DNA of 64,000 bases from Elusimicrobia bacterium GWF2_62_30 (GTDB lineage: Bacteria; Elusimicrobiota; Elusimicrobia; Elusimicrobiales; UBA9959): contig MGUK01000084.1 in the NCBI GenBank assembly GCA_001799995.1, forward strand, positions 1 through 64,000. Reading direction: 5' to 3'. Of the stretch, positions 1-64,000 are shown one piece after another. The notes under the pieces were generated by a model that had not been told where the DNA came from, ran no database searches, and was given only the letters and a program-made list of their open reading frames with translations. Made by a program: the position numbers and the translations under genes. The stretch's first letter is position 1, and each line of letters begins with the position of its first letter.

Positions 1-32
1 AAAATAAACGTTAAATGCTGTCTTTTCATGGC

Positions 33-62
33 TTACCTCCTCACTCTGGCATATATTATAAT
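33..62 (+). promoter_or_regulatory. Probable promoter of the osmC-like/msrA pair
   Basis: A perfect TATAAT lies at 57-62, with a weak -35 candidate TTACCT at 33-38 (18-bp spacer). The start codon at 90 follows with a GGGAGGA ribosome-binding site. Only the -10 is convincing. Confidence 0.35.
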
Positions 63-89
63 AAATCCAGACTGACGGGAGGACGCTAT

Positions 90-491
90 ATGGCCGTAAA
101 GATCTCTGCTTCCTATATCGGGGACGACAAGGTGGAGCTGGTGCACGGGCCCAGCGGCAGTAAGATAGTCACGGACCTGCCCGAGGATAACGGCGGGCGG
201 GGGCGGCTGTTCTCGCCCACGGACCTGGCCGCCGCGTCGGTGGCTTCCTGCGTGCTTTCCATAATGTCGAAGCTGGCCGCGCGGGAGGGGATAAAGTTCG
301 AGGGGGCGTCCTTCGAGATAGAGAAGCATATGCAGCAGGACCCGCGCAGGATAGCCAGATTTACAGGCGTCATCAAACTGCCCCCGGGCATTACCGATGT
401 GCAGCGCGAAAAACTGCGGGCCTGCATCAAGGCCTGCCCGGTCACGCGCAGCCTGCACCCGGAGATAAAGATGGAGATCTCCGCGCAATGA
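90..491 (+). CDS. OsmC/Ohr family protein
   Basis: A 133-residue protein of the OsmC fold, a family of thiol-dependent peroxidases acting on organic hydroperoxides and related thiol chemistry in the cytoplasm. The family pattern is visible: a Cys in the central helix (ASCVLSIMSK, about residue 54) and a second in the C-terminal CPVTRSL motif (Cys116, with another Cys at 112). The frame is open further upstream, but the ATG at 90 has a strong GGGAGGA site 6 bases before it and gives the usual family N-terminus. The stop overlaps the start of the downstream msrA by 4 bases (ATGA), so the two are translationally coupled, which fits a shared role against oxidants. Whether it is Ohr, OsmC or the YhfA-like subgroup cannot be settled by eye. 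Confidence 0.85.
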   Translation: MAVKISASYIGDDKVELVHGPSGSKIVTDLPEDNGGRGRLFSPTDLAAASVASCVLSIMSKLAAREGIKFEGASFEIEKHMQQDPRRIARFTGVIKLPPGITDVQREKLRACIKACPVTRSLHPEIKMEISAQ

Positions 492-1048
492 AGACCGCGG
501 CATTCTTGTGCGCGCTGCTGCTGTGCGGCGGCTGCGCGGAAAAAAAGGAAATTAAAATGGCGGAGAATACCGAAACTGCTTTGCTGGCCGGCGGGTGCTT
601 CTGGGGGATGGAAGGGATCCTGGGCGAGACGCCCGGCGTGGTGGCGAGCCGCGTGGGCTATACCGGCGGGAAGACCGAGAACCCGGTGTACGAGCAGGTG
701 AAGACCGGGACTACCGGCCACGCCGAGTCCATCGAGATCGTCTTCGACCCGGCAAAACTTTCTTACGGCGCGCTGCTGGACCTGTACTTTACGATGCACG
801 ACCCCACCACGCCCAACCGCCAGGGCAACGACGTCGGCACCCAGTACCGCTCGGCGATCTTCTATTTAACTCCGGCCCAGAAGGCAGAGGCCGAAGCGGC
901 CGTGAAAAGGGCGCAGGCCTCGGGCCTGTGGCGGCGGCCCATCACCACGGAGATCTCCCCGGCCGGCAAGTTCTGGCCGGCCGAAGACTACCACCAGGAC
1001 TACCTCAAAAAACACCCCGGCGGCTACACCTGCCATTACATCAGGTAG
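488..1048 (+). CDS. msrA: Peptide-methionine (S)-S-oxide reductase MsrA, probably exported
   Basis: Reduces methionine-S-sulfoxide in proteins. The catalytic GCFWG motif is present with Cys37, followed by the family core (VGYTGG, HAESIEIVFDP, TQYRSAIFY, EDYHQDYL). The 186 residues include a hydrophobic leader ending in a Gly-Gly-Cys sequence near residue 16, so it looks like a lipoprotein or exported form that repairs envelope proteins. The lipobox is imperfect (LLCGGC). An internal ATG at 557 would give a cytosolic enzyme without the leader, but the start at 488 overlaps the stop of the upstream OsmC-like gene and is preferred. The GYTCHYIR ending lacks a fused MsrB domain. Confidence 0.93.
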   Translation: MKTAAFLCALLLCGGCAEKKEIKMAENTETALLAGGCFWGMEGILGETPGVVASRVGYTGGKTENPVYEQVKTGTTGHAESIEIVFDPAKLSYGALLDLYFTMHDPTTPNRQGNDVGTQYRSAIFYLTPAQKAEAEAAVKRAQASGLWRRPITTEISPAGKFWPAEDYHQDYLKKHPGGYTCHYIR

Positions 1049-1050
1049 GG

Positions 1051-1180
1051 CGATGAAGACCGGAGTCCCGGGACGCAAACCGCGCTCGGCACACCGTGCC
1101 TCGCTCATCCTCCGGCCTCGGCGCTATGCAAGCCTCGGCCTCCGGAAGGGTTTGCTAACCCGGCACTCCGGTCTTCATCG
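1051..1180. repeat. R1 stem element, copy 1 (130 bp)
   Basis: Bounded by a perfect 16-bp inverted repeat (1051-1066 with 1165-1180). The interior, read on the minus strand, shares its core with elements at 47.1 and 50.6 kb, including GGCTTGCATAGCGCCGAGG and AGGCACGGTGTGCC. It lies between two convergent genes. It is non-coding; open frames through it read the repeat only. Confidence 0.85.
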
Positions 1181-1192
1181 CCGGCGCGCTGT

Positions 1193-1645
1193 TTATTTGT
1201 GTTTGAGTTCGAACTGGCGGTCGGCGGCTATGCGTTTGATCTCGGCGGCGAAGGCGGGGTTGTCGGCCAGCACCTGGTCGAAATTGTCCACCAGCAGGGC
1301 GAAGACCTTGGAGTCTTCCTCGCAGGTGACGGTGGCGTTGCGGGGCTCGCGCGTTAAGAGCGCCATCTCGCCGAAGCAGTCGCCCGGGCCGAAATGCGCC
1401 AGGGTTTTTGAGAAGAGGAAGCCTTCGCGCACGGTGACCGCCAGCTTCCCCTCGCTCACCACGTAGAAGGCGTCGCCCGGGTCGCCCTGCCGGCAGATCT
1501 TGTCGCCTTTCCTGCAGTGGTAGTAATTTATGCGGTTGAGGATCTTCTCCAGCACGCCCATGTTCATATTGGCGAAGAAGCGTATCTTCTGCACCATGTG
1601 CGTGAAGCGCACCGTGTCGGCGTCCGTAAGCGGCAGTTTGTCCAT
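1193..1645 (-). CDS. Cyclic nucleotide-binding domain protein
   Basis: A 150-residue stand-alone cNMP-binding (CRP-N-type) domain. The phosphate-binding cassette is recognisable: GDCFGEMALLTREPRNATV at about residues 89-107, preceded by the beta-roll segments RQGDPGDAFYVVSEG. No helix-turn-helix or other effector domain follows, so it probably senses a cyclic nucleotide or acts as a regulatory subunit rather than binding DNA. It is the last gene of a minus-strand set (membrane protein, methyltransferase, this gene), with 38 bases separating it from the methyltransferase. Ligand identity is not visible. Confidence 0.85.
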   Translation of the reverse strand: MDKLPLTDADTVRFTHMVQKIRFFANMNMGVLEKILNRINYYHCRKGDKICRQGDPGDAFYVVSEGKLAVTVREGFLFSKTLAHFGPGDCFGEMALLTREPRNATVTCEEDSKVFALLVDNFDQVLADNPAFAAEIKRIAADRQFELKHK

Positions 1646-1683
1646 TTCTTAACCCCGTTAGATTCTACAAAAAAACACCGGCG

Positions 1684-2331
1684 TTACGGCTGCGCCAGGC
1701 TCGCGTCGAAAGGCAGGCCGTGGTCGAGCTCGCGGGAATTCTTTGCCCGGCGGTAAACGCTGATGTGGACGCCCATCCACATGTGGGGCATGCCGCGGCT
1801 TTTCAGGCGCTCGCATAAAACGCCGGTGGCCGGGCGGTCGTAGGCGAAGCCCGCCCCGCGCAGTTTCGCCACCCAATAGCGGCGCGGCCTTTCATTTACG
1901 TGATGATGCCCGCCCTGGTTGGGAGGGGCGGCCGAAAGCAGGAGCCTGTCGGAGAAAGAGGTTATGTTCTTAAGGAACTGCGGCAGCAGCTCTTCGGGGA
2001 TATGCTCGGCCACTTCCAGGCACAGCGCCAGGTCGAACTTTCCCCAGACGTTCTCGAACGGCTCGGTCAGGTCACGGACCTGCACCTGCACAGGGAAGCT
2101 ATGTTCCGCGGGCGGCTTAACCCCGTCCAGCGAAAGCACTTCCGCGCCCCTGGCCGAGAAAAAATGACCGTAGACGCCGCAGCCGCAGCCCAGGTCCGCC
2201 ACGCGGGCGGGCCTGAACTGCGAGAACACGGCGTCTGTCACTATTTCCGCCGAAGCGGTGTAAGCGCGGTTGGCCGGCCCCCATTCTTCGAAGAAGGGGG
2301 GGCCGTAAATGGCGGCGAGCTCTTTCATCAA
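1684..2331 (-). CDS. Class I SAM-dependent methyltransferase
   Basis: A 215-residue Rossmann-type methyltransferase. Motif I is clear (VADLGCGCGVYG, about residues 43-54), followed by an acidic beta-2 end (VLSLDG) and the post-I segment KFDLALCLEVAEHIPEE, typical of small-molecule methyltransferases. The substrate is unknown. It sits 25 bases downstream of the small membrane protein gene and upstream of the cyclic-nucleotide-binding gene on the same strand, so co-transcription is likely. Confidence 0.8.
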   Translation of the reverse strand: MMKELAAIYGPPFFEEWGPANRAYTASAEIVTDAVFSQFRPARVADLGCGCGVYGHFFSARGAEVLSLDGVKPPAEHSFPVQVQVRDLTEPFENVWGKFDLALCLEVAEHIPEELLPQFLKNITSFSDRLLLSAAPPNQGGHHHVNERPRRYWVAKLRGAGFAYDRPATGVLCERLKSRGMPHMWMGVHISVYRRAKNSRELDHGLPFDASLAQP

Positions 2332-2356
2332 AAGCTGCTCCCTGCCTTAGCAGCGG

Positions 2357-2677
2357 TTATTTCGTTTTCAGCTCTTTGCTGATGTGCTTCCAGGCGTTCT
2401 TGATCTCGGGCCGGAGACGCTTTATCTCCTCGGCGCTGACCTTCTCCACGCGCTCGTAGCGGTCGGCTATCTCGTCGACCAGGGCGTAATAGGCTTCCTG
2501 GTTGACCTCTTTCATCTTCTTCATTTTCGCCAGCACTTCGCCCTTCATCTTGAGCGTCCAGGCGGCGATCTTCTCGCGGTTGTGAACCCCGCGCTTGCCC
2601 GTAAGGAAATAAGTGGCCGCCGCGGCTACCGCGCCCAGCAATATGCCCGCGCCTATCATCTTTTTCGATTTTTCCAT
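2357..2677 (-). CDS. Small membrane-anchored coiled-coil protein (YtxH-like)
   Basis: A 106-residue protein with one N-terminal membrane segment (MIGAGILLGAVAAAATYFL) followed by a charged helical tail rich in Lys and Glu that could form a coiled coil. This resembles YtxH-type proteins in architecture only. The frame is open upstream, but the ATG at 2677 has a GGGAGG site 7 bases before it and starts just before the membrane segment. First gene of the minus operon and divergent from the esterase gene at 2757. Function unknown. Confidence 0.7.
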   Translation of the reverse strand: MEKSKKMIGAGILLGAVAAAATYFLTGKRGVHNREKIAAWTLKMKGEVLAKMKKMKEVNQEAYYALVDEIADRYERVEKVSAEEIKRLRPEIKNAWKHISKELKTK

Positions 2678-2756
2678 TGTAATGCCTCCCACTGACGTTT
2701 CCCCGAGACGATAATATACCAAATAACGGCAATAAGCTAAAATAGAACAGGTAACA

Positions 2757-3689
2757 ATGAAACTCCTTAAACCCATTCTCGCGCCGCTGCTCTGCGCGGC
2801 GCTCCTTCCCTCCGCGTTAAGGGCTCAGCCGCCCGCCGCACTGGACGCGCTTTCCCGCCTGTCCCCGGTGGTCGCTGTCCCCGCGCCGTCCTACCCGGCT
2901 TACAAGGGCGGGACCGTAAGCGGGGACGTCTCTGTGATCGCGCTGCCGTATTTCCTGGGCGGCCGGCGCGTGTGGGTGTACCTACCGCCCGGCTACCGCT
3001 CCGACGCGGCCCGCCGCTATCCCGTGCTCTACATGCACGACGCTCAGAATCTTTTCGACGCGTCGACGAGCTATTCCGGAGAATGGCGCGTGGACGAAGC
3101 CTGCGAGGAGTTGATCCGCTCCGGCAGGATACCCCCGTTTATAGTGGTGGGCGTGGAGAACGCCGGGGCCGGCCGCATAGCCGAATACACCCCCTGGGCG
3201 GACCCCAAGCACGGCGGCGGTAAAGCCGCCGCTTATCTTGAGGCGCTGGAGCGCGTGCTGAAGCCCGAGATAGACCGCCGCTACCGCACTTTGCCTGACG
3301 CTCGCAATACTTTTATGGCCGGCTCTTCCCTGGGCGGGCTGGTAAGCGCCTACGCCGGCTATTGGCGCCCGCAGGTCTGGGGCGGGGTGATAGCCATGTC
3401 GCCTTCGTACTGGTGGGCGTCCGAACGTTTCTTATCCTGGTCCTCGGCCGTCCCCAAGCCGGGACTTCGCTTCTTCTACCAGGATATGGGCACTGCGGAA
3501 GGCGGGGCCGACCCGGGCGTGGATGATTATATAGGAATGCTGCGCAAAGTAGAGTCAGCGGCGCTGGCGCAGGGTTTCAGGGAGGGCAAGGACTTCTTCT
3601 CCGTAGAAGCCGCCGGCCACAACCATTCCGAGGCTTCCTGGGCCGCCCGTTTCCCGCTGGTGCTGCAGCTGCTGTTCTCCCGCCGCTGA
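2757..3689 (+). CDS. Secreted alpha/beta-hydrolase, esterase D/IroE-like
   Basis: A 310-residue exported hydrolase of the putative-esterase superfamily that includes feruloyl esterases and enterochelin esterases. It has a signal peptide (residues 1-24, ending LRAQP), an RVWVYLPPGY strand, YPVLYMHDAQNLFD, and the nucleophile elbow GSSLGG with Ser191. The catalytic His is probably in AAGHNHSEASW near residue 290. It presumably acts in the periplasm or outside; the substrate cannot be named. It is monocistronic, with an A-rich start context (AACAATGAAAC). Confidence 0.85.
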   Translation: MKLLKPILAPLLCAALLPSALRAQPPAALDALSRLSPVVAVPAPSYPAYKGGTVSGDVSVIALPYFLGGRRVWVYLPPGYRSDAARRYPVLYMHDAQNLFDASTSYSGEWRVDEACEELIRSGRIPPFIVVGVENAGAGRIAEYTPWADPKHGGGKAAAYLEALERVLKPEIDRRYRTLPDARNTFMAGSSLGGLVSAYAGYWRPQVWGGVIAMSPSYWWASERFLSWSSAVPKPGLRFFYQDMGTAEGGADPGVDDYIGMLRKVESAALAQGFREGKDFFSVEAAGHNHSEASWAARFPLVLQLLFSRR

Positions 3690-3814
3690 CCCCTTGACCA
3701 TCATCATAGGCCTTTTGCCCGTGTAAAAGCGGGTCCTTTGCCTCTATAGCGCCCTGCGCGCATTTAATATCATTCTTATATATGCCGGGCTGTCAGCCGG
3801 CTGGAGGCAAGTTG

Positions 3815-4915
3815 ATGAAAACAAAGATATTCCTGGTTCTGGTGGCGGGCTTGGCCCCGGCCGCCTGGTGCGGCGACGCCGAGACTATGCGCGTAACGCA
3901 GCTGACCGACATAAGCGCCCGCTCCGTGATGGAACGCCCCGCGCTGCCGCAGCCCGAGCTGGTAAAGCTCGACCTGTGCGTGCTCAGCGAGATGAAGAAC
4001 AACAAGTGCTATTTCAAATGCCAGAGCGGCGCCATCCTGATAGAGCCCGCCGTCCGCCCCGACTTCAGCACCGGCGAGCCCGCCGGCCCCTGCGAACCCT
4101 ATATAACCCGCGAAATAAAGACCGCCCCGCAGAAATTCCTTAACAGCAGCCAGGTCAACGACCTGCTGAAAGACCAGAACCCCGAAGTGCGCAAAGCCGC
4201 GGTAAAGAGCGCCAAGGCGCAGATCGGCAACAGCTCCACGCAGGAGCAGGTGCTGGAGATGTTCAAGAACAAGCAGGAGCGCGCCGACATCCGCGTGGAA
4301 GCCGCCCGCACCCTTTCCTACGTGGTGGGCAATTCCCGCGTCCAGGACGCCATGCGCGACCTGCTCAAGTACGGCGGCGCCGAGCCCCGCGAGCTGCGCG
4401 TGATGACCTACAAAGCCCTCTGGGGCGCCACCAATAACTACAGCGTGCAGGACTTCCTCCTGGACGCGGTAAAATATTCCGAGAAGGACCCTGCCGCGCG
4501 CCGCGCCGCCGTCTGGGCGCTCTTCAACGTGTGCGGCAACTACACCGCGCAGGACGCGCTGGTCAGCCTTATCAAGTACGGCAATGAAGACGAAGCCACC
4601 CGCGTGGAGGCGATAAAGAGCCTCTTCGGCTCGGTGGTGAACTACAATATAAAGGACCTCTTCAAGGACCTGGCCCGCAGCGCTTCCGAGAAGAAGGCCG
4701 TGCGGCTGGCAGCTATAAAGGCCCTCGCCGGCGCCGCCAACGATTACGCCGTGCAGGACCTGCTCAAGGACATGATCCGCAGCGAGCGCGACGCGGAACT
4801 GCGCGTGGCGGCCGTGAACGCGGCCAACCCGGATATGAACGAGCTCCGCGAATACTTCCACCTGGGCTACCGCCTGGAGAACGGCGTATTCGTGAACCCG
4901 ATAGAGAAAGAGTAA
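3815..4915 (+). CDS. Secreted HEAT-repeat protein
   Basis: A 366-residue exported protein. The ATG at 3815 follows a GGAGG site and begins a clear signal peptide (MKTKIFLVLVAGLAPAAWCG). After a Cys-containing N-terminal region, roughly residues 110-340 hold six or more HEAT-like helical repeats with a 31-33-residue period; each carries a VQD/AQD/IKD-LLKD helix and an R-x-A-A-x-KAL helix. HEAT arrays are protein-binding scaffolds; the partner is unknown. A strong terminator follows at 4936. Confidence 0.8.
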   Translation: MKTKIFLVLVAGLAPAAWCGDAETMRVTQLTDISARSVMERPALPQPELVKLDLCVLSEMKNNKCYFKCQSGAILIEPAVRPDFSTGEPAGPCEPYITREIKTAPQKFLNSSQVNDLLKDQNPEVRKAAVKSAKAQIGNSSTQEQVLEMFKNKQERADIRVEAARTLSYVVGNSRVQDAMRDLLKYGGAEPRELRVMTYKALWGATNNYSVQDFLLDAVKYSEKDPAARRAAVWALFNVCGNYTAQDALVSLIKYGNEDEATRVEAIKSLFGSVVNYNIKDLFKDLARSASEKKAVRLAAIKALAGAANDYAVQDLLKDMIRSERDAELRVAAVNAANPDMNELREYFHLGYRLENGVFVNPIEKE

Positions 4916-4935
4916 GTTTTCCCTCAAAAAGCGAA

Positions 4936-4965
4936 GGGCCCCCGGCTATAAACCGGGGGCCCTTT
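4936..4965. terminator. Bidirectional intrinsic terminator
   Basis: A perfect 10-bp stem GGGCCCCCGG/CCGGGGGCCC (4936-4945, 4953-4962) with a 7-base loop, then T-rich sequence; it separates the convergent HEAT-repeat gene and the membrane-protein gene. Confidence 0.85.
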
Positions 4966-4977
4966 GTTTTGCGTCGC

Positions 4978-5589
4978 TTATATCTGTTTCCTGAAAAGGC
5001 CTTTCTGGGCGGGGTCTTCCTGAAAACCGAGGCGCTTGAGGTACTGCGCGTGCTTGTCGGAACCGCTCGACGCGGCGAAGTGGGAGAAGCCTTCGAAGGT
5101 CTGCAGGTTCTGCGGCCGGTTGAAGAGGTAGCGCGCGCTCTTGAGGTCGCGGTAGTCCTCGGCCACGTAATCCAGGTGCACGTTAATGTCCGGTTTTTCT
5201 TCGGTATAGATGAACAGCCCGACGGGCAGGAGGTTGCGCAGTATAAAGATGCAGCGCGGCTCCTTTAGTTTGGCGAGGTCGAAATCCGGGAAGAACTGCC
5301 AGATGCCGCGCGCGTGGTAGGCCAGGAAATTGGCCAGCAGCGGGTTGTCGGTGTTCACCTGCATCAGTTTGAAGACGTCCTTCTTGGACCTGAGGACGAT
5401 TATATGCCACAGGTCTATGCAGGCCACGAACAGATTTACGGTGAGCACCGGCCAGGCTTGCGTAAGGCCCGCGTACACTACGAATACCACCGCGCCGGCC
5501 AGGTTGAGCACGCGCAGCCGCAGCACATTGCTGGTAAGCAGCGACACCGCAACAAGGGCCGAAGCCAGGTATCCGATGAGTTCAGGCAT
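4978..5589 (-). CDS. Multi-pass membrane protein with YgjV/PnuC-like N-terminus
   Basis: A 203-residue protein. The first 85 residues hold three hydrophobic segments (GYLASALVAVSLLTSNVL, NLAGAVVFVVYAGL, VLTVNLFVACIDLWHIIVL) arranged as in YgjV-type inner-membrane proteins. The remainder is soluble, with a pattern near the end (AASSGSDKHAQYLKRLGF) reminiscent of the closing part of a GNAT acetyltransferase domain. That second resemblance is weak. It stands alone between a terminator and the secreted protein gene at 5697. Function unknown. Confidence 0.6.
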   Translation of the reverse strand: MPELIGYLASALVAVSLLTSNVLRLRVLNLAGAVVFVVYAGLTQAWPVLTVNLFVACIDLWHIIVLRSKKDVFKLMQVNTDNPLLANFLAYHARGIWQFFPDFDLAKLKEPRCIFILRNLLPVGLFIYTEEKPDINVHLDYVAEDYRDLKSARYLFNRPQNLQTFEGFSHFAASSGSDKHAQYLKRLGFQEDPAQKGLFRKQI

Positions 5590-5696
5590 GTGTTAATTAT
5601 AGCCTGTAGGGTTTAATGGGCGCAACCGCGCCGGTAAAACGCCGCAAGCTGCCGCTGAGACGGGGACGCAGCGGGGGGCTTAGGGCGGGCCGGGGC

Positions 5697-6773
5697 TTAT
5701 GGAGTTATATCCAGAGTCTCGCCGCCGGCGGGGGTCCAGCCGGAAGAGCGAAAGATCTCGGAGTAGCGCGCGTTGGTGTCGCGCCCGCGCTGTTCTACGC
5801 AGTGGGTCCCGGAGAAAGGCACGGCGGCGCCGCTGCCCAGCAGTATGGAAGTGGTGCTCCAGGAAGCTCCCGTCACGCGGGTCTTGGTCGGTACCACGTC
5901 GTGACCCTCGTTCCCCACGCGCTTGCCGTTCTCCAGCCTGAACTGGTCTATGGAGTTGATGCGTTTAAAAGAGCGCGTTCTTTCGAAGCCTTTTTGCGCG
6001 AAGGTCACGCTGAAATCCCTGCCCTGCGCGGAAACATACAGCCTGAACTTGCCGCCGCCTATATAGTTCAAAGCCATTTTGATCCGTTCGCCGGGGTAAA
6101 AATATATGTTGTTCTTCGCCCCGAGCGGGGGGTTATGCCAGTCCGGTTTCTCCATGCCGGTGGTGCGCCAGAACGGGCGGAAGGCCATGAGGGGCTTGAG
6201 CTTCAGCGAGGATTCCATGGCCGTGACGGCGGCGCTGCCGGAGGCCAGCTTTCCTCCATCCGGGCCGAAAAGCACGCTTTTGTCCAGGGCCAGCTGGTAA
6301 TGCCCGCCGTCGGGCGCGACCATCACCGCCGTGCGGGTGGACAGGTAGACCCTGTCCCAGCCCAGGCCGCAGTCCAGCTCGTTGCTGGGAGAACTGGCGC
6401 CGGTATAGACGCTGGGCCGGTCCAGCGGGCCGGTTTTGTAGTCGTTGCCCTCCGTATCGGTGTAGTAGCGCGCCTCGTCGAAGGCTATAAGCGGCAGCGT
6501 GCCCTCGGCCTGGATCCCGACGATGGCGGGGTCTTCATGCGTAACCAGCTTGCGGAAATAAGCGCCGCCGAAATTGTACTTTGCCGATTTGGAACAGCCG
6601 CTGGTGGCGGGTTTGGCGCCGCCGGGTTTCGAGGCTGCCGGCGCGGTTTTCCCGGTCACCGTCTTTACGGAGGAATTAAGCGAGTCCAGCCCGCTTTCCC
6701 CGGCGGCTTGCGCCTGCGCGGCTGAAAGCGGCACGGCCAGCGCGAGGCAGACCTTTATGAATCCTTTTTTCAT
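5697..6773 (-). CDS. Secreted protein of unknown function
   Basis: A 358-residue protein with a signal peptide (MKKGFIKVCLALAVPLSAAQA) and a low-complexity Ala/Lys/Pro linker to about residue 60. The mature part is rich in Gly and aromatics with predicted beta strands and four Cys, one pair (CSKSAKYNF and LDCGLGWDR) possibly forming a disulfide. No family was recognised. It is divergent from the permease gene at 6943. Confidence 0.6.
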   Translation of the reverse strand: MKKGFIKVCLALAVPLSAAQAQAAGESGLDSLNSSVKTVTGKTAPAASKPGGAKPATSGCSKSAKYNFGGAYFRKLVTHEDPAIVGIQAEGTLPLIAFDEARYYTDTEGNDYKTGPLDRPSVYTGASSPSNELDCGLGWDRVYLSTRTAVMVAPDGGHYQLALDKSVLFGPDGGKLASGSAAVTAMESSLKLKPLMAFRPFWRTTGMEKPDWHNPPLGAKNNIYFYPGERIKMALNYIGGGKFRLYVSAQGRDFSVTFAQKGFERTRSFKRINSIDQFRLENGKRVGNEGHDVVPTKTRVTGASWSTTSILLGSGAAVPFSGTHCVEQRGRDTNARYSEIFRSSGWTPAGGETLDITP

Positions 6774-6942
6774 GATCGTTCCCCCGGGTATAGTCTAGCA
6801 GACGTACTTGCCGCCGGCAAGGCCGGTCCCCGGGCCCCGTACGGAAGGCCGCGGTTGACTGGCGGTACTACGGGGTGATATCATTACATCCGGACGACCG
6901 CCGAAGCGCTGCGCGGTCAGCGGTGTTTGCCGCGGATAAAAA

Positions 6943-7845
6943 ATGAACTTTCTTTACGCTTTCACCAGGGAATTCCTGGCGCTGACCTGGATGGTGCTGC
7001 CGTATTTCCTGGGCGGGGCCGCCCTGGGCGCGGCGCTGGATGTTTTCGTCAAGCCGGAATTCGCGCTGAAACACCTGCGCGGCGGCTGGCTTTCCATGGC
7101 CAAGGCGTCCCTCCTCGGCATGGTGATGCCCGGCTGTTCCTGCGCCACCATGCCCATGGCCGAAGGCCTGCGCCGCAAAGGCGCGGACCTCGGGACGGTG
7201 GTCAGTTTCCTGCTGGCCTCGCCGCTGGTAAGCCCGCAGACGCTGGTGCTGACCTGGGCCGTGCTGGGGTGGAAGTTCGCCGCCGGCCGCGTGCTGGCCT
7301 CCTTTTGCGGGGCCATGATGATCGGCGCTATCTTCCTGTGGCTGGAGCGCCGCCGCTACGGCTTCCTGGACATTCCCGCGCCGGCGCCGGCTAAGAAATG
7401 CTGCTCCGGCTGCGGCTGCTCCGGGGGCGAGGAAGAGGAAGGCCCTAAAAAGTTCTGGCCGGTGTTCCTCGACATCCTGAAAGACCTCGGAAAATATTTC
7501 GTGCTCGGCATGGCCATAGCAACCCTGCTTACCGTCCTGCTGCCGCAGGGCGTCATCATGCGCTACATCGGCTCTTCCGGCCCGCTGGCGTATGTGGCCG
7601 CCGTGCTGCTGGGCGTGCCGCTTTATGTCTGCGAGGGGGAGGAGATCCCGCTTACGCTTTCGCTTATGAAGCTGGGCCTTGGCCCCGGCCCGGCCTTCGC
7701 CTTCCTGCTGGGCTCGGTCGGCACCTGCATTCCCACCATGATAATGTCCCAGAAGCTGATAGGACGCCGCGGCCTGCTGGTCTACGCCGCCTGGTGGCTC
7801 TGCTTCGCCTTCGCCGCCGGGCTGCTGTTCAGCCTTGTCTTCTAG
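6943..7845 (+). CDS. SO_0444/YraQ-type permease (UPF0718), putative metal efflux
   Basis: A 300-residue inner-membrane permease of the DUF318/UPF0718 family with about eight membrane segments in two halves. The family signature GCSCATMPMAEGLRRKGA is near residues 65-82, followed by SPLVSPQT; the second half carries PLYVCEGEEIPLT. Between the halves is a soluble Cys-rich linker with CCSGCGCSGG, a likely metal-binding element, then a run of Glu. Members of the SO_0444 branch have been linked to Cu/Zn export; that substrate is inferred, not shown here. A terminator follows. Confidence 0.8.
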   Translation: MNFLYAFTREFLALTWMVLPYFLGGAALGAALDVFVKPEFALKHLRGGWLSMAKASLLGMVMPGCSCATMPMAEGLRRKGADLGTVVSFLLASPLVSPQTLVLTWAVLGWKFAAGRVLASFCGAMMIGAIFLWLERRRYGFLDIPAPAPAKKCCSGCGCSGGEEEEGPKKFWPVFLDILKDLGKYFVLGMAIATLLTVLLPQGVIMRYIGSSGPLAYVAAVLLGVPLYVCEGEEIPLTLSLMKLGLGPGPAFAFLLGSVGTCIPTMIMSQKLIGRRGLLVYAAWWLCFAFAAGLLFSLVF

Positions 7846-7877
7846 CCCGTCTCAACCGGGCAACATGGATAAATTTA

Positions 7878-7900
7878 AAACGCGCCGGGTGGCGCGTTTC
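7878..7900. terminator. Intrinsic terminator
   Basis: A 9-bp stem AAACGCGCC/GGCGCGTTT (7878-7886, 7891-7899) with loop GGGT lies between the convergent permease and histidine-kinase genes and could serve both. Confidence 0.7.
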
Positions 7901-7910
7901 TGTTTCGCTA

Positions 7911-10151
7911 TTATACGCCCCAGGGGGGCTCTTTTCCGTTCACTTTGAGCCAGGGGAGGTGCGAGAACCTTTCCGGTTCGAGCCCGGTGGCCATGGTGAT
8001 ATCTGTGAAACCGTTGTTCTTAAGTTCCGCCACTATATCCTCGCCCTTGATGCCGTCGCCCAGCTCGGAATCTATATAGAGGGGCGTGTCTTTGGGCAGG
8101 GTGGCCAGGCCGGCGGAGAAGTCAGCCGGGAGAGTATACGCTATAAGCTCCACGCCGGCGGTCCTGGCGGCCATTTTCCAGTTCATGTGCACCAGCTGGT
8201 CGTCGTCTAGCAGCACCGCGGTCCTGGGCGCCGTTCTCGCCGCGGCCTGCGGCAGCTCGATAAGGATACTGGTGCCTTTGTCCGGCTGCGACTCTATCCT
8301 GAGGCTGCCGCCCCAGCTCTCCACCGTAGAGCGCGCATGGTACAGGCCCAGCCCGGTGCCGCCGGCCTTGCCGTGCGTTTCTCCCTTTTGGCCGAGCTTC
8401 GCGAGTATTTTCGGGGACACGCCTTTGCCGTCGTCTTTAACCGTTATCAGCGCCTTGCCGCCAGAAGCAGCAAGCCCAACGGAAACGGTCCCGCCGTTCT
8501 CCAGCGCTTCTACGGAATTGTTTATCAGGTTGGACATGAGCCGCTGGAACTCCCTGGCTTCCACCACGGCCTTGAGCCCGGCGGCGCCGTCAAAAACTAT
8601 TTTAACCCCGGGCTTGTCTTTGTGCTGCAGGCGCTTCTCCGCGATCACCTGTTCTATCAGCCCGGCCAGTTCACGGGGTTCGGCCTTGGCTTTAACCGCC
8701 GCTCCCGGCGCGCGGTAGCGGTCAAGCAGGTCGTCCGCGATGCCCTGCATGCGGCCCACCGCCTTGCTGATAACGTCGCGCTGTTCTCCCGGCAGCGCCA
8801 GCCCTTTGGCCGCCGCGCCCAAGGCCGCCAGCGGCGAGCGGATATCGTGCGCCACCTGTGCTGCCAGCGAAGAAATGGCCAGCTGCCCCTCCAGTTCCCT
8901 GCGGCTGTCGGCCAGTTTGCTCTCGGTCTCCAGGGCGTGCAGCTCGGATTTAAGCTTCTCTTCTTTCAGCTGCCGCATGCGCGCGGCCAGGCCCAGCGAA
9001 AGTATGAGCATCTCCGCGGCCGAGCCAAAGTAGGCCCCGTAATCCGTGAATAGTCCCTGCGATATCCAGGCCAGGTCCCTGGCCGCCCGCAAGGCGGCGC
9101 CTATAAAAAAACAGCCGAAAGCTACGGAATAATAGCCGGCCGCTTTTGAGCCCTTCTTCAGGCACCACAGCGAAATGGGCAGCACCACCAGCGGCGCCGC
9201 GGAAATGAAGAAGCTGGTGAATTTGTTCACCAGCAGGCCGTAATGGAACAGCCCGCCACCGATCAGGAACAGCGCCCCGGCGAGGATGAGGCCGAGCCCC
9301 CATTCCAGGCGCGGCGCGAACCGCCTGGTCTCCAGGAAGGAGCGGGTGAAGAGGACGAGGAAAAGATAACAGACGCCGGCCAGTACCGGCACGCTCACCC
9401 GGTTCCAGGCCACCAGGTCGGGCCACAGGTACTGGTAGGTCATGCCGTTGAGCGTGCCCATCAGCAGACAGAAAGTGACCGCGTAGGCGATATAGTAAAG
9501 GTAGTTGCTGTCGCGGGTGGTGATCAGCAGGAAGAAGTTGAACAGCACCATGGCGAGGATCACGCCGTAGTACAGCCCTATGCCCGCCGTGGTCCTGCTG
9601 CTGCGGCCCAGGAATTCATGCTGGGAATACACCGTCATGGGCGCCAGCAGCGTGCCGGAGCTTTCCAGCATCAGGTAGAAAACGGTGCGGCCGCCTTTGC
9701 TGTTGGAAAAATTGAACAGGAAATTACGGTAAGCGATAGGCCGGCTGCCGAACGGTGTCAGGCGCCCCGTCAGCCAGGAAACCGGCCCCGCCGCCCCGTC
9801 GAAGCGGTGCACCTGCAGCACCTGGATCATGGGGTAGCCGAATTCCAGCACCCAGTTCTGTTCGCCGGCGGAGACGTTAGCTATCTCCACCTTCAGCCAG
9901 TAGCGCGCTTTGGAATAGCCGAAGTTGAGCTTTTCCGCTTTGGCCCAAGGCGCCTTTCCCTGCGCCTCCAGGCGGCGAAGCTCCTCAAGCGAGAGCGTAT
10001 GGTCTTTGTCTACGAGGACCTGCACGTCCCGCACCGGGTAGACCGAGCGCCCGCCTTCCAGCGCCAGCGCGCCGGCGCGGAGCGCGGCGGGGGCCGCCAG
10101 GCAGAAAAACAGGCAGGCGGCCAGCGCGGTCAGCGGGCGGAAAGCTCTCAT
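7911..10151 (-). CDS. 7TMR-DISM sensor histidine kinase with C-terminal receiver-like domain
   Basis: A 746-residue membrane sensor kinase. From the N-terminus: signal peptide (1-27); an extracellular DISMED2-type beta domain (about 30-180, ending near a GYPMIQVLQVHRF segment); seven membrane helices (about 185-395); coiled coil; HisKA with VAHDIRSPLAAL (His about 434); HATPase_c with NLINNSVEAL, DDGKGVSP and GGTGLGLYHA. The last about 100 residues (AVLLDDDQLVH, PLYIDSELGDG) look like a degenerate receiver in which the acidic patch and an Asp survive but the usual Lys-Pro is not obvious. The start at 10151 overlaps the stop of the upstream methyltransferase by 4 bases and supplies the signal peptide; the longer open frame upstream is the methyltransferase antiphase. 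Confidence 0.87.
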   Translation of the reverse strand: MRAFRPLTALAACLFFCLAAPAALRAGALALEGGRSVYPVRDVQVLVDKDHTLSLEELRRLEAQGKAPWAKAEKLNFGYSKARYWLKVEIANVSAGEQNWVLEFGYPMIQVLQVHRFDGAAGPVSWLTGRLTPFGSRPIAYRNFLFNFSNSKGGRTVFYLMLESSGTLLAPMTVYSQHEFLGRSSRTTAGIGLYYGVILAMVLFNFFLLITTRDSNYLYYIAYAVTFCLLMGTLNGMTYQYLWPDLVAWNRVSVPVLAGVCYLFLVLFTRSFLETRRFAPRLEWGLGLILAGALFLIGGGLFHYGLLVNKFTSFFISAAPLVVLPISLWCLKKGSKAAGYYSVAFGCFFIGAALRAARDLAWISQGLFTDYGAYFGSAAEMLILSLGLAARMRQLKEEKLKSELHALETESKLADSRRELEGQLAISSLAAQVAHDIRSPLAALGAAAKGLALPGEQRDVISKAVGRMQGIADDLLDRYRAPGAAVKAKAEPRELAGLIEQVIAEKRLQHKDKPGVKIVFDGAAGLKAVVEAREFQRLMSNLINNSVEALENGGTVSVGLAASGGKALITVKDDGKGVSPKILAKLGQKGETHGKAGGTGLGLYHARSTVESWGGSLRIESQPDKGTSILIELPQAAARTAPRTAVLLDDDQLVHMNWKMAARTAGVELIAYTLPADFSAGLATLPKDTPLYIDSELGDGIKGEDIVAELKNNGFTDITMATGLEPERFSHLPWLKVNGKEPPWGV

Positions 10152-10897
10152 TTCTTTACGGCGATCAAGCCCACGCTTTCCCTGCCGTCCAGGCGGATGT
10201 CGGCCGGGTAGTCGGGGCGGGGGAATAACTCCAGCCGTTCTATTTCGAAGCCGGCGGCGGTAAAGACGCGGCCCAGCACGCGCTCGTCGAGCAGGTGGAA
10301 AAGGCCCGGGAGGCTGCCGGCCCTTTTGGGATCGTGGGCCGCCACGTTTTCCACTACGCCGGGCCACGGGTTGCCGGCTTTCTGCCGGGACTCATACGTG
10401 GGGAAAAAGGCTTTGGCGGTGCCGATGAACGGGCTCTCCCCGACCACGAAGACCTTGCCGCCCGGGGCCAGCCACTCCATGGCTTTAGCGGCGGCGCGCT
10501 CTATGCGCGGCCCGTCGAAGAAATGCATTACCCGGCAGATGAGCACCGCGCCCAGGCTGCCCGCGGGGAAATCGATCCTGTCCGGGAATTCTCCCGGCGC
10601 CAGTTCCAGGCGGGACCGCTGCTCCGGCGGTACGCGGTTTAAAAGTATTTTAAGATGCCTTTCGTCGATATCGTTGGCTATTATCGAGGCGCCGCCGCGC
10701 AGCGCCGGCAGGGTGGCCACTCCGTAAGCGGCGCCGATGTCGAGGCACCGCCCGGGCGCCTTGGGGGCGAAGTCGATGAACGCGCGGGAAAAAATATCCG
10801 GCGCGGGGGTCATGGTCCCCATGCTGTTGAGCGTGCGTACCAGGCCGCTCTCTTCCGGCTCCGGCATAGCCAGAGAATCTTCAGCTGCTTGCGTCAT
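10148..10897 (-). CDS. Class I SAM-dependent methyltransferase
   Basis: A 249-residue methyltransferase. Motif I CLDIGAAYGVATLPAL is at about residues 55-70, with an acidic strand-2 end (IIANDIDERHL) and post-I segment LGAVLICRVMHFFDG. It is coupled (ATGA overlap) to the sensor kinase gene that follows, so it may modify something in that signalling path, but the substrate cannot be read. It is the first gene of the minus pair and the last GC-rich-codon gene before composition changes near 10.9 kb. Confidence 0.8.
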   Translation of the reverse strand: MTQAAEDSLAMPEPEESGLVRTLNSMGTMTPAPDIFSRAFIDFAPKAPGRCLDIGAAYGVATLPALRGGASIIANDIDERHLKILLNRVPPEQRSRLELAPGEFPDRIDFPAGSLGAVLICRVMHFFDGPRIERAAAKAMEWLAPGGKVFVVGESPFIGTAKAFFPTYESRQKAGNPWPGVVENVAAHDPKRAGSLPGLFHLLDERVLGRVFTAAGFEIERLELFPRPDYPADIRLDGRESVGLIAVKK

Positions 10898-10982
10898 TCG
10901 CGCCTCCGTAACCCTAGTTGCGTTGTTAAATTATATATAAATGTGCGGCCGGCCTGGCCCGCCTAATGAATGTCCCCGCCAA

Positions 10983-11007
10983 GTCATGCTACGGCGTAAT
11001 GACCCAC
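10983..11007 (+). repeat. 25-bp direct repeat, left copy
   Basis: Matches 15653-15677 at 24 of 25 positions in the same orientation. It contains a dyad: GTCAT and TAC on the left answer GTA and ATGAC on the right. The two copies bracket the four secreted-protein genes. Confidence 0.75.
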
Positions 11008-11091
11008 CCGGGAAACAGCAACCCCATTCCCGTAAGCCACTAGAACTATGCCGGGATATTTTGTTTGATATAGTTGGATTAGGCCGGGAGA

Positions 11092-11400
11092 ATGATGAAA
11101 AAACTCGCTGTATGTTTTTCCTTTAGCGTCTTGATTAGCCTTTTAATATTTGGGGCCTTTAAATACTTTCAGCGGGTCAATATGCCAACCGCAATGGTTC
11201 CGACGGGAACACTTAATGTTCCTGTAGAGCCGGTGCATGCCTCTGCGCCTAAAACCAATCCTCCCATTAAGGCCCTCCTGGAAACAGCGCAATCCGTTAA
11301 TGTGGATAGTTATACGCCGGAGCAGGCCAGGCTTAGAGACTTTTTTCAGTCAGGAAGTACTGTGGCAGCACGGGCGCAAGCGCCCGTATCAGGAAAATAG
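11092..11400 (+). CDS. Small exported or membrane-anchored protein
   Basis: A 102-residue protein with an N-terminal membrane segment (LAVCFSFSVLISLLIFGAF) and a Pro/Ala-rich tail. No family is recognised. The start has a GGGAG site; ATG at 11092 or 11095 are equally possible. It is the first of four consecutive plus-strand genes for exported proteins lying between 25-bp direct repeats, and its codon use is less GC-rich than the genes before 10.9 kb. Confidence 0.55.
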   Translation: MMKKLAVCFSFSVLISLLIFGAFKYFQRVNMPTAMVPTGTLNVPVEPVHASAPKTNPPIKALLETAQSVNVDSYTPEQARLRDFFQSGSTVAARAQAPVSGK

Positions 11401-11447
11401 GGCCCGTAAGTCCGCTTAAATGATGGCAGCTTGGAGTTGATCCATTT

Positions 11448-12257
11448 ATGAGACGGAACCGAGTATTGTTCATCGCGTTATCAATGATAGTCTTTTTCAC
11501 CGGCGTCGGTCGGGCAGAGGATGCATCTTTGCTTGATAAGAGCAGGGAACTGATGAAAGGGGCCAGCTATTACGCCGCCATCATGACCCTGGAGCCGTTA
11601 CTTCTGCAAAAAGAGAAATCGGACGACCAGCAGGAGGCTTATCTTATTGCGGACAAGATCTGCGGCATCTTCGTGAATGATTATGACTATCTCTTGATGC
11701 GGGAGTTTGAGAGTATTTATGGCCTTTCCAGCGGCAAAGATATGCAGTGGGAAAAGATAAAGGCCCTTAACCGGCTTGGGGCCGGCATAACCTACGATCA
11801 GATGGCCGGGAGTTATGATTATCAGTATGCGTTCCTGAAAACACTGCTTAAAAGATATCCCGACAGCCCACACGCGCCTGCCGCCAGGTTCTACATGATA
11901 AAGCCGGGTTACAATGAATTGAAAGAGGTCGAGTGGGAACTGCGGGAGCTTAATACCTACGTTAAGAAATACCCGGAGCTGAAAGAATCCGACCTGGCCC
12001 GGTTGAAGATCGCGCGCATCAACGATAATCTCTGGCAGATCTTGTCCGCCGACTACGGTCGCGAACAGTTTACCGGCGGAGACCGGGATAAAGATGCGAA
12101 ACGCGCCGCAAAGAGCAGGCTGACGGCATTGAACCTGTATAAAATAGTCCTGACGAACAAGAAGATTGACGTAAAGACGTTGCAAGAGGTCCGTGAGCGT
12201 TATAGGGACCTCAAAGTACTTAAACAGACCAATAGATACTGGATTTTAAATGATTAG
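11448..12257 (+). CDS. Secreted alpha-helical protein, possibly TPR-like
   Basis: A 269-residue protein with a signal peptide (to about residue 23, GVGRAED). The mature region is helical, with segments such as ASYYAAIMTLEPLLLQKEK and LKTLLKRYPDSPHAPAARFYM that match the spacing of tetratricopeptide or outer-membrane assembly lipoprotein helices. No strict TPR consensus is met. It overlaps the next gene by 8 bases, so the two are coupled. Function unknown. Confidence 0.6.
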   Translation: MRRNRVLFIALSMIVFFTGVGRAEDASLLDKSRELMKGASYYAAIMTLEPLLLQKEKSDDQQEAYLIADKICGIFVNDYDYLLMREFESIYGLSSGKDMQWEKIKALNRLGAGITYDQMAGSYDYQYAFLKTLLKRYPDSPHAPAARFYMIKPGYNELKEVEWELRELNTYVKKYPELKESDLARLKIARINDNLWQILSADYGREQFTGGDRDKDAKRAAKSRLTALNLYKIVLTNKKIDVKTLQEVRERYRDLKVLKQTNRYWILND

Positions 12258-13449
12258 ACAGCGACACAGGTTTTTGTGGTTGTTGATATTGCTCTTCCCC
12301 GCCAGGGAGGGTTTCACCGGGCAGAATAAATACGGCAGCCTTCCCGGCGTTATTGCCGGTGAGGCGATAAGCGAATCCTCAGCGCCGGCGGGCGTTCCCG
12401 TTGATGGCGGGATTATTCGCCATAAAAAGCTGTCAGACAATGTTAGCGCCTATTCTTTCGCCCTCGACAAAAATAATTTAGCCCATATTTTTTATTATTC
12501 AGGGGACGAATTTAAATATGCAAAGTGGACGGGAACGGCCTGGTCCACGCAAACGATCGATTCCACCGATGGGCCGGCGCCCAACGCGCCGAGTTCCATC
12601 GCGCTTGATGGGAACAATTATCCTCACATTGCATACTGCAATGAAACCCAATTCGCACTTAAGTATGCGCGCTGGACAGGTGTAGCATGGTCAACCACTA
12701 CTATCGAGCGGAATGAAGGCTCCTATACACGTGCCACAGGGTTCTATCCCTCCATAGGGCTGGAAAAAGACAACAACCCCCATATCACCTACCTTGACGA
12801 GCAAACCGGCAGGCTCAGATACGCAAGGTGGACGGGCAAGGTGTGGTCGATCGCTACGGTTAATTCAGACCAGAACATTAACGGGCCTATGGCGTTAGAC
12901 GACAAGGGTTATCCGCACATCAGTTATTGTGTTTACGGGCGAAAGGCTATCGGTTATGCAAGGTGGACCGGAGTCTCATGGTCGTCTTCCACCATGGAAC
13001 TGGACGGCAATGTTACGGGTATCGTTTCTTTAGCTGTTGGCAAGAACGGTTATCCGCATATCTATTATTACGAGGCCACAACAGATCCTATAATAAAACT
13101 GGCGAACTGGGGCGGCGGTGGTGGGACGATTTATAAATTAAAACATGCGAAGTGGAATGGAAAAGTATGGAGAATTGAGGATGTGCCGCTAAAAGGGCCC
13201 CTATCACCGCATTGTTCGGCGACCCTTGATAAAAACGACTACCCGCATATTGCGTATGTAGACCGTGAAAACAATACTCTTACCTATGTGAAATGGACGG
13301 GCAAAGCTTGGGAAAACAGCGTCATTGGTACTGCGCTGGCCCGCGGCGCCGTTTCGCTTGCACTCGACGGCAAAGGCGATTCCCATATCGTTTATTATTC
13401 CGAAGGCGGGGAACTAATGTATGCAAAAATTAGATCCGGGCGGCCATAG
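12250..13449 (+). CDS. Secreted repeat protein, probable seven-bladed beta-propeller
   Basis: A 399-residue exported protein (signal peptide about 1-22). From about residue 70 to the end it has seven repeats of the pattern D-x-N-x-YPHIxY ... LxYAxWTGxxW-x5-(I/V). Clear examples are YPHIAYCN with YARWTGVAWS, NPHITYLD with YARWTGKVWS, YPHISYCV with YARWTGVSWS and YPHIAYVD with YVKWTGKAWE; the first and last are more divergent. Seven 45-55-residue repeats predict a propeller used for binding a ligand or partner. It is coupled to the gene before it and 17 bases from the one after. The ligand is unknown. Confidence 0.75.
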   Translation: MIRQRHRFLWLLILLFPAREGFTGQNKYGSLPGVIAGEAISESSAPAGVPVDGGIIRHKKLSDNVSAYSFALDKNNLAHIFYYSGDEFKYAKWTGTAWSTQTIDSTDGPAPNAPSSIALDGNNYPHIAYCNETQFALKYARWTGVAWSTTTIERNEGSYTRATGFYPSIGLEKDNNPHITYLDEQTGRLRYARWTGKVWSIATVNSDQNINGPMALDDKGYPHISYCVYGRKAIGYARWTGVSWSSSTMELDGNVTGIVSLAVGKNGYPHIYYYEATTDPIIKLANWGGGGGTIYKLKHAKWNGKVWRIEDVPLKGPLSPHCSATLDKNDYPHIAYVDRENNTLTYVKWTGKAWENSVIGTALARGAVSLALDGKGDSHIVYYSEGGELMYAKIRSGRP

Positions 13450-13466
13450 GCCGGGGGCCATTATAT

Positions 13467-15236
13467 ATGTTGAAAAAGTCGTTTTTTCTAAGTATTTTTA
13501 GCGCGGCTCTGCTGGGTTTCGCGCCGCGGCTGTACGCCGGCATAGAACCCTCGTCCTGGGATTATCTCCCGGTTATTAACGAGATATCCTTTACCACGGC
13601 CACGGTGGGCTTTTCCTCCATGGATGGGCGGCGTATGGTGCTGGACAAAGAAAGCGGGGCGTTCAGGCAGGTTTCGCCTTCCGAATACGCCGGGCTTATG
13701 CGCGGCGCGAAGGGCGGCAAGGCTGCCTGGCCGGAAAAAAGCGACGCTCGCGATAACGTCACGCTGATAACTTCCTCCGCGGGGGTATTCCTGGAAACAA
13801 TGAACGATGGCTGTTACGACAGCAAGAAACTCGTTCATGTGCTGAAGTATGGCGGTAAGGTTATAAAAGACCAGGTTGACCCCTGCGACAGTATTTCCAC
13901 CGCCGAGATAGAGAACGGACGCCTCTGGTTGGGCACGCACGGAGTGGGCGGGTATGGAGAGTCCCCCGGTAAAGGGATAATTGTGCAGTCCCTCTCCGAC
14001 GGCACGCCTATAGGGACCATCTCCAAACAGGAGGGCCTGACCAGCAATTTGGTACGGGTTGTCAAACTGGACCCTTATACCGGCTACTTGTGGACCGCGA
14101 CCCAGCTCGGCATAAACCAGCTCTCGCCGGAACTGGAAGTTCTGTATGCGCTGTATCTCTACGAGGATTTTGACGAGAGCGGCGCTTGCGCGGTGCAGGG
14201 GAGTACCACGCCGGCAGACAATAATTTTATCGCCATCTTCCAGCGGCTCCTGAACGTGAAGGATAAACGGAAATTCTATGAAGCGGCAATGAGTATCCCT
14301 CCCGAAATCCGCCCGTGTTTCAATGTAATGGCTTTGACCGGCTGGGCAGTCGGTTCTTGTCCGGCTTCAGTCGGTGATGTTAACGACAAATTCCTGCCGC
14401 CGCAGTTCAACGTTCTGGCCCCCTTTGTGATAGAAACCGCCGACTTCAGCCGGGATAAAATGTGGGAAACAGTAATGCATCTATGTATTTTCGCTGATAA
14501 GGACGTTGCGGCCATTATAGCCGAACATGCCACCGACGACGCTTTCTCCTCCAGGCTGGGGAGCTACGGCTCCCAATGCGTGTATTTTTACAAGCAGGCC
14601 GGGCTGTTCCCGGACGGGCCGTCCAAAGCCAAGGTTAAAGAGGCGCTTGGGAGAATAAGCCGCGCCCTCTCAAAATTTAAGCTTTCGGGTATGAATGGGG
14701 GCGGTGTTCCTGATTTTCAGGCGTCGGCTGACGCCGTAGACGTCGCTAATGGCCTGGCCGAGTTGGGAAGCCCGAGAGGAATAGAGCTTCTTAACGGGTT
14801 CTTTATTCGGGCAAAAGCCGGGAATGGCAACAACCCTGAAGTTAGTTTCTTCAGCGGCGCCGCTCAAAAACTGCATTACCGCGACGAGTTCCTGCCGGGA
14901 GTGCTGGCCGGGGTGGAAAAATTCTACGGCGCGCCGGTGCAACAGGGCTGCCTGTATCTGGACGTTACTTATCCTGATGAACACAAGAAAAACAGGGCCG
15001 GGGTAAAACAGCTCACCGCTCTTATCAAGGCCGTTGAGAATGCCAGGCACCCTGAATGGATACCGCACCAGCCTTCGCAGGCGCAGGGCGCGTATAAAAC
15101 TTGCCGCGCGGCGGCGGCCTCTCAGCTTAAAGATAAAGCCGTGAGATATGAATTCCTTAAGAGCGTCTACCCCGGTCTGGCGCCCGCGTATAAAAAAGTC
15201 GCAGACTCTCTGCTGTCCGGATTTCTCGTGGAGTAG
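13467..15236 (+). CDS. Secreted protein with propeller-like N-terminal repeats
   Basis: A 589-residue exported protein (signal peptide to about residue 24, RLYAG). Residues about 140-230 include WLGTHGVGGYGESPGKG and LWTATQLGINQL, resembling the two-component-regulator propeller motif (W-x-G-T/A-x-x-G-L). The rest is helical with scattered Cys and matches nothing recognised. Last gene of the secreted-protein cassette; followed by a short terminator-like hairpin. Confidence 0.6.
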   Translation: MLKKSFFLSIFSAALLGFAPRLYAGIEPSSWDYLPVINEISFTTATVGFSSMDGRRMVLDKESGAFRQVSPSEYAGLMRGAKGGKAAWPEKSDARDNVTLITSSAGVFLETMNDGCYDSKKLVHVLKYGGKVIKDQVDPCDSISTAEIENGRLWLGTHGVGGYGESPGKGIIVQSLSDGTPIGTISKQEGLTSNLVRVVKLDPYTGYLWTATQLGINQLSPELEVLYALYLYEDFDESGACAVQGSTTPADNNFIAIFQRLLNVKDKRKFYEAAMSIPPEIRPCFNVMALTGWAVGSCPASVGDVNDKFLPPQFNVLAPFVIETADFSRDKMWETVMHLCIFADKDVAAIIAEHATDDAFSSRLGSYGSQCVYFYKQAGLFPDGPSKAKVKEALGRISRALSKFKLSGMNGGGVPDFQASADAVDVANGLAELGSPRGIELLNGFFIRAKAGNGNNPEVSFFSGAAQKLHYRDEFLPGVLAGVEKFYGAPVQQGCLYLDVTYPDEHKKNRAGVKQLTALIKAVENARHPEWIPHQPSQAQGAYKTCRAAAASQLKDKAVRYEFLKSVYPGLAPAYKKVADSLLSGFLVE

Positions 15237-15301
15237 AAACTCTCCTGTGTGGTTAGCGGAAATTTAACGGAAATTTATCGGAAATCGCACCAAATTAAAA
15301 C

Positions 15302-15325
15302 TGCGCCTCTGATGGCGCGTTTTTT
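15302..15325 (+). terminator. Probable intrinsic terminator
   Basis: GCGCC (15303-15307) pairs with GGCGC (15314-15318), plus a T-G pair, followed by six T. The stem is short but correctly placed 65 bases after the secreted-protein cassette. Confidence 0.5.
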
Positions 15326-15370
15326 GCTGTTTCGAAGAAGCCTTCTTCATCGGGAGTGTATCGGGGTTTT

Positions 15371-15644
15371 CAGGATGAAGTTATAACCTACTTTGCGCAA
15401 CATCCCGAGGTAACATTTAGGTTCCACGTCCCCGCCCATCCTGGGATCGAAAAGGAGGTCCGATCTTATCCACGAGATGCCGCACGGTCGGCCACGAAGC
15501 GCGGCCCCGCACTGCTCCTTGCCGCGAGAAGGCCGTTCGCAGGGCTCCGGCACTATGCGCCGTCGCACCTGCTCCAAAGGTGTTCTGCATCTTATCAACA
15601 CCTCCTCTGCCCGGCCGGCCCCCAACAGGGCCTTACCCGGCCGC
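15371..15644 (-). repeat. R2 dispersed repeat, copy A
   Basis: Homologous to 38791-39067 in the opposite orientation. The block 15491-15606 differs from 38833-38948 at one base in 116, while the flanking parts are diverged. Read on the minus strand it contains a perfect 7-bp hairpin (AGGTGTT/AACACCT). The 15371-15410 edge resembles the sequence following the recombinase relic at 39053. Open frames through it are not convincing as genes. It fills most of the 660-base gap between 15236 and 15897. Confidence 0.8.
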
Positions 15645-15652
15645 ACTGCGGT

Positions 15653-15677
15653 GTCATGATACGGCGTAATGACCCAC
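15653..15677 (+). repeat. 25-bp direct repeat, right copy
   Basis: Same orientation as 10983-11007, one mismatch. Lies just outside R2 copy A and closes the secreted-protein cassette. Confidence 0.75.
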
Positions 15678-15756
15678 ACTTAAATTTAACCTAAAAATAG
15701 AACCTAAAATAATTTGGACAGCCCTCGCCATATACGCTAACATATCTATGCAAGGG

Positions 15757-15816
15757 TCCGGAGACAGCTCCGGAGGTTTGGAATGGTCGGGCCGCCATTC
15801 CGGTTTAAACTACCGG
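15757..15816 (+). promoter_or_regulatory. Structured leader upstream of the Ca/Na antiporter
   Basis: Consecutive inverted repeats: TCCGGAG/CTCCGGA (15757-15763, 15768-15774), GGAATGG/CCATTCC (15780-15786, 15795-15801), and CCGG/CCGG around TTTAAACTA. In RNA they would stack as hairpins about 80-140 bases before the 30-codon leader frame. I could not match it to a known riboswitch class. Confidence 0.35.
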
Positions 15817-15896
15817 ACGGCGGCTATTATATTTTATATGCTTAAGGTATATCCGCTTGCCGGTAACTGGGCTTAATGCCCATAACTGGAGGCGGC

Positions 15897-15989
15897 ATGC
15901 CCAAAAATAATGACGAAACCCCCCGGCACGACAAAGCCGGTGGCAATAGAATCCGGCTGGGGCACTATTCTGCTCAGCCGAGAACTTAA
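15897..15989 (+). CDS. 30-residue leader peptide coupled to the antiporter gene
   Basis: ATG at 15897 with a GGAGG site 4 bases upstream opens a 30-codon frame (starts MPKNNDETPR, ends SAQPRT). Its TAA shares bases with the antiporter's ATG (TAATG, 15987-15991), so ribosomes finishing the leader can restart on the antiporter, which has no good site of its own. The peptide is hydrophilic and basic without a membrane segment. It may exist only to set translation of the transporter; whether it has its own function is unknown. Confidence 0.55.
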   Translation: MPKNNDETPRHDKAGGNRIRLGHYSAQPRT

Positions 15990-16918
15990 TGAACGATTAT
16001 AGCACCCTAATCCTTGGTGTTGGCTGTGCCGGTATCGGCGGAGAGCTTTTTGTCCGCGGTGCGGTCGGCCTTGCGTCCTGGGCGCGGATTTCACCGTTGA
16101 TCATCGGCGTAACCGTCGCCGCATTCGCCACGTCGAGCCCGGAATTGTCAGTCGCTATAAATGCCGCTATGGCCGGCAAGCCCCAGATAACGCTGGGCGA
16201 CGCTTTGGGCAGCAATGTCGTAAATATCGCTCTCATCCTCGCCTCCGCCCTGATAATTTCCGGGGTCCAAAGCTCCCGGGACAGTATAAAACGTGATTTC
16301 TCCGTGGCGTTAATTATTCCGATAATAACGGGTATTCTATGTCTCGATGGGGAGCTTTCCAGGTTCGACGGCTTTCTGATGTTGGGAATGTTCTTGGCCT
16401 GGCTGGCGGTGGTTATCAGGGAGGCGCGACGCCAGCGAAGCGCCGCCGCGAAGGTTCCCGGCGCACAGAGCGGGTGGAGGGCCGTTCTTTTATGCTCAGC
16501 CGGCCTTGCCGCCCTTGCCGCTGCCGGAAATTTCATAGTTTCCGGGGCAAGAGGGATCGCCCTTTCCTTCGGTATAGACGAATTTGTTATAGGGGCCACT
16601 GTTGTGGCGATAGGTACGTCAATGCCTGAACTCGCTACAACGCTCGTAGCCAAGTACCGCGGCCATGATGAGGTCGGCTTGGGAACTATTTTAGGAAGCA
16701 ATATCTATAACGGCATTTTTATTATCGCGATCGCGGCCATTATTTCGCCTATAACCGTGGTTTGGAATGAGGTGGCTACCGCACTGGTCTTTGGCCTTGG
16801 CGCCTTGGTTCTCACCTACCCCTCGCGGGAAGGTTTTATAGGGCGCCGGCGCGGGGTCATGTTGCTGACGCTATATGCAGCATACCTGACACTGATCTTT
16901 AAGCATCAGGCAACCTGA
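15989..16918 (+). CDS. CaCA-family calcium/sodium antiporter (YrbG-like)
   Basis: A 309-residue inner-membrane cation exchanger with about ten membrane segments and the two inverted alpha-repeats that form the ion path: GVTVAAFATSSPELSVAIN with ALGSNVVNIAL in the first half, and GATVVAIGTSMPELATTLV with ILGSNIYNGIF in the second. Both conserved acidic residues of the PEL motifs are present. Family members exchange Ca2+ (or K+ plus Ca2+) for Na+. Its start is embedded in the stop of a 30-codon leader frame, suggesting translational coupling. Confidence 0.9.
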   Translation: MNDYSTLILGVGCAGIGGELFVRGAVGLASWARISPLIIGVTVAAFATSSPELSVAINAAMAGKPQITLGDALGSNVVNIALILASALIISGVQSSRDSIKRDFSVALIIPIITGILCLDGELSRFDGFLMLGMFLAWLAVVIREARRQRSAAAKVPGAQSGWRAVLLCSAGLAALAAAGNFIVSGARGIALSFGIDEFVIGATVVAIGTSMPELATTLVAKYRGHDEVGLGTILGSNIYNGIFIIAIAAIISPITVVWNEVATALVFGLGALVLTYPSREGFIGRRRGVMLLTLYAAYLTLIFKHQAT

Positions 16919-16980
16919 TCAGGGAAAGGGTGTTCGTCTCCCTTGCCGGGTTTTCTGGAAGCAAAACTACTAGAATATAA

Positions 16981-18795
16981 ATGATGTTTGCGATTTACAA
17001 ATCTGGCCTGCGCTTAAAACTTACGGCGGCGTTCATCGCCTTGTCGGCGCTGACCGTAGTCTCGCTGGCCTATTTCACCATTCAGCACAGCTACCAGGCG
17101 CTGAAGACCCAGAAGCAGCAGGACGAGCTGGTCATAGCCAGGAACATCTCCGCCCAGATAGACGAGGTTCTGGTAAAAGCCAAGGCGACCATCTCCACCC
17201 TTTCACAGCACCGCGACGTCTCCAGTCCCGAGTCCTTCAGGCAAAGCGAAGCCCTGGACATAGTAACACAGGTCACGGAATTGATAGACGGCATTGCGGT
17301 GATAGATAACAACGGCAAGGTCCTTGCTATCGACCGCACGGCCCCCGATACAGAGAGTCTGCTCCCTCCTCACGGGGACATAAAAAAAATCTTCGTCCAG
17401 CCCGTGAGGGACAATCCTGCTACGCAGTTCACAAAGATATTCCGCTCCCGGTCCGGCGAGATCATGACAGCCATCGTCTCCCCGGTGGGCAGGGATGGCG
17501 CCCCGGCCCGGATAATAGTGGGGTTCATGATACTCAAGAACCACACGATGGGCGGTATAGAGAGGATACGCATAGGCAAGACGGGCTATGCCTATATAGT
17601 GGACGCTTCCGGCAACGTCATTGTGCACCCGCAGAAAGAGCGGTTGCTTGAAAACTTAAGCGATAACCCCGCCGTGAGCGAGCTGCTGACGAAGCGCGAA
17701 GGCATTATCGAGTTTACCAATAAGGACGAGGTCCGCATCCTGGCCGCTTTCGCTAAAATAGAGGAAACCGGCTGGGGCGTGGTGGTGCGCCAGCCTACCG
17801 AAGAGTCCTATGCCGCGGCGGAGCGGAATCTTTTCTTCCTCGTAATAGTGTTCGTCTGCTCGCTGCTGGCCGCGCTTGTGCTCGGCATCTACCTGGCACG
17901 CAAAATATCAGACCCGGTTACGGCGCTGGCTGTTGGTGTTAAGCAGGTGGCTGCCGGAGATCTCAACACTAAAATCAAAGTCGAGACCTCGGACGAGATA
18001 GGCCAGCTCGCGCTCGCTTTCAACGATATGACAGGGAAGCTTAAACTGCATATAGATGAAATCGACAAGGCCCATTCCGAGGTGTTGAAGACCCAGAAGC
18101 AATTGCTGCAATCTGAGAAAATGGCGGCGATAGGGCAGCTGGCCGCCGGGCTGGCCCACGAAATTTACAACCCGCTGAACGTTATCTCCGGTTTTACCGA
18201 AGTGCTGCTTAAACAAAGTGAACGCCCGGAAGCCGAAAAGAAGCACCTCGCGGAAATTTACAGGGAAACAGGGCGCTGCCAGGACCTGATAGCCGAGTTG
18301 CTGCGCTTCGCCAAACCTAAAAAGTCGGGTCGCGCCCTCTCGGACCTGGGTGTAATACTTACTGAAACGGTTTCTCTTATCCAGGCGCAGGCCAAAACAC
18401 AGAAAGTATCAGTAGTGCTTGAGATTCCCAAAGACCTGCCCGCCGTGCTGGCCGACAAAGACCAGCTAAAGCAGGTGTTCCTTAACCTTTTGCTCAACGC
18501 CTGCCAGGCCATGCCCTCCGGAGGGGAGCTAAGCGCAAAGGCTTATCAAACAGACGGCGTGGTGGCCGTCGATATTAAAGACACGGGCGTCGGCATCAAG
18601 CCGCAGGATATTCAGAATATCTTTAACCCTTTCTTCACCACTAAAGCCGAAGGCACCGGCCTGGGCCTGGCGCTCAGCTTCGCCGTTATGGAAAGCCACG
18701 GCGGAACCCTTAATGTAAAAAGCGAGGAGGGCAAAGGCGCTACGTTCACTCTGACGCTGCCGCTGCCCGATGGAACAGATGAAAAAACAGCTTGA
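16981..18795 (+). CDS. Cache-HAMP sensor histidine kinase (NtrB-type)
   Basis: A 604-residue membrane kinase. Order: TM1 (about 12-34); periplasmic double-Cache region (about 40-275, with GKTGYAYIVDASGNVIVHP); TM2 (about 283-303); HAMP (about 303-356); HisKA with LAHEIYNPLNVISGF (His about 393; Tyr replaces the usual Arg/Asn after HEI); HATPase_c with LLNACQAM, DTGVGIKP, FFTTKAEGTGLGLALS. This kinase class pairs with NtrC-type activators, and the activator gene overlaps its 3' end by 26 bases. The Cache domain implies a small extracellular ligand. Confidence 0.92.
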   Translation: MMFAIYKSGLRLKLTAAFIALSALTVVSLAYFTIQHSYQALKTQKQQDELVIARNISAQIDEVLVKAKATISTLSQHRDVSSPESFRQSEALDIVTQVTELIDGIAVIDNNGKVLAIDRTAPDTESLLPPHGDIKKIFVQPVRDNPATQFTKIFRSRSGEIMTAIVSPVGRDGAPARIIVGFMILKNHTMGGIERIRIGKTGYAYIVDASGNVIVHPQKERLLENLSDNPAVSELLTKREGIIEFTNKDEVRILAAFAKIEETGWGVVVRQPTEESYAAAERNLFFLVIVFVCSLLAALVLGIYLARKISDPVTALAVGVKQVAAGDLNTKIKVETSDEIGQLALAFNDMTGKLKLHIDEIDKAHSEVLKTQKQLLQSEKMAAIGQLAAGLAHEIYNPLNVISGFTEVLLKQSERPEAEKKHLAEIYRETGRCQDLIAELLRFAKPKKSGRALSDLGVILTETVSLIQAQAKTQKVSVVLEIPKDLPAVLADKDQLKQVFLNLLLNACQAMPSGGELSAKAYQTDGVVAVDIKDTGVGIKPQDIQNIFNPFFTTKAEGTGLGLALSFAVMESHGGTLNVKSEEGKGATFTLTLPLPDGTDEKTA

Positions 18796-20185
18796 GAAAA
18801 TACTGGTGATAGACGACGAGGCCGGGATGTGCAGCCTCATTAATACCGTGCTTTCCGACGAGGGCTACACCGTTACGGCCACGCAGAAACCGCAGGAGGG
18901 CCTGGCCCTCCTTAAAAAGGACGCCTTTGACCTTGTGATCACGGACCTGCGTATGCCTAAGATGGACGGCATGGAGATCCTTCAGGCCGTGAAGTCCGTT
19001 TCCCCGGCCATGCCCGTTATACTCATAACCGCTTACAGCACCGTGGATTCAGCCGTGCAGGCCATGAAACTCGGGGCTTCGGACTACGTGGCCAAGCCTT
19101 TTAAGAACGCCGAACTTTGTTCCGCCGTAGATAATGTGCTGGAGAAGTCCCGCCTCCGCGCCGAGAACGCGCGGCTCCGGCTTGAACTGGAGGAGAAATA
19201 TTCGTTCTCCAATATCGTCGGCAACAGCGCCAGGATGCGTGAAGTCTTCAACTATATCTCGCGGGTTGCCAAGGCGGAAGTGACGGCTATCATACAGGGG
19301 GAAAGCGGCACCGGCAAGGAACTGGTGGCCAGGGCCATACATTTTAACGGGGCGCGGCGGAGCGGGCCTTTTGTGGCCATACATTGCGGCGGCCTTTCCG
19401 AAACCATGCTGGAGAGCGAATTGTTCGGCCATGTGAAAGGCGCCTTTACCGACGCCATAAAAGACAGGAAAGGCCTGCTGGAAACGGCTGATGGCGGCAC
19501 GGTATTTTTAGACGAGGTGGGGGATATGCCGGCCCCGCTCCAGGTTAAACTCCTGAGGTTCATACAGGAGCGCGAGATACGCAGGCTGGGCAGCGACGCT
19601 ACCACTTCCGTGGACGTGCATCTTATCGCCGCCACCAATAAGGACCTGTTGGCCGAAGTAAAGGCCGGGCGTTTCCGCAATGATCTGTATTATCGCCTGG
19701 CCGTAGTCCCCATCCAAATGCCGCCGCTGCGCGAAAGGATGGAAGATGTGCCGCTGCTGGTCAGGCATTTCATCCAGAAGTATACCGGTGCCGCGCAAAA
19801 GGATGCGGTAACCGTATCTGCGGAGGCCATGCAGGCCATAATGCTCTATTCCTGGCCGGGGAATGTGCGGGAATTGGAAAATATCGTCCAGCACGCGGTC
19901 GCGTTCCTGTCCGGGGGTAAGAGCATTACTGTGGAAATGCTGCCGCAGGCGCTCTCCGGGGCCCCGGCCCGGTCCGCTTCTTGCGCCGCGGCCGACCGCA
20001 GTTTCCGCGAGGCCAAGGCCCAGGTAGTGGACTCCTTCGAAAAAGCGTATATTGCCGATCTGCTGAAAAAAACCTCTGGCAATATTACCCGGGCGTCCGA
20101 GCTCGCCGGGATGGATCGCAAAAATCTCCAGGACCTGATAAAAAAGCATGGCCTTAACGCGGGCGACTATTCTCCCACCACCTGA
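18770..20185 (+). CDS. Sigma-54-dependent NtrC-type response regulator
   Basis: A 471-residue activator. Receiver 1-120 with VIDDEAG, phospho-Asp in LVITDLRMPKMDG (about 57) and AKPF; AAA+ domain about 150-390 with Walker A GESGTGKE (about 178), GAFTDA (about 224), Walker B GGTVFLDEVGDM and arginine-finger segment FRNDLYYRL; Fis-type helix-turn-helix about 435-465 (ITRASELAGMDRKNLQDLI). The sigma-54 contact loop reads GAFTDA instead of GAFTGA. ATG at 18779 is an alternative start. It is coupled to the kinase at 16981; a sigma-54 promoter lies 110 bases after its stop. Confidence 0.94.
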   Translation: MEQMKKQLEKILVIDDEAGMCSLINTVLSDEGYTVTATQKPQEGLALLKKDAFDLVITDLRMPKMDGMEILQAVKSVSPAMPVILITAYSTVDSAVQAMKLGASDYVAKPFKNAELCSAVDNVLEKSRLRAENARLRLELEEKYSFSNIVGNSARMREVFNYISRVAKAEVTAIIQGESGTGKELVARAIHFNGARRSGPFVAIHCGGLSETMLESELFGHVKGAFTDAIKDRKGLLETADGGTVFLDEVGDMPAPLQVKLLRFIQEREIRRLGSDATTSVDVHLIAATNKDLLAEVKAGRFRNDLYYRLAVVPIQMPPLRERMEDVPLLVRHFIQKYTGAAQKDAVTVSAEAMQAIMLYSWPGNVRELENIVQHAVAFLSGGKSITVEMLPQALSGAPARSASCAAADRSFREAKAQVVDSFEKAYIADLLKKTSGNITRASELAGMDRKNLQDLIKKHGLNAGDYSPTT

Positions 20186-20250
20186 AAGGCGCGGTAAAGA
20201 TACCGCTGCGGCGCGGCAATAATACCTCTTAAAATCCTGCCCGGAAACGA

Positions 20251-20288
20251 GGCCTCCCTATGAAGCGTCAAGGGAGGCCGCCCTTTTT
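20251..20288 (+). terminator. Intrinsic terminator
   Basis: A 9-bp stem GGCCTCCCT/AGGGAGGCC (20251-20259, 20271-20279) followed by a five-T run closes the kinase/activator operon just before the sigma-54 promoter. Confidence 0.8.
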
Positions 20289-20294
20289 AATGTG

Positions 20295-20310
20295 TGGCAT
20301 AAAATTTGCA
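20295..20310 (+). promoter_or_regulatory. Sigma-54 (-24/-12) promoter
   Basis: TGGCATAAAATTTGCA fits the -24/-12 consensus TGGCAC-N5-TTGCA with only the sixth base different within the -24 box; GG (20296-20297) and GC (20308-20309) are separated by exactly 10 bases. Transcription would start near 20321, 18 bases before the ATG at 20339. It directly follows the NtrC-type activator gene. Confidence 0.75.
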
Positions 20311-20338
20311 TATACATAATATGCGGGGAACCGTGTAT

Positions 20339-22486
20339 ATGCCAATGCTCTACATATTATTTGCGGTCCTGGTAGGCCAAGGGGTCTGGCAGGGGCAAGC
20401 CAGGAGTTCGGAGGTTGCTCCGGCCTATTACTATTTCCATCGGCAGCCGGAAAAGGCTCTTTCCTTGTACCTGAAGAAGGCCGGGGCCGGCGATACCGCC
20501 GCAGCGATAGAGGGTTCCATAATCCTGCAGGAACTTGGCCGTAACCGTGAAGCGGTAACCCTGCTGGAAAAGGCCATTTCCAAAGACCCCGATAGCCTCG
20601 ATAACGAAAAACTGGCCTTGGTTATGGCCTGGGCACATTTGTATTCAGGCGCAGCGGGCAAAGCCGAGGAGTTCTTAGTTAAAACCGGTAAAATAGAGGA
20701 TCCCCGTGCCTTGTTAGGGCTTGCTCTCTCCAGGATGCAGGCCAGGAAATATGACGAGGCTGCTGCGGATTTTGAAAAACTGTCTGGCAATAGAAGCCTT
20801 TCGGCCCTGGCTTATTACTCACTCGCAACGATCGCTGAAGAGAAGGGCGACACCTCTAAAGCCGCCAGGCTGTATGAAAAAGCCCTCAAAGAGGATTCAC
20901 ACTTTGTAGAAGGCCGTCCCCGCATGGGGCGCATCTTCGAGAGCCAGGGCCGCATAGATGATGCCTGGAAGCAGTATTCCAAGACGGCCATGATGGACCC
21001 TTCGCAGAAACTGGCCGCCGAAAAGGCCAAGAGCCTGTTGGCGATGTTGACTAAAAAGCCGGAGGAGATCCTTGCGGTCAAAAAGATAAAGAACTTTTCC
21101 GGTGTTAAACCCATTTCCGAGCGCGAAGCCAGCCCGGAGATCCGGATAGGCATCGGGACCACCGCCGGCGGTTCACCGGTTTACAAAGATAAGATAGTTT
21201 TCCGCGTGTCCGGGCCTTTTTCAGTATCTGATGCGAAGACCGGGAAAGAAGCGGTTTCCGGTAATACTAACGAGGTCTGGACCATTGCCGTTTGCGGCGG
21301 AACCGATAACCTCTGCCCGCCTCCCCCAAACCCCAACACAGAGGGAGTCGGTTCCGCCCCGGATATAAAGTCTGCTGCCGCCAGCGCCCCGGTAAAAGGG
21401 GCGAAACTTATTGGTCCCGGGGGGAACGCCGTTTATGTTGCGCCGGGCGCTTTACTGATAAGGGCGAAAGACCGCGGCAACGCGACCATTATACTTGAGA
21501 CGGTCGCTTACGCGCCGGGCATGGCCTGGAGCGGGGTGGCCGACAAAGAACTGCGCGGCGACCTTGAACTGGTTGTCGCTCCGGACCAGAAAGGGCTGTT
21601 CGCCATAAACAGGCTGCCTTTGGAGGAATATCTTTACGGCGTTATCGCCGCCGAGATGCCGGTGCACTGGCCCGCCGAGGCGCTTAAAGCGCAGGCCGTG
21701 ATAGTCAGGACCTACGCCCTGTATTTAATGAGGAATCTGCATCCGCACTCCGCTCACGGCTACAACCTCTGCGACGAGCAGCATTGCCAGGTTTACGCCG
21801 GGGTCGCGGTAGAAAGCGCCAAGGCACGTTCGGCGGCGGACCTTACCCGCGGTAAAGTGTTGAACTATGCCGGGAAAGCCATTCACGCTGTCTTCTCCTC
21901 CAACTGCGGCGGCCATACGCAGAGCGGTTCCGGGGCAGGCTGGACCGACCTGCCGTATTGGGGGATGGTCCATGACGGTGAATCTACTGCGCCGATAGAA
22001 AGCCCGTCCGGGTTAGCTTCATTTTTGAGGACCTCGCCACAGGTCTTTTGCCGTACCTCAAAGTATACCTGGGCTCCGGAGTTCAGGTGGACGCGGCTTA
22101 TTTCTGCCGAAGACCTTATCGGGCGCTTAAACCGCAGAGAGAAGATAGGGAAACTGAAGAAGATCCTGATATCCCGCAGTGAGTCCGGCCGGGTAGCTTC
22201 TTTGAGGTTCATAGGCACCGCCGGGTCTGTAGCGTTAAACAAAGAGCATGAGATACGGAGGCTGCTCGGTTTGGCCCCGTTACGCAGCACATTGTTCGGA
22301 GCCGATGTGTTTTACGATAAAGATTTTGTAAAAGGCCTGCTTGTTTATGGCGCGGGCTGGGGGCACGGCGTAGGCTTATGCCAGTCCGGGGCCGCCGGGC
22401 GGGCCGAGGCCGGGCAGACTTACGACAAAATACTGCCTGCTTACTATCCGGGCACCGTTATCACGGATTTGATGACTTTGAAGTAA
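20339..22486 (+). CDS. SpoIID/LytB-domain protein with N-terminal TPR repeats
   Basis: About 715 residues, exported. The N-terminal third (about 30-250) has TPR-like repeats (AYYSLATIAEEKGDTSKAARLYEKAL and similar). The C-terminal half carries the SpoIID/LytB domain: LPLEEYLYGVIAAEMPVHW, ALKAQAVIVRTYAL, VFSSNCGGHTQSGSG and GWGHGVGLCQSGAAG, the last holding the conserved Gly-His-Gly-x-Gly and Gln. SpoIID proteins cleave denuded peptidoglycan glycan strands; the LytB group is broader. ATG at 20339 is chosen because it gives the signal peptide and sits 8 bases after GGGGAA and 18 after the predicted sigma-54 start site; ATG 20321 and TTG 20306 are in frame. First gene of the envelope operon. Confidence 0.88.
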   Translation: MPMLYILFAVLVGQGVWQGQARSSEVAPAYYYFHRQPEKALSLYLKKAGAGDTAAAIEGSIILQELGRNREAVTLLEKAISKDPDSLDNEKLALVMAWAHLYSGAAGKAEEFLVKTGKIEDPRALLGLALSRMQARKYDEAAADFEKLSGNRSLSALAYYSLATIAEEKGDTSKAARLYEKALKEDSHFVEGRPRMGRIFESQGRIDDAWKQYSKTAMMDPSQKLAAEKAKSLLAMLTKKPEEILAVKKIKNFSGVKPISEREASPEIRIGIGTTAGGSPVYKDKIVFRVSGPFSVSDAKTGKEAVSGNTNEVWTIAVCGGTDNLCPPPPNPNTEGVGSAPDIKSAAASAPVKGAKLIGPGGNAVYVAPGALLIRAKDRGNATIILETVAYAPGMAWSGVADKELRGDLELVVAPDQKGLFAINRLPLEEYLYGVIAAEMPVHWPAEALKAQAVIVRTYALYLMRNLHPHSAHGYNLCDEQHCQVYAGVAVESAKARSAADLTRGKVLNYAGKAIHAVFSSNCGGHTQSGSGAGWTDLPYWGMVHDGESTAPIESPSGLASFLRTSPQVFCRTSKYTWAPEFRWTRLISAEDLIGRLNRREKIGKLKKILISRSESGRVASLRFIGTAGSVALNKEHEIRRLLGLAPLRSTLFGADVFYDKDFVKGLLVYGAGWGHGVGLCQSGAAGRAEAGQTYDKILPAYYPGTVITDLMTLK

Positions 22487-22511
22487 CTTAGCTGTTCGAA
22501 AGGAGAAAACA

Positions 22512-22877
22512 ATGAAACGAAACATGATGAATGTCGGCATGGCTGTTATGGCTCTTGCCTTGTCCTTTGGCTTGTCCGGCTGCGGCCGCTCAAAGCAGAA
22601 CGCGTCCCTTGCTCTGGAAGAAGCCAGGTTGAATATTTCTGCGGCCAGGGGCTCGGGCGCGCAGACCTATGCCGCCGAACCGTTGAAAGAAGCCGTGGCC
22701 GCTCTCAATAAGGCCGACAAAGCCTTTGAGGCGATGAAATACGATATGGCAAAGACGGCAGCGGAGAGCGCCGTTCAGTTGGCTAAAGCCGCGCAGGAAG
22801 TGGCAGAAAAAAAAGCCGCTGACAAAAAACTGAAACCTGCTAAAAAAGCGGTGAAATCTGCTAAAAGAATAAGGTAA
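22512..22877 (+). CDS. DUF4398-type lipoprotein (1 of 3)
   Basis: A 121-residue lipoprotein: signal sequence with lipobox LSGC (Cys about 24), then a helical domain of the DUF4398 type with two antiparallel helices (SLALEEARLNISAARGSGA, EAVAALNKADKAFEAMKYDMAKTAAESA) and a Lys-rich tail. Preceded by AAAGGAG. DUF4398 proteins commonly occur beside OmpA-like proteins and may associate with peptidoglycan; this one is followed by a paralogue and then an OmpA-domain lipoprotein. Confidence 0.75.
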   Translation: MKRNMMNVGMAVMALALSFGLSGCGRSKQNASLALEEARLNISAARGSGAQTYAAEPLKEAVAALNKADKAFEAMKYDMAKTAAESAVQLAKAAQEVAEKKAADKKLKPAKKAVKSAKRIR

Positions 22878-22894
22878 CACCAAGGTGAGAAAAA

Positions 22895-23257
22895 ATGAAA
22901 AAACCAACAGGGTATTTTGCAGTGGCATTTTGTGTTTTATTTACCGGCTGCGCCGGGCTGAACGCGCGGAAAGAAGCTAAAACCGCGTCCCAGAACGTCG
23001 CGGCGGCCGAAGCTTCGGTTAAGGCAGCAAAGCAGGGCGGGGCGACCGCCTGCGCGGCCATGGAGTTGAAACTGGCGGAATCCGACCTAAAGCTGGCAAA
23101 GAGCAACCTCGGAAAGAAGGCGTATAGCCTTGCTTTAACCCTCGCCAAGTCGGCCGATTCCAACGCTGCAGCGGCCGCAAAGAAGTGTGAAGCGGCCAAG
23201 CGCAAAGAGGCGGAAACCAGGAATAAAACGAAAAAAAATAGGAATACTTATGACTAA
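22895..23257 (+). CDS. DUF4398-type lipoprotein (2 of 3)
   Basis: A 120-residue lipoprotein with lipobox FTGC (Cys about 19) and the same two-helix pattern as the gene before it ([38 protein letters not shown]). Two extra Cys (TACAAM, KKCEAAK) could form a disulfide. Its Lys/Arg-rich tail overlaps the start of the OmpA-type gene by 8 bases. Confidence 0.72.
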
Positions 23258-23795
23258 AGAAAACAAACAAAAAATAGTTCACCTCCTGTTCCTGCTGGTG
23301 GTGTCTGTTTTCGCCGTAGCCTGCGGCAAAAAGAACGTCAAACAGCCCGGCACTTCTCAGAATGTCGCGGAATTTAACGCCGAGCCGGAGCTACAGGTAG
23401 AAGAAAACGATATTAAGGACCAGGAAGCTTCTTTAAGAAGCAAGGATTATGTACAGTCCGAGGATCTCAAAACCGTGTATTTCGATTTTGATAGGTCCGG
23501 GCTTATCGAAGACACCCGCAATGCCTTGCAGGCTAATGCGGTATTCATAAACAAATTGTCGTCCCCGGAAGTGCAGATAGCCGGGCATTGCGACACGCGC
23601 GGCACGACCCAATATAACCTTGCTTTAGGCCAGGCCCGTGCTAACGCGGTGCGGGATTATTACCGCAGGCTGGGGATAAAAGCCAACTCGATGGCTACTA
23701 TAAGTTACGGAAAGGAAAAACCGGCGTGTGAGGATTCAACTGACGATTGCTGGGCAAAACAACGGCGTGTTGAAACGCTTATAAGGGTCAAATAG
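23250..23795 (+). CDS. Pal-like OmpA-domain lipoprotein
   Basis: A 181-residue outer-membrane lipoprotein with signal sequence and Cys at about residue 25 (FAVACGKK). The C-terminal 105 residues form an OmpA/Pal peptidoglycan-binding domain: [33 protein letters not shown] (the Asp and Arg that contact diaminopimelate), SYGKEKPAC and RRVETLIRV. It anchors the outer membrane to the wall. No TolB or TolA lies nearby, so it may be a specialised Pal paralogue. Start chosen at the ATG directly before the signal sequence; the frame is open upstream. Confidence 0.88.
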
Positions 23796-23824
23796 TTTCC
23801 CTGTAAATTAAACGGTGTTACACA

Positions 23825-23932
23825 ATGGAATCATACTGGCTTTATGTGCTGCTGGCCTTGTCGCTGATAACGTTCTTGTTCGTGTTTTTCTGGTTCACAC
23901 AGGTTACTGAAGATGCTGTGAAAAAGAAATAG
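23825..23932 (+). CDS. 35-residue single-pass membrane protein
   Basis: ATG at 23825 opens a short frame (MESYWLYVLLALSLITFLF then VFFWFTQVTEDAVKKK) ending TAG at 23932. One hydrophobic helix of about 20 residues followed by an acidic then Lys-rich tail is typical of small membrane proteins that attach to larger complexes. No strong ribosome-binding site was seen (GTTACACA upstream). It sits between the Pal-like and FecR-like genes of the envelope operon. Confidence 0.55.
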   Translation: MESYWLYVLLALSLITFLFVFFWFTQVTEDAVKKK

Positions 23933-23967
23933 AACCGCTCCGTAAGAACGGGGCGCGGAATTTGTAA

Positions 23968-24501
23968 ATGAAATATTTAAAAACAGCAACTTTGGCGCTG
24001 GTATTGTTTACAGGTAATCTTCTTGCTCAATCCGCAGGTACGGGAAAGTTTGTGCTTCCTACTCCGGGGTTAAAGATCACCGAAACAACCGGCACCGTGA
24101 ACCTCATGAAGTACGGCCTTGTTGTAATGACCCTCAGGCCCGGAGATGTCATCCCTGCGCTGGTGGACACTAGTATTAGTTTTACCGTTGTGGATGGAAT
24201 AATAGTGCTTGAAGCGGGCAGGGAGAAGATATCGGCCGCAGGCGGTGCGACTTTTACCGTTACTGCTGAAAAGGGCAGGGAGGTTGTTATTAGTGTAGCT
24301 GAAGGCGCCGCTATCACTATTAAAGGTTCGGCGGAGAACGTTATGCTTGCCACAGACAGTGAAATTAAAATAACTTACAACCGCAAAAAGACTATCATCT
24401 TAATAAAAAAGGGCAGCGCCGTTACAACCCTGTCCTTCGGGGCAGAGCAAAAGATAGTAAATGCAGGCGGAACCTTTGTTATACCTGCACCTGCGAAGTA
24501 A
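23968..24501 (+). CDS. Secreted FecR-like beta protein
   Basis: A 177-residue exported protein (signal peptide to about residue 20, NLLAQSA). The mature part is almost entirely beta strand with repeated short G-x-(V/I)-x-(V/I) turns (FTVTAEKGREVVISVAEG, AITIKGSAENVMLATDSEI), similar to FecR-type periplasmic domains. The resemblance is in pattern only. It lies inside the envelope operon, 53 bases before the sigma-54 paralogue. Confidence 0.55.
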   Translation: MKYLKTATLALVLFTGNLLAQSAGTGKFVLPTPGLKITETTGTVNLMKYGLVVMTLRPGDVIPALVDTSISFTVVDGIIVLEAGREKISAAGGATFTVTAEKGREVVISVAEGAAITIKGSAENVMLATDSEIKITYNRKKTIILIKKGSAVTTLSFGAEQKIVNAGGTFVIPAPAK

Positions 24502-24554
24502 GCGGTTCAACGCCCGGCTGTAATTAGTAACCGGCGTATATTAACGGAGTGTTT

Positions 24555-25592
24555 ATGAGCGGATTGCGTCCTAAGATAAAAAATAAAGTGGCGCCAAAGC
24601 CAAAAGCCGGCCTTGCTTTTCGCCTGAAAGCGGTACAGCTCTTCTCTTTAAGCGAGCCGGCCGTGGCTCGGCTTATCTTCAGGCTGGAGCTTGACCCGCT
24701 GTTCGCAAAACTCCGCCCGTTCATCCGCCGGGAGCCGTCCAAAGGCGCAAGATTCTTTTTGCCGCTAAAAGACGATGCCCGGGCGGGCCGGCTGTCACCG
24801 GAGATCTCCTGGTCCGCCTACAACCGCGAGATAGCGTTGATAAAGAAAATCGGCCAGGCCGGTTTCGAGAAATATTTCCTTTACGGTGATCTCGCCTTCA
24901 CCCCGGAGGAAGTCTCAGGCTTTACAGGCCTCAGCCCTGTTGAAGTGAAGCAGGTTAAATGCTTTGTGTTTGCGGTCTCGATGCAGCAGCATGGCCTCTG
25001 GAACATATCCAACAGTACCGCGCAAGTCCGGGATTACTCCTGTATAGCTAATGTCGTATTTAGTAAAGGCATGCCGGTATTATCCTGGCGGCTTCCCCAG
25101 TTGGCACGCGGCCGGTATATAGTGGACTTTGCCGCTTTAACTTTATTCCGCAAGTCTGAGTTGACCAAAGAAGAGTCGGATAGACTGACGGAACTGCTCG
25201 GGACTATAGAGTTTTTAAACGCACGGCAATTAATCATAAAGCGCCTCGCGGAGCTTGTAGTCGTCACCCAGCGCAAGTTCTTCGCCGCCGGCGAGAGATC
25301 TTCCCTTGTTCCTTTTACCGCCTCGGACGCGGCCAGGAAGTTGAATGTCTATCCAAGCACCATCTCCCGGGCTTTCGCTGGGCGCAGCCTGCTCACACCT
25401 CAGGGCTCCGAACTTGCGCTGGAATTCTTCCTGCCCAACCAACGGGCTATAGCGGTCGGCGCGATAGCCGGAATACTTGAAGCCCATCCTGAAATTACAG
25501 ATAAAGCCCTGGCAGAAGAATTGAGCGAAAAACACAACATCCGGCTTTCCCGGCGTTCCGTAAACGCTTGCCGTAGTATTGCCTCGCGTTAG
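24555..25592 (+). CDS. Divergent sigma-54 (RpoN-like) factor
   Basis: A 345-residue protein that aligns with RpoN over its whole length but is diverged. Near the N-terminus, AVQLFSLSEPAVARLIF followed by RLELDPLFAKL matches the region-I pattern (leucine helices ending E-x-(N/D)-P-L) but lacks its glutamines. A central core-binding-like region follows. Region III has the helix-turn-helix YPSTISRAFAGRSLLTPQG, matching the RpoN sequence S-T-(I/V)-S-R ... TP-x-G. The C-terminus reads LSRRSVNACRSIASR, a degenerate RpoN box (canonical ARRTVAKYR; both Arg, the Val and the final Arg kept). RpoN is usually 450-500 residues, so the acidic linker is reduced. ATG at 24555 has GGAG 6-7 bases upstream; a GTG at 24549 is possible. 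Confidence 0.75.
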   Translation: MSGLRPKIKNKVAPKPKAGLAFRLKAVQLFSLSEPAVARLIFRLELDPLFAKLRPFIRREPSKGARFFLPLKDDARAGRLSPEISWSAYNREIALIKKIGQAGFEKYFLYGDLAFTPEEVSGFTGLSPVEVKQVKCFVFAVSMQQHGLWNISNSTAQVRDYSCIANVVFSKGMPVLSWRLPQLARGRYIVDFAALTLFRKSELTKEESDRLTELLGTIEFLNARQLIIKRLAELVVVTQRKFFAAGERSSLVPFTASDAARKLNVYPSTISRAFAGRSLLTPQGSELALEFFLPNQRAIAVGAIAGILEAHPEITDKALAEELSEKHNIRLSRRSVNACRSIASR

Positions 25593-25665
25593 GCAGGCGG
25601 CCGGAAAACAGGCAGATCGGCGGCATAGATTTATTATTTAATCCGGTAATTCCGAAGGAATCATT

Positions 25666-26763
25666 ATGTCCAAGCTGATAATCCGCCTTACAAATACCCC
25701 TTTGAAAACTATTGCTCTGGCTTCTTTTCTGCTTTTATCTGTGGGCTATCTCGACTACGCCACCGGCTATGAAGTGGCTCTCTCTTTCTTTTACATTTTA
25801 CCCGTATTAATTGTGACCTGGCGCATAAACCTGCGCGCCGGGCTTATGTTTTCCGTTCTTAGCGCCGTCTTGTGGGGTTTGAATGATTCCTGGTTTATCT
25901 TCCATCCGTACTCCCATCCAGGCATCCCTTACTGGAATGCCCTGGTGCGCTTAATGTTCTTTGTCACTTTCTCGATCCTTAGCGATTACATTAAGTCTTT
26001 TCTTCAGCGGGAACAAGTCCATTCAAATTTGAAATCGTCTATGATCCATACGGTAAGTCATGAGTTTAATAACTCCCTTACCGTACTGTCCTCGGGGCTT
26101 TTCCTGTTGAGAGAAACCGAACCGGAACCGGGCGACGCTGTGCGGTTAAAGGTTTTGTCCGCTATGGAGGCGACCAGGCTTCAGATGTCGCGTTATATAA
26201 AGAATATACTTAACGAGGCCAGGCTGGATGCCGGCAAGTTCAAGCTGGAGAAGACTTCATTTGCTTTAAGGGAGCTTGTTCAGGAATCCGTTGCCCCCAT
26301 GCAGGTGATACTCAACACAAGGGGGTTAGCGCTGGAGATTAAAATGCCGGAGGTCCCGGTCCTTATCAGTGCGGACCGGGACGCTATGGCGCTTATTGTC
26401 AACAACCTCCTGGCAAACGCTATAAAATATACGCCTGCGGCCGGACGGATCATAGTCACCATTTCACCCCGCGGAGAACCTGTCGAAAAGATGGTTTTTT
26501 CCGTTGAAGATACCGGGATCGGGATTTCGCTTGCGGATATCGACAAATTAACTGCTGATTTTTATCGGACTGAAGCCGGCAAAGGCGCGGCTGAGGGCTT
26601 CGGATTGGGTTTAAAAATAACAAGCGAACTGCTGAATCTGCATGGCAGCCGTCTTGAAATATTCAGCGAAAAAGGGAAAGGTTCACGCTTCTTTTTTGAA
26701 TTGCCTGCACTGCCGCCGCATTACGGAGAAACAACAGAAAAGCCGGATAACATCGGAGAATAA
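25666..26763 (+). CDS. Membrane sensor histidine kinase
   Basis: A 365-residue kinase. Residues about 10-110 hold four hydrophobic segments (IALASFLLLSVGYLDY, ALSFFYILPVLIVTW, AGLMFSVLSAVLWGL, LVRLMFFVTFSILSDY), a MASE-like sensor without an extracellular domain. HisKA carries SHEFNNSLTVLSSG (His about 128), then HATPase_c with NNLLANAIKY, EDTGIGIS, GFGLGLKIT. No receiver domain is attached and no receiver gene is adjacent; the output partner is unknown. It follows the sigma-54 paralogue by 73 bases. Confidence 0.88.
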   Translation: MSKLIIRLTNTPLKTIALASFLLLSVGYLDYATGYEVALSFFYILPVLIVTWRINLRAGLMFSVLSAVLWGLNDSWFIFHPYSHPGIPYWNALVRLMFFVTFSILSDYIKSFLQREQVHSNLKSSMIHTVSHEFNNSLTVLSSGLFLLRETEPEPGDAVRLKVLSAMEATRLQMSRYIKNILNEARLDAGKFKLEKTSFALRELVQESVAPMQVILNTRGLALEIKMPEVPVLISADRDAMALIVNNLLANAIKYTPAAGRIIVTISPRGEPVEKMVFSVEDTGIGISLADIDKLTADFYRTEAGKGAAEGFGLGLKITSELLNLHGSRLEIFSEKGKGSRFFFELPALPPHYGETTEKPDNIGE

Positions 26764-26778
26764 TAAGGAACCAATCCA

Positions 26779-27303
26779 ATGAAAAAGCAACTGATACTAT
26801 GTTTAACAGCGTGTGCGTTCCTGACTGCCTGCGCCACCACCCGGGCCACAAGGGAAGCTATGGCCCGCGCCCAGCAGGATCTGCAAAGCGCGGAAAGCTC
26901 TTTCACTGCCGCAAGATTTGCCGGCGCGGAAACTTATTCAATAACTAATCTGCGCACCTCGCTGGTAAATCTTCAGTCGGCAAGGACCGAGTTCGCTGGC
27001 AAAAAGTATACCAAGGCGACTCTTTCCGCCCAGAGTTCCCTGTACTTCTCCAAAAACGCCATAAGCGAAACGGAAGTCGCAAAGCGGCATGAAGCGGAAG
27101 CAAAGCGCATACAGGAAGAAGAAGCCCGGCGCGAAGCGGCTATAAAAGAGCAGGAAAAAGCCGATGCCAAAGCGAAGGCGGCTAAAAAGGCCAAACCGGC
27201 CGTCAAAGCCAAAGTTACGCAGCCTGCCGCTAAAACAACCGCGGCGCCGCCGGCCCCGGCAGCACAAAAGAAAGAAGAACCCAAAAAGAAATCCTGGTGG
27301 TAA
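26779..27303 (+). CDS. DUF4398-type lipoprotein (3 of 3) with Ala/Lys-rich tail
   Basis: A 174-residue lipoprotein with lipobox LTAC (Cys about 19). The DUF4398-like two-helix core (RAQQDLQSAESSFTAARFAG, LVNLQSARTEFAGKKYTKA) is followed by a long coiled coil and an Ala/Lys/Pro tail ending KKKSWW. The tail resembles TolA-type periplasm-spanning helices. Third member of the family in this operon. Confidence 0.7.
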   Translation: MKKQLILCLTACAFLTACATTRATREAMARAQQDLQSAESSFTAARFAGAETYSITNLRTSLVNLQSARTEFAGKKYTKATLSAQSSLYFSKNAISETEVAKRHEAEAKRIQEEEARREAAIKEQEKADAKAKAAKKAKPAVKAKVTQPAAKTTAAPPAPAAQKKEEPKKKSWW

Positions 27304-27314
27304 GGAGTCAAACA

Positions 27315-27566
27315 ATGAATCGTAAAAATATGCCGGGAATAGTTGTAGCGGCGATTATGCTGTTAGGCACGGTTGCGGCCTACTCTAAATCCGGCAAATC
27401 CGCGAAAAATACGCCGAAACCGGAAAAGACCTGCGCACAGAAGTGCAGCGATCGTTATAGCAAAGCTATGGAGGCGTGCAAGCTGAAAAAGGGCAAGCCG
27501 GCGGACAAATGCAAAAAGGCCGCGCAGACCAAAAAAGATAAATGCAGCGCCGCCTGTAAAAAGTAA
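27315..27566 (+). CDS. Small secreted Cys/Lys-rich protein
   Basis: An 83-residue exported protein: signal peptide (NMPGIVVAAIMLLGTVAAYS), then a Lys-rich domain with six Cys arranged as C-x3-C, C, C, C, C-x3-C (ending KKDKCSAACKK), likely a disulfide-bonded helical hairpin. A good AAGGAG site precedes ATG 27315. No family recognised; it follows the third DUF4398 gene by 11 bases. Confidence 0.65.
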   Translation: MNRKNMPGIVVAAIMLLGTVAAYSKSGKSAKNTPKPEKTCAQKCSDRYSKAMEACKLKKGKPADKCKKAAQTKKDKCSAACKK

Positions 27567-27625
27567 CGCCGCCTTATCTCAGCCGCGGGGCGCTCCGGCT
27601 ATGCGGCAGGGCGTTCTCCTTTGTG

Positions 27626-28201
27626 ATGGATATTATGAAACATCTTTCTCTTCATTTGCTGGGCGGCGTAAGCATGTTTTTGCTGGCGTTGCTTCTCGGA
27701 CTGGCGGCCATTCACTTCTGCGGCTCTTCTGTTTTGTATCTGTCAAAATCGGTGCTTCCGGGTATCAGCGGGCTGGGTTTGTTTTCTCTTGTGGCTCTGA
27801 ACGATTTCATGGTTACGCCTGTTTCCCCGGATATATTGATTTTCCTTATTTCCCAGAAATCACCTGGCAGCTATATGCTGATCACCGCCCTGGGCACAGC
27901 CTCTGTCTTGGGAGGCGCCTTGGCCTGGTTATGCGGCCGGTCTTTGGAAAATAAGTTTAAAGCCGCCAGGGTGGAGAGGTTTGTTGCGAAAAACCATGCC
28001 CTTATCAATAAATACGGCGTCTGGATCGTAGCCCTCGGTGCGTTAACCCCGGTCCCGTATTCCTTAACCTGCTGGGCGGCCGGTGCGCTTAAGATGGATT
28101 TCCCGAAACTCTTTCTAATGATCCTGCTGCGGATCCCGCGGTTTATAATTTACTTCCATTTCTTCGCAATATCCGCCGGGATTATACAGGCTAAGATTTA
28201 A
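27626..28201 (+). CDS. VTT (DedA/SNARE-associated) domain membrane protein
   Basis: About 191 residues with five or six hydrophobic segments. The VTT/DedA pattern is visible: an N-terminal re-entrant part (VSPDILIFLISQKSPGSYML), an ALGTASVLGGALAWLCGR helix and the conserved G-x-L-x-P-x-P segment WIVALGALTPVPYSLTCWAAG, with an Arg in the final part (LRIPRFIIYF). The family scrambles or transports lipid-linked intermediates. Start is uncertain among GTG 27623, ATG 27626 and ATG 27635. Confidence 0.75.
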   Translation: MDIMKHLSLHLLGGVSMFLLALLLGLAAIHFCGSSVLYLSKSVLPGISGLGLFSLVALNDFMVTPVSPDILIFLISQKSPGSYMLITALGTASVLGGALAWLCGRSLENKFKAARVERFVAKNHALINKYGVWIVALGALTPVPYSLTCWAAGALKMDFPKLFLMILLRIPRFIIYFHFFAISAGIIQAKI

Positions 28202-28219
28202 CTTTCGGAGGCCGCTTTT

Positions 28220-29041
28220 ATGTTTCGCATTTTTCTCGCAATAATAATCCTGTGGGCTGGCGCCGCTACCACTTTGTACGCGCAGCCGGAGTCTGAAACG
28301 GAGCAGCAGCAGGTTGCCCCGTCCACCTCCGTTGTCCAGGAGCCTGATTATGCCGAGATAATTGATGAATCTGTTCTTGCCTTTGCCCCGCGGCCGGAGG
28401 ACACGGACCTGGTGGCGCCGGCAGGGATGCCCTTATTCGGGAAATGGATGGTTACCCCGCTTTTTAAGCGTGCCGACTGGCTTGGCGTCCGTTATAAGAA
28501 TAAAACGCTTTGTGAGCCGGTGAATATAATCATCGCCGACGCTTACGCCAGGTCCCCTGAAGAAGCCCATGCGCGGTTTTGTGAGGCGGCTAAAAAAGCG
28601 GGGTTTCCCAGCAGATGGGGACACTCCACCGGGTACCTGGCATTTATTGCCGGCGCGTTCCGGACACGGTTAGAGGGAAAGAAACATCACGCCTTTTCCG
28701 ATGCCTCCTGGAATAAAGCCAATAACCACGGGCGCATCTTCGGCCCCGTATTCTATAACGGCAAATATTGGTTTGCGGCCGCTTTCAGCCGGCAGAACGT
28801 GAATCTTCTGCGCAAAGTCAGGCACCGCTACGTTTCTTTCAACGAAGCGCGCGATAAATTCGCCTGGGCCATGAATGACACAACACCTTACAAAGTTTCC
28901 AGCTTTATCCCCATGGAAAACGCGCTAATCGGCTCAGAGAAAGAATCTACCGGCGACCATGACGGACTTGCTGGCAGCGCGCATACTGGAAGAGTCCGGC
29001 TACACCGTCCTGCAGGCCGCGCTCCCCGAAAATGCGCTTGA
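28220..29041 (+). CDS. Exported protein with LssY-C-like domain, scrambled C-terminus
   Basis: A 273-residue exported protein (signal peptide to about residue 22). Residues about 75-205 resemble the C-terminal domain found after LssY membrane proteins (EPVNIIIAD, EEAHARFCEAAKKAGFPSRWG, LEGKKHHAFSDASWNKANNHGRIFG), a weak assignment. From about residue 240 the sequence becomes basic and Gly/Arg-rich; there it is reading, out of frame, a receiver-domain fragment that begins near 28955. The natural end has therefore probably been lost in a deletion or fusion. Last plus-strand gene before the minus receiver operons. Confidence 0.55.
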   Translation: MFRIFLAIIILWAGAATTLYAQPESETEQQQVAPSTSVVQEPDYAEIIDESVLAFAPRPEDTDLVAPAGMPLFGKWMVTPLFKRADWLGVRYKNKTLCEPVNIIIADAYARSPEEAHARFCEAAKKAGFPSRWGHSTGYLAFIAGAFRTRLEGKKHHAFSDASWNKANNHGRIFGPVFYNGKYWFAAAFSRQNVNLLRKVRHRYVSFNEARDKFAWAMNDTTPYKVSSFIPMENALIGSEKESTGDHDGLAGSAHTGRVRLHRPAGRAPRKCA

Positions 29042-29291
29042 TCTGTGCCGGGACGGCGCGGAGATATCGCTTATGCTGACCGACGTGATAATGCCGCAGA
29101 TGAGTGGATGGGAGCTGGCAGAGAAAGTTCGAGAGCTGCGGCCGGGTCTGCGCATCATCTTCACCTCCGGCTACACCGATGACACACTGGTTGGCCACAA
29201 GCCGCCGGCGGAAGGCGCCATACTGCTTGAAAAGCCGGTCACCGCCGAGAACCTGGTAATAGCCGTTCGCGCTGCACTGGACCGGGTCTGA
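28959..29291 (+). pseudogene. N-terminally truncated receiver-domain remnant
   Basis: This frame encodes the last four-fifths of a response-regulator receiver of the type fused to hybrid kinases: LLAARILEESGYTVLQA, phospho-Asp in LMLTDVIMPQMSG, FTSGYTDD and LLEKPV. The first strand and acidic pair (the usual VDDE) are missing, and there is no ribosome-binding site before ATG 28959. It overlaps the preceding gene in another frame. It resembles the C-terminal receiver of the hybrid kinase at 34660, so it may be the stub of a lost paralogue. Confidence 0.7.
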
Positions 29292-29308
29292 GCGGATGGC
29301 AGCGCAGG

Positions 29309-29434
29309 GCCATTTCGTCAGAAATGGCGGTAAACGCGATTAAAGGGCATTTAAGGGGGGTCGTTTTGGCCGGGAAAGTGCCTCCAGGAGTCACCGGCGG
29401 CGATTATGTGGGGGTGTAAACCTGGGGAGCTCAG
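29309..29434 (-). repeat. R3 repeat, copy 1
   Basis: Similar to 33466-33717 in both halves: a hairpin (GCCATTT/AAATGGC, 29309-29328) with following A/T-rich sequence, and a block ending GTGTAAACCTGGGGAGCTCAG at the gene end. It lies directly downstream of the last gene of the first receiver operon. Confidence 0.65.
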
Positions 29435-30342
29435 CGGGCTGGCCGCACTCCGAGGTTGCCGCTGCGGTAGCCCAGGCCGAAGCTGTAGCGATACGCCGCG
29501 CGGAAGTACATGGTGTCATCATTGCCCCAGGACCCGCCGCGAAAAACCCGGGCGGCGCCCGTAGGACTTTCCCATGCGCTGCCATCAGTTGGCGCGCTGT
29601 TATATGAATTATGATACCAGTCCTGTGTCCACTCCCAGACATTGCCGGCCAGGTCGCAAAGCCCCTGCTCCGTGTTCCCGGCGGTCTTTGAACACACAGG
29701 CCAGGCCGTGTTCCTTCCGCAGCCATCCCCGCCCTTATTCATTACGGCATACTCGCATGAAGGTTCCTCGTCGCCCCAGGGGTACTTTCTTTCCTTGCCC
29801 GCACTCCGGGCGGCATACTCCCACTCAGCTTCGCTCGGCAGCCTTCCGCCGGCCCACTCGGAAAAGGCCTTTGCCTGGCTCCAGTCCACGTTGACCACGG
29901 GCTGGTCCGCATCTCCCACATACGAGCTTGGCGGCGCACAGGCTCCGGCCTCAACGCAGATACGGTACTGTTTGTTGGTCGCTTCGGTTTTGGCCATCTG
30001 AAAGGTTTTGACCGTGACGGAATGCCTGGGCTTTGCGTCTGGCCAATCCTCCGCGCCCATCATAAAAGTCCCGCCGGGGATTGTTACCCACTCGATGCCA
30101 GCTTTTCGCGGGGAGTCGCACCCGGAAAACAAGCCGCAGAACAATGCAAGCGCGACGCTGACCAGGATAAAAAAACATAAAACCCCAAGCTTCACGCTCT
30201 TTCCTGTCTTAAACCTGGGAACCATTGCGTATTTAACGTAAGTCTTCCCTTCCTTCTTCACAAGGCGCACACGCACCTTTTTATACTTAATCTTGTCGAA
30301 GAAAGATGAATCCATAAACGAATTTTCTATACCATTGCTCAT
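29431..30342 (-). CDS. Membrane-anchored FGE-like (sulfatase-modifying-factor fold) protein
   Basis: A 303-residue protein. A basic cytosolic N-terminus is followed by a membrane segment (VLCFFILVSVALALFCGLF, about 53-72) and an FGE-sulfatase domain: IPGGTFMMGAED, VTVKTFQMAKTEATN, PVVNVDWSQAKAFSEWAGG, RLPSEAEWEYAARS, LAGNVWEWTQDWY, RVFRGGSWGNDDTMYFRAA. The two Cys that follow the GGSW motif in true formylglycine-generating enzymes are absent (GNDDTMYF), so it should not make formylglycine; the fold is also used for binding. Its start overlaps the receiver at 30339 by 4 bases. Last gene of the operon that begins at 33133. Confidence 0.85.
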   Translation of the reverse strand: MSNGIENSFMDSSFFDKIKYKKVRVRLVKKEGKTYVKYAMVPRFKTGKSVKLGVLCFFILVSVALALFCGLFSGCDSPRKAGIEWVTIPGGTFMMGAEDWPDAKPRHSVTVKTFQMAKTEATNKQYRICVEAGACAPPSSYVGDADQPVVNVDWSQAKAFSEWAGGRLPSEAEWEYAARSAGKERKYPWGDEEPSCEYAVMNKGGDGCGRNTAWPVCSKTAGNTEQGLCDLAGNVWEWTQDWYHNSYNSAPTDGSAWESPTGAARVFRGGSWGNDDTMYFRAAYRYSFGLGYRSGNLGVRPAR

Positions 30343-30713
30343 AGGCCGGCATCACTCGTTCCGGCCAGGCTTTCCATTACTGCCTTGAAATCATCGAAAG
30401 AAAAAGGCTTATGCAGCATGGCGTGAACGCCCTTGTCGGAAAGCTGGCGGTTTATCTCTTCCTGATCAACGGCTGTTATAACCACGATCCGCGTCTTCGG
30501 GTCCAGGCTCTGGAGGTCCGTCAATACTTCCATGCCGGATTTCCCTGGCAGGATAATATCCAGAAATACCACGGCTGGTTTATGTTTCGTGAAATATTTT
30601 ATCACCTCGTTGCCGTTCTCTACTTCGGCTATGACTTCATGCCCGAATTTTACCAGCAGGTCTTTTAGCATGCACCTCGTAAGCGCGCTATCTTCGACCA
30701 GTAGTATTTTCAT
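30339..30713 (-). CDS. Stand-alone receiver (CheY-like), paralogue of 33728
   Basis: A 124-residue receiver: LLVEDSALTR, phospho-Asp in VVFLDIILPGKSG (about 53), VVITAVDQEE and LHKPFSFDDF. All catalytic positions are present and no output domain. It is close to the receiver at 33728 (shared MKILLVED, ALTR, FLDxILPGKSGM, RIVVITAVDQ, KPFSFxDFK), the clearest evidence that the two operons share an origin. Coupled to the FGE-like gene downstream and 3 bases from the receiver upstream. Confidence 0.9.
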   Translation of the reverse strand: MKILLVEDSALTRCMLKDLLVKFGHEVIAEVENGNEVIKYFTKHKPAVVFLDIILPGKSGMEVLTDLQSLDPKTRIVVITAVDQEEINRQLSDKGVHAMLHKPFSFDDFKAVMESLAGTSDAGL

Positions 30714-30716
30714 TTG

Positions 30717-31082
30717 CTATTGCAGCATCGCCTGCACCGTGGCAATGATCGGGGCCATACCGGCGCCTTTCTGTATGGCTTCCTGCGCGCCTTGAAGGTG
30801 TCCCGCCTTCCTCTCATCATCGATCTGGCGGCCACTGATGATCAATATCTTAGCGAGGGTGGACGTGCGCTTACGCACGTCCATAGCGGGCTTCTTCTCG
30901 TCCAGCCCGGGTATCCCCATGTCCAGGATGATCAGGTCCGGGGTTGAGGTTAGAAGTTTTTCTACTAACTCCTCGGTCGAGGTAACAGAATCGATTTGAA
31001 AATCAACCGCCTCCAGCGCCGAGGTGAGGAATTCGACCATACTGGGGTCGTCGTCCGCGATCAGGATGGACTTTTCTGGCAT
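30717..31082 (-). CDS. Stand-alone receiver, atypical C-terminal half
   Basis: A 121-residue receiver: ILIADDDPSM, phospho-Asp in LIILDMGIPGL (about 54), ILIISGRQID. The usual Lys-Pro after strand 5 is not evident; the sequence there is AIQKGAGMAP, so switching may be altered. Third gene from the end of the operon; separated by 3 bases from the next receiver. Confidence 0.82.
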   Translation of the reverse strand: MPEKSILIADDDPSMVEFLTSALEAVDFQIDSVTSTEELVEKLLTSTPDLIILDMGIPGLDEKKPAMDVRKRTSTLAKILIISGRQIDDERKAGHLQGAQEAIQKGAGMAPIIATVQAMLQ

Positions 31083-31153
31083 TGAGTGCCTCCTATTCCG
31101 TTGGGCTGCTTGTGAATATAAAGGTTTTTAAACAACACAATCCTTATTTTACT

Positions 31154-31531
31154 TTAGGTGTTTTTGCTGGTCTTCCGTTTTTCTCCAATCACCTGGAAAT
31201 TACGCAGCTCGGAAGTAAACACCTGGCCGTCTTTGGTCCATGCCTTGGCCTCGGCCTGGTAGCGCCCGGCTTTATAGCCTGACCAGTCATACCACCAGTA
31301 GCCTACCGCGTGCCGGCAAGATTGTCCGGGTCCCTTATTGATCGAGATTTCCATTCGCTCGATCTCGCCGGACACCCCTGCACGGAACGTGTAGTGCGGC
31401 GCGGTAATCTTTTCACCCTGTTGCGGGTGATCGAGCACAACGCTGACCTCGCTGGTCTTTACCTCGTCTACCGTCTTATTTACTGCGGTTTTCTTTTTGG
31501 TCATTGACCATACCATCTTAGCTATTCCCAT
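31154..31531 (-). CDS. Ig-like beta-sandwich protein, unknown role
   Basis: A 125-residue protein without signal peptide. Residues about 28-110 read as a single immunoglobulin-like domain (VSVVLDHPQQGEKI, YTFRAGVSGEIERMEISI, WYDWSGYKAGRYQAEAKAW). AGGGGG lies 9 bases before ATG 31531; ATG 31504 would give the domain with a shorter lead. It sits among receiver genes, so it may be a binding partner, but nothing shows this directly. Confidence 0.6.
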   Translation of the reverse strand: MGIAKMVWSMTKKKTAVNKTVDEVKTSEVSVVLDHPQQGEKITAPHYTFRAGVSGEIERMEISINKGPGQSCRHAVGYWWYDWSGYKAGRYQAEAKAWTKDGQVFTSELRNFQVIGEKRKTSKNT

Positions 31532-31591
31532 GTTCTTGTGCCCCCTTGATGTCCGATAGTTTTAAACTTCCCTCTCTTTATCATTTTACTT

Positions 31592-31825
31592 CTAGTCAAA
31601 TCGACAGACTGTATAATTAAACACTTCGGCCGGACCGGCAAGGTTTTTAAACCGTTCTTCCAGCCAGTCCTGTGTAAGTTCAGATTTAAACTCAAGAATA
31701 TAAACCCGGTCTTTTTGATCCTGAATACAAAAAGTTCCTAACTTCTTAATGGCATCGAAAACACACAACTGCGTGAGTATATCGGACTTGCCTGTAAATT
31801 TGATGGATACTATGTAACGAGTCAT
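31592..31825 (-). CDS. Small conserved-looking protein, unknown
   Basis: A 77-residue protein with alternating strands and helices (MTRYIVSIKFTGKSD, ILEFKSELTQDWLEERFKN), no membrane segment and no recognised motif. It sits 11 bases after the receiver at 31837 in the same operon and is spaced as a real gene. Confidence 0.5.
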   Translation of the reverse strand: MTRYIVSIKFTGKSDILTQLCVFDAIKKLGTFCIQDQKDRVYILEFKSELTQDWLEERFKNLAGPAEVFNYTVCRFD

Positions 31826-31836
31826 ATTCTGAATTC

Positions 31837-32274
31837 CTATACATCCTTCTTAACGGGGGGGCATGTTTTAAGAAGCGTATGCAGGAGTGCGGCAAGAATC
31901 TCAGGTCTTACCAGCTTGTCCACAAAATCTTTTACATTCGGTTCCCGTTTCAGCATTTCCGAAGTGGCGTTGTCCAGGCGGCTGTTGCTTACGATCACTA
32001 TGGGGATATCGGAGGTCTTCTCTTCCTGAAGTGCGCGCAAGACTTCGATGCCGCCGAACTTTGGCAGCATCAGGTCGAGCAGTATCAGCCTGGGGCGCAG
32101 GAGCCGGGCTTTGTCGAGGGCCTCTTCCCCATCGGCTGCTTGTGCAATTTTAAAACCCTCCTTGCTCACTATATAATAAAGCCAGTCCAATATCGTTTCG
32201 TCATCATCAACGATGAGTATTAGTTTTTCTTCTGGATTCCCGCAATTGGGAAGGTCTTTCTTATTATTTGCCAT
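31837..32274 (-). CDS. Stand-alone receiver
   Basis: A 145-residue receiver with LILIVDDDETI, phospho-Asp in LILLDLMLPKFGG (about 70), IVIVSNSRLD and FVDKLVRPE. The first 17 residues are an extra polar lead with a Cys (PNCGNPEEK). Its start overlaps the end of the DUF4912 gene by 11 bases, so it is coupled to it. Confidence 0.88.
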   Translation of the reverse strand: MANNKKDLPNCGNPEEKLILIVDDDETILDWLYYIVSKEGFKIAQAADGEEALDKARLLRPRLILLDLMLPKFGGIEVLRALQEEKTSDIPIVIVSNSRLDNATSEMLKREPNVKDFVDKLVRPEILAALLHTLLKTCPPVKKDV

Positions 32275-33133
32275 CGGTGGTGGTCGCCCTGGTGACTTTT
32301 ATAGCTATCTCTCTGGAATCGGTTTCATCCTTTGAAACAGCTTTGACGGGGAGGTCCATGCCGCCGTCCGGAAAGGCAAAGCGCATAGAGAAAGTCCCGT
32401 CGGGGTTAAGGTTTATTTTACGCCCGGCCACGGTTACGAAGGCGTCCGGCTCGGTAGCCCCGTAAAGTATCAGTTCACAATCGGCAACCAGCCAGAACTT
32501 CTTTTCGGACGGCTTCTGCTGCAGGGCCTGCGAGGACATGGAGCCCACGCCCCAGGAGGAGGCGCGGGAAAAGACGGCGCGCAGCATTTCCCAGCGCTGC
32601 GCCAGGGACTTCGCCACTTCGCCCGAGCCCTTGCCGATATACTCCACGCCGGAGAGCTGCAGCAGCTTATCGAAGTCGGGGGTAACTGATATCCATTCCG
32701 CGTCGGTGGAATCGGACACCCGGCCGGCGGGCAGGGTAACCGTGTTGGTGCGCACCAGGGAGATAAAGCCGCCCTCCGGCGTTACCAAGCCCAACTCGCA
32801 GCGATAGATCCTGCCGCTTTCGTGAACGTTTATATACCAGCTTTTGGCGTCCACCCGCACCGGGATATCGAAGTACTTCTGGCCGCCCGGGTCTGTTGCG
32901 GCGTCGGTGATATCATAAACACGGATAACCTGTTTGGCTCTTTCGAAAATATCCTGGCCGTATTTTTTGCAGACCCCGGCTTTGGCATTATCGGTGATCT
33001 CCCAATAGATGAACATCCAATTAGGATCCCTGGGAAGAAGGACCGCTTCGGTAGTGCCATACCCTTCAGGCAAAGCCTTGTGTTCCGGAACCGGGCCGGT
33101 GTTCTCTTTGTTTATGTGGCCTGATGAAGTCAT
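32264..33133 (-). CDS. DUF4912-domain protein
   Basis: A 289-residue cytosolic protein. Residues about 15-125 match the DUF4912 pattern: LPRDPNWMFIYWEIT (the aromatic W-x-x-x-YW-E-I core), VIRVYDIT, WYINVHESGRIYRCELGLV. The C-terminal third (FWLVADCELILYGATEPDAFVTVAGR) is a second beta domain with bacterial Ig-like features. ATG 33133 follows GGAGAAGG. First gene of the seven-gene receiver operon; a TGTAAC-N4-GTTACA dyad lies about 160 bases upstream. Molecular role unknown. Confidence 0.8.
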   Translation of the reverse strand: MTSSGHINKENTGPVPEHKALPEGYGTTEAVLLPRDPNWMFIYWEITDNAKAGVCKKYGQDIFERAKQVIRVYDITDAATDPGGQKYFDIPVRVDAKSWYINVHESGRIYRCELGLVTPEGGFISLVRTNTVTLPAGRVSDSTDAEWISVTPDFDKLLQLSGVEYIGKGSGEVAKSLAQRWEMLRAVFSRASSWGVGSMSSQALQQKPSEKKFWLVADCELILYGATEPDAFVTVAGRKINLNPDGTFSMRFAFPDGGMDLPVKAVSKDETDSREIAIKVTRATTTDGK

Positions 33134-33292
33134 TGTTCGCCTTCTCCAGGCGGTTTGGGGCGCCGAGCAGCTGCGGCCGGATGATGCAACCAGGCGCAAA
33201 AGAATCTCCCCCGGCTTACTTTGCCGGGGTTAGAACCTGCTGTTGACTAATAATACCCTAAAATGCATCGCCCCTCACTCACCTGCTTCTAT

Positions 33293-33308
33293 TGTAACAA
33301 AAGTTACA
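33293..33308 (-). promoter_or_regulatory. Operator-like dyad of receiver operon 1
   Basis: Perfect 16-bp dyad TGTAACAAAAGTTACA. On the minus strand its right arm forms TACAAT, a plausible -10. The same dyad recurs at 34535-34550 before the second receiver operon, and flanking sequence (AGAxxCATxCGGCC...GGGCC) is shared too. The rest of 33134-33460 shows nothing else coding. Confidence 0.6.
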
Positions 33309-33465
33309 AAAGACCGCCAGAGGCATACGGCCCACAGCCGCATGGGCCATAAACCCCATAACATATAGCAGCTGTCCCCACGGCACGCCTATTTAACGCG
33401 GGGCAGAATGACACGAGCACGTCGGGGAAATGCTGTCCTGGCGCATTCTTGCACGAATTTAAACA

Positions 33466-33717
33466 GCCATTTTGCCGAAAATGGCGATAATCGCATTTTA
33501 GAGGTTTTTATGTGGAGGGTTATTTCAGCCGGGAATGTGGCGGGGCCGCGTATAGCCTTTTGGGGGGTACTGCTTGGGTTTGGGTTAGGGAGGCGTCTAC
33601 GCGGCCCCGGTGCAATATCTTATAAGACTTGCGCCGTTGGAGGCAATGGCGCGAATTCAGCGTCTCCAGGGTCCGCCGGCGGCGTTGTGTGTGAGTGTAA
33701 ACCTGTGGAGCCCAGCA
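33466..33717 (-). repeat. R3 repeat, copy 2, with an inserted hairpin
   Basis: Matches 29309-29434 at both ends: the hairpin GCCATTTT/AAAATGGC (33466-33473, 33478-33485) and the end block (GTGTAAACCTGTGGAGCCCAG). Between them about 110 extra bases include a perfect 12-bp inverted repeat (33541-33552 with 33598-33609). It lies directly downstream of the receiver at 33728. Confidence 0.65.
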
Positions 33718-33727
33718 CTAACTGGCG

Positions 33728-34081
33728 TCAGGTCAAGCTTGCCATTAGTGTTTTAAAATCCCCGAAGGAAAATGGTTTGCGCAGTATGGTGTGAATACCT
33801 TTATTGGAAAGCTGGTGGCCGATTTCTTTCTGGTCAACCGCCGTTATAACAACAATCCGCGCCTTCTGATCCACGCTCCGGAGGTCCTCCAATACTCCCA
33901 TACCGGATTTCCCCGGCAGGATAAGGTCCAGGAAAACCACATCGGGTTTGAATTTTGTGAAATGTTTTATCGCCTCGCTCCCGTTCTCTGCTTCGGCGAT
34001 ATCTTCATACCCGAGCTTTGCCAGCATCGTCTTTATCATGCCCCGTGTAAGCGCGTTATCTTCAACCAGCAATATTTTCAT
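33728..34081 (-). CDS. Stand-alone receiver, paralogue of 30339
   Basis: A 117-residue receiver: LLVEDNALTR, phospho-Asp in VVFLDLILPGKSG (about 53), VVITAVDQKE, LRKPFSFGDF. It is the partner copy of the receiver at 30339; differences are spread along the protein, so the duplication is not recent. Second gene of a two-receiver operon, followed by R3 copy 2. Confidence 0.9.
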   Translation of the reverse strand: MKILLVEDNALTRGMIKTMLAKLGYEDIAEAENGSEAIKHFTKFKPDVVFLDLILPGKSGMGVLEDLRSVDQKARIVVITAVDQKEIGHQLSNKGIHTILRKPFSFGDFKTLMASLT

Positions 34082-34122
34082 AATGCCCCCTGTTTTCTCG
34101 TGAAGGTTTAAGCAGCCCGCGC

Positions 34123-34470
34123 CTAAGCCAGAGCCTTGTCCACAGCGGCCATAAAGACTTCCGCTTTAAAAGGCTTTTCGAAATACACGTCCGGGATCTG
34201 CTCCGGGGGAAGTATCGCAACTGAGCCTGACACAAGCAGGCTCCGGGCACCGGCCCGTTTTCTCTCGTAGAGCTTTATCAGGTCCGTGCCCAGCCCGTCC
34301 CCGAGCATCAGGTCGGTTATCAGCAAGTCGTAATTCTTGGAATTTATAAGCCGCGCAGCATCGGCAAAACAGGAAGTTTTTGTAATTAAATAGCCTGTTC
34401 CGATAAACAGGCGCGTATAAACATTAAGCATGGCCTCATCATCGTCGGCCACAAGGATACTTCTAGGCAT
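34123..34470 (-). CDS. Stand-alone receiver
   Basis: A 115-residue receiver: ILVADDDEAM, phospho-Asp in LLITDLMLGDG (about 53), LLVSGSVAIL and YFEKPFKAEVF. ATG 34470 has AAGGGGAATAAG upstream; the frame is open further but without a site. First gene of the second receiver operon; it occupies the position that the receiver at 30717 has in the first, and both begin with similar short sequences (MPxxSILxADDD). Confidence 0.88.
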   Translation of the reverse strand: MPRSILVADDDEAMLNVYTRLFIGTGYLITKTSCFADAARLINSKNYDLLITDLMLGDGLGTDLIKLYERKRAGARSLLVSGSVAILPPEQIPDVYFEKPFKAEVFMAAVDKALA

Positions 34471-34534
34471 CTTATTCCCCTTAACCCCGCCAGATGCCCT
34501 CACCCGCTGCATAGCCCCCCGGCTACTTTATGAG

Positions 34535-34550
34535 TGTAACATAAGTTACG
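34535..34550 (-). promoter_or_regulatory. Operator-like dyad of receiver operon 2
   Basis: TGTAAC-ATAA-GTTAC(g), one base short of the perfect dyad at 33293-33308 and in a homologous surrounding sequence. On the minus strand TACACT forms a -10 candidate. Confidence 0.55.
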
Positions 34551-34659
34551 CAGCTCCGACAGAGACATGCGGCCTATACGGCTATGGGCCGCAGGACCTA
34601 AGATGCATATAAAGTTTCTGATGGGTACTGGAAGGGGACTGTATGGTTCCGAAAGTTCT

Positions 34660-36738
34660 TTACTTGCGGTCTGTCTTCGGAGACTGCGCGCTGGGATAAC
34701 AGGTTGAGCAAAGCGCCAGCGTTTTACGGGTCAGCGCATCGAGTGTAAACGGTTTCTGGATATAGTTTTTCTCCGGGTCAAGTACGCCATGCGCAAGGAC
34801 GGCGTTGCCCGTGTAGCCGGACATGAAAAGCACGTTTATCTCCGGGCGGAGCGATTTCAGCCGCCCGGCCAGTTCGATACCGTTCAATTTAGGCAGCACC
34901 ATATCCGTTAATAGAAGTTGAATGCGGCCTTTATGCCGCTTACAGACAGCCAGGGCTTCCTCGGCGCTGGAAGCTTCAAGGACGGTGAAACCGGCCAGCA
35001 CCAGGGAGCGCCGGATGGGGGCCCGGAGCGAACTGTCATCGTCCACCAGCAGAACAGTTCCGGTCCCGGTAAGCGTTTCTTTAACAACCGCCGCGGGTTC
35101 GGCGATCGCCGCTTTGCCCGTGGCCAGCGGGAAATAGATTTTAAAAACCGTGCCGCGGCCTTCTTCGCTATACACACCTATAGAACCGTCGCTTTGTTTA
35201 ACGATCCCATGGACCGTGGAAAGCCCCAGCCCCGTACCTTTGTCCCGCGGTTTTGTTGTGAAGAAAGGCTCGAATAGGTGGGATTGCGTCTCCGTGCTCA
35301 TCCCGGCGCCTGTGTCGCTGACGGATAACAGTACATAATTGCCAGGCTCGACGGTACCGTGCCGGTGGATATGCGCCTCGTCCATGTGTACGATAGAGGC
35401 TTCAAGGGTGATCTTGCCCCCTTTCGGCATGGCGTCGCGGGCGTTGACCGAAAGATTCAGCAGTACCTGCTCTATATAACCGGGGTCGGCTTTTATGAGC
35501 GGCGGCACTTTACTTGTAAGCGCCGTTAATTTTATGTTTTCGCCGATGAGGCGGCCGAGCATTGTCTTTACTCCAAGAATGACCTGGTTTAAATCCAGCA
35601 CTTTCGGCTGCAGCACCTGTTTGCGGCTGAAGATCAGGAGCTGGCGCGTTAAGGCGGCCGCGCGCTCCCCTGCTTTTTTAATTTCTTCCACATCCGCGCG
35701 GCCGGAAACATTCAGGCTAGGGTTTTTAAGCAGGAAGTCGCTATAGGACAGAATCGCCGTCAAGATGTTTTTGAAGTCGTGCGCGATGCCGCCGGCCAGG
35801 CTGCCGGCCGTCTCCATCTTCTGCGATTGGCGGAATTGTTCCTCAAGTTTTAGTTTTTCCCGTTCGGCTGCCTTGCCGGCGCTTATATCTTCTACCATGC
35901 CGAGAAAGCGCGGGTTGGCGTTATCGAAAGCCGGGAGTGGAGCGGCGGTTATACTCACCCAGACGGGAGTGCCGTCGGGTTTCAGGTACCGTTTTTCCAT
36001 CTGGAATACTTTCGCTTTCCCGGTAGAGAACGCCGTCAGATTAGCTGACTGGGTTTTTATATCTTCGGGATGCGTAACGGACATCCAGTCCGTCCTGGCA
36101 AGTTCTTCCATAGGCCTGCCGAGAATCCTTTCAAGCATCGGGTTTACGCTAAGGAAACGCCCCGTTACGGAGTCTACCAGGCAGATGCCCATAGGCGCTT
36201 CCGTGAATACGGCTTTAAACAAGACTTCGCTTTCCCTCAATGATTCCAGCGCTTTCTCCCGTGCGGCAAGCTCTTCGGCAAGTTCGCGGGTTCGCCGTGC
36301 GACCAGAATTTCCAGTTTATCGTGATCGGCCTGCTGTAACATATTGGCCGCTTTGATTTTTAGCATGGCCCGTACCTGGACGGTCAGCTCCCACAATTCC
36401 AGTGGTTTCAAAACAAACGCTTCAGCGCCAGCTTCGAACGCTTTTTCGCATATTTCCTTATCGGGTTTGAGCGCGGTCATGAAGACTACAGGGATGTTCC
36501 TGAGGCGCACGTCTTCTTTTAGCCTCTTGCATACCTCGAACCCGTCCATTTCCGGCATGACTATATCTAGCAGGATTATATCCGGGTCTTCGGCCAGCGC
36601 CAGGGCTACACCCTTAATGCCGTTCGTAGAGGTGAAAAGGGCGGCGTCCGGAAAAGCGTGCTTCAGGGCGGAGCTTAGGGCGTCAAGACTATCCTGCCCA
36701 TCATCAATCACCAGTATCTTTAATTTAACAGCGGCCAT
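34660..36738 (-). CDS. Hybrid histidine kinase: REC-PAS-HisKA-HATPase-REC
   Basis: A 692-residue soluble kinase. Receiver 1 (1-125: LVIDDGQDSLD, IILLDIVMPEMDG, VLKPLE); coiled coil; PAS about 170-290 (VFTEAPMGICLVDSVTGRFLSVNP); HisKA with GGIAHDFKNILTAILSYSDF (His about 328); HATPase_c with LLNLSVNARDAMP, DTGAGMS, FFTTKPRDKGTGLGLSTV; receiver 2 about 570-680 (LLVDDDSSLR, LLLTDMVLPKLNG, YIQKPF). No membrane segment, so it integrates cytosolic input, its first receiver perhaps accepting phosphate from another kinase. It may phosphorylate the stand-alone receivers beside it; this is inference from position only. Confidence 0.92.
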   Translation of the reverse strand: MAAVKLKILVIDDGQDSLDALSSALKHAFPDAALFTSTNGIKGVALALAEDPDIILLDIVMPEMDGFEVCKRLKEDVRLRNIPVVFMTALKPDKEICEKAFEAGAEAFVLKPLELWELTVQVRAMLKIKAANMLQQADHDKLEILVARRTRELAEELAAREKALESLRESEVLFKAVFTEAPMGICLVDSVTGRFLSVNPMLERILGRPMEELARTDWMSVTHPEDIKTQSANLTAFSTGKAKVFQMEKRYLKPDGTPVWVSITAAPLPAFDNANPRFLGMVEDISAGKAAEREKLKLEEQFRQSQKMETAGSLAGGIAHDFKNILTAILSYSDFLLKNPSLNVSGRADVEEIKKAGERAAALTRQLLIFSRKQVLQPKVLDLNQVILGVKTMLGRLIGENIKLTALTSKVPPLIKADPGYIEQVLLNLSVNARDAMPKGGKITLEASIVHMDEAHIHRHGTVEPGNYVLLSVSDTGAGMSTETQSHLFEPFFTTKPRDKGTGLGLSTVHGIVKQSDGSIGVYSEEGRGTVFKIYFPLATGKAAIAEPAAVVKETLTGTGTVLLVDDDSSLRAPIRRSLVLAGFTVLEASSAEEALAVCKRHKGRIQLLLTDMVLPKLNGIELAGRLKSLRPEINVLFMSGYTGNAVLAHGVLDPEKNYIQKPFTLDALTRKTLALCSTCYPSAQSPKTDRK

Positions 36739-36814
36739 AGTTGTCCCGGAAAGACCAGTGGGAATAGGAAGGTGGCGTTTATTTTTGCGGAACGACGCCT
36801 TTAATTATTAATTA

Positions 36815-36835
36815 TGTATCAGCTTACCTGATACA
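36815..36835 (-). promoter_or_regulatory. Operator-like dyad upstream of the hybrid kinase
   Basis: Perfect 7-bp arms TGTATCA (36815-36821) and TGATACA (36829-36835) with a 7-base spacer, 77 bases before the kinase start. A different sequence from the receiver-operon dyads. Confidence 0.5.
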
Positions 36836-36910
36836 AATTTGATTTTCAATACCATATTCATGGGATACGGCGCCCGCCTGCAGCCCATCACAATCCCCTG
36901 TGTTTGTTTC

Positions 36911-36952
36911 TAGTTATGATTCTATAACTATATGCATACCTATGACTATAGG
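36911..36952. promoter_or_regulatory. Cluster of operator-like palindromes
   Basis: TAGTTAT-N6-ATAACTA (36911-36930), TATGCATA and CCTAT-N4-ATAGG (36939-36952) lie in the 440-base gap between the hybrid kinase and the XRE regulator. Sites for the adjacent XRE protein are the simplest reading. Nothing coding was seen in the gap. Confidence 0.4.
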
Positions 36953-37180
36953 TGTAATGCAAGCCTCACATTATTCCTTTAGATTATGGGAAATACGGGG
37001 AACATATCATAAAGTTTACGCAGGGTGAGGGAGCATGAACGCCCGGGCGATTTTTACGCCCGCCGTTTTATAACAATACCGTATACGGAAAATGCTGCTC
37101 AGATTTAATTGAGCCTGATTTGAACCGCGCATGAGCTTTCCTGTAAGTCCGCCAGTTAAACTATGGGTGAGGGAGATTTT

Positions 37181-37537
37181 ATGGGTATAGATATTTATGC
37201 CACGATCGCCAGACAACTGCGCCTTAAACGATTGCAGGCGGGGCTTACGCTGGAGGACCTGGCGGATGCAGCGGGAATAAGCACAAGCTTTCTTGCTTAT
37301 TTGGAAACAAATAAAAAAAAGCCTAGCTTAAATACCATAGCAAAGCTTGCCGCAGCGCTGGATACACCTGTTTCTGAATTATTTGATGAGTATAGCGTCC
37401 ACAATATTACGGGTGAAAAACAAAAAGCCCAGGATAAACTTCTGAAACTGCTACAGAACCAAAGCCCGAAAAACACGGAAACGATCCTGGCTATCGTAAC
37501 GGTTCTTGCCAAAAAGCTTGTCGATAAACAGGCATGA
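37181..37537 (+). CDS. XRE-family transcriptional regulator
   Basis: A 118-residue regulator: helix-turn-helix about 10-65 (LRLKRLQAGLTLEDLADAAG, STSFLAYLETNKKKPSLNTI, AKLAAALDTPVSELF) and a short C-terminal helical part (LLQNQSPKNTETILAIVTVLAKKL) suited to dimerisation. GTGAGGGAG precedes ATG 37181; the frame is open a further 6 codons. It resembles the minus-strand XRE protein at 37710 in design and in the K-N/Q-x-SP motif before its last helix, so the two may be distant paralogues in convergent orientation. Confidence 0.88.
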   Translation: MGIDIYATIARQLRLKRLQAGLTLEDLADAAGISTSFLAYLETNKKKPSLNTIAKLAAALDTPVSELFDEYSVHNITGEKQKAQDKLLKLLQNQSPKNTETILAIVTVLAKKLVDKQA

Positions 37538-37709
37538 TAGCGGCATATGGCAAAAACCAGTATGGACACAAATCCTATGCCGCCGGTCAACTTTACAGAC
37601 CGGGTGAGGTGGGTGGATGACACAACGCTATCTAAAGCCCGCCCTGGGTTTAATTAACGGTAATTTAAGGATTTCTTAACTACCAAAGACGAGGTCAAGT
37701 AAAAAAGCT

Positions 37710-38057
37710 TTATTTGCCCTGTCTTTTGTTGCGGATAATGAATTTGGCGGTGTGAACTATAAAATTCTGCTCTTCCGGGGAGGCGTTCTTGAAAAGGGAC
37801 ACAATCCGGTCCACAGGGGCGGATTGTGAGGACTTGGGCGTAGTTTTGCCTGAAAACATTCCCGAGACCGGGATTTCCAAGACCTTCGCGATCTTCTCAA
37901 GCGTTATTATTGAAAAATTCTTTTTCCCGCGCTCGGCGTCGCCCAAATAGTTGGGGTGAACGCCCGCCAGGTGCGCGGTTTCCTCTATTGTTAAGCCGTT
38001 TTCCTTCCTTAACTGCCTTATCCGTGAGCCAATTTCGCCCCTGATGTCGTTCTTCAT
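37710..38057 (-). CDS. XRE-family transcriptional regulator
   Basis: A 115-residue regulator with helix-turn-helix about 8-65 (IRQLRKENGLTIEETAHLAG, VHPNYLGDAERGKKNFSIIT, EKIAKVLEIPVSGMF) and a C-terminal helix (LFKNASPEEQNFIVHTAKFII). It is divergent from the receiver gene at 38212, whose promoter contains direct TATAGATGG repeats; those are candidate sites for this protein. Convergent with the other XRE gene. Confidence 0.88.
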   Translation of the reverse strand: MKNDIRGEIGSRIRQLRKENGLTIEETAHLAGVHPNYLGDAERGKKNFSIITLEKIAKVLEIPVSGMFSGKTTPKSSQSAPVDRIVSLFKNASPEEQNFIVHTAKFIIRNKRQGK

Positions 38058-38100
38058 AGTTGATATAGTTTATGGCAAATAGAATAGTCTTACAATAATC

Positions 38101-38140
38101 TATAGATGGCATTGACAATGACATTTATAGATGGTATATT
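38101..38140 (+). promoter_or_regulatory. Strong sigma-70 promoter with direct-repeat operator
   Basis: TTGACA (38112-38117) and TATATT (38135-38140) with a 17-base spacer: near-consensus. The 9-mer TATAGATGG occurs at 38101-38109, just before -35, and again at 38126-38134, abutting -10. A protein bound to both would cover the promoter. It drives the receiver gene at 38212. Confidence 0.65.
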
Positions 38141-38211
38141 TTAATAGGCAGGGGGCGCTTCAAGATTCTTCAAAACTACGTCAGAAACCCGGTGCCAGGT
38201 TTGGGGGTGCT

Positions 38212-38616
38212 ATGGCGAAACGAAAAATACTTATTATTGACGATGATCTGTTCTGGCACAGGCTGGTGAAACGGCTTTTCGGCGAAGAAGATTACGACGT
38301 ACACACCGCCGATAGTTGCAAGACCGGGGTGAGGATGGCGGAACAGCATCGGCCCGATTGCATCCTGTTGGACTTTCATCTGGGCGACGGGGACGCGGTT
38401 GACGTATGCACGGCGCTTAAAAGGGGTGAAGCAAAACCGCAATATCCAGTGATAATTGTTAGTTCCGACCCGGGCGCGGAGATTACGGCATATGCGGAGT
38501 GCCGTGCTGATTACTTTGTGCTTAAAGGGTCGCACAGTATGATGGAGCTCCCGAGTATAGTGATGAAAGTTCTTGGGAACACGGGGACGGCTGTTTCCTG
38601 GGAGCCGGGCCAATAA
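38212..38616 (+). CDS. Stand-alone receiver
   Basis: A 134-residue receiver: ILIIDDDLFWHRL, phospho-Asp in CILLDFHLGDG (about 56), VIIVSSDPGAE and YFVLKGSHSM with the conserved Lys. GGGGGT lies before ATG 38212. It has its own strong promoter and is separated from the minus receiver operons by two XRE genes, so its control is distinct. No output domain. Confidence 0.88.
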   Translation: MAKRKILIIDDDLFWHRLVKRLFGEEDYDVHTADSCKTGVRMAEQHRPDCILLDFHLGDGDAVDVCTALKRGEAKPQYPVIIVSSDPGAEITAYAECRADYFVLKGSHSMMELPSIVMKVLGNTGTAVSWEPGQ

Positions 38617-38790
38617 AATTGCGGCGGACGGCTTTTCCTCCCCAAACCCACCCCTAACCCAGGGAAAGTCGTCCGCCCCTGATTTTGTAGCAAGAGAACA
38701 GACGAAAGGTGTTCTGCGGCTTATAACAGAAAGATTGATGGGCGCGGGAAATAATTTTCTGCATTGTACGGACGCCTGCGGCGGACGGGA

Positions 38791-39067
38791 GCGGCCCGGT
38801 AAGGCCCAGTTGGGTACCGGCCGGCCGCGCATAGGAGGTGTTGATAAGATGCAGAACACCTTTGGAGCAGGTGCGACGGCGCATAGTGCCGGAGCCCTGC
38901 GAACCGCCTTCTCGCGGCAAGGAGCAGTGCGGGGCCGCGCTTCGTGGCCACGCCTGCGACGACATCTCGCGGATAAGATCCCCATACCGCAGCTTATACG
39001 GCTTGCTGGCGGTATTTATTAGATGACCTCAGGATGTTGCGCAAAGTAGGTCTTAATTTCATCCTGA
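38791..39067 (+). repeat. R2 dispersed repeat, copy B
   Basis: Reverse-oriented homologue of 15371-15644; block 38833-38948 is 115/116 identical. Contains hairpin AGGTGTT (38836-38842)/AACACCT (38855-38861). It abuts the recombinase relic ending at 39053, overlapping its last codons, and fills the gap 38617-39072 together with about 170 bases in which nothing was recognised. Confidence 0.8.
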
Positions 39068-39202
39068 TAGGCCCGCCAAATTTTCTTCTCGGAAAATTTG
39101 GCACAATTTAAATCCGCTAGTCCGGCTAGCGCCCGCAGTTTCTCCGCCGGAAAATTAAGTTTTAATTTTATTTTCTTCCCGCCAATGATTAAATGCGAAC
39201 CG
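39053..39202 (-). pseudogene. 3' remnant of a second serine recombinase gene
   Basis: Read on the minus strand this encodes 49 residues (GSHLIIGGK ... KKIWRAYQDGN, stop) aligned with the C-terminus of the intact recombinase at 39351 (GSNLIIGGK ... KKIWRG). 39073-39184 is identical to 40728-40839 in reverse complement, whereas the codons just beyond differ synonymously and by substitution, showing it comes from a related but separate copy. Everything upstream of the last 50 codons is gone. Confidence 0.65.
39073..39184 (+). repeat. Left arm of perfect 112-bp inverted repeat
   Basis: Exact reverse complement of 40728-40839. The two arms face each other across the recombinase gene, 1,543 bases apart. 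The outer end of each arm carries CCCGCCA on one strand, equal to the 3' end of tRNA-Asp. Confidence 0.9.
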
Positions 39203-39291
39203 AATTATTGTCCTTATGGCCGCCGGTGCGGCCGGCCCAGCGCTGGTGCGCCTGGCCGGCCTTACCCGCGGCGCGGAGTTGAAGAATAGCA

Positions 39292-39333
39292 CTTAAGGCC
39301 GGTTCAGCCCTGCTGGGCAAAACCGTCCTTAAG
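39292..39333. promoter_or_regulatory. Nested hairpin before the recombinase gene
   Basis: CTTAAGGCCGGTT (39292-39304) and AACCGTCCTTAAG (39321-39333) pair with one mismatch; the loop holds a second stem GCCC/GGGC (39307-39318). It ends 3 bases before the AGGGGAGG ribosome-binding site of the recombinase, so it could control translation or be a recombination site. Confidence 0.5.
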
Positions 39334-39350
39334 AGCAGGGGAGGCAAGGT

Positions 39351-40874
39351 ATGGAAAAGTCTAATATGCGGTATTTCCTGTATGCGCGCAAGTCCACGGA
39401 CGAGCCGGACCGGCAGATCCTTTCCATAGAGGCGCAGCTCGCTGAACTCCGCGACTACGCTAAAAAGAATGGTCTCGCCATAGCCCGCGAGTTCATCGAA
39501 AGCAAAACCGCCAAGGAGCCGGGCCGCGACATGTTCAACGAGATGGTCGCTGGCCTTGAGCAGGGCGCAGCCCAGGGCATAGTTGCCTGGCACCCTGACC
39601 GGCTCGCGAGGAATAGCATTGATGGGGGCCGCTTGGTCTACTTAGTGGACACTGGTAAGCTTTTAGAGCTAAAGTTTCCTACCTTCTGGTTTGACCCCAC
39701 GCCGCAGGGCAAGTTCATGCTGTCTATCGCTTTCGGCCAGTCCAAGTACTACGTGGACAACCTCTCGGAAAACGTAAAGCGCGGTATTCGCCAAAAGCTG
39801 CGCAATGGGATTTGGCCCTCATGGGCGCCGATGGGCTACATAAACGACCTGGCCACCCATACAATATACGTTGATAAGGAGCGCGCTCCAGTTATTAAAA
39901 AGGCCTTTGAGCTTTACGCTACCGGGAATTACGCCATCCTTGAAATCCGGGACATGGTAAACAGGTCCGGGCTTCGCGGGCGCAAGCTTCATAAGCCTCT
40001 GTCCGTGTCCAACTGCCACTATATGCTACGGAACCCTATCTATTATGGGGTTATGCGCTATTATGGCGAGGTCTATGAGGCCAAGCACAAGCCCATAATC
40101 TCCAAGGCGCTCTTTGATAAGTGCCAGGAGATGCTTAAAAACAAAAGCAAGCCCAAGACTAAAACTCTATTGCCTTATGTTTACCGAGGTGCTTTCCGTT
40201 GCGCCTCTTGCGGTTGCTACATCACCACCGAGACGCAGAAGGGCCATAAGTACCTGCATTGCACCAAGCGTAAGCAGCCCTGTACGGAGCTGTTTGTCCG
40301 TGAAGAGGAGATAGATCGCCAGGTGCGCGAAATCCTAAAAGGAGTTTCCTTACCCCCGGCCCTGGCCGCGGATGCTCTTAATAACATCAATAAGGAGAAT
40401 TTGAGCGCGGCCCAGGCCGGGGCAAGCACCGCACAAAATCTGCGAGATAAAATAGATATCCTTACGAAGAACATGAACGCTCTTTTGGACATGATCCTTA
40501 GCGGGATGCTAACGCAGGATGAATACGCCCAAAAGAAGCGTTCATGTATAGAAGAGAAAAAGGAATGTGAAATGAAACTCGCAGCTTTTGAGCGGGAGGG
40601 GAGTAAACGGTTCGAACCGCTGATAGGGTTTTACAAACTAGCAGTTCACGCCGGAGAGTCCGCAGTTTCCGGAAACCCCGAGGAGAACCTGCAAATATTG
40701 AAAAATATCGGTTCGAACTTAATTATAGGCGGGAAGAAAATAAAATTAAAACTTAATTTTCCGGCGGAGAAACTGCGGGCGCTAGCCGGACTAGCGGATT
40801 TAAATTGTGCCAAATTTTCCGAGAAGAAAATTTGGCGGGGTCGACGGGATTCGAACCCGCGGTCTTCGCCTTGA
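39351..40874 (+). CDS. Large serine recombinase (resolvase/invertase type)
   Basis: A 507-residue site-specific recombinase. Catalytic resolvase domain about 1-145 (YFLYARKSTDEPDRQILSIE, with the nucleophile Ser in ARKST; GIVAWHPDRLARNSIDGG); recombinase domain about 165-270 (VKRGIRQKLRNG, GYINDLATHTIYVDKERAPV, LRNPIYYGVMRYYG); Zn-ribbon about 280-330 (FRCASCGCYIT, HCTKRKQPC); coiled coil and C-terminal helices. GGGGAGG precedes the ATG. The last 13 residues (RGRRDSNPRSSP) are antisense tRNA-Asp sequence, so the native C-terminus was replaced when the gene came to lie against the tRNA; a relic at 39053 preserves another ending. A perfect 112-bp inverted repeat flanks the gene. Confidence 0.93.
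   Translation: MEKSNMRYFLYARKSTDEPDRQILSIEAQLAELRDYAKKNGLAIAREFIESKTAKEPGRDMFNEMVAGLEQGAAQGIVAWHPDRLARNSIDGGRLVYLVDTGKLLELKFPTFWFDPTPQGKFMLSIAFGQSKYYVDNLSENVKRGIRQKLRNGIWPSWAPMGYINDLATHTIYVDKERAPVIKKAFELYATGNYAILEIRDMVNRSGLRGRKLHKPLSVSNCHYMLRNPIYYGVMRYYGEVYEAKHKPIISKALFDKCQEMLKNKSKPKTKTLLPYVYRGAFRCASCGCYITTETQKGHKYLHCTKRKQPCTELFVREEEIDRQVREILKGVSLPPALAADALNNINKENLSAAQAGASTAQNLRDKIDILTKNMNALLDMILSGMLTQDEYAQKKRSCIEEKKECEMKLAAFEREGSKRFEPLIGFYKLAVHAGESAVSGNPEENLQILKNIGSNLIIGGKKIKLKLNFPAEKLRALAGLADLNCAKFSEKKIWRGRRDSNPRSSP
40728..40839 (-). repeat. Right arm of perfect 112-bp inverted repeat
   Basis: Exact reverse complement of 39073-39184. Lies inside the 3' coding end of the recombinase and includes the last seven bases of tRNA-Asp (TGGCGGG on the plus strand). 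Confidence 0.9.
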
Positions 40875-40911
40875 CAGGGCGACGTGTTAAACCAGGCTAC
40901 ACCACGACCCC
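40833..40911 (-). tRNA. tRNA-Asp (anticodon GTC)
   Basis: Acceptor GGGGTCG/CGACCCC, T8-G9, D stem GTGT/ACAC, anticodon stem TCGCC/GGCGA with loop CTGTCAA, T arm GCGGG-TTCGAAT-CCCGT (one G-T pair), discriminator G and encoded CCA. The serine recombinase frame reads 42 bases into it in antisense, marking this tRNA 3' end as the junction of the mobile region. Confidence 0.92.
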
Positions 40912-41003
40912 GCGGTGATTTGTATAGGATATCAAAAAAACAGAACTATTTCTACAGGGTTGTTGTTCCGCCCCGACGCGCACGCCGGGGCGGAGCAGCA
41001 GGT

Positions 41004-42914
41004 TTACAGGCGCCCGGTGGCCGCCAGCAGGGCTATCACTATGCCGATGATGGATTCGCCCGCTATGATGCCGGCGCTCACCGGTATCACGTATTTCTCG
41101 GCCAGTTTCTTGTTCTTCTTCTCGAGAATGGTGGCGATAGAGGCGCCGATGAACATGGACAGCGAGTTGTAGAACCCGATTACCATGGACAGCCCGAGCC
41201 CCATGGCCGACGGGATATACTTCTTGTGCTTGGGGAACAGCAGCTCGAGCGTGGGGATGATGATGCCGATCATGCCGCCCACCAGCAGGCCCATCTTGGC
41301 CGTGGGATGCAGCGAGTGCACGCCGTTGGCCAGCAGGCGCGCTACGGCGGCCCAGACCTGCGCCGACGGCGCGGGCCACTGGTCGGTGCCCAGCGCTGCC
41401 GCGTTGGGGACCAGGATATAGAAGGCCGGCACTACCACGAGCGTGCCGGCGAAGATGCCGAAGAACTGCGCCAGGAACTGCTGGCGCGGGTTGGCGCCCA
41501 GCAGGTAGCCGCTCTTGAGGTCGGTGAGCAGGTCGGCGGTGGCGCCGGCGGCGCCCGCCGTTACCGAGGCGGTCATCAGGTTGGTGGTCATGTTGGACGG
41601 CGCCAGGATGCCGAAGGTGAGCTGGGTTATTTTGCCCATGGCGCCTATGGGGGTGATGTCGGCCTCGCCGGTGGCGCGCGCGGCCACTATGGCCAGCAGG
41701 AACGTGAGCGCTACGGCCACCAGGCCCATCCACCAGCTGGTCTGGAAAGCCCAGTGCAGCACGATGATGCAGCCCAGCCCGGAGACGGCCGTGCCGGTCA
41801 CGAACCAGGAGGTGGGCACTTCGATGTGCGCCAGCGGGTCGGCGGCGGTGTCTTCGCGCTTGTGGAAGATGTTAGTGAGGCCGCCGAAGGCGCGGATAAC
41901 GGTCTTCCACTGCAGGGCGAACATGAAGATGGCCGAGGTTACCATGATGGCAGCACCCGTCCAGGTGCTCCACTGCACGATGGCGCGGAAGCCGAGCTTC
42001 GTCGTGTCTATGGCGCCGACGGAGGCGGCCCAGGGGGCAAGCACGCCGTAATTGATCGCCGCGCCCAGCAGCATGGACCAGGCCATTTTCCAGCCGATGA
42101 TGGCGCCGGCGGCTATCATCATGGCGCCCACCTCGAAGGAGATGGTCCACTTGGCCAGTTCGAATCCGCCGAGGCTGCCGGGGAAAGAAAGCGAACCGGG
42201 GATGGCGAACGGCTTGCCCGCGTCGCGCAGCCAGGCGATGGCGGCGCCGAAAACGCTGGCGAGGCCCAGCGACTTGGCTTTGTCCGCCGCTTCCGAGCCT
42301 TTGGCGTGCAGGCTCTTAAGCGTCTCGGCGGCGGCTATGCCGCTGGGGAACTTGAGCTGCTCGATGTTGATCATCTGCCGTTTCATCGGGATGGCTATGA
42401 ACACGCCGAGCATGGCCAGGAAGATGGTCCACAGCGTGAGCACCGTCCACGGCATATGAGAGCCGGTTATTATCAGGTAGGCGGAGATGGCCGACACCAT
42501 GGTGCCGCCGGTGGAGTACCCGGCCGAGCTGGCCGTGGACTGCATGCAGTTGTTCTCCAGGATGGTCATTTCCGTCTTGAAGAGGAAAGGCAGGGCCCGC
42601 ATCAGGGCTTTCCAGATGGCGTAGGAAAGTATGCAGGAGGTGATGGCCACGCCCAGGCCCCAGCCGGTCTTGAGCCCAACGTAGAGGTTGGACAGCGACA
42701 TGAACCCGCCCAGCAGGCCGCCCATGATAACGGAGCGCAGCGTGAGCTGCTTCATGGTGTCGCCCTGGTAAACTTCTTTGTACCACTTGAGCTCAATCTC
42801 TTCGGGGGTGGGGCCGGCCACGTGGGGGTCCTGGTCGGGCTCTTCTATGAGTTCAACCTCCTCCTCGGTCTGCGCGTCTTCGAGCGGGAGGTCGTGGCGT
42901 TTTTCGTCTTCCAT
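41004..42914 (-). CDS. OPT-family oligopeptide transporter
   Basis: A 636-residue inner-membrane protein with about fourteen to sixteen hydrophobic segments. Features of the OPT superfamily include ELKWYKEVYQGDTMKQLTLR before the first segment, GGLLGGFMSLSNLYVGLKTGWG, NNCMQSTASSAGYSTGG and SGYLLGANPRQQFLAQFFG. Members carry peptides or metal-siderophore complexes; the substrate is not readable. The acidic N-terminus (residues 1-35) is unusual only in length. It stands alone between two tRNA genes. Confidence 0.9.
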   Translation of the reverse strand: MEDEKRHDLPLEDAQTEEEVELIEEPDQDPHVAGPTPEEIELKWYKEVYQGDTMKQLTLRSVIMGGLLGGFMSLSNLYVGLKTGWGLGVAITSCILSYAIWKALMRALPFLFKTEMTILENNCMQSTASSAGYSTGGTMVSAISAYLIITGSHMPWTVLTLWTIFLAMLGVFIAIPMKRQMINIEQLKFPSGIAAAETLKSLHAKGSEAADKAKSLGLASVFGAAIAWLRDAGKPFAIPGSLSFPGSLGGFELAKWTISFEVGAMMIAAGAIIGWKMAWSMLLGAAINYGVLAPWAASVGAIDTTKLGFRAIVQWSTWTGAAIMVTSAIFMFALQWKTVIRAFGGLTNIFHKREDTAADPLAHIEVPTSWFVTGTAVSGLGCIIVLHWAFQTSWWMGLVAVALTFLLAIVAARATGEADITPIGAMGKITQLTFGILAPSNMTTNLMTASVTAGAAGATADLLTDLKSGYLLGANPRQQFLAQFFGIFAGTLVVVPAFYILVPNAAALGTDQWPAPSAQVWAAVARLLANGVHSLHPTAKMGLLVGGMIGIIIPTLELLFPKHKKYIPSAMGLGLSMVIGFYNSLSMFIGASIATILEKKNKKLAEKYVIPVSAGIIAGESIIGIVIALLAATGRL

Positions 42915-42948
42915 TTAATTGGTCCTTTTTACGGGGGGGATAAAAAAC

Positions 42949-43023
42949 TGGTGCGCAGTACAGGATTTGAACCTGTGACATCCTCTGTGTAAGAGAGGCG
43001 CTCTACCGCTGAGCTAACTGCGC
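42949..43023 (-). tRNA. tRNA-Val (anticodon TAC)
   Basis: Acceptor GCGCAGT/ACTGCGC, D arm AGCTCAGCGGTAGAGC, anticodon arm CCTCT-CTTACAC-AGAGG, T arm ACAGGTTCAAATCCTGT, discriminator A and encoded CCA. All stems are complete. Confidence 0.95.
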
Positions 43024-43084
43024 TTCAAACCCAACATATTCTAGCAATAGAGAGGGGGGGGCTCCAAATCAGCGCGGAGCGGGT

Positions 43085-44800
43085 TTATGAATAGTACGCC
43101 AGGGCGGCCAGGATGAAGAACTGGGCGTCGATAAGGGTTTCCGCCGTTATCCTTTCCGGGATGCGGCTGAAATAGAAGAAGAGCAGGAGGCCGAGATAAT
43201 AGAAAAGCCCGGTCAACAGCAGGGAGGCCAGCTCCGGCTGCCAGCCCATGCCCTTGATGGCCAACAGCACGGCGGACAGGAGCAGGAAGATGAAAAACAG
43301 CGTGAGATAGGTGAGGGTGGGCCCGGCGGCCTTGTAGAAGTTCTCTTTGCCGGTTATCATGTCGCTGTGGGCGTGGCTGACGCCGAACAGCACCGAGCGG
43401 GTGAACACCAGCAGGAAGGCGAAGAACACCGCCAGCTGCGTGGAATTGCTCAACGCCCCGCCGTGGCCGAGGCCCGGCGCGTAGGCGCACATGAAGGCCC
43501 AGCCCAGCGCTATGAGCAGGTCCTTGGAGGCGGGGAAATTGCCGAACTTCTCAAAGCCGATGGGGAGCTTGTAGGGGTAGAGCATGCCTACCAGCCAGAA
43601 GAAAGCCGCCGTGAGCAGCACCTGCCAGCCCAGGGCGGCCGAAAGGAAGATGGCCAGCGCCCCGGCCAGCAGCGCGGCGAAGCGCGACTGTACCGCGTAC
43701 TTTACGAATAACAATTTGCGGGCTTTATCCGGCGCGGCCGCGCCTTTTTCCGCCGCGCGGTTGGCCATGTGCAGGCTGAAGGCGAAGAGGCCGGCCATGA
43801 GCAGGAATTTGCCGGAGACCGGCGCGCCTTCCAGCTTCAGGCAGACGTAGGTAAGGGCGGCCGCGGCCAGCGCCGTGTAGAGCGAGCCGGTGATCACCAG
43901 CTTCCAGCCCAGGGAGAGCTGCTCCAGCAGGCGGTTCTCGCGGCTGGCGGCCAGCTCATGCGCTTTCTCAAGCACCTTCTCTATCATCCACGTCGGGGTG
44001 GAGGCCCCGGCGGTGATGAATACTTTTGCGGCGCCGCGGAACATGCTCTTCTTCAGCTCGTCTTCCTTCTCTATGTGCACGGCTTTTTTAGCCAGGCGTT
44101 TACAGATGTGGAAAAGGCGCGCGGTGTTGGCGGAATTGCGGCCGCCCACCACTATCACCAGGTCCGCGTCCCTGGAAAGCTCCACGGTCTCTTTCTGGCG
44201 CTGGCGCGTGGGGTTGCAGATGGTGTTTGAGACGGTCAGCTCGCCGGCTATCTTGCGGGCCTCTTCCACGGCGGCCAGGAAGACCTCGTTCTCCTGAGTG
44301 GTCTGGGCCACGATGTTGGCTTTTTTCAGATGGCGGAGCTTCTTTATCTCTTCCGGCCCGCTTACCACGTGGCCGTGCCCGCCGGCATAGCCCATAAGCC
44401 CGACCACTTCGGCGTGGTCGCGGTCTCCCACTATGATGGTGGCGCAGCCCTCTGCGGCATGGGCGCGGATATTCTCCTGCGCGTGCTTTACCAGCGGGCA
44501 GGTGGCGTCCACCACTTCCAGGCCCAGCGAGCGGATCTTCTTCTCTTCTTCGGGGGTGATGCCGTGCGCGCGGATTACGAGGATGGCGCCGCGCTCTTTG
44601 ATCTCCTCGGCGGAATTAACGGAATGGATGTTCTGCTCTTTGAGGGTTTCGATGACCTGCTTGTTATGGATGAGCGGGCCTAAAGTATAAATTCTCTTTT
44701 TGCTATGCTTGGCCAGCTCCAGCACTTTGTCTATGGCCGTCTTCACCCCGGGGCAGAACCCGGCGCTTTCGGCTACTGTTATCTGCACTCGTTCCGGCAT
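43085..44800 (-). CDS. ispH: IspH fused to a UbiA-like membrane domain
   Basis: A 571-residue two-part protein. Residues 1-285 are 4-hydroxy-3-methylbut-2-enyl diphosphate reductase, last step of the MEP isoprenoid pathway, with the three [4Fe-4S] Cys (AGFCPGV, DATCPLV, NTICNPT) and RAHGITP, AQTTQ and TAGASTPTWMIE motifs. Residues about 295-571 contain eight or nine membrane helices resembling UbiA prenyltransferases: LYPYKLPIGFEKFGN followed by DLLIALGWAF, and SHAHSDMITGKENFYKAAG. The first Asp-rich motif is eroded (ANRAAEKGAAAPD in place of N-D-x3-D), so transferase activity is uncertain. IspH alone is about 290-310 residues, so the fusion is real length and in one frame. Confidence 0.92.
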   Translation of the reverse strand: MPERVQITVAESAGFCPGVKTAIDKVLELAKHSKKRIYTLGPLIHNKQVIETLKEQNIHSVNSAEEIKERGAILVIRAHGITPEEEKKIRSLGLEVVDATCPLVKHAQENIRAHAAEGCATIIVGDRDHAEVVGLMGYAGGHGHVVSGPEEIKKLRHLKKANIVAQTTQENEVFLAAVEEARKIAGELTVSNTICNPTRQRQKETVELSRDADLVIVVGGRNSANTARLFHICKRLAKKAVHIEKEDELKKSMFRGAAKVFITAGASTPTWMIEKVLEKAHELAASRENRLLEQLSLGWKLVITGSLYTALAAAALTYVCLKLEGAPVSGKFLLMAGLFAFSLHMANRAAEKGAAAPDKARKLLFVKYAVQSRFAALLAGALAIFLSAALGWQVLLTAAFFWLVGMLYPYKLPIGFEKFGNFPASKDLLIALGWAFMCAYAPGLGHGGALSNSTQLAVFFAFLLVFTRSVLFGVSHAHSDMITGKENFYKAAGPTLTYLTLFFIFLLLSAVLLAIKGMGWQPELASLLLTGLFYYLGLLLFFYFSRIPERITAETLIDAQFFILAALAYYS

Positions 44801-44878
44801 GCGGGAATTTTAACATTTATGCGCGATGCGCGGCGCCGGGCGGGGGGAGGCGCGCCGCCTTCCCCCGCGGCCGCGGGC

Positions 44879-45292
44879 TTATTTCTTTTTCAGTACGTAG
44901 TATTCGGGCTTCATGTGCCTTATAGTGTAGTCGCCGCTTTTCCATTCCAGGAAAAGGTAGGTCTGCCCGCCTATCTTCTTTATGAGGTAGGCGCTGGCGG
45001 TCCGGTCGCCGCTGTGCATCAGCACGCCCTTGGTCCAGGTCCACCAGGGCTTGGCGGTCTTACCGCCGGGCAGGAAGGTGAGCCCTTTAAGATAAAGGTC
45101 GTCCCCGAAGCTCTTCATGCCGGGCGTGAAGTCCGAAGGTTCGGACACGAAGTCCACGCTGACCCAGGCGCCTATCACCGCGGTGTCGTTCACGAAGGGC
45201 AGGTCGATCTTGTCCACTATTCTTTCCAGGGCGTATACGCTGCCGCCCAGGGTTAACAGCGCCAGTACCAGTACCGCTAATTTGGTTTTCAT
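44879..45292 (-). CDS. Secreted single-domain protein of the repeated W-K-SGDYT type
   Basis: A 137-residue exported protein (signal peptide to about 21) with one beta domain: DKIDLPFVNDTAVIGAWVSV, DLYLKGLTFLPGGKT, WTWTKGVLMHSGDRTASAYL, LFLEWKSGDYTIRHMKPEYY. The same domain occurs twice in the next protein upstream (45410). It resembles a domain I associate with some Firmicutes BlaR1/M56-type proteins, from memory and unverified. Last gene of the ECF sigma locus. Confidence 0.65.
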   Translation of the reverse strand: MKTKLAVLVLALLTLGGSVYALERIVDKIDLPFVNDTAVIGAWVSVDFVSEPSDFTPGMKSFGDDLYLKGLTFLPGGKTAKPWWTWTKGVLMHSGDRTASAYLIKKIGGQTYLFLEWKSGDYTIRHMKPEYYVLKKK

Positions 45293-45363
45293 AATGCCGC
45301 CTCCTGTGCTTTGCTTTTTGCTTACAAGCGTTAATACGCAGGCGGCCCGGAAGTATTACAAAG

Positions 45364-45391
45364 AAAAAGCCCCCGCTGCCGGGGGCTTTTT
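45364..45391. terminator. Intrinsic terminator
   Basis: A perfect 12-bp stem AAAAAGCCCCCG/CGGGGGCTTTTT with loop CTGC, between the two secreted-domain genes; it would separate or attenuate the last gene from the sigma operon. Confidence 0.85.
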
Positions 45392-45409
45392 AAAGGCTCT
45401 TTGCGGGAG

Positions 45410-46195
45410 CTATTTCTTCTTTAATACATAGTAATGCGGCTTCATGCCGCGGAAGGTATAGTCGCCGCTTTTCCATTCGAAGAACATATACTGAGTGCCG
45501 CCGATGTCCTTGATGGTGTAGGCGCTGGCGGTCCTGTCGCCGCTGTGCATTACCACGCCCTTGGTCCAGCTCCACCAGGTATTGCCGCCCTTGCCGCCTT
45601 CCTTGAAGGTCATTTCTTTAAGGTAGAGGTCGCCGGCCCAGGCTTTTTCGGCGGGGGTGAACTTCTCCGGGCTTTCCACGAAGTCCACGCTCTCCCAGGT
45701 GCCTACCACCTGCGGATCGTCGTTAAAGGGCAGGTCTATCTTGTCGCGCTTTATGCCGCCCTGTTTTTTCAGCACGTAATATTCCGGTTTCTGGTGCCTT
45801 ATGGTGTAATCCCCGCTCTTCCACTCGAAGAACATATACTCCGCGCCGGCCATTTTCTTGATGAGGTACTTGCTGGCGGTCTTGTCGCCGCGGTGCATCA
45901 CCACGCCCTTGGTCCAGGTCAGCCAGCCGTTAAGGGTTTTACCGCCCGGCAGGAAGACCAGCTCTTTTAAGTACAGTTCGTCGTCCCAGGAGCGCTTCTT
46001 GGGGTCGAACTGACCGGGCTCGGCGACAAAATCCACGGAGCGCCAGGAGCCCTGTACCTCTTTGTCGTCCACGAACGGGAGATTGATATCATCTTCGATG
46101 ACGTTCCCGGCGGCCTTCCCGGATTTTGTGTCCCCGGCAGCAACCGCGCCGGAGACGAACAACAAAGCGGTCAGCAATATGAGTTTCGTTTTCAT
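45410..46195 (-). CDS. Secreted protein with two copies of the W-K-SGDYT domain
   Basis: A 261-residue exported protein (signal peptide to about 20). Two tandem domains (about 35-140 and 145-261) each contain D-(K/D)-I-(D/N)-LPF-(V/N)-DD, W-(R/E)-SVDFV, DLYLKE or ELYLKE, W-x-WTKGVVMH, FFEWKSGDYT and YYVLKK. Internal duplication plus the separate single-domain gene at 44879 indicate repeated copying within the locus. It is directly downstream of the anti-sigma-like gene, so it is a likely sigma target or signal partner. Confidence 0.7.
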   Translation of the reverse strand: MKTKLILLTALLFVSGAVAAGDTKSGKAAGNVIEDDINLPFVDDKEVQGSWRSVDFVAEPGQFDPKKRSWDDELYLKELVFLPGGKTLNGWLTWTKGVVMHRGDKTASKYLIKKMAGAEYMFFEWKSGDYTIRHQKPEYYVLKKQGGIKRDKIDLPFNDDPQVVGTWESVDFVESPEKFTPAEKAWAGDLYLKEMTFKEGGKGGNTWWSWTKGVVMHSGDRTASAYTIKDIGGTQYMFFEWKSGDYTFRGMKPHYYVLKKK

Positions 46196-46203
46196 ATATC
46201 CTC

Positions 46204-46542
46204 CTAAAATCTCGGTGCGGCCTGGTAATCCTTAAGGCCCTGCCTGCCGCAATCGCCATAACTATCGGTGGGGATGTTATAAGAGGCGGAATAAGCCCGG
46301 TCGGCATTGTTCTTGTGCGGCAGGCCCACCGCCAATATAAGGGCCGCCATGGCCGCAGCCGCTACAGGGAGCGCCCAGCGCCAGCTGAAGAAAGGTTTTT
46401 TCTCCTCGATGTCCCGGTTTAAGAGCCGGGCTTTCAGCGACTCCCTTACCTTGCTTTTGCCGCTCAGGTCCGTGGCCCGCAGCACGGCGGCCAGGTTCTC
46501 GAATTCGCCGAAATTGTCTTTTTCCTCGTCGTTTTCGGTCAT
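46204..46542 (-). CDS. Putative anti-sigma factor, single-pass
   Basis: A 112-residue protein with an acidic cytosolic N-terminus, one membrane segment (WALPVAAAAMAALILAVGL, about 55-73) and a short periplasmic tail (with YGDCGRQ). It has no zinc-binding HxxxCxxC motif. Assignment rests on position: its start overlaps the ECF sigma gene by 4 bases, the standard arrangement for an anti-sigma. Confidence 0.65.
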   Translation of the reverse strand: MTENDEEKDNFGEFENLAAVLRATDLSGKSKVRESLKARLLNRDIEEKKPFFSWRWALPVAAAAMAALILAVGLPHKNNADRAYSASYNIPTDSYGDCGRQGLKDYQAAPRF

Positions 46543-47036
46543 ATAGCTTCCGGCCCCAACAGGCCCTTAAGGTTCTTCATCGCCCGAAATAAAATAACGC
46601 CGATATTGCTTTCGCTCAGCCCGGTGCTTTGCGCTATCGCGCGGTTGGTCATTTCCCCGGTGAACTTCAAAGCTATGATGTCGCGCTCTTTCTCTGAAAG
46701 CTTCTCCATCGCCTTCAGCACCCTGTCCCCCAGGTCCTTTATCTCCACGGTCTTTTCCACAGAGTCCGGCGACTGCAGCAGGTCTTCCATGCCCGAGGTT
46801 GAGAAATTGCCCCGAATCTTCTGCCGGCGGTAATGGTCCATCAGCGTATTGCGCGCAATCGTAAAGAGCCAGATCTGGATATCGGCCTTGGCCGGGTCGA
46901 AGTCGTCGTACTTATCCAGTATCTTTTCAAACACCCGCGAAACGATATCATCGGCCATGTCCGGAGAGCTGACCCTGTAGAGGATATAGTTATATATCCT
47001 GCTGAAATATTTATCGTACAGTTCTTCAAAACTCAT
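46539..47036 (-). CDS. ECF-type RNA polymerase sigma factor
   Basis: A 165-residue sigma-70-family factor: region 2 about 5-75 (FEELYDKYFSRIYNYI, DIVSRVFEKIL, IWLFTIARNTLMDHYRR) and region 4 about 105-160 (LSEKERDIIALKFTGEMTNRAIAQ, SESNIGVILFRAMKNLK). It probably directs its own operon and is held by the downstream membrane protein. Translationally coupled to that gene. Confidence 0.92.
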   Translation of the reverse strand: MSFEELYDKYFSRIYNYILYRVSSPDMADDIVSRVFEKILDKYDDFDPAKADIQIWLFTIARNTLMDHYRRQKIRGNFSTSGMEDLLQSPDSVEKTVEIKDLGDRVLKAMEKLSEKERDIIALKFTGEMTNRAIAQSTGLSESNIGVILFRAMKNLKGLLGPEAI

Positions 47037-47109
47037 ATTTCCTTAACGGTTAATACGCACCAGTTGTTAAAGTATTACAAATATCCCGCCCCTAGGGAAA
47101 CGAGTACTT

Positions 47110-47259
47110 GGGCTGGGCGGGGGGAAGGGGTAGCAAAACCGTCCGTAGGCCGAGGCTTGCATAGCGCCGAGGCCGGAGGAAGAGCGAGGCACGGTGTGCC
47201 GGATGGAGCGAAGCGACAGGTCCCCGCGCGTTTTGATACCCCTTCCACCCGCCAAGCCC
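47110..47259. repeat. R1 stem element, copy 2 (150 bp)
   Basis: Terminal arms 47110-47139 and 47230-47259 pair at 26 of 30 positions. The core shares GGCTTGCATAGCGCCGAGG and AGGCACGGTGTGCC with the copies at 1.05 and 50.6 kb, but the arms are a different sequence. It lies between divergent sigma and uvrB genes and fills most of that gap. Confidence 0.82.
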
Positions 47260-47307
47260 TGGATGGGTGAACACTGCATAACTGAGAATATTGCTAGAAT
47301 TTACCTT

Positions 47308-49320
47308 ATGGAGAACAGGTTCAGGCTGGTAGCGCCTTTCGGGCCCGCCGGCGGCCAGCCGGCCGCCATAGACGCGCTCTGCGCCGGCGTAAAAGCCGGT
47401 AAGGCCAACCAGACCCTGCTCGGCGTCACCGGCTCCGGCAAAACCTTCACCATAGCCGCCATGGTAGAGCGCCTCCAGCGCCCCGCCCTCGTCATCTCGC
47501 CCAACAAAGTGCTGGCCGCCCAGCTGTATTCCGAATTCAAGACCTTCTTCCCTGACAATGCCGTGGAATACTTCGTCTCCTATTACGACTATTACCAGCC
47601 CGAAGCCTATATCCCCGCCACCGACACCTATATAGAAAAAGATTCCTCCATCAACGACCACATCGACAAACTGCGCCTGAAAGCCACCACCTCCATACTC
47701 ACCCGCCCCGACACTTTGGTGGTAGCTTCCGTCTCCTGCATTTATAACATAGGCTCGCCCGACAACTTCGGCGAGATGTGCATGAACATAAAGCGCGGCC
47801 AGAAGGCCGACCGCAAAGCGCTTACGCGTTCCCTGGTGCACATCAACTACGAGCGCAACGAAGTGGAGTTCTCGCGCGGCACCTTCCGCATGCGCGGCCC
47901 CAACCTGGATATCTTCCCGGCCGATTCCGAGAAAGCCTGGCGCGTGGAAATGGACGACACGGTGACCTCGATAAAGGAAATAGACCCGCTTACCGGCGAC
48001 GCGCTGCGCGACCTGCCCGAGATCTGGGTGTTCCCGGCCACGCATTTCGTGTCCACCTCCGGCGAGGTGGAGAAAGCCACCGCCGCAATAGAGGCCGAGC
48101 TGGCCGAACGGCTGGCCGAGCTGAAAGGCGGGGGGAAACTGCTGGAGGCCGAGCGGCTGGGCCAGCGCGTGCGCTATGACCTGGAGATGATACGCCAGAC
48201 CGGCTACTGCAGCGGCGTGGAGAACTATTCCCGCCACCTGGCCAACCGCCCGCCCGGCAGCCGGCCCGACTGCCTGTTCGACTATTTCAAAAAAGGCTTC
48301 CTGCTCTTCGTGGACGAATCGCACGTGACGGTGCCGCAGATCCGCGGCATGTACGCCGGCGACCGCGCGCGCAAACAGACGCTGGTGGATTTCGGCTTCC
48401 GCCTGCCGTCGGCGCTGGACAACCGGCCGCTCAAGTTCGACGAGTTCGAAGCCCTGCGGCCTGCCACCGTTTTCGTTTCGGCCACGCCCGGCCCTTATGA
48501 GCTGGCGACCTGCTCCAAAGAGGACATCGTTGAACAGATCATCCGCCCCACCGGCCTGGTGGACCCGGAGATAAAGATCCTGCCCGTGACCGGCCAGATA
48601 AAGGCTTTGACCGCCGAGATAGAAAAGCGCGCGGCCAAGCACGAGCGCACGCTGGTGCTGACCCTAACCAAGAAGACGGCCGAGGACCTGAGCGCTTTCC
48701 TGGGCGAGAAGGGCCTGAAGGCGCGCTACATGCATTCCGACATGGACACGCTGGAGCGGCTGGATATCCTGGGCGCTTTCCGCAAGGGCGAGTTCGACGC
48801 GCTGGTGGGCATCAATTTGCTGCGCGAAGGCCTGGACATCCCCGAGGTCACGCTGGTGGCCATTCTCAATGCCGACAACGAGGGCTTCCTGCGCAGCGAG
48901 ACCACTTTGATACAGATCTCGGGCCGCGCGGCCCGCAACTTGTGCGGCGAAGTCATCCTTTTCGCGGACCGCATTACCGGCAGCATGGAGCGGGCTATGT
49001 CCGAGATGACGCGCCGCCGCACCACGCAGCTGGCCTATAATAAGGAACACGGCATCGAGCCGAAGAGTATCATCAAGAAATTCGTGGAATACGAGGAGCT
49101 GCGCACGCAGGCCAAGCGCGAGGGCCTGGCGGTGGCCGAGCCCCTGCCGCGCGGCGACATGCCCAAGGCTTCCGTGAAGGCGCTGGCGGCCGAAATAGAA
49201 AAGCGCATGAAGGACGCCGCCGACAACCTCAATTTCGAGCTGGCCGCCGAGCTGCGCAACCGCCTCTTCGAACTCCGCGAAATGACCGGCCTCCCCAAAC
49301 CCTCCCGCAAAAAGAAGTAA
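47308..49320 (+). CDS. uvrB: Excinuclease ABC subunit B
   Basis: A 670-residue UvrB, the helicase-like damage-verifying subunit of nucleotide excision repair. Walker A GVTGSGKT (about 39), SPNKVLAAQLYSEFK, the beta-hairpin region SYYDYYQPEAYIP with YIEKDSSIND, DESHVTVPQ (Walker B), ALDNRPLKFDEF, LREGLDIPEV, QISGRAARN (usually QTIGRAARN), and a C-terminal UVR domain (LNFELAAELRNRLFELRE) for UvrC. ATG 47308 gives the normal N-terminus; the frame upstream is repeat element. No strong ribosome-binding site is visible. Confidence 0.97.
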   Translation: MENRFRLVAPFGPAGGQPAAIDALCAGVKAGKANQTLLGVTGSGKTFTIAAMVERLQRPALVISPNKVLAAQLYSEFKTFFPDNAVEYFVSYYDYYQPEAYIPATDTYIEKDSSINDHIDKLRLKATTSILTRPDTLVVASVSCIYNIGSPDNFGEMCMNIKRGQKADRKALTRSLVHINYERNEVEFSRGTFRMRGPNLDIFPADSEKAWRVEMDDTVTSIKEIDPLTGDALRDLPEIWVFPATHFVSTSGEVEKATAAIEAELAERLAELKGGGKLLEAERLGQRVRYDLEMIRQTGYCSGVENYSRHLANRPPGSRPDCLFDYFKKGFLLFVDESHVTVPQIRGMYAGDRARKQTLVDFGFRLPSALDNRPLKFDEFEALRPATVFVSATPGPYELATCSKEDIVEQIIRPTGLVDPEIKILPVTGQIKALTAEIEKRAAKHERTLVLTLTKKTAEDLSAFLGEKGLKARYMHSDMDTLERLDILGAFRKGEFDALVGINLLREGLDIPEVTLVAILNADNEGFLRSETTLIQISGRAARNLCGEVILFADRITGSMERAMSEMTRRRTTQLAYNKEHGIEPKSIIKKFVEYEELRTQAKREGLAVAEPLPRGDMPKASVKALAAEIEKRMKDAADNLNFELAAELRNRLFELREMTGLPKPSRKKK

Positions 49321-49389
49321 AAGATCCCGTTTCTTCCCGACAGGAGGCTGTCGGGTTGGCCTGCTATGCTATTTGGGCATGGAGGGCTT

Positions 49390-50034
49390 ATGCTTTATCT
49401 CTACCTGGACGAAAGCGGGGACCTGGGGTTCGATTTTGTAAATAAAAAGCCAAGCGCGTTTTTCACCATCTGCGTGCTGGCAATTAAAGGGCGGGAAAAC
49501 GACCGGGCTTTGGCAAATGTAGTGCGGGCGGTTATGCGGCGTAAACTTTTTAAAAAATCAGCTACTGATACCCCGGAGCTTAAAGGGGGCAGCACCACGC
49601 AGGAGGTGAAAAGATACTTTTACAGAAAAGCCAGCCATATCGAGTTCAAACTGTATTCAGTAACTCTTGATAAAAAAAGGGTCTACACGCAGCTTGCAAT
49701 GGATAAAGGCCGCATTTATAATTACATAGCAAGGCTGGCGCTGGAGCGTGTGAATTTCACGGATGCGGCGGTGAGGGTAATAATGACCGTGGATAAAAGC
49801 AAATCTCGTCGTGGTATCTTCGAGTTCAATGACTATGTGATTACCCAGATCAAAGCATGCCTTGACCCGCTTGTCCCTTTAGATATTTTCCACATGAATT
49901 CCCTTGAAAGCCCCAACCTGCAGGCTGTGGATATGTTCGCCTGGGGGATCTTTCGCAAATACGAAAAGGAAGACCTTGAATGGTTTAATGTCTTTAAGGC
50001 CCGGGTTTGTTCGGACAGGGTATATTTGTCTTAA
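49390..50034 (+). CDS. DUF3800-domain protein
   Basis: A 214-residue protein with the DUF3800 signature: N-terminal YLYLDESGDLG, central RVIMTVDKSK, and C-terminal NSLESPNLQAVDMFAWGIFR. The conserved acidic residues and RNase H-like layout suggest a nuclease, but activity is unproven for the family. It often occurs in mobile or defence contexts; here it lies between uvrB and an orphan antitoxin. GGAGGG precedes ATG 49390. Confidence 0.82.
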   Translation: MLYLYLDESGDLGFDFVNKKPSAFFTICVLAIKGRENDRALANVVRAVMRRKLFKKSATDTPELKGGSTTQEVKRYFYRKASHIEFKLYSVTLDKKRVYTQLAMDKGRIYNYIARLALERVNFTDAAVRVIMTVDKSKSRRGIFEFNDYVITQIKACLDPLVPLDIFHMNSLESPNLQAVDMFAWGIFRKYEKEDLEWFNVFKARVCSDRVYLS

Positions 50035-50221
50035 AAAAGAAGAAGAGCGCGCCGAGCAGGGACAATATCCAGGCTATATACCCACACTATGGAGGGGAAC
50101 ACCTGGACCACCTGCAACGGGCTTACCGCTCTTCAAAAATAGTATATCACAGGGGCTGAAGACCGTCAATGGGTAGATGAGAATTACCAGGAGATGCGCT
50201 GTTCTGCTATCTGGGATGGGC

Positions 50222-50277
50222 TTGACTGTGGCGGGGTATCTGGTATACTATTATTGTGGCTACAAGTGTGGCTACAA
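50222..50277 (+). promoter_or_regulatory. Promoter and direct repeats before the Phd-like gene
   Basis: TTGACT (50222-50227) and TATACT (50244-50249), spacer 16. Just downstream, TGTGGCTACAA occurs twice in direct repeat 12 bases apart (50255-50265, 50267-50277), placed where an autorepressing antitoxin would bind. Confidence 0.6.
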
Positions 50278-50289
50278 AATGGAGGGGAT

Positions 50290-50568
50290 ATGACTATTTC
50301 ACAGATGATGAAGGCTACGCACATGGGGGTGAGGGAACTTAAGAACACCCTGCCCAGCGTGCTCAAGTCCCATAAGCCTGTGGTGGCTACCGAGCATGGC
50401 AAACCCGCCTATTTCCTGCTTCCCTACGAGGATATGGTGGAGATAGTTGAAATGCTTGAAGAGGCGCGGGATTCGCAGCTGGTTTCTCTGGTGGCCGAAG
50501 GCCGCAAGGCTTACGGCAAAGGCGGCTGGCGCCCCGCCTCCAAGCTCTGGAAGAAACTGGACCTGTGA
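50290..50568 (+). CDS. Phd/YefM-family antitoxin-like protein, no partner toxin
   Basis: A 92-residue protein with the Phd/YefM DNA-binding fold: GVRELKNTLPSVL, KPVVATEHGKPAYFLLPYEDM, then a C-terminal tail (GRKAYGKGGW) which in pairs binds the toxin. No RelE/Doc/PIN-type frame follows; the next 300 bases hold an R1 element. GGAGGGG precedes ATG 50290. It is either solitary or its toxin was lost. Confidence 0.82.
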   Translation: MTISQMMKATHMGVRELKNTLPSVLKSHKPVVATEHGKPAYFLLPYEDMVEIVEMLEEARDSQLVSLVAEGRKAYGKGGWRPASKLWKKLDL

Positions 50569-50617
50569 TATGTCCGGTTTTTTGCTGCCAGCCGCTGTGT
50601 AAGCGCTTGGAGGGGAC

Positions 50618-50781
50618 GGACGCGGGGACCGGGTTAGCAAACCCTTCCGTAGGCCGAGGCTTGCATAGCGCCGCGTGGAGCGAAGCGACACTTTCTTGTC
50701 CGGAGGATGAGAGAGGCACGGTGTGCCGGATGGAGCGAAGCGACAGGTCTTCGCGCGGTTTGCGTTCCGGTCCCCGCGTCC
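50618..50781. repeat. R1 stem element, copy 3 (164 bp)
   Basis: A perfect 15-bp terminal inverted repeat (50618-50632 with 50767-50781), extending outward with one mismatch. The core matches the other two R1 copies, with TGGAGCGAAGCGACA present twice (once in copy 2, absent from copy 1). It fills the gap between the antitoxin gene and nadC. Confidence 0.85.
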
Positions 50782-50866
50782 ATCCCCGACTTAACAGCTT
50801 GCGGCCCATGTAACTGAAGCCATAAAAGCACCCCGAAAGGGGGCTGGCAAATGGTAAAATTGGGGG

Positions 50867-51715
50867 GTGAAGGAATTCGATACTGTTATTAAGGCGGCAC
50901 TGAAGGAAGACATAGGGTCGGGGGACGTTACTACCCGGTTCTTTGTGCCGCTGGGGACGCGCTTCCGGGGGAAGATGCTTGCCAAGGATAACGGCGTGCT
51001 CTGCGGCCTGGACGTGGCCAAGCGCGTCTTAGAACTGGCCGCGCCCGGCTCCAAAATAAAGACCCGCTACAAAGACGGCGCCCGCATAAACAAGGGCGAT
51101 ATCGTCATGGAAGTGGAAGGCCCCGCTACCATCCTTACCGCCGAACGCACCGCGCTCAATTTTCTGCAGCATATGAGCGGCGTAGCCACCAGGGCCGCGC
51201 TGTTCTCCGCCGTGATAAAAAGCTCCCGCACCAAGATCTACGACACCCGCAAAACCCTGCCCGGCCTGCGCGCCATCGAAAAATACGCCGCCGGCGTGGG
51301 CGGCGCGCGCAACCACCGCATGGGCCTCTACGACATGGCCATGATAAAGGACAACCACGTAGCGCTGGCCGGCGGCCGCCCCGAAGTGCTGGCCGAACGC
51401 ATAAAAGCCATGCGCAAGGCCAAGCCCGGCCTGAAGATAGAAATAGAAGTGCAGAGCCTGGCGCAGCTGAAAGCCTTCCTGCCGCTGGGCGCCGACGTGA
51501 TCATGCTCGACAATATCGCCTACCGGGACATGATGGACGCCATGGCGATGATCCGCTCCTACAAGGGCAAAAAGCCCGAGGTGGAGATCTCGGGCGGCGT
51601 GGACCTGGAGAAAGCCGCCAAGTTCGCCAGCCTGGGCGTAGACCGGATCTCCGTCGGTTCCATTACCAGCGCCGCGCGGCCGCTGGATATCTCTTTTGAA
51701 GTGGAGGAAAAATGA
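50867..51715 (+). CDS. nadC: Nicotinate-nucleotide pyrophosphorylase (quinolinate phosphoribosyltransferase)
   Basis: A 282-residue NadC converting quinolinate and PRPP to nicotinate mononucleotide in de novo NAD synthesis. Family features: EDIGSGDVTT, ERTALNFLQHMSGVAT, DTRKTLPGLRAIEKYAAGVGG, NHRMGLYDMAMIKDNH, EIEVQSLAQ, VIMLDN, EISGGV and SVGSITSAAR. It starts with GTG; GGGG precedes it. It overlaps birA by 4 bases. nadA and nadB are not in the window. Confidence 0.96.
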   Translation: MKEFDTVIKAALKEDIGSGDVTTRFFVPLGTRFRGKMLAKDNGVLCGLDVAKRVLELAAPGSKIKTRYKDGARINKGDIVMEVEGPATILTAERTALNFLQHMSGVATRAALFSAVIKSSRTKIYDTRKTLPGLRAIEKYAAGVGGARNHRMGLYDMAMIKDNHVALAGGRPEVLAERIKAMRKAKPGLKIEIEVQSLAQLKAFLPLGADVIMLDNIAYRDMMDAMAMIRSYKGKKPEVEISGGVDLEKAAKFASLGVDRISVGSITSAARPLDISFEVEEK

Positions 51716-52320
51716 AAACCTGCAATTGCGAAGAACTCGACCTCGACACCCTGCCGGGCATAAGCAAGATAGTCTGCCTGGACGTGACCGAATCCACGCA
51801 GGCCGTGGCCCGCGAAATGGCCATGGAAGGAACAGCCGAGAAAACGCTGGTGCTGGCCGAAACCCAGACCGGCGGCAGGGGCCGCCAGGGCAGCGAATGG
51901 GAATCGGGCCCCGGCGGCCTCTACATGACCCTGCTGCTTAAGCCCGAGACCGGCCTTAAGTTCCTGCCCGACCTGAGCGTGCTCAGCGGCGAGGCCGTGG
52001 CCGAGACCCTGACCGGGCTTTACGGCATCAAGACCCGCATAAAGAAACCCAACGACGTTTACGCGTATCACCCGCGCCGCCGCAAATGGCTTAAGATCGC
52101 CGGGATACTTACCGAATCCTCCTCCATCAACCGCGAAGCCAGTTGGCTGCTGCTGGGCGTGGGCGTGAACCTTAACAACAAGCTCAAGCTTGCCACCGCC
52201 GTGAGCGTGAACGCCATCACCGGCAAGCAGGTTTCCCGCGAAGAGTTCCTGCAGGAATTCTTCCGCGTGTTCTGGCTGCACTACTCCTCCTGGGAATATT
52301 CCAGCCTGTCCAAGTCCTGA
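51712..52320 (+). CDS. birA: Biotin--[acetyl-CoA-carboxylase] ligase
   Basis: A 202-residue monofunctional biotin protein ligase without the N-terminal DNA-binding domain. Catalytic motifs: STQAVAREMA, GGRGRQGSEWESGPGGLYMT (biotinyl-AMP loop), KKPNDVY, KIAGILTESS and LLGVGVNLNN. The C-terminal SH3-like domain is missing, so it is short. Coupled to nadC; queG follows after 7 bases. Confidence 0.93.
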   Translation: MKTCNCEELDLDTLPGISKIVCLDVTESTQAVAREMAMEGTAEKTLVLAETQTGGRGRQGSEWESGPGGLYMTLLLKPETGLKFLPDLSVLSGEAVAETLTGLYGIKTRIKKPNDVYAYHPRRRKWLKIAGILTESSSINREASWLLLGVGVNLNNKLKLATAVSVNAITGKQVSREEFLQEFFRVFWLHYSSWEYSSLSKS

Positions 52321-52327
52321 CCCGAAG

Positions 52328-53182
52328 ATGGGGCCCGCGGACCGGATAAAAGAAATAGCCATTTACGGCGGCGCCGCCGCGGCCGGGGTGGTCCGCGCCG
52401 GGGATTTGGCTGAATTCGCCAGGTTCTCGGAAGCCGCCGCGCAGGTCCCGGCGGGCCTGGCCTACCTCAACAGGGAACCGCTTAAAAGAAAAAATATTTC
52501 CAACTGGTACGACGGCGCGCGCTCCGCGCTGGTCTGCGTCTTCCGCTACTGGACGCCCGGGCAGGACTATGCCGCGGCTTTGGGCGCCGCCGGGGCCCCG
52601 GCCGCTTTCCTGGAGCGCGCCGGCCGCAAGCGCCTGAACGCCGAAAGGCTGGGGAAGCCCGGCGCGCGGATAGCGCGCTACGCGCTTTGCCGCGACTACC
52701 ACGCCGTGATAAAGGAAAAACTCTCCGCGGCGCTGGAGACCATAAAGCTGGAATTTCCCGACGCGGACGGCCGGGTGTTCTGCGATACTTCCCCGGTGCT
52801 GGAAAAGGAACTGGCGCGGCTGGCCGGGCTGGCTTTCCGGGGGAAGAATACTTTGGCGGTTTCGCGCGAACTGGGCAGCTACTTTTTTGTGGGGGGGCTG
52901 GCGCTTAACCTGGAGCTGGACCCCGACGCGCCCTGCGAAGACGACTGCGGCTCCTGTTCGCGCTGCCAGCGGGCCTGTCCGACGGGAGCGCTGAAGGACG
53001 GCGCGCTGGACCCGGCGCTTTGCATCTCGTACTGGACCACGCAGGCGAAGGAACCTATGCCGGAGGAGATCGCCGGGCAGGACCACGGCTTCGCCTACGG
53101 CTGCGACCTCTGCCAGGAAGCCTGCCCCCTCAACCTCGCCGGCGGAAAGCTCTCCCCCGGCTTCGAACCGCTCACAAAATAA
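52328..53182 (+). CDS. queG: Epoxyqueuosine reductase, short form
   Basis: A 284-residue QueG-type iron-sulfur cobalamin enzyme, last step of queuosine formation in tRNA. DUF1730 part: PLKRKNISNWYDGARSALV, RYALCRDYH, DTSPVLEKELARLAGL and GKNTLAVSRELGSYFF. Two [4Fe-4S] motifs follow: CGSCSRCQRACPTGAL and YGCDLCQEACPLN. Typical QueG is 310-380 residues with a helical C-terminal extension that is absent here. No other queuosine gene is nearby. Confidence 0.9.
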   Translation: MGPADRIKEIAIYGGAAAAGVVRAGDLAEFARFSEAAAQVPAGLAYLNREPLKRKNISNWYDGARSALVCVFRYWTPGQDYAAALGAAGAPAAFLERAGRKRLNAERLGKPGARIARYALCRDYHAVIKEKLSAALETIKLEFPDADGRVFCDTSPVLEKELARLAGLAFRGKNTLAVSRELGSYFFVGGLALNLELDPDAPCEDDCGSCSRCQRACPTGALKDGALDPALCISYWTTQAKEPMPEEIAGQDHGFAYGCDLCQEACPLNLAGGKLSPGFEPLTK

Positions 53183-53183
53183 A

Positions 53184-53213
53184 AACAGGAAAGCTTTGGG
53201 TTTTCCTGTTTCT
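53184..53213. terminator. Bidirectional intrinsic terminator
   Basis: A 9-bp stem AACAGGAAA/TTTCCTGTT (53184-53192, 53202-53210) with flanking A and T runs, between convergent queG and the receiver gene. Confidence 0.75.
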
Positions 53214-53230
53214 ATTTGCCGGGACCGAAT

Positions 53231-53599
53231 TTACTTTTTCGTCAGGGCGTTCTTGATGGCTTCGGTAAGGTCGTCGGTGTTGAAGGGCTTGGTAAGGAAC
53301 GTGGCGACCTGGGAGAAGCGCTGGAACATGGTGCGTGACGGCTCAAGGGCAGACAGCACTATGATAGGCATGGTCTTGAGGGTCTCGTCCTCGGCGATCT
53401 GCGCGGCGAGGGAGTAGCCGTCTATGCCGGGCAGCATCACGTCGAGCACCAGCAGCTCGGGCTTATAGGAGCGCAGGGTGTCGAGCACCTCGCGGCCGTT
53501 ATCGCAGACCCTCACCGTGTGACCGAGCGACTCAAGCGTGTACTGCACCAGGCTTGAGATCTCAGGGTCGTCGTCAACTACAAGTATTTTGTTCCCCAT
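53231..53599 (-). CDS. Stand-alone receiver
   Basis: A 122-residue receiver: ILVVDDDPEI, phospho-Asp in LLVLDVMLPGIDG (about 51), IIVLSALEPS and FLTKPFNTDDL. ATG 53599 gives the standard start. It sits outside the receiver-rich region and is not obviously related to those operons. No kinase is adjacent. Confidence 0.9.
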   Translation of the reverse strand: MGNKILVVDDDPEISSLVQYTLESLGHTVRVCDNGREVLDTLRSYKPELLVLDVMLPGIDGYSLAAQIAEDETLKTMPIIVLSALEPSRTMFQRFSQVATFLTKPFNTDDLTEAIKNALTKK

Positions 53600-53676
53600 A
53601 TAGTCAATTAAACACAAATCGGCGCTTCCGGTCAAGCGGCTGAGCCTCAGGGGCCGGGTATTCTCCGGCGTGAGAC

Positions 53677-54879
53677 TTAGTCGTAAAGCAGGTATTTCTT
53701 CCGGTCGGCCATAAAGGCCGCGGAGCTGGTCTCGAAAGCCGCTATTATCTCCGCGGGGCCGGCTTCCTTCTGCAGCAGGTCGTAGAGGTCGCCGGAGCCG
53801 GTCATCTTGCGCATTTCAACGGGCTTTATCACGAACTCCTTGCCGTTGTATTTCCGCAGCAGGTAAGCGGCGTGGGTAAAAAGGTCCAGAGAGCGCACCG
53901 CGGCGCGGTCCGTGACCTCTATTTTCACGCCCTCGCAGGGCTTGCCTTCGTATACGTCCTTGGCGGGCGTAAGGCGCAGCGTGGAGAACTTCACCCCGGC
54001 AAGTCCCGCCTTGTTGAGCTGCTTCGCTATTTTGCCGGCTTCCAGCCAGGGGGCGCCGAACCAGAGAAAGGGGATGTCCGTGCCGCGGCCCACGGAAACG
54101 TTGGTGGCCTCGAAACAGCCCAGCCCGGGATACAGCACTTCCGCGTCCACGTTCCTTATATTAGGGGAAGGGTTGGTCCAGACTATGCCGGTCTGGTCGA
54201 AGGTCATGGCGCGCGTCCAGTTCTCCAGCTTAACCACGGCCAGGTCAAGCTTCAGGTCCAGCTTGGCCTTGTGGAACAGCGCCATCTCTCCCGCGGTAAA
54301 CCCGTGGCGTGCCGGCACCGGGAAATAAGCCGTGAAGGCGCTGATGCCGGGTTCCAGCACCGGCCCCTCCACCAGGCCGCCTATGGGGTTGGGCCTGTCC
54401 AGCACCATGAAGGCCACGCCGGCCTTGGCCGCCTCTTCCATGGCGTAGCCCATGGTGGTGAGGTAGGTGTAGAAGCGCGCGCCAATGTCCTGGATGTCGA
54501 ACACCAGGACGTCCAGGTCTTTGAGCATTTCGGGCGTGGGGCGCTGCTTGTTCTTGCCGTAAAGGCTGTAAACGGTTACGCCGGTTACCGGGTCCGTGGA
54601 GGTTTCGATATACACGCCGCCCTCTTCGGTGCCGCGGAAGCCGTGCTCCGGGGAAAAGATGGCCGCCAGCTTGAAGTTACCGGCCTTATAAAAAACGTCC
54701 ACCGCGTTAAGCCCGTTCAGGTCCACGGAGGAATGGTTGGTGATGAGCCCCACGCGCTTGCCTGCCAGCTGCTTGAAGCCGTCGCGTTCCAGCACGTCCA
54801 GGCCGGTAAGGGTCAGGCCGGAGGCGCAGACCGGGACCGCAAGCATCAATAACAAAGCCGGGAGGGTTTTCATGTTCAT
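53677..54879 (-). CDS. namZ: DUF1343/NamZ-type exo-beta-N-acetylmuramidase
   Basis: A 400-residue exported protein (signal peptide to about 20). DUF1343 motifs: GKRVGLITNHSSVD, LAAIFSPEHGFRG, GVTVYSLYGK, LVFDIQDIGARFYTYLTTM, VLDRPNPIGG, GRGTDIPFLWFGAPW. The founding members remove terminal MurNAc from peptidoglycan fragments. It follows mltA by 20 bases, which makes a wall-turnover pair: MltA cuts glycan strands and this enzyme trims products. Symbol assigned by family. Confidence 0.85.
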   Translation of the reverse strand: MNMKTLPALLLMLAVPVCASGLTLTGLDVLERDGFKQLAGKRVGLITNHSSVDLNGLNAVDVFYKAGNFKLAAIFSPEHGFRGTEEGGVYIETSTDPVTGVTVYSLYGKNKQRPTPEMLKDLDVLVFDIQDIGARFYTYLTTMGYAMEEAAKAGVAFMVLDRPNPIGGLVEGPVLEPGISAFTAYFPVPARHGFTAGEMALFHKAKLDLKLDLAVVKLENWTRAMTFDQTGIVWTNPSPNIRNVDAEVLYPGLGCFEATNVSVGRGTDIPFLWFGAPWLEAGKIAKQLNKAGLAGVKFSTLRLTPAKDVYEGKPCEGVKIEVTDRAAVRSLDLFTHAAYLLRKYNGKEFVIKPVEMRKMTGSGDLYDLLQKEAGPAEIIAAFETSSAAFMADRKKYLLYD

Positions 54880-54899
54880 GGGTTTTTGTCTCCTGCCGC

Positions 54900-56153
54900 T
54901 CAGTTGTTCTTCAGCACCAGCAGGTAGAGCTGGCCGGGGTCCCAGAGTTTGAAGGCGAAGGTGCGGGCCTTTTTGCCGTTGCCGGAGAAGAAGTCCACGC
55001 GGCCGGGGCCTTTTATGGCGCCGCCGGTATCCTGGCAGAACACGAAGCGGCTGTCCTGCTTTTTGCCCAGCAGGTTGCCCTCGGCGTCCACGTCCGGCAT
55101 GGTGGCGCGCATGAAGGCTATGGCGCCCATGGGCACCAGCGCGTTGTCTACCGCTATGGAGCGCCAGCCCGTCAGCGGCAGGCCGTAGGTGCCGTCCGGG
55201 CCCTGCTCGGGGTCCGCGGGCTGTTCCAGCTTGAAGAAGGTATAGCGGGCATTGGCGGTCATTACCGCGCGCTCTTTATCCGGGTGCTCTTCCAGGTACT
55301 GCTTGCCCTTTTCGTGGGAAATGCCTTCGCGCTGCATCAGCCCCTGCTCGATGAGGGCGCTCATCCAGCCCTTGAACTTCAGGCTGTTGGTGGCGGCGAA
55401 GTTGGCTTTAATTTCCCTGCCGTCCGTCAGGGCCAGGCGCCCGGAGCCTTCTATGTGCAGGTCCATGATGTCCGCCCGGTTGGTGAACCAGGCCAGTTCC
55501 AGGCCTTTGTTCTCCAGGCCGCCCTGGAAGTCTATCTCGTCGCGGTTCATGTAGGGCACCAGCGCGCCTTTCTTCAGGCGGCCGGTGAGCTTCTCGCCTT
55601 TGAACTTCTCGTTGAAGTCTTCCAGGTTCACGGTGATAAGGTCGTCGGGCTTGGCGTAGATAGGGTATTTATACTTATCGGAATAGCTTAGGCTGGCCTC
55701 CAGCGTGGGTTCGTAGTATGAGCTGAAGATGACGGTGCCGGTGGAATCCCTGCCGGCCAGCTGGTAGATGTCGAATTTGGCTTTTAACTCCCGCTCCAGC
55801 CCGGCCGGGTCGGAGACCGTGCTGACGAGCCGCAGGAATTCGGAGGCGGAGGCGGCCAGGTCTTTGGTGGTTATGGCCCTGGTGCCGAAGGTGTAGGCCG
55901 GTACCGTGGCTTTAAGCTGGTCGAAATAGCGCAGGTTCAGCGCGGCGGCCTTAACCAGGGAGGCTTTTTCCTCCTGGTCCGTGAAGACGGGAACTTCCAG
56001 GGCCGCCATAACCGGGGGCTGGGCCGCGGCCGGCGCCCCGGTGGAAACGGCGACAGGCGCCGCGGGGCAGGGGGGGCAGACCGCGGTTTTCCTCATCCCG
56101 GTGCCGCAGCCGGCCAGGAAAGCCGTTAGTATAACCAAAGTCACTCGTTTCAT
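54900..56153 (-). CDS. mltA: Membrane-bound lytic transglycosylase MltA
   Basis: A 417-residue lipoprotein (lipobox LAGC, Cys16) followed by a Pro/Ala linker. Lytic MltA domain about 130-300 (SSYYEPTLEASLSYSDKYKYP, LELAWFTNRADIMDLHIEGSGRLAL) and the C-terminal 3D domain with its Asp-rich core (FVFCQDTGGAIKGPGRVDFF). It cleaves murein to 1,6-anhydro products at the inner face of the outer membrane. Co-transcribed with the NamZ-like gene. Confidence 0.93.
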   Translation of the reverse strand: MKRVTLVILTAFLAGCGTGMRKTAVCPPCPAAPVAVSTGAPAAAQPPVMAALEVPVFTDQEEKASLVKAAALNLRYFDQLKATVPAYTFGTRAITTKDLAASASEFLRLVSTVSDPAGLERELKAKFDIYQLAGRDSTGTVIFSSYYEPTLEASLSYSDKYKYPIYAKPDDLITVNLEDFNEKFKGEKLTGRLKKGALVPYMNRDEIDFQGGLENKGLELAWFTNRADIMDLHIEGSGRLALTDGREIKANFAATNSLKFKGWMSALIEQGLMQREGISHEKGKQYLEEHPDKERAVMTANARYTFFKLEQPADPEQGPDGTYGLPLTGWRSIAVDNALVPMGAIAFMRATMPDVDAEGNLLGKKQDSRFVFCQDTGGAIKGPGRVDFFSGNGKKARTFAFKLWDPGQLYLLVLKNN

Positions 56154-56335
56154 GTTGCTTCTCCCTGGGCCTTTTTGCCCGGTCCGCCTCGTTTATCCCA
56201 ATGAGGCCCGGCAAGGGCTTTTATTGGATGTATATGCTCCAGTAACGAAAATCACATGTAACCGGCAGCACATCCGGCCGTTTTTCATAGGGAAAACGGA
56301 TTTTCCCGCGCAGTTATTATCCCAAAAATATCCGG

Positions 56336-56364
56336 TTGACACAAGGGCGATTTTCTACTAAACT
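56336..56364 (+). promoter_or_regulatory. Sigma-70 promoter, possibly giving a leaderless mRNA
   Basis: TTGACA (56336-56341), 17-base spacer, TAAACT (56359-56364). A start 7 bases downstream falls on the ATG at 56372, and no ribosome-binding site precedes that ATG. Confidence 0.5.
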
Positions 56365-56371
56365 CCATAGT

Positions 56372-58186
56372 ATGAGGATAAAAATCGTGTCTTTCTTCCT
56401 TTTTCTATTGCTGCCGGGGGTAGTGTTGGCCGGAGAGGCCAAGATCCTTACCCTCAGCGGCAACGTGGAAGCCCGCCAGACCCGCGAGGGTCAGTGGGCT
56501 CCCGCTTCGGTTAACCTGGAGATCCCCGAGGGTGGGGCCGTCCGCACGGGCGCCGACGGCTCGGCTGTCCTGTACATGCCGAACAAGACCAAGGTCTGGC
56601 TTAGGGAAAGCTCCGCCCTGGAAGTAGAGCAGCGCCAGACGCTGTCCTCCAGGCTTGCCCTGATGTTCGGCAAGATGAAGATACGCGTGCCGCACCTCAT
56701 GCGCAAGGAAAAGTTCGAAGTGCGCACCCCGGCCGCTGTCTGCGCCGTGCGCGGCACTGAATTCACCATGGAAGCCACCGAGGACGGCAAGATGAACCTC
56801 CAGGTGCTCTTCGGCGAGGTCAAACTGAAATATACCGTGCCGCCCGAGAAAGGCAAAGCCGAGTTCAATATAGTCCAGGGGCAGGGCCTTAATATAGAGG
56901 AAGCGGGCAAGTCCGCCAAGCCGACCCTGCTCACTGCCAAGAACGAAAGGGAAGCCCTTGAGAACTGGAACCCCGGCCTGCAGCCGGAGGAACGCCAGAA
57001 GGACATGAAAGAGAAAGAGAACGACAGGGCCCAGATCAAGGATTTCGCCAAGACCACCAACAGCACGGAAAGCTCGGTAAAGGGCTTCCTGAACGTGGTC
57101 AAGGAATCCGACCTGGAAGCCGGCCGCACGCTGAACGACGTGCACGGCAACCTGGTGCGCGTGGACCAGCGCATGGTGCGCCCGGACAACAGCACCATCC
57201 AGTTCTACAATATAGTGAAGCGCCCGGATTACTCGGCGCCTCAGTATACCAACGCTGTGGCCGCCTCGCATGGTTTCGTCTACAACGGCTATGCCACTAA
57301 CGTGCCGAACAGGCTGGACCTGCTGCAGATGAACATCGGCTTCAACAAGGACCTGCCCCAGCGCATTGAGGAATGGCCGACCTTCTTCGACGGCAACGAT
57401 GTGAAAGCCAGCTATATGTCCACCATCATGGCCAACAGGACCGGCAGCGACATCTTCTTCATCGCCACGGGCGCCAAGTACGACGCGGCCACCGATGATA
57501 TGCTGAACAACCCGCTGAAGCTCCTTGGCTACAACGGCGCCAGCGACAACGGCGAAGGCATAATAATCACCGGCGTCCTCAACGACGAAGCCGGGATGAC
57601 CGCTGTGCAGGGGCTTACCAAGGTCTCCAGGCTGGAGATCGCCGACAACACCGGCGCTGGAGCCAGCAACGGCGGTATGGTGTACACCGATGGCGGCGTT
57701 CCCGGGGTGGTTACCGTAGGCGTAAACGCCGGCGACGTGATCTGGGCCCAGAGGGATAACGTGACTGCCGACAATTCCTACAGCTACAGCTCCGACGACG
57801 CCAACAGCGACCAGCTCTGGAACTACTCGGCTATGCTTTACCGGAAGGGCGGCGGCAACAACGCTTCCAGCGTCGCCAATAACCTCTGGTACGCTATGGA
57901 AAGCTATGTTATAGGCAACGGCGGGAATATAAAGACCACCGGGGACTTTACCAATTCCAGCTCTGACCCCTTCTCCATCCTTAAGGACAGCGGCGGCGAG
58001 ATCATTATGTCCGTTAAGAACTGGAGCGCGTCAGGGACGGCGGGTAACTCGTATTCCTATATCGATAATTCCGCCACCGGCGACTACTTCGCGTCCACCA
58101 AGAACATCGACATCGTGTTCATCCCGGACCTCTTCGTGGCGGCGGTGCAGCGCATGCTGCCCGCGCTGTCGAAGATAGGCGAATAA
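56372..58186 (+). CDS. Secreted FecR-domain surface protein
   Basis: A 604-residue exported protein (signal peptide to about 20, VVLAGE). FecR domain about 22-180: ILTLSGNVEARQ, LEIPEGGAVRTGADGSAVLYMPN, SSALEVEQ, TPAAVCAVRGTEFTMEAT. A charged helical linker (about 200-250) leads to a long Asn/Tyr/Gly-rich region resembling surface or fibre proteins. Start chosen at the ATG before the signal peptide. First of three linked genes with two predicted outer-membrane or exported partners. Confidence 0.8.
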   Translation: MRIKIVSFFLFLLLPGVVLAGEAKILTLSGNVEARQTREGQWAPASVNLEIPEGGAVRTGADGSAVLYMPNKTKVWLRESSALEVEQRQTLSSRLALMFGKMKIRVPHLMRKEKFEVRTPAAVCAVRGTEFTMEATEDGKMNLQVLFGEVKLKYTVPPEKGKAEFNIVQGQGLNIEEAGKSAKPTLLTAKNEREALENWNPGLQPEERQKDMKEKENDRAQIKDFAKTTNSTESSVKGFLNVVKESDLEAGRTLNDVHGNLVRVDQRMVRPDNSTIQFYNIVKRPDYSAPQYTNAVAASHGFVYNGYATNVPNRLDLLQMNIGFNKDLPQRIEEWPTFFDGNDVKASYMSTIMANRTGSDIFFIATGAKYDAATDDMLNNPLKLLGYNGASDNGEGIIITGVLNDEAGMTAVQGLTKVSRLEIADNTGAGASNGGMVYTDGGVPGVVTVGVNAGDVIWAQRDNVTADNSYSYSSDDANSDQLWNYSAMLYRKGGGNNASSVANNLWYAMESYVIGNGGNIKTTGDFTNSSSDPFSILKDSGGEIIMSVKNWSASGTAGNSYSYIDNSATGDYFASTKNIDIVFIPDLFVAAVQRMLPALSKIGE

Positions 58187-58226
58187 CGCCATGTCAATAC
58201 CTATAATGAAAAGAGGATCCAACCCG

Positions 58227-59021
58227 ATGAAAAGGATAATACTTTTACTGACGGCGCTTTTCTGCCTGAACGGCGCCGCGTTTGCCGCTATCGACTGGCA
58301 GGCGAAGGGAATGCAGATGGGTGGCGAGATCATCTCCAACCCCGCCGCTTTCTTCTACGACTTCCAGCAGGACTTAGAAGCTACCACTCCCCTGCCTCCG
58401 GGCAAGACGTTCGGCCTGCAGACGGGCCTCTGGGGCGGCATCCTGCCTACCATCGGCGCCATGCCCAGCCTCTCCGGCAAGTTCCGCCTGCTCGGCGAGG
58501 GCCGCGTAGCCCCCGGCGTGCCGCAGGTGGACCTGATCGGCGGCTACTGGAGTTCGCCGCTGGCCGAGAGCGCCTTCAAGGACTCCGAGTCCATCGAGAA
58601 CTTCAACTTCAACGGCTACTACATGGGCGCCATAGTCAGCGCCTCCGTAAGCCCCAAGGTCCGCACCTTCTGGGGCTACAAGCACAGCCAGCTGAAGGTG
58701 AAGGCCGACTTCCTGCCCGAAACCAACGCCGACGGCACCTATAAAACGGATACCGACGGGAGTTATAAGTACCCGGAATTCATGGGCAGCGAGATCACGG
58801 GCTTCGACACCGGCTTCAAGGACAACTTCATCATAGCCGGCATCGAGACCCCCAAGGGCATAGGCAAGCTGTGGAGCATGCAGCTTAACTACGGCCTGAA
58901 GACCCAGACCTTTTCCAGCAAGCTGAGCTGGTACGGGAAGTACTTCGAGCTGGGCCTTAATATCTACCCGGAGGGCGTGCTCGTCATCCACCCCGTCTGG
59001 AACTTCCATCTTAACTTCTGA
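58227..59021 (+). CDS. Exported protein, probable outer-membrane beta protein
   Basis: About 264 residues with a signal peptide (ILLLTALFCLNGAAFA). Rich in aromatic-alternating strands (MQLNYGLKTQTFSSKLSWYGKYF split over several strands) and ends in HLNF, a terminal Phe as in porin-type barrels. ATG 58227 is next to the signal peptide; ATG 58191 and 58206 are in frame. Between the FecR-domain gene and the barrel gene. Confidence 0.6.
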   Translation: MKRIILLLTALFCLNGAAFAAIDWQAKGMQMGGEIISNPAAFFYDFQQDLEATTPLPPGKTFGLQTGLWGGILPTIGAMPSLSGKFRLLGEGRVAPGVPQVDLIGGYWSSPLAESAFKDSESIENFNFNGYYMGAIVSASVSPKVRTFWGYKHSQLKVKADFLPETNADGTYKTDTDGSYKYPEFMGSEITGFDTGFKDNFIIAGIETPKGIGKLWSMQLNYGLKTQTFSSKLSWYGKYFELGLNIYPEGVLVIHPVWNFHLNF

Positions 59022-59046
59022 GCCTTAAAATATAAAGGGATACTGA

Positions 59047-60285
59047 ATGAAAAAAATATTTTTAAGCGCGGTTCTGACGGCGGGCATGGCCCAGGGGCTG
59101 TATGCCGCCGTGGCGGAAGATTCCAAGATCTTCACGCCTTACTTCGATATGTCGCTCAACGAAGCCGCTTACATGCCCTCGAACGGCAATATCTTCAGCG
59201 GCGGCAATATCAATACCCAGGTTGGCCTGCTCACGAAGATAACGCAGAAGGACCAGCTCTTCGGCCTGTATAACTTCAATTATTCCGGCCAGGGCTTCAC
59301 GCCGCAGGATTCCAAGCAGTTCTCGGACCGCAGCATGGGCCACTCCTTCAACTTCGAGTACCGCCGCACTATCCTCAAAAAGTTCAGGGTGCGCCCGGGT
59401 GTGGCGTTCTCCAACGACTACTCCAGGACCGGCGCCAACGAGGCCTGGAAGAACGGCCTGTACAATATGAAGTCCAAGGGCCTGCAGCTGGCCGGCGACT
59501 ATACGTTCGACTTCGAGAAGAACGGCATAGTTTCGCTGACCTACCTGAGCAAGAAGATAGAGTTCCCCAACTATACCGACCTGCTGCGGGAATTCCAGGA
59601 CCCGGCCAACGTGGCCAGCGCCAACGGCGGCCTGCAGGACCAGACCATCAACCAGGTCAGCCTGCGCCCCGCCTGGGGCAAATGGTTCGGCGGCCTTACT
59701 TATACGCTGCAGAACTACAATAACCAGAAAGTGGTGGAAAATACCGGCACCTACGGCGACAGCAATCAGAAGGACAAGACCACCATGCTGGACGCCGGTT
59801 TCCACACCAGGCTCTGGATCTTCGAGCTGTATCCCATGGTGTCCTACTCCATGCACACCTCCAACCAGAACTTCATGCGCTACAAGTTCCTGGGCGCCAG
59901 CCCCAGCGGGACCGGCCTGCTCGACGGCTCGTCGGACGTGACCTTCGTGGCCAAGAACTACGACTACAATGAACTGGTCCTGAGCGTGCCGCTGGACCTC
60001 AACATCACCGGCAAGTGGGCCATAGGCGGCGCTATCAACCTGATAAGCCGCACCTACACGGACCGCCCGCGCCGCGACAGCGACAATAACTACGTGGAGG
60101 GCACCCAGCAGAAGAACACCATGTCCACGCTTACCGGCAGCATCCGCAAGCGCATCAACGAGACCGCCTCCTGGCGCCTGTACTACGCCCTTACGGTGGC
60201 CTCTTCCAACAACAAGTTCGAGAAGTACATGCCCAGCAGCTACACCGGCAATACTATCGGACTGGCTTACCAGCTGTCGTATTAA
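59047..60285 (+). CDS. Probable outer-membrane beta-barrel protein
   Basis: A 412-residue exported protein (signal peptide to about 20). Throughout, alternating hydrophobic/polar strands 9-12 residues long end with tight turns (for example TLQNYNNQKVVENTG, LWIFELYPMVSYSM, NELVLSVPLDLNI) and the last residues are LAYQLSY with a terminal aromatic. This pattern predicts 14-18 strands. No family is named. Follows 58227 by 25 bases, and a terminator follows. Confidence 0.7.
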   Translation: MKKIFLSAVLTAGMAQGLYAAVAEDSKIFTPYFDMSLNEAAYMPSNGNIFSGGNINTQVGLLTKITQKDQLFGLYNFNYSGQGFTPQDSKQFSDRSMGHSFNFEYRRTILKKFRVRPGVAFSNDYSRTGANEAWKNGLYNMKSKGLQLAGDYTFDFEKNGIVSLTYLSKKIEFPNYTDLLREFQDPANVASANGGLQDQTINQVSLRPAWGKWFGGLTYTLQNYNNQKVVENTGTYGDSNQKDKTTMLDAGFHTRLWIFELYPMVSYSMHTSNQNFMRYKFLGASPSGTGLLDGSSDVTFVAKNYDYNELVLSVPLDLNITGKWAIGGAINLISRTYTDRPRRDSDNNYVEGTQQKNTMSTLTGSIRKRINETASWRLYYALTVASSNNKFEKYMPSSYTGNTIGLAYQLSY

Positions 60286-60304
60286 GCTGTAAAGTACGGA
60301 AGAC

Positions 60305-60339
60305 GGAAGGCCCGGGTAACACCGGGCCTTCCCTTTTTT
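60305..60339 (+). terminator. Intrinsic terminator
   Basis: An 11-bp perfect stem (60305-60315 with 60322-60332) with a 6-base loop and a T run at 60334-60339 closes the surface-protein operon. Confidence 0.88.
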
Positions 60340-60498
60340 ACCGGCCCGCCCGCTTCGCGGGGAATCCTGCCGGATTCAGGATAAAGACACCCGGGCCTTT
60401 TTATTTATATAATTGAAAGAGACCAGCCGCGGCGGCGCTGTTTTCGTCAGCCCCGCTGCCTCCTGTGTTCTATATTCTCTTTTTTCCAGGGATTTCTA

Positions 60499-63400
60499 AT
60501 GTACCTCAAAGCTCTTGAAATTTACGGTTTTAAATCTTTCGCCAACAAGGTGAAACTTCCCCTTAAGCCCGGCATTACCTGCATAGTAGGCCCCAACGGC
60601 TGCGGCAAATCCAACGTGGTGGACTCCATAAAGTGGTGCATCGGCGAGATGAGCTGGAAATCCCTGCGCATGCCGTCCATGATGGACGTGATCTTCGCCG
60701 GTACCACCAAGCGCCAGGCGCAGAACATGGGCGAAGTGGCCATGACCTTCGACAACGAAAGCCGCAAGCTCCCGCTCGATTTCAGCGAAGTCACGGTGAC
60801 CCGCAAGATCTACCGCTCCGAGGAAAGCGAATATTTCATCAATAAGGTGCAGTGCCGCCTCAAGGACATCCGCGAGATGTTCCTGGACACGGGCATCGGC
60901 ACCGACGGTTACGCCATCATCGACCAGGGCGAAGTGGAGACGGTGCTCAACTCCTCCGCCGAGCAGCGCCGCGAGCTCTTCGAAGAGGCCGCCGGCGTTT
61001 CCAAATACAAATCCAAGCGCGAAGAAGCCATCCGCAAGCTGGAGAAAGTGGACGCCGACCTGGCCCGCCTGGCCGACTCCATGGTGCTCCTCAACGAGCA
61101 GATCGTGAAGCTGGACAAGGAAGCCGCCAAGGCCCGCCTGCAGCAGAAATACAAGGAAGAACTTACCGGCGCCGAGATAGCGGTGCTGCTCAAGGACGGG
61201 GACGCCTTTACGGCGCATGCGGCGGAAGCCGAAGCCCGCCTGGAGCCCGTGCGCCGGGAGCTCGCCGAAACGACCACCGCTATTACAGCGCTGGAAGGCG
61301 AAATAGCCGCTTTGAACCTGACCCTGGCCCAGAAGGGCGAGGAGCAGCGCGTGCTCAAGGAAGTGATGGGGTCGGTGAAGACCGACAAGGTGCAGGCCGA
61401 GGGGCGCATAGTGGCCGGCGACAACATGCTGGCCGAGATCGCCAGCCAGCGCGAACAGCTTTCCGTTTCCGAGCGGCGCAATTCCGAGAAGCTGGCCGCC
61501 ACCGAGCCCCGCATAGCCGAGCTGCGCGGCAAGCTCAGCTCCGACGAGGGCGGGCTGCCGGCCCTGCAGGCCGAGTACGACGCCGCCGCGCTGGCCCTGG
61601 CCGGCGTGGAGTCCGAAATGCGCTCCGCCGACACGGCCGCGGACAACATCGCCCGCGAGATGAACGAGGCCTATTCCCGCGAGATGGAGCTCTCCAACAA
61701 GATAGCCGTCACCGGCTCCAATATCGGCCATTACAACGAGGCGAAGGCCGGCCTTGAAAAGGACATAAGCGAGATCGTCGCCGCGGCGTCCGCCATAGAG
61801 GCCCGCATCGAAGAACTTAAGGCCCGCTCCGCCGCCCTGGGCGGGGAGCTCGCGGCCGAGAAAGAGAAAGCGGCCGCCGCCGCCGCGCAGGAGACCGCCC
61901 TTGCCGGCAGGCTCTCCGAGATCGAGGCCCGCCAGAGCAAGATCCGCGAGGACAAGGCCTGGGACGAGAGCCGCCTGGAGGCCATCCTGGCCCAGGGCGA
62001 ACACGATTCCTACTGGGTGGGCATAAACGGTGTGCTCAATTCCGGCATAGCCGGGGTCAAGGGCACGCTGCGCCACCTGGTCTCGGTAAAGAAAGAGGAC
62101 CGCGTTGTAGTGGACGACGCGCTGGGCCGCTTCATGGATTCCGTGGTCTGCGAAATGACCGGCTCCGCCGAGGAAGCGGTAAATTACCTCAAGCACATCG
62201 GCAAAGGCCGCTGCCGCCTGCTCATCCTCGACCGCGTGCCGCAGGCCGCCTCCCAGGAAGGCTGGCTGCCGCCCGGCGCGCAGCGCGTGCTGGAAAAGAT
62301 CTCCTGCGAGCCGCAGTACCAGCCGCTCTTGGCCGCGCTGCTTACCGGGGTTTACGCTTCCGGCGGCGCCGTGCACGGCCCTTTCTGGGTCACCGGCGGC
62401 GTGGAAGAAGTGGTCTCCAACGAACCCTACTGGGAGGAAGCCGGGGACCTGAAGGACCAGCTCCGGAAATTCGACGAAGAGAACACGGCATTGGAGGCCG
62501 AGAAGGCCGGCCTGCAGCCGCAACTGGAGGCCGCCCGGGCGGCCGGGACCGAAGCGCAGGAGCGCTCGCGCTCCCTGGACATAGAATTCCACAAGAACGA
62601 GACCGAAGTCTCCGGCGCGGGCGACGACCTGCGCCTGAAGCGGGAGAACCTGGCGCTGTCCCAGTCCGAGAAGGACAAGGCCGAAGCCGGGATGAGGCAG
62701 GCCGAGGCCGAGTTCGCCGTGCTTCAGCAGAGCAAGGCCGAGACCGGCGCGGCTACGGAGGCCAAGCGCTCCGAGCAGATGGCGCTGGGCGCGAAGAAAG
62801 AATCTCTGCATAACGCTTTCGCGCAGCAGAAGGAAGATCTGGGCGTGCGCAAGGCCAACCTGGATAATTACCGCCAGACCCTGGACGCCCTCAAAGGCGA
62901 GCTGTCCCGCGCCGAAGGCGACCTGGCCTCGCTGACCGAGGAGAAATCACATTTCGAAGAGCGCCGCGGCGAGCTGGCCGGGCGCGAGGAACGCTACCAG
63001 GGCGAGATAGCCTCCTCCAAGGCCCGCCTGGTAGAGCTGATGCACGACCTGGCGGAGAAGGAGGTCATAGACCGCGCGCTCGAGGACGAGCTTAACGAGA
63101 TGCGCGGCGGCATGGCCAGGCTTTACGCCAACCTTAAGGACAACCAGGCCCTGTCCCAGGAGAACGACAAGATCCGCCAGCAGATAGAGACCGAGCTGGC
63201 CACCATAGCCGCCCGGGCCGACGAGACCGCCAAGCGCATGACCGACGAGTTCGGCGTCACTCCCGCCGAGGCCCGCGAAAGGTACGCCGGCATCCAGTCC
63301 GACCATGACCGCGTGCTGTTCCTGCGGCGCCGCATCTCCGAGATGGGCAACGTCAACATGACCGCGCCCGAGGAATACGAGGCCCTGACGCAGCGCTACA

Positions 63401-63978
63401 ACTTCATCAATTCGCAGGTGGAGGACCTCAACCGCGCGAAGGCCGACCTGCGCAGCGCCATCAACAAGATCAACGACACCACCCGCGAGAACTTCAAGAT
63501 AACGTTCGACAAGGTGCGGATCTATTTCAAGGAGATCTACTCGCTGCTGTTCAACGGCGGCGAGGCGGACCTGATCCTGACCATGCCCGACAACCTGTTG
63601 GAGACCGGCGTGGAGATACTGGCGCACCCGCCCGGCAAGAAGCTGGTGAGCATCACGCAGCTTTCCGGCGGCGAGAAGGCGCTTACCGCGCTGGCCCTGC
63701 TGTTCAGCTTCTTCCGCGTGAACCCGTCCCCGTTCTGCATCATGGACGAGGCCGACGCCCCGCTGGACGAGGCCAACGTGGAGCGCTTCGTGCGCCTGAT
63801 CCGCGAATTCTCCTCCATGACTCAGTTCATCGTGATCACGCATAACAAGCGCACGATGGAAGCCGCCGACACGCTTTACGGCGTGACGATGGAGGAGCTG
63901 GGAGTCTCGAAACTGATCTCGGTGGACCTCAAGCGGGCGGAAGACCTGGTGGTAAACCGGGAAGAAGTGGGGGTCTGA
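60499..63978 (+). CDS. smc: Chromosome segregation protein SMC
   Basis: A 1,159-residue SMC ATPase, the core of the bacterial condensin with ScpA/ScpB. N-terminal head with GPNGCGKSNVVDSIKWCIGE (Walker A about 32-40) and GYAIIDQGEV; coiled coil about 170-500; hinge about 505-640 (GVLNSGIAGVKGTLRHLVSV, ALGRFMDSVVCE); returning coiled coil; C-terminal head with GNVNMTAPEEYE, signature LSGGEKALTALALLF (about 1055) and Walker B FCIMDEADAPLDEANVERF. Full length. The Ala/Glu/Lys-rich coils explain the long antisense open frames. Confidence 0.97.
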   Translation: MYLKALEIYGFKSFANKVKLPLKPGITCIVGPNGCGKSNVVDSIKWCIGEMSWKSLRMPSMMDVIFAGTTKRQAQNMGEVAMTFDNESRKLPLDFSEVTVTRKIYRSEESEYFINKVQCRLKDIREMFLDTGIGTDGYAIIDQGEVETVLNSSAEQRRELFEEAAGVSKYKSKREEAIRKLEKVDADLARLADSMVLLNEQIVKLDKEAAKARLQQKYKEELTGAEIAVLLKDGDAFTAHAAEAEARLEPVRRELAETTTAITALEGEIAALNLTLAQKGEEQRVLKEVMGSVKTDKVQAEGRIVAGDNMLAEIASQREQLSVSERRNSEKLAATEPRIAELRGKLSSDEGGLPALQAEYDAAALALAGVESEMRSADTAADNIAREMNEAYSREMELSNKIAVTGSNIGHYNEAKAGLEKDISEIVAAASAIEARIEELKARSAALGGELAAEKEKAAAAAAQETALAGRLSEIEARQSKIREDKAWDESRLEAILAQGEHDSYWVGINGVLNSGIAGVKGTLRHLVSVKKEDRVVVDDALGRFMDSVVCEMTGSAEEAVNYLKHIGKGRCRLLILDRVPQAASQEGWLPPGAQRVLEKISCEPQYQPLLAALLTGVYASGGAVHGPFWVTGGVEEVVSNEPYWEEAGDLKDQLRKFDEENTALEAEKAGLQPQLEAARAAGTEAQERSRSLDIEFHKNETEVSGAGDDLRLKRENLALSQSEKDKAEAGMRQAEAEFAVLQQSKAETGAATEAKRSEQMALGAKKESLHNAFAQQKEDLGVRKANLDNYRQTLDALKGELSRAEGDLASLTEEKSHFEERRGELAGREERYQGEIASSKARLVELMHDLAEKEVIDRALEDELNEMRGGMARLYANLKDNQALSQENDKIRQQIETELATIAARADETAKRMTDEFGVTPAEARERYAGIQSDHDRVLFLRRRISEMGNVNMTAPEEYEALTQRYNFINSQVEDLNRAKADLRSAINKINDTTRENFKITFDKVRIYFKEIYSLLFNGGEADLILTMPDNLLETGVEILAHPPGKKLVSITQLSGGEKALTALALLFSFFRVNPSPFCIMDEADAPLDEANVERFVRLIREFSSMTQFIVITHNKRTMEAADTLYGVTMEELGVSKLISVDLKRAEDLVVNREEVGV

Positions 63979-63983
63979 CAACG

Positions 63984-64000
63984 ATGCGTTACGGCGTATT
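63984..64000 (+). CDS. Start of a further gene, cut by the window edge
   Basis: ATG at 63984, six bases after the smc stop, opens a frame (MRYGV) to the window end. In several bacteria ftsY or scp genes follow smc, but five codons identify nothing. Confidence 0.3.

What the first reader, a model, noticed from the sequence alone, without database searches (positions are those of the whole stretch)
20295..28201. Sigma-54 envelope operon that encodes its own divergent sigma-54
Seen: an NtrC-type activator gene ends at 20185, a GG-N10-GC promoter lies at 20295-20310, and a same-strand run of eleven genes follows (SpoIID/LytB, three DUF4398 lipoproteins, Pal-like OmpA, 35-residue membrane protein, FecR-like protein, RpoN-like factor, membrane kinase, Cys-rich protein, VTT protein). 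Known: NtrC-type activators act only with sigma-54. Inference: this is a dedicated envelope regulon in which the sigma-54 paralogue and second kinase form a feedback or hand-over step. A sigma-54 paralogue inside a sigma-54 target operon of wall-binding lipoproteins is not something I know as described.
Basis: partly seen in the sequence, partly recalled or inferred. Interest (0 to 1): 0.82.

Follow-up and report, generated by a model that had tools for sequence, protein, structure and literature searches.

The report
Self-encoded compact sigma-54 envelope module
In this uncultured Elusimicrobiota bacterium a sensor kinase, a sigma-54 activator, its DNA binding sites and a sigma-54 promoter sit directly in front of an envelope lipoprotein operon that also encodes a short, unusual sigma-54, and across the phylum such short sigma-54s are usually encoded beside their own activator, while the standard sigma-54 is almost absent.

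Summary
The -24/-12 site at 20295-20310 is real and conserved, and the operon behind it encodes a sigma-54-type protein. The reading changes in one respect: this is not an accessory copy beside a housekeeping RpoN. Own genome (84% complete): one sigma-54 DNA-binding-domain protein and one strong bEBP hit, both in this locus. Among 341 Elusimicrobiota genomes, 144 have sigma-54s, mostly about 350-400 aa; only one match is of canonical strength. Sigma-54 and bEBP presence coincide (140 both, 4 and 6 alone, 191 neither). The genus has 51 sigma-54s and 52 bEBPs, usually adjacent and co-diverging (r = 0.92). The window locus recurs in three other genomes as HK-bEBP-DUF4398-DUF4398-Pal-sigma54; all four keep two tandem GGTAAWWWWACC palindromes exactly 22 bp apart, 69-80 bp upstream of a GG-N10-GC promoter. 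The other genes of the operon are local additions. Best reading: a self-contained two-component/sigma-54 module for outer-membrane-peptidoglycan lipoproteins, with the sigma factor in its own target operon. No core-binding domain could be recognised in the compact sigma-54, and no activity was tested. Six further sigma-54 promoters carry a different enhancer, so a second pair is probably missing from the assembly.

The parts
16981..18795 (+). HK1: membrane sensor kinase with periplasmic dCache, HAMP, HisKA, HATPase
   Evidence: Pfam; 71/56/56% identical in the three syntenic loci
18770..20185 (+). NtrC-type bEBP (REC-AAA+-Fis HTH), loop motif GAFTDA
   Evidence: Pfam; only strong PF00158 hit in the genome, (two others at about 1e-8); GAFTDA
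20193..20204 (+). Putative bEBP site 1, GGTAAAGATACC
   Evidence: conserved in 4 loci
20215..20226 (+). Putative bEBP site 2, GGCAATAATACC, 22 bp from site 1
   Evidence: same 22-bp spacing in all 4 loci; 0 of 20,000 shuffles
20251..20279 (+). Intrinsic terminator hairpin followed by GCCCTTTTT
   Evidence: -20.9 kcal/mol, z -3.6
20295..20310 (+). -24/-12 sigma-54 promoter TGGCATAAAATTTGCA; predicted start about 20321
   Evidence: same position in 4 loci
20339..22486 (+). TPR + SpoIID/LytB protein (insertion specific to this locus)
   Evidence: absent from the NtrC-DUF4398 gap of syntenic loci
22512..22877 (+). DUF4398 lipoprotein a (conserved core)
22895..23257 (+). DUF4398 lipoprotein b (conserved core)
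23250..23795 (+). Pal-like OmpA lipoprotein (conserved core)
23825..23932 (+). 35-aa membrane protein
23968..24501 (+).
24555..25592 (+). Compact sigma-54 (345 aa): region I-like N-terminus, unassigned middle, sigma-54 DBD, RpoN box SRRSVNACR
25666..26763 (+). HK2: second membrane histidine kinase (local addition)
26779..27303 (+). Third DUF4398-like lipoprotein
27315..27566 (+). Cys-rich secreted protein
27623..28201 (+). VTT-domain membrane protein
28220..29041 (+). Unassigned secreted protein; possible continuation of the operon
28959..29291 (+). Stand-alone receiver domain; possible end of the operon

Best explanation
The locus is a self-contained signal-to-promoter module. HK1 senses a periplasmic signal and phosphorylates the adjacent bEBP (inferred from domains and the 26-bp gene overlap). 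The bEBP binds two tandem palindromes just behind its own gene (conserved footprint; binding inferred) and acts through its GAFTDA loop on RNA polymerase carrying the compact sigma-54 at the -24/-12 site (inferred, since neither the genome nor its close relatives hold another recognisable kind of sigma-54). The operon makes Pal and DUF4398 lipoproteins, probably outer-membrane-peptidoglycan tethers, plus the sigma-54 itself, so activation is self-reinforcing; a terminator between bEBP and promoter limits read-through. It is one of several lineages of compact sigma-54/bEBP pairs that carry sigma-54 transcription in most Elusimicrobiota that have it.
For: One sigma-54 DBD protein and one strong bEBP hit in the genome; no CBD match in own genome and 36 relatives. 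Presence coincides in 341 genomes (Fisher p 2.3e-82; 247 sigma-54 to 289 bEBP; genus 51 to 52). Pairs usually adjacent; distances correlate, r 0.92, 0 of 2000 permutations. Conserved HK-bEBP-DUF4398-DUF4398-Pal-sigma54 order in G150, G171, G170, with conserved palindromes and promoter. Profile hits solved RpoN chains, E 2.9e-26; hhalign 99.3%; the 30 best Foldseek PDB hits are all sigma-54. The RpoN box and a region-I-like LExDPLF motif are conserved.
Against: The middle region (about residues 82-206) is not recognisable as a core-binding domain: no Pfam CBD, weak hhalign, and its fragment model finds no sigma-54. The window's RpoN box reads CR where most relatives read YR. The bEBP has GAFTDA, not GAFTGA. 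Positive feedback needs basal sigma-54 from an unidentified source. The assembly is 84% complete, and six other sigma-54 promoters with another enhancer imply a further pair not seen. A few of the family's sigma-54s lie with no bEBP on the fetched stretch, mostly at contig ends. No expression data.
Confidence: 0.74

Rival explanations
1. The short protein is not a working sigma factor but a DNA-binding relative that competes at -24/-12 sites, a feedback brake, while a canonical RpoN missing from the assembly does the transcription.
For: No recognisable core-binding domain; 84% completeness; degenerate RpoN box.
Against: Only one canonical-strength RpoN in 341 genomes of the phylum, yet 146 genomes keep bEBPs, 140 of them with a sigma-54 DBD protein; region-I-like motif kept; full-length model retrieves sigma-54 chains.
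Confidence: 0.12
2. The operon is read mainly from sigma-70 promoters or by read-through from HK1-bEBP; the sigma-54 site is a minor input, and the sigma-54 mainly serves the other six promoters of the genome.
For: Six further TGGCAY-N5-TTGCW promoters exist upstream of membrane or secreted-protein genes.
Against: Those six carry a different enhancer, TTTTCANNTGAAAA tandems, matching another bEBP lineage; a strong terminator precedes the promoter here; the GGTAAWWWWACC tandem plus promoter is conserved in four loci; no excess of sigma-70-like sites in the region.
Confidence: 0.1
3. One reading: a sigma-54 paralogue and second kinase forming a hand-over step downstream of a housekeeping RpoN.
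For: HK2 lies directly behind the sigma-54 gene, and a Pal-sigma54-HK2-like fragment exists in G165 (L295).
Against: No housekeeping RpoN found; HK2 absent from the three best syntenic loci.
Confidence: 0.04

Closest known systems
Cereibacter (Rhodobacter) sphaeroides RpoN1-RpoN4 with cognate bEBPs (PMC11999139)
   Same: Several sigma-54s in one genome (4 rpoN, 5 bEBPs); each one studied works with one bEBP and one gene set; promoter position -11 contributes to specificity for RpoN1/RpoN2.
   Different: That paper calls it exceptional for one organism. Here the pattern spans a phylum, pairs are usually encoded together, proteins are compact, and the canonical form is nearly absent.
Canonical RpoN (sigma-54) family
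   Same: DNA-binding domain, RpoN box, region-I-like N-terminus, -24/-12 promoters, bEBP partner.
   Different: About 345 aa instead of 477 (E. coli); no recognisable core-binding domain; NCBI rpoN_sigma 52 bits against a 277 cut-off.
Chlamydia sigma-54 with CtcB/CtcC (PMC7482065)
   Same: Small sigma-54 circuit driven by a two-component system and tied to membrane genes.
   Different: CtcC lacks a DNA-binding domain; nothing in the passages read describes rpoN inside a target operon of CtcC.
Sigma-54 as controller of the bacterial exterior (PMC3162934)
   Same: Targets are envelope genes.
   Different: That survey lists Elusimicrobium minutum as lacking sigma-54 and activators; this study finds both in 140 of 341 Elusimicrobiota genomes.
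rpoN autoregulation through sigma-54 promoters (PMC12316311)
   Same: Sigma-54 gene transcribed from a sigma-54 promoter in several classes.
   Different: There it is an inferred feature of canonical rpoN; here the gene lies inside a conserved target operon directly behind its presumed bEBP.

Membership tests
Sigma-54 (RpoN) family | Sigma-54 DNA-binding domain (PF04552) over cut-off | tested here: met
   50.6 bits against 22.8
Sigma-54 (RpoN) family | RpoN box (ARRTVAKYR type) | tested here: met
   SRRSVNACR in the window, SRRSV[NA]xYR in relatives
Sigma-54 (RpoN) family | Core-binding domain (PF04963) | tested here: inconclusive
   No Pfam hit; full-length fold search returns sigma-54, middle fragment alone does not
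Sigma-54 (RpoN) family | Region I that contacts the activator | tested here: inconclusive
   Co-linear hhalign match, 58% probability, shared LExxPL motif; canonical glutamines lacking
Sigma-54 (RpoN) family | NCBIfam rpoN_sigma equivalog cut-off | tested here: not met
   52.2 bits against 277, so it is filed as a divergent variant, not as an RpoN equivalog
Sigma-54 (RpoN) family | Binds core RNA polymerase and starts bEBP-dependent transcription | not testable with these tools
   needs biochemistry
NtrC-type bEBP | REC + AAA+ (PF00158) + HTH | tested here: met
NtrC-type bEBP | GAFTGA loop | tested here: inconclusive
   GAFTDA, with F and T kept; same in all window-type loci
-24/-12 promoter | GG-N10-GC with TGGCAY/TTGC | tested here: met

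The most novel reading that the evidence does not exclude
In Elusimicrobiota the usual plan of one housekeeping sigma-54 serving many activators is replaced by plug-in modules: each bEBP travels with its own compact sigma-54, promoter and enhancer, and the pairs are functionally orthogonal, giving parallel private sigma-54 circuits per cell built on a reduced sigma-54 that binds RNA polymerase in a different or minimal way.
Probability: 0.45. Interest if true: 0.87.

Novelty: new variant of a known kind. Interest (0 to 1): 0.76.

Why it matters
Sigma-54 biology rests on one RpoN shared by many activators. A phylum in which compact sigma-54s are usually encoded with one activator each, and in which the standard form is nearly absent, would give natural candidate sets of orthogonal sigma-54, bEBP and promoter, show which parts of sigma-54 are dispensable, and make the question of what sets bEBP-sigma-54 specificity directly testable (GAFTDA against GAFTGA loops, distinct enhancers and promoters). 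NCBI's RpoN model scores far below cut-off on them, so they are likely to be missed in annotation.

Tried and rejected
A single-sequence scan of GTDB contigs found nothing; the alignment scan worked and named the phylum. The idea that the whole 11-gene operon is conserved was rejected: only DUF4398-DUF4398-Pal-sigma54 behind HK1-bEBP is. SpoIID orthologues in the sister family lack the DUF4398/Pal neighbours, so that gene was probably recruited. The idea that the bEBP here drives all seven sigma-54 promoters of the genome was rejected on the different enhancer. My first promoter scan of the syntenic loci used a spacing one base too long and was redone. The middle region could not be shown to be a CBD; the full-length fold match (rmsd about 20 A) is not taken as proof. 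Comparison with viral structures gave no significant match. Literature searches for sigma-54 in Elusimicrobiota found no description, within open-access PMC only.
Full report
WHAT IS THERE. Between 16981 and 29291 the plus strand carries a sensor kinase (HK1; dCache, HAMP, HisKA, HATPase), an overlapping NtrC-type activator (REC, AAA+, Fis HTH), a 153-bp gap, and a run of genes separated by at most 73 bp. The gap holds, in order, two palindromes GGTAAAGATACC (20193) and GGCAATAATACC (20215), a terminator hairpin at 20251-20279 (-20.9 kcal/mol, z -3.6, followed by GCCCTTTTT), and TGGCATAAAATTTGCA at 20295-20310. The first gene most likely starts at ATG 20339, not at the TTG listed at 20306, which lies inside the promoter.

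THE SIGMA-54. The 345-aa product matches the sigma-54 DNA-binding domain (50.6 bits), and a profile of it and its relatives finds solved RpoN chains, best E 2.9e-26. Profile-profile comparison with seven canonical RpoNs gives 99.3% over the C-terminal part. An AlphaFold model (pLDDT 84) has sigma-54 chains as its 30 best PDB matches, although overall rmsd is poor. The N-terminus aligns co-linearly with region I and shares the LExxPL motif (58%). The stretch between is not recognisable as a core-binding domain by any method tried. It scores 52 bits on NCBI's rpoN model, whose cut-off is 277.

NOT A PARALOGUE OF A HOUSEKEEPING RPON. The genome has one PF04552 match and one strong PF00158 match, both here; two further PF00158 matches at about 1e-8 are far weaker. 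No PF04963 match was found in it or in 36 relatives. The phylum is Elusimicrobiota, by record titles of the relatives. Of 341 Elusimicrobiota genomes, 144 have a PF04552 match; a single one (G326, 171 bits, 465-aa frame) is of canonical strength, the next 93 bits. Presence of sigma-54 and of bEBPs coincides: 140 both, 4 sigma-54 only, 6 bEBP only, 191 neither, Fisher p 2.3e-82 (species are related, so the p-value overstates independence). Totals are 247 to 289 over the phylum and 51 to 52 over 29 genomes of the genus (counts transcribed by hand, G010's split match counted once). Not every genome has equal numbers: 79 of 140 are equal and 128 differ by at most one.

PAIRS. In the genus and family, sigma-54 genes usually lie 1.1-2.8 kb from a bEBP (centre to centre), in two main layouts: sigma54-HK-bEBP on one strand (type I), and bEBP and sigma-54 divergent (type II). 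Exceptions are mostly at contig ends. Distances among sigma-54s and among their bEBPs correlate at r 0.92 over 62 pairs (0 of 2000 permutations reach it), also within types I and II. This shows co-inheritance, not exclusive function.

THE WINDOW TYPE. The closest sigma-54s (44, 39, 36% identity) are in G150, G171 and G170, the last two from another family. All three have HK1-bEBP-DUF4398-DUF4398-Pal-sigma54 (bEBP 71, 58, 56%). Behind each bEBP stand two GGTAAWWWWACC-like palindromes exactly 22 bp apart (0-2 mismatches), then a GG-N10-GC promoter, TGGCTCGTTTTTTGCA or TGGCGGAAAAATTGCA, with 69-80 bp from the start of the second palindrome to the promoter. No shuffle of 20,000 of the window's gap gave such a tandem, and among 1.13 Mb of fetched sequence the tandem at one mismatch or fewer was found only at three of these loci, the fourth having a two-mismatch site. 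All four bEBPs have GAFTDA, while types I and II have GAFTGA.

A SECOND REGULON. The genome's six other strict promoters are upstream of genes mostly for membrane or secreted proteins (read by eye), with the extended consensus TTGCWCTGTA. Each has a tandem TTTTCANNTGAAAA-like palindrome upstream (read by eye; the divergent pair shares one). The same tandem, 20 bp apart, precedes most type II promoters of the genus. A type II pair is therefore probably in the missing 16% of this assembly, or lost; this weakens any claim that the cell has only one sigma-54, but it shows that the two regulons are separable by enhancer.

MECHANISM. Shown: gene order, domains, conserved palindromes and promoter, terminator prediction, absence of canonical RpoN in the data, co-inheritance. 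Inferred: HK1 phosphorylates the bEBP; the bEBP binds the palindromes; the compact sigma-54 is the partner; Pal and DUF4398 proteins tether outer membrane and wall; positive feedback through the sigma-54 gene. Open: source of basal sigma-54, signal, core binding, role of HK2.

COMPARISON. Cereibacter sphaeroides has four RpoNs and five bEBPs, each RpoN studied having its own bEBP (PMC11999139), and is called exceptional there. Autoregulation of rpoN is known (PMC12316311). Elusimicrobium minutum was listed as lacking sigma-54 (PMC3162934), in line with the sister family here. No open-access paper on sigma-54 in Elusimicrobiota was found. Verdict: a new variant of a known kind, of high interest, with sigma activity still to be shown.

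Noticed in passing
G000 contigs C15:28432, C49:30575, C82:11832, C91:6880 and 7100, C97:16416 (L221-L225): Six other sigma-54 promoters with TTTTCANNTGAAAA-like tandem enhancers, mostly upstream of membrane or secreted proteins; no matching bEBP/sigma-54 pair in the assembly.
   Followed up: partly
L067:9776, L066:8035, L079:8341 and other type II loci: The -24/-12 site in front of type II sigma-54 genes overlaps a sigma-70-like promoter (TTGCTC, about 17 bp, TATAAT), a possible switch between basal and autoregulated transcription.
   Followed up: no
L065:2682-2861 and 18 similar genes: A 59-aa protein with a HisKA H-box-like sequence (HisKA E 0.047, below cut-off) next to type II bEBPs.
   Followed up: no
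L306 (G326:C115:3069-3539): The only sigma-54 match of canonical strength among 341 Elusimicrobiota genomes, in a genome without a strong bEBP match; contamination not excluded.
   Followed up: no
L226:15219-19161: A further sigma54-HK-bEBP locus with GAFTDA, followed by a multihaem cytochrome-like protein.
   Followed up: no
window 28220-29291: Two more same-strand genes behind the VTT gene: an unassigned secreted protein and a stand-alone receiver domain.
   Followed up: no

Follow-up and report, generated by a model that had tools for sequence, protein, structure and literature searches.

Why is a serine recombinase gene enclosed by two nearly identical inverted arms, one of which abuts a tRNA gene? 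The question is raised by the window analysed here, a stretch of 64,000 nucleotides of Elusimicrobia bacterium GWF2_62_30. A preliminary description had reported a perfect 112-bp inverted repeat around the gene and regarded it as a candidate self-inverting switch at a tRNA. A repeat search of the window gave arms of 132 nt with 97% complementarity, and base-by-base comparison placed the exact part at 39072-39183 and 40728-40839. The length of 112 nt thus held, whereas the coordinates 39073-39184 were off by one, since base 39184 is a mismatch. The diverged homologue just beyond the exact part is the inner 20 nt, and there are four mismatches in the whole 132 nt. Outward, the match ends at 39072 and 40839; the right arm continues into tRNA-Asp and the left arm into a different sequence. 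We judge an exact inverted repeat of 112 nt in 64 kb to be far beyond chance.

Anatomy of the island and its integrase

The enclosed gene, by its domains, appears to encode a large serine integrase. The Pfam Resolvase catalytic domain (4e-20) and Recombinase domain (1.3e-15) were found in its product, in agreement with the earlier assignment, and a zinc ribbon scored 23.9 bits, just below the cut-off of 25.3. The YARKST region is present and its S15 is invariant in 17 aligned rows; we take this region to be the conserved N-terminal catalytic serine motif of large serine integrases. Among named NCBIfam models the nearest were CcrB, XisF and CcrA, none of which came close to its cut-off.

When the minus strand is read outward, the left arm stays in frame past the core and continues into the tail RAYQDEIKTYFAQHPEVI and a stop codon. 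The right arm continues past the core into GRRDSNPRSSP, which is read from the antisense of the tRNA. The structure predicted for the native tail was of too low confidence to be informative (mean pLDDT 60, residues 493-514 below 50). The tail and the DNA beyond it (T) recur in the opposite direction about 23 kb away in the window (Table 1). The reading frame of the left arm extends into this tail, and the T region that follows recurs at the far ends of islands, which is why a stand-alone transposon bounded by 39072 and 40839 was rejected.

Table 1. Coordinates of the features of the island in the window
Feature	Position	Strand	Description and basis
T1	15362-15644	+	diverged second T copy, 81% identical to T2, core degenerate; likely far end (attL-like) of an island of ~25.5 kb
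T2	38739-39071	-	other attP half with conserved non-coding extension; 83-93% match to the T copies of other islands
Native C-terminal tail RAYQDEIKTYFAQHPEVI and stop	39019-39074	-	read outward from the left arm; in-frame translation, same tail in relatives
Left arm A2	39072-39203	-	reversed copy of the last ~44 integrase codons and core; part of a putative intact second attP; repeat search, translation, base-by-base comparison
Leader	39204-39350	+	left arm to start codon, hairpin-rich; sequence
Large serine integrase gene	39351-40874	+	507 aa, last residues read from antisense tRNA-Asp
Right arm A1	40708-40839	+	integrase 3' end fused to tRNA (attR-like junction); repeat search, base-by-base comparison
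Core TGGCGGG	40833-40839	+	antisense of the tRNA 3' end with CCA, elsewhere written TGGCG(G); common to both arms, left copy at 39072-39078 (-)
tRNA-Asp (GTC)	40833-40911	-	integration target

From the in-frame left arm and the T copies we therefore drew the order flank, core, T1, cargo, T2 (reversed), core, A2 (reversed), leader, integrase, A1, core, tRNA. In this layout A2-T2 is predicted to be an intact attachment site (attP) in reverse, just upstream of the integrase, and integration would have produced the two junctions A1-tRNA and flank-T1. Each arm is one half of an attachment site of a genomic island, a point absent from the preliminary description. We regard this anatomy, as read from the sequence, as highly probable.

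The attR-like junction of the window island is clear, and the candidate attL at 15362 has a degenerate core. Clear junction pairs were found in other islands (G018, G022, G026 and L250). In three Elusimicrobiota islands with both copies on one contig (G018, G022, G026), T1 and T2 are 95-99% alike over 339-364 nt. The two T copies of the window are only 81% alike, and with its degenerate T1 core the window island may no longer excise. In some relatives, for example G002 and G005, tRNA-Asp is present without an adjoining arm. A second element of the same genome (contig C41, locus L006) lies at tRNA-Glu and has an inverted repeat that is 99% identical over 109 nt.

Recurrence of the layout

Relatives of the integrase at E <= 1e-30 were found in 52 of the 101 genomes searched. 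The best 80 of 270 places in the genome collection lie in Elusimicrobiota, in many lineages of Patescibacteria and in single MAGs labelled Caldisericales and Nitrospira, labels that may be wrong; the viral collection gave one integrase locus. The working set comprised 89 loci: the window, L006, L041-L080, and 47 of the 81 collection loci (these best 80 places and the viral one) that were left after 34 duplicates had been dropped. Both arms could be compared in 66 loci, the 23 others being cut by a contig end, and 63 of the 66 have the inverted repeat. The three without a matching pair are L066 (chimeric), L229 (native tail on the left, diverged arms) and L239 (nothing recognisable), and they count against the explanation that we prefer below.

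The targets called by ARAGORN in the 89 loci were tRNA-Ser (35), tRNA-Glu (14), tRNA-Gln (10), tRNA-His (7), tRNA-Asp (6) and tmRNA (2), with none called in 15. The two tmRNA cases, L080 and L210, have the 3' end of tmRNA as target instead of that of a tRNA. At L055 several bases of the right-arm tRNA-Glu are missing after the core and ARAGORN did not call it, which reflects either a damaged tRNA or an assembly error.

The inverted repeat was found in none of 20 distant relatives (24-36% identity), two of which are cut by contig ends. In a quick tree, which is unrooted and has some long end branches, one group of 89 rows (SH-aLRT 100) holds all inverted-repeat loci, and the 20 distant relatives fall outside it. 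The smallest example is an element of ~4.1 kb on an 867-kb Patescibacteria contig (L250), with the order T1, a few small genes, T2, A2, integrase, A1, tRNA-Gln. Its T copies are 99% identical over 140 nt and its arms 98% over 94 nt; the small genes were recognised as NUDIX-like and HTH-like by eye only. The recurrence in very different bacteria suggests that the layout is a built-in part of island movement.

This recurrence also bears on the origin of the repeat. The assemblies are drafts, mostly MAGs, and contigs often end at the arms, as would be expected if the identity of the arms were an artefact of assembly, a source of error that the preliminary description had named. The same architecture is, however, found in dozens of other assemblies, so a local assembly error is ruled out for the window, and it lies inside long contigs of unrelated assemblies, for example of 163, 184, 420 and 867 kb. 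The probability of an artefact is therefore negligible, and chance or misassembly as the origin of the inverted repeat was rejected. In titles and the beginnings of abstracts of the open-licence PMC literature, no serine integrase flanked by inverted attP copies was described, which is weak evidence of absence.

Signature, upkeep and orientation of the arms

In serine integrases the outer motif, bound by the zinc domain, lies 5 bp nearer the centre in attB than in attP, according to the available text of PMC3783163. TTCGAA-like motifs (up to one mismatch) were surveyed to either side of the core wherever 45 bases could be read on each, which was the case in 44 loci. In 29 of them the distance between TTCGAA and core on the native side exceeds that on the tRNA side by exactly 5 bp, an offset that appeared in only 0-3 loci when the native side was shuffled (200 shuffles). 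Such a +5 offset is what distinguishes attP from attB in serine integrases. The offset is -5 in L232, which is reversed; in L214 and L231, which have native tails on both sides, the offsets include 0, and those of L216 are unrelated. The motif is missing on one or both sides in 11 of the 44 loci, including the window, whose own T side lacks it; the signature thus holds for the family, not for the window. In several lineages (L044, L053, L061, L068 and L076) the left arm contains an inserted palindromic hairpin at its inner end, between GTTC and GAAC. The gene counterpart of this site is the uninterrupted GGTTCGAAC, and its TTCGAA is the same motif as marks the att half-sites.

Arm identity within loci has a median of 98.4%, and identity to the nearest right arm of another locus a median of 92.7%. 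Of 63 loci, 51 have a left arm whose best match is the right arm of the same locus; six are ties, and in six another right arm matches better (L054, L214, L220, L222, L231, L232). The arms thus evolve in concert, which upholds the earlier proposal that exchange or conversion keeps them alike. Differences between the arms comprise 49 synonymous and 160 nonsynonymous changes, as expected without coding constraint, 17 gaps that are all frameshifts, and four stops. The left copy is therefore rarely if ever the coding end: exchange overwrites it, and it is not kept intact as a coding sequence. These data speak against crossovers being common within the arms and would fit gene conversion or rare exchange at the core.

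Orientation is strongly biased. The right arm runs into a tRNA or tmRNA in 76 of the 89 loci (L055 and L069 assigned by eye), and the gene itself has the native tail in five (L050, L078, L214, L231, L232); the junction is not visible in seven and unclear in one (L216). The left arm has the native tail in 49 of 53 readable cases and abuts a tRNA in four: L066, L218, L232 and L233, of which L233 has just a 3' fragment of a tRNA. Five further left arms are deleted, masked or other (L048, L062, L078, L216, L239). L232 is the clean reversed case; with an identity of just 83% over 60 nt, its arms are unlikely to have been confused by an assembler. L231 is a tandem array on one contig, in which the tail of the first integrase comes from T1 of the next element and the integrase of the second element abuts tRNA-Ser; it was rejected as a flip because its native tail is a tandem-array junction. 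L066, which lies between tRNA-Ser and tRNA-Glu, is weakened as a clean proof of flipping since its integrase is Ser-type in the 5' part and Glu-type in the 3' part, either as a real recombinant or through misassembly. Paired integrases resembling tandem arrays were also seen in two genomes of the same order (G075, G077). Comparison across loci suggests that the integrase module may be invertible.

The self-inverting switch of the preliminary description would require the integrated module to flip often between orientations in one population. The perfect arms and the presence of both orientations in the family (L232, L218, L233, L066) speak for it, and that part of the proposal stands. We nevertheless consider the switch improbable, given the single orientation of 49 of 53 left arms, the missing coding constraint on the left arm and the chimeric nature of L066. 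As worded, with inversion of a promoter, it was rejected: leader and gene both lie between the arms and would move together, so no promoter on/off effect would result. No sigma-70-like match was found in the leader. A flip would instead change the C-terminus of the integrase (native tail or tRNA-encoded residues) and the arm that adjoins the tRNA.

It is also conceivable that the reversed copy does nothing, being the product of an accidental ancestral attP duplication whose copies are kept alike by RecA gene conversion. The neutral left-arm differences, with their frameshifts and stops, and the strong orientation bias agree with this. Such a copy could easily have been lost, as the distant relatives do without it, yet it has been retained with near-constant arm length across phyla, and we regard such a relic as unlikely.

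Integration, known systems and history of the island

The best explanation as a whole, to which we assign a probability of about 0.6, is a tRNA-targeting island whose integrase gene contains attP in its 3' end and which has a reversed second attP as a spare part. The island would insert into tRNA 3' ends by means of its large serine integrase. The core of attP would lie between the last ~44 codons (A) and the native tail of ~20 residues with ~330 bp (T); integration would join A to the tRNA and leave T at the far end, so that the integrated gene would lose its native C-terminus. With the reversed A2-T2 upstream, the A arms would lie in inverted orientation on either side of the integrase, and the T copies likewise on either side of the cargo. 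The arms would be homogenised by exchange between the copies, either as gene conversion (RecA) or under the action of the integrase, and the same exchange might occasionally invert the integrase module or allow use of the other attP. Either event would give back a native-tailed integrase, a spare part for an integrase that truncates itself, and the usual tRNA-tailed form would be the quiet state.

The anatomy, its recurrence, the concerted evolution, the motif offset, the tandem arrays and both orientations across the family support this explanation. The spare-part function itself is tentative, somewhat short of an even chance. The points against the explanation include the small number of left arms that abut a tRNA, the neutral differences, frameshifts and stops of the left arm, the divergence of T1 from T2 in the window, and the arm of ~132-133 nt, which is longer than an attP half-site of 25 bp (PMC3783163). 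Exchange between two attP sites is, in the available text of the same source, unusual for serine integrases, which counts against the explanation as a whole; attP x attP recombination is reported there for the LI and A118 integrases and for CcrA/CcrB (PMC3783163). It is possible, if rather doubtful, that a widespread bacterial element family exists whose serine integrase truncates itself and retains a reversed spare 3' end with attP, and in which exchange between inverted attP copies restores the native C-terminus, chooses the integration end or amplifies an excised circle as the 2-micron plasmid does.

Archaeal suicidal (SSV-type) integrases target tRNAs, as the integrase studied here does. 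Flp is a tyrosine recombinase that acts on a free plasmid. In phage Mx8, integration changes the element gene that holds attP, intP, and we know of no reversed second attP flanking the gene in Mx8 or in phage BPs. BPs, a phage with integration-dependent immunity, resembles our island in that integration changes the element gene holding attP (PMC4557955). In the SSV type the attachment site likewise lies within the integrase gene and integration alters the gene (PMC8371274). These integrases are, however, tyrosine recombinases, called exclusively archaeal, and their gene is split in two (PMC8371274), whereas the window integrase has serine recombinase domains and only a tail of ~20 residues is lost. 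The available text of PMC8371274 mentions no reversed spare copy, which is present here, and describes chimeric integrases made by homologous recombination. Large serine integrases of the LI/A118 type and Ccr of SCC elements are alike in domains, attP/attB asymmetry and the 5-bp motif shift (PMC3783163); here, in contrast, attP overlaps the integrase gene, is present twice and reversed around it, and the targets are tRNA or tmRNA 3' ends.

The yeast 2-micron plasmid (Flp/FRT) is alike in having a recombinase gene and two inverted repeats that hold the target sites (PMC3147054), whereas here the sites are attP copies of an integrating island. An excised circle of our island would likewise hold the recombinase gene between two inverted sites, and integrase action on them could lead to double rolling-circle replication and isomer exchange; the LI, A118 and Ccr recombinases are able to carry out an attP x attP reaction (PMC3783163). 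We consider such amplification very improbable, since none of 15 short contigs checked for excised circles had terminal overlaps and no replication gene was identified among 10 scanned cargo proteins of the window.

An integrase with attP in its own gene poses a puzzle: how can the element leave after insertion has altered its integrase gene? For archaea, rescue by integrases from outside and by homologous recombination is discussed (PMC8371274). The inverted-attP family, which the searches recovered from many genomes of Elusimicrobiota and Patescibacteria (for the genome collection, among the best 80 of 270 places), would carry a spare integrase end in cis. Its strict anatomy of A, T and tRNA makes attP and attB readable from sequence, so the spare-part idea is directly testable, and the family offers leads for new site-specific integrases.

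The window island seems to be composite. Positions 38706-40952 are 94.6% identical to G022, the chromosome to the right (41053 onward) only 77-81%, and the integrase-proximal cargo at 33659-37555 matches another genome, G018, at 80% in the same orientation, which points to exchange of integrase modules between islands. T1 resembles G018 (88-89%) and T2 resembles G022 (93%). Most simply, an older island acquired its present integrase module by a swap, for example via a tandem array, which would explain the difference between T1 and T2. Decayed integrase ends were found on the flank side of many flank-T1 junctions in relatives, including pieces of older integrase genes at L094, L106 and L133, a sign of repeated island accretion at the same tRNA.

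The 10 scanned cargo proteins include two-component regulators, a Na/Ca exchanger, SpoIID/TPR, VTT and FGE-sulfatase proteins and a helix-turn-helix regulator; one had no match. Just inside T1, at 15754-15800 (+), an nhaA-I RNA match (Rfam, 49 bits, above gathering) lies upstream of the Na/Ca exchanger gene at 15989, so a candidate ion-linked riboswitch seems to travel as island cargo. A DUF3800-V RNA match (54.9 bits) was found outside the island at 50040-50136 (-).
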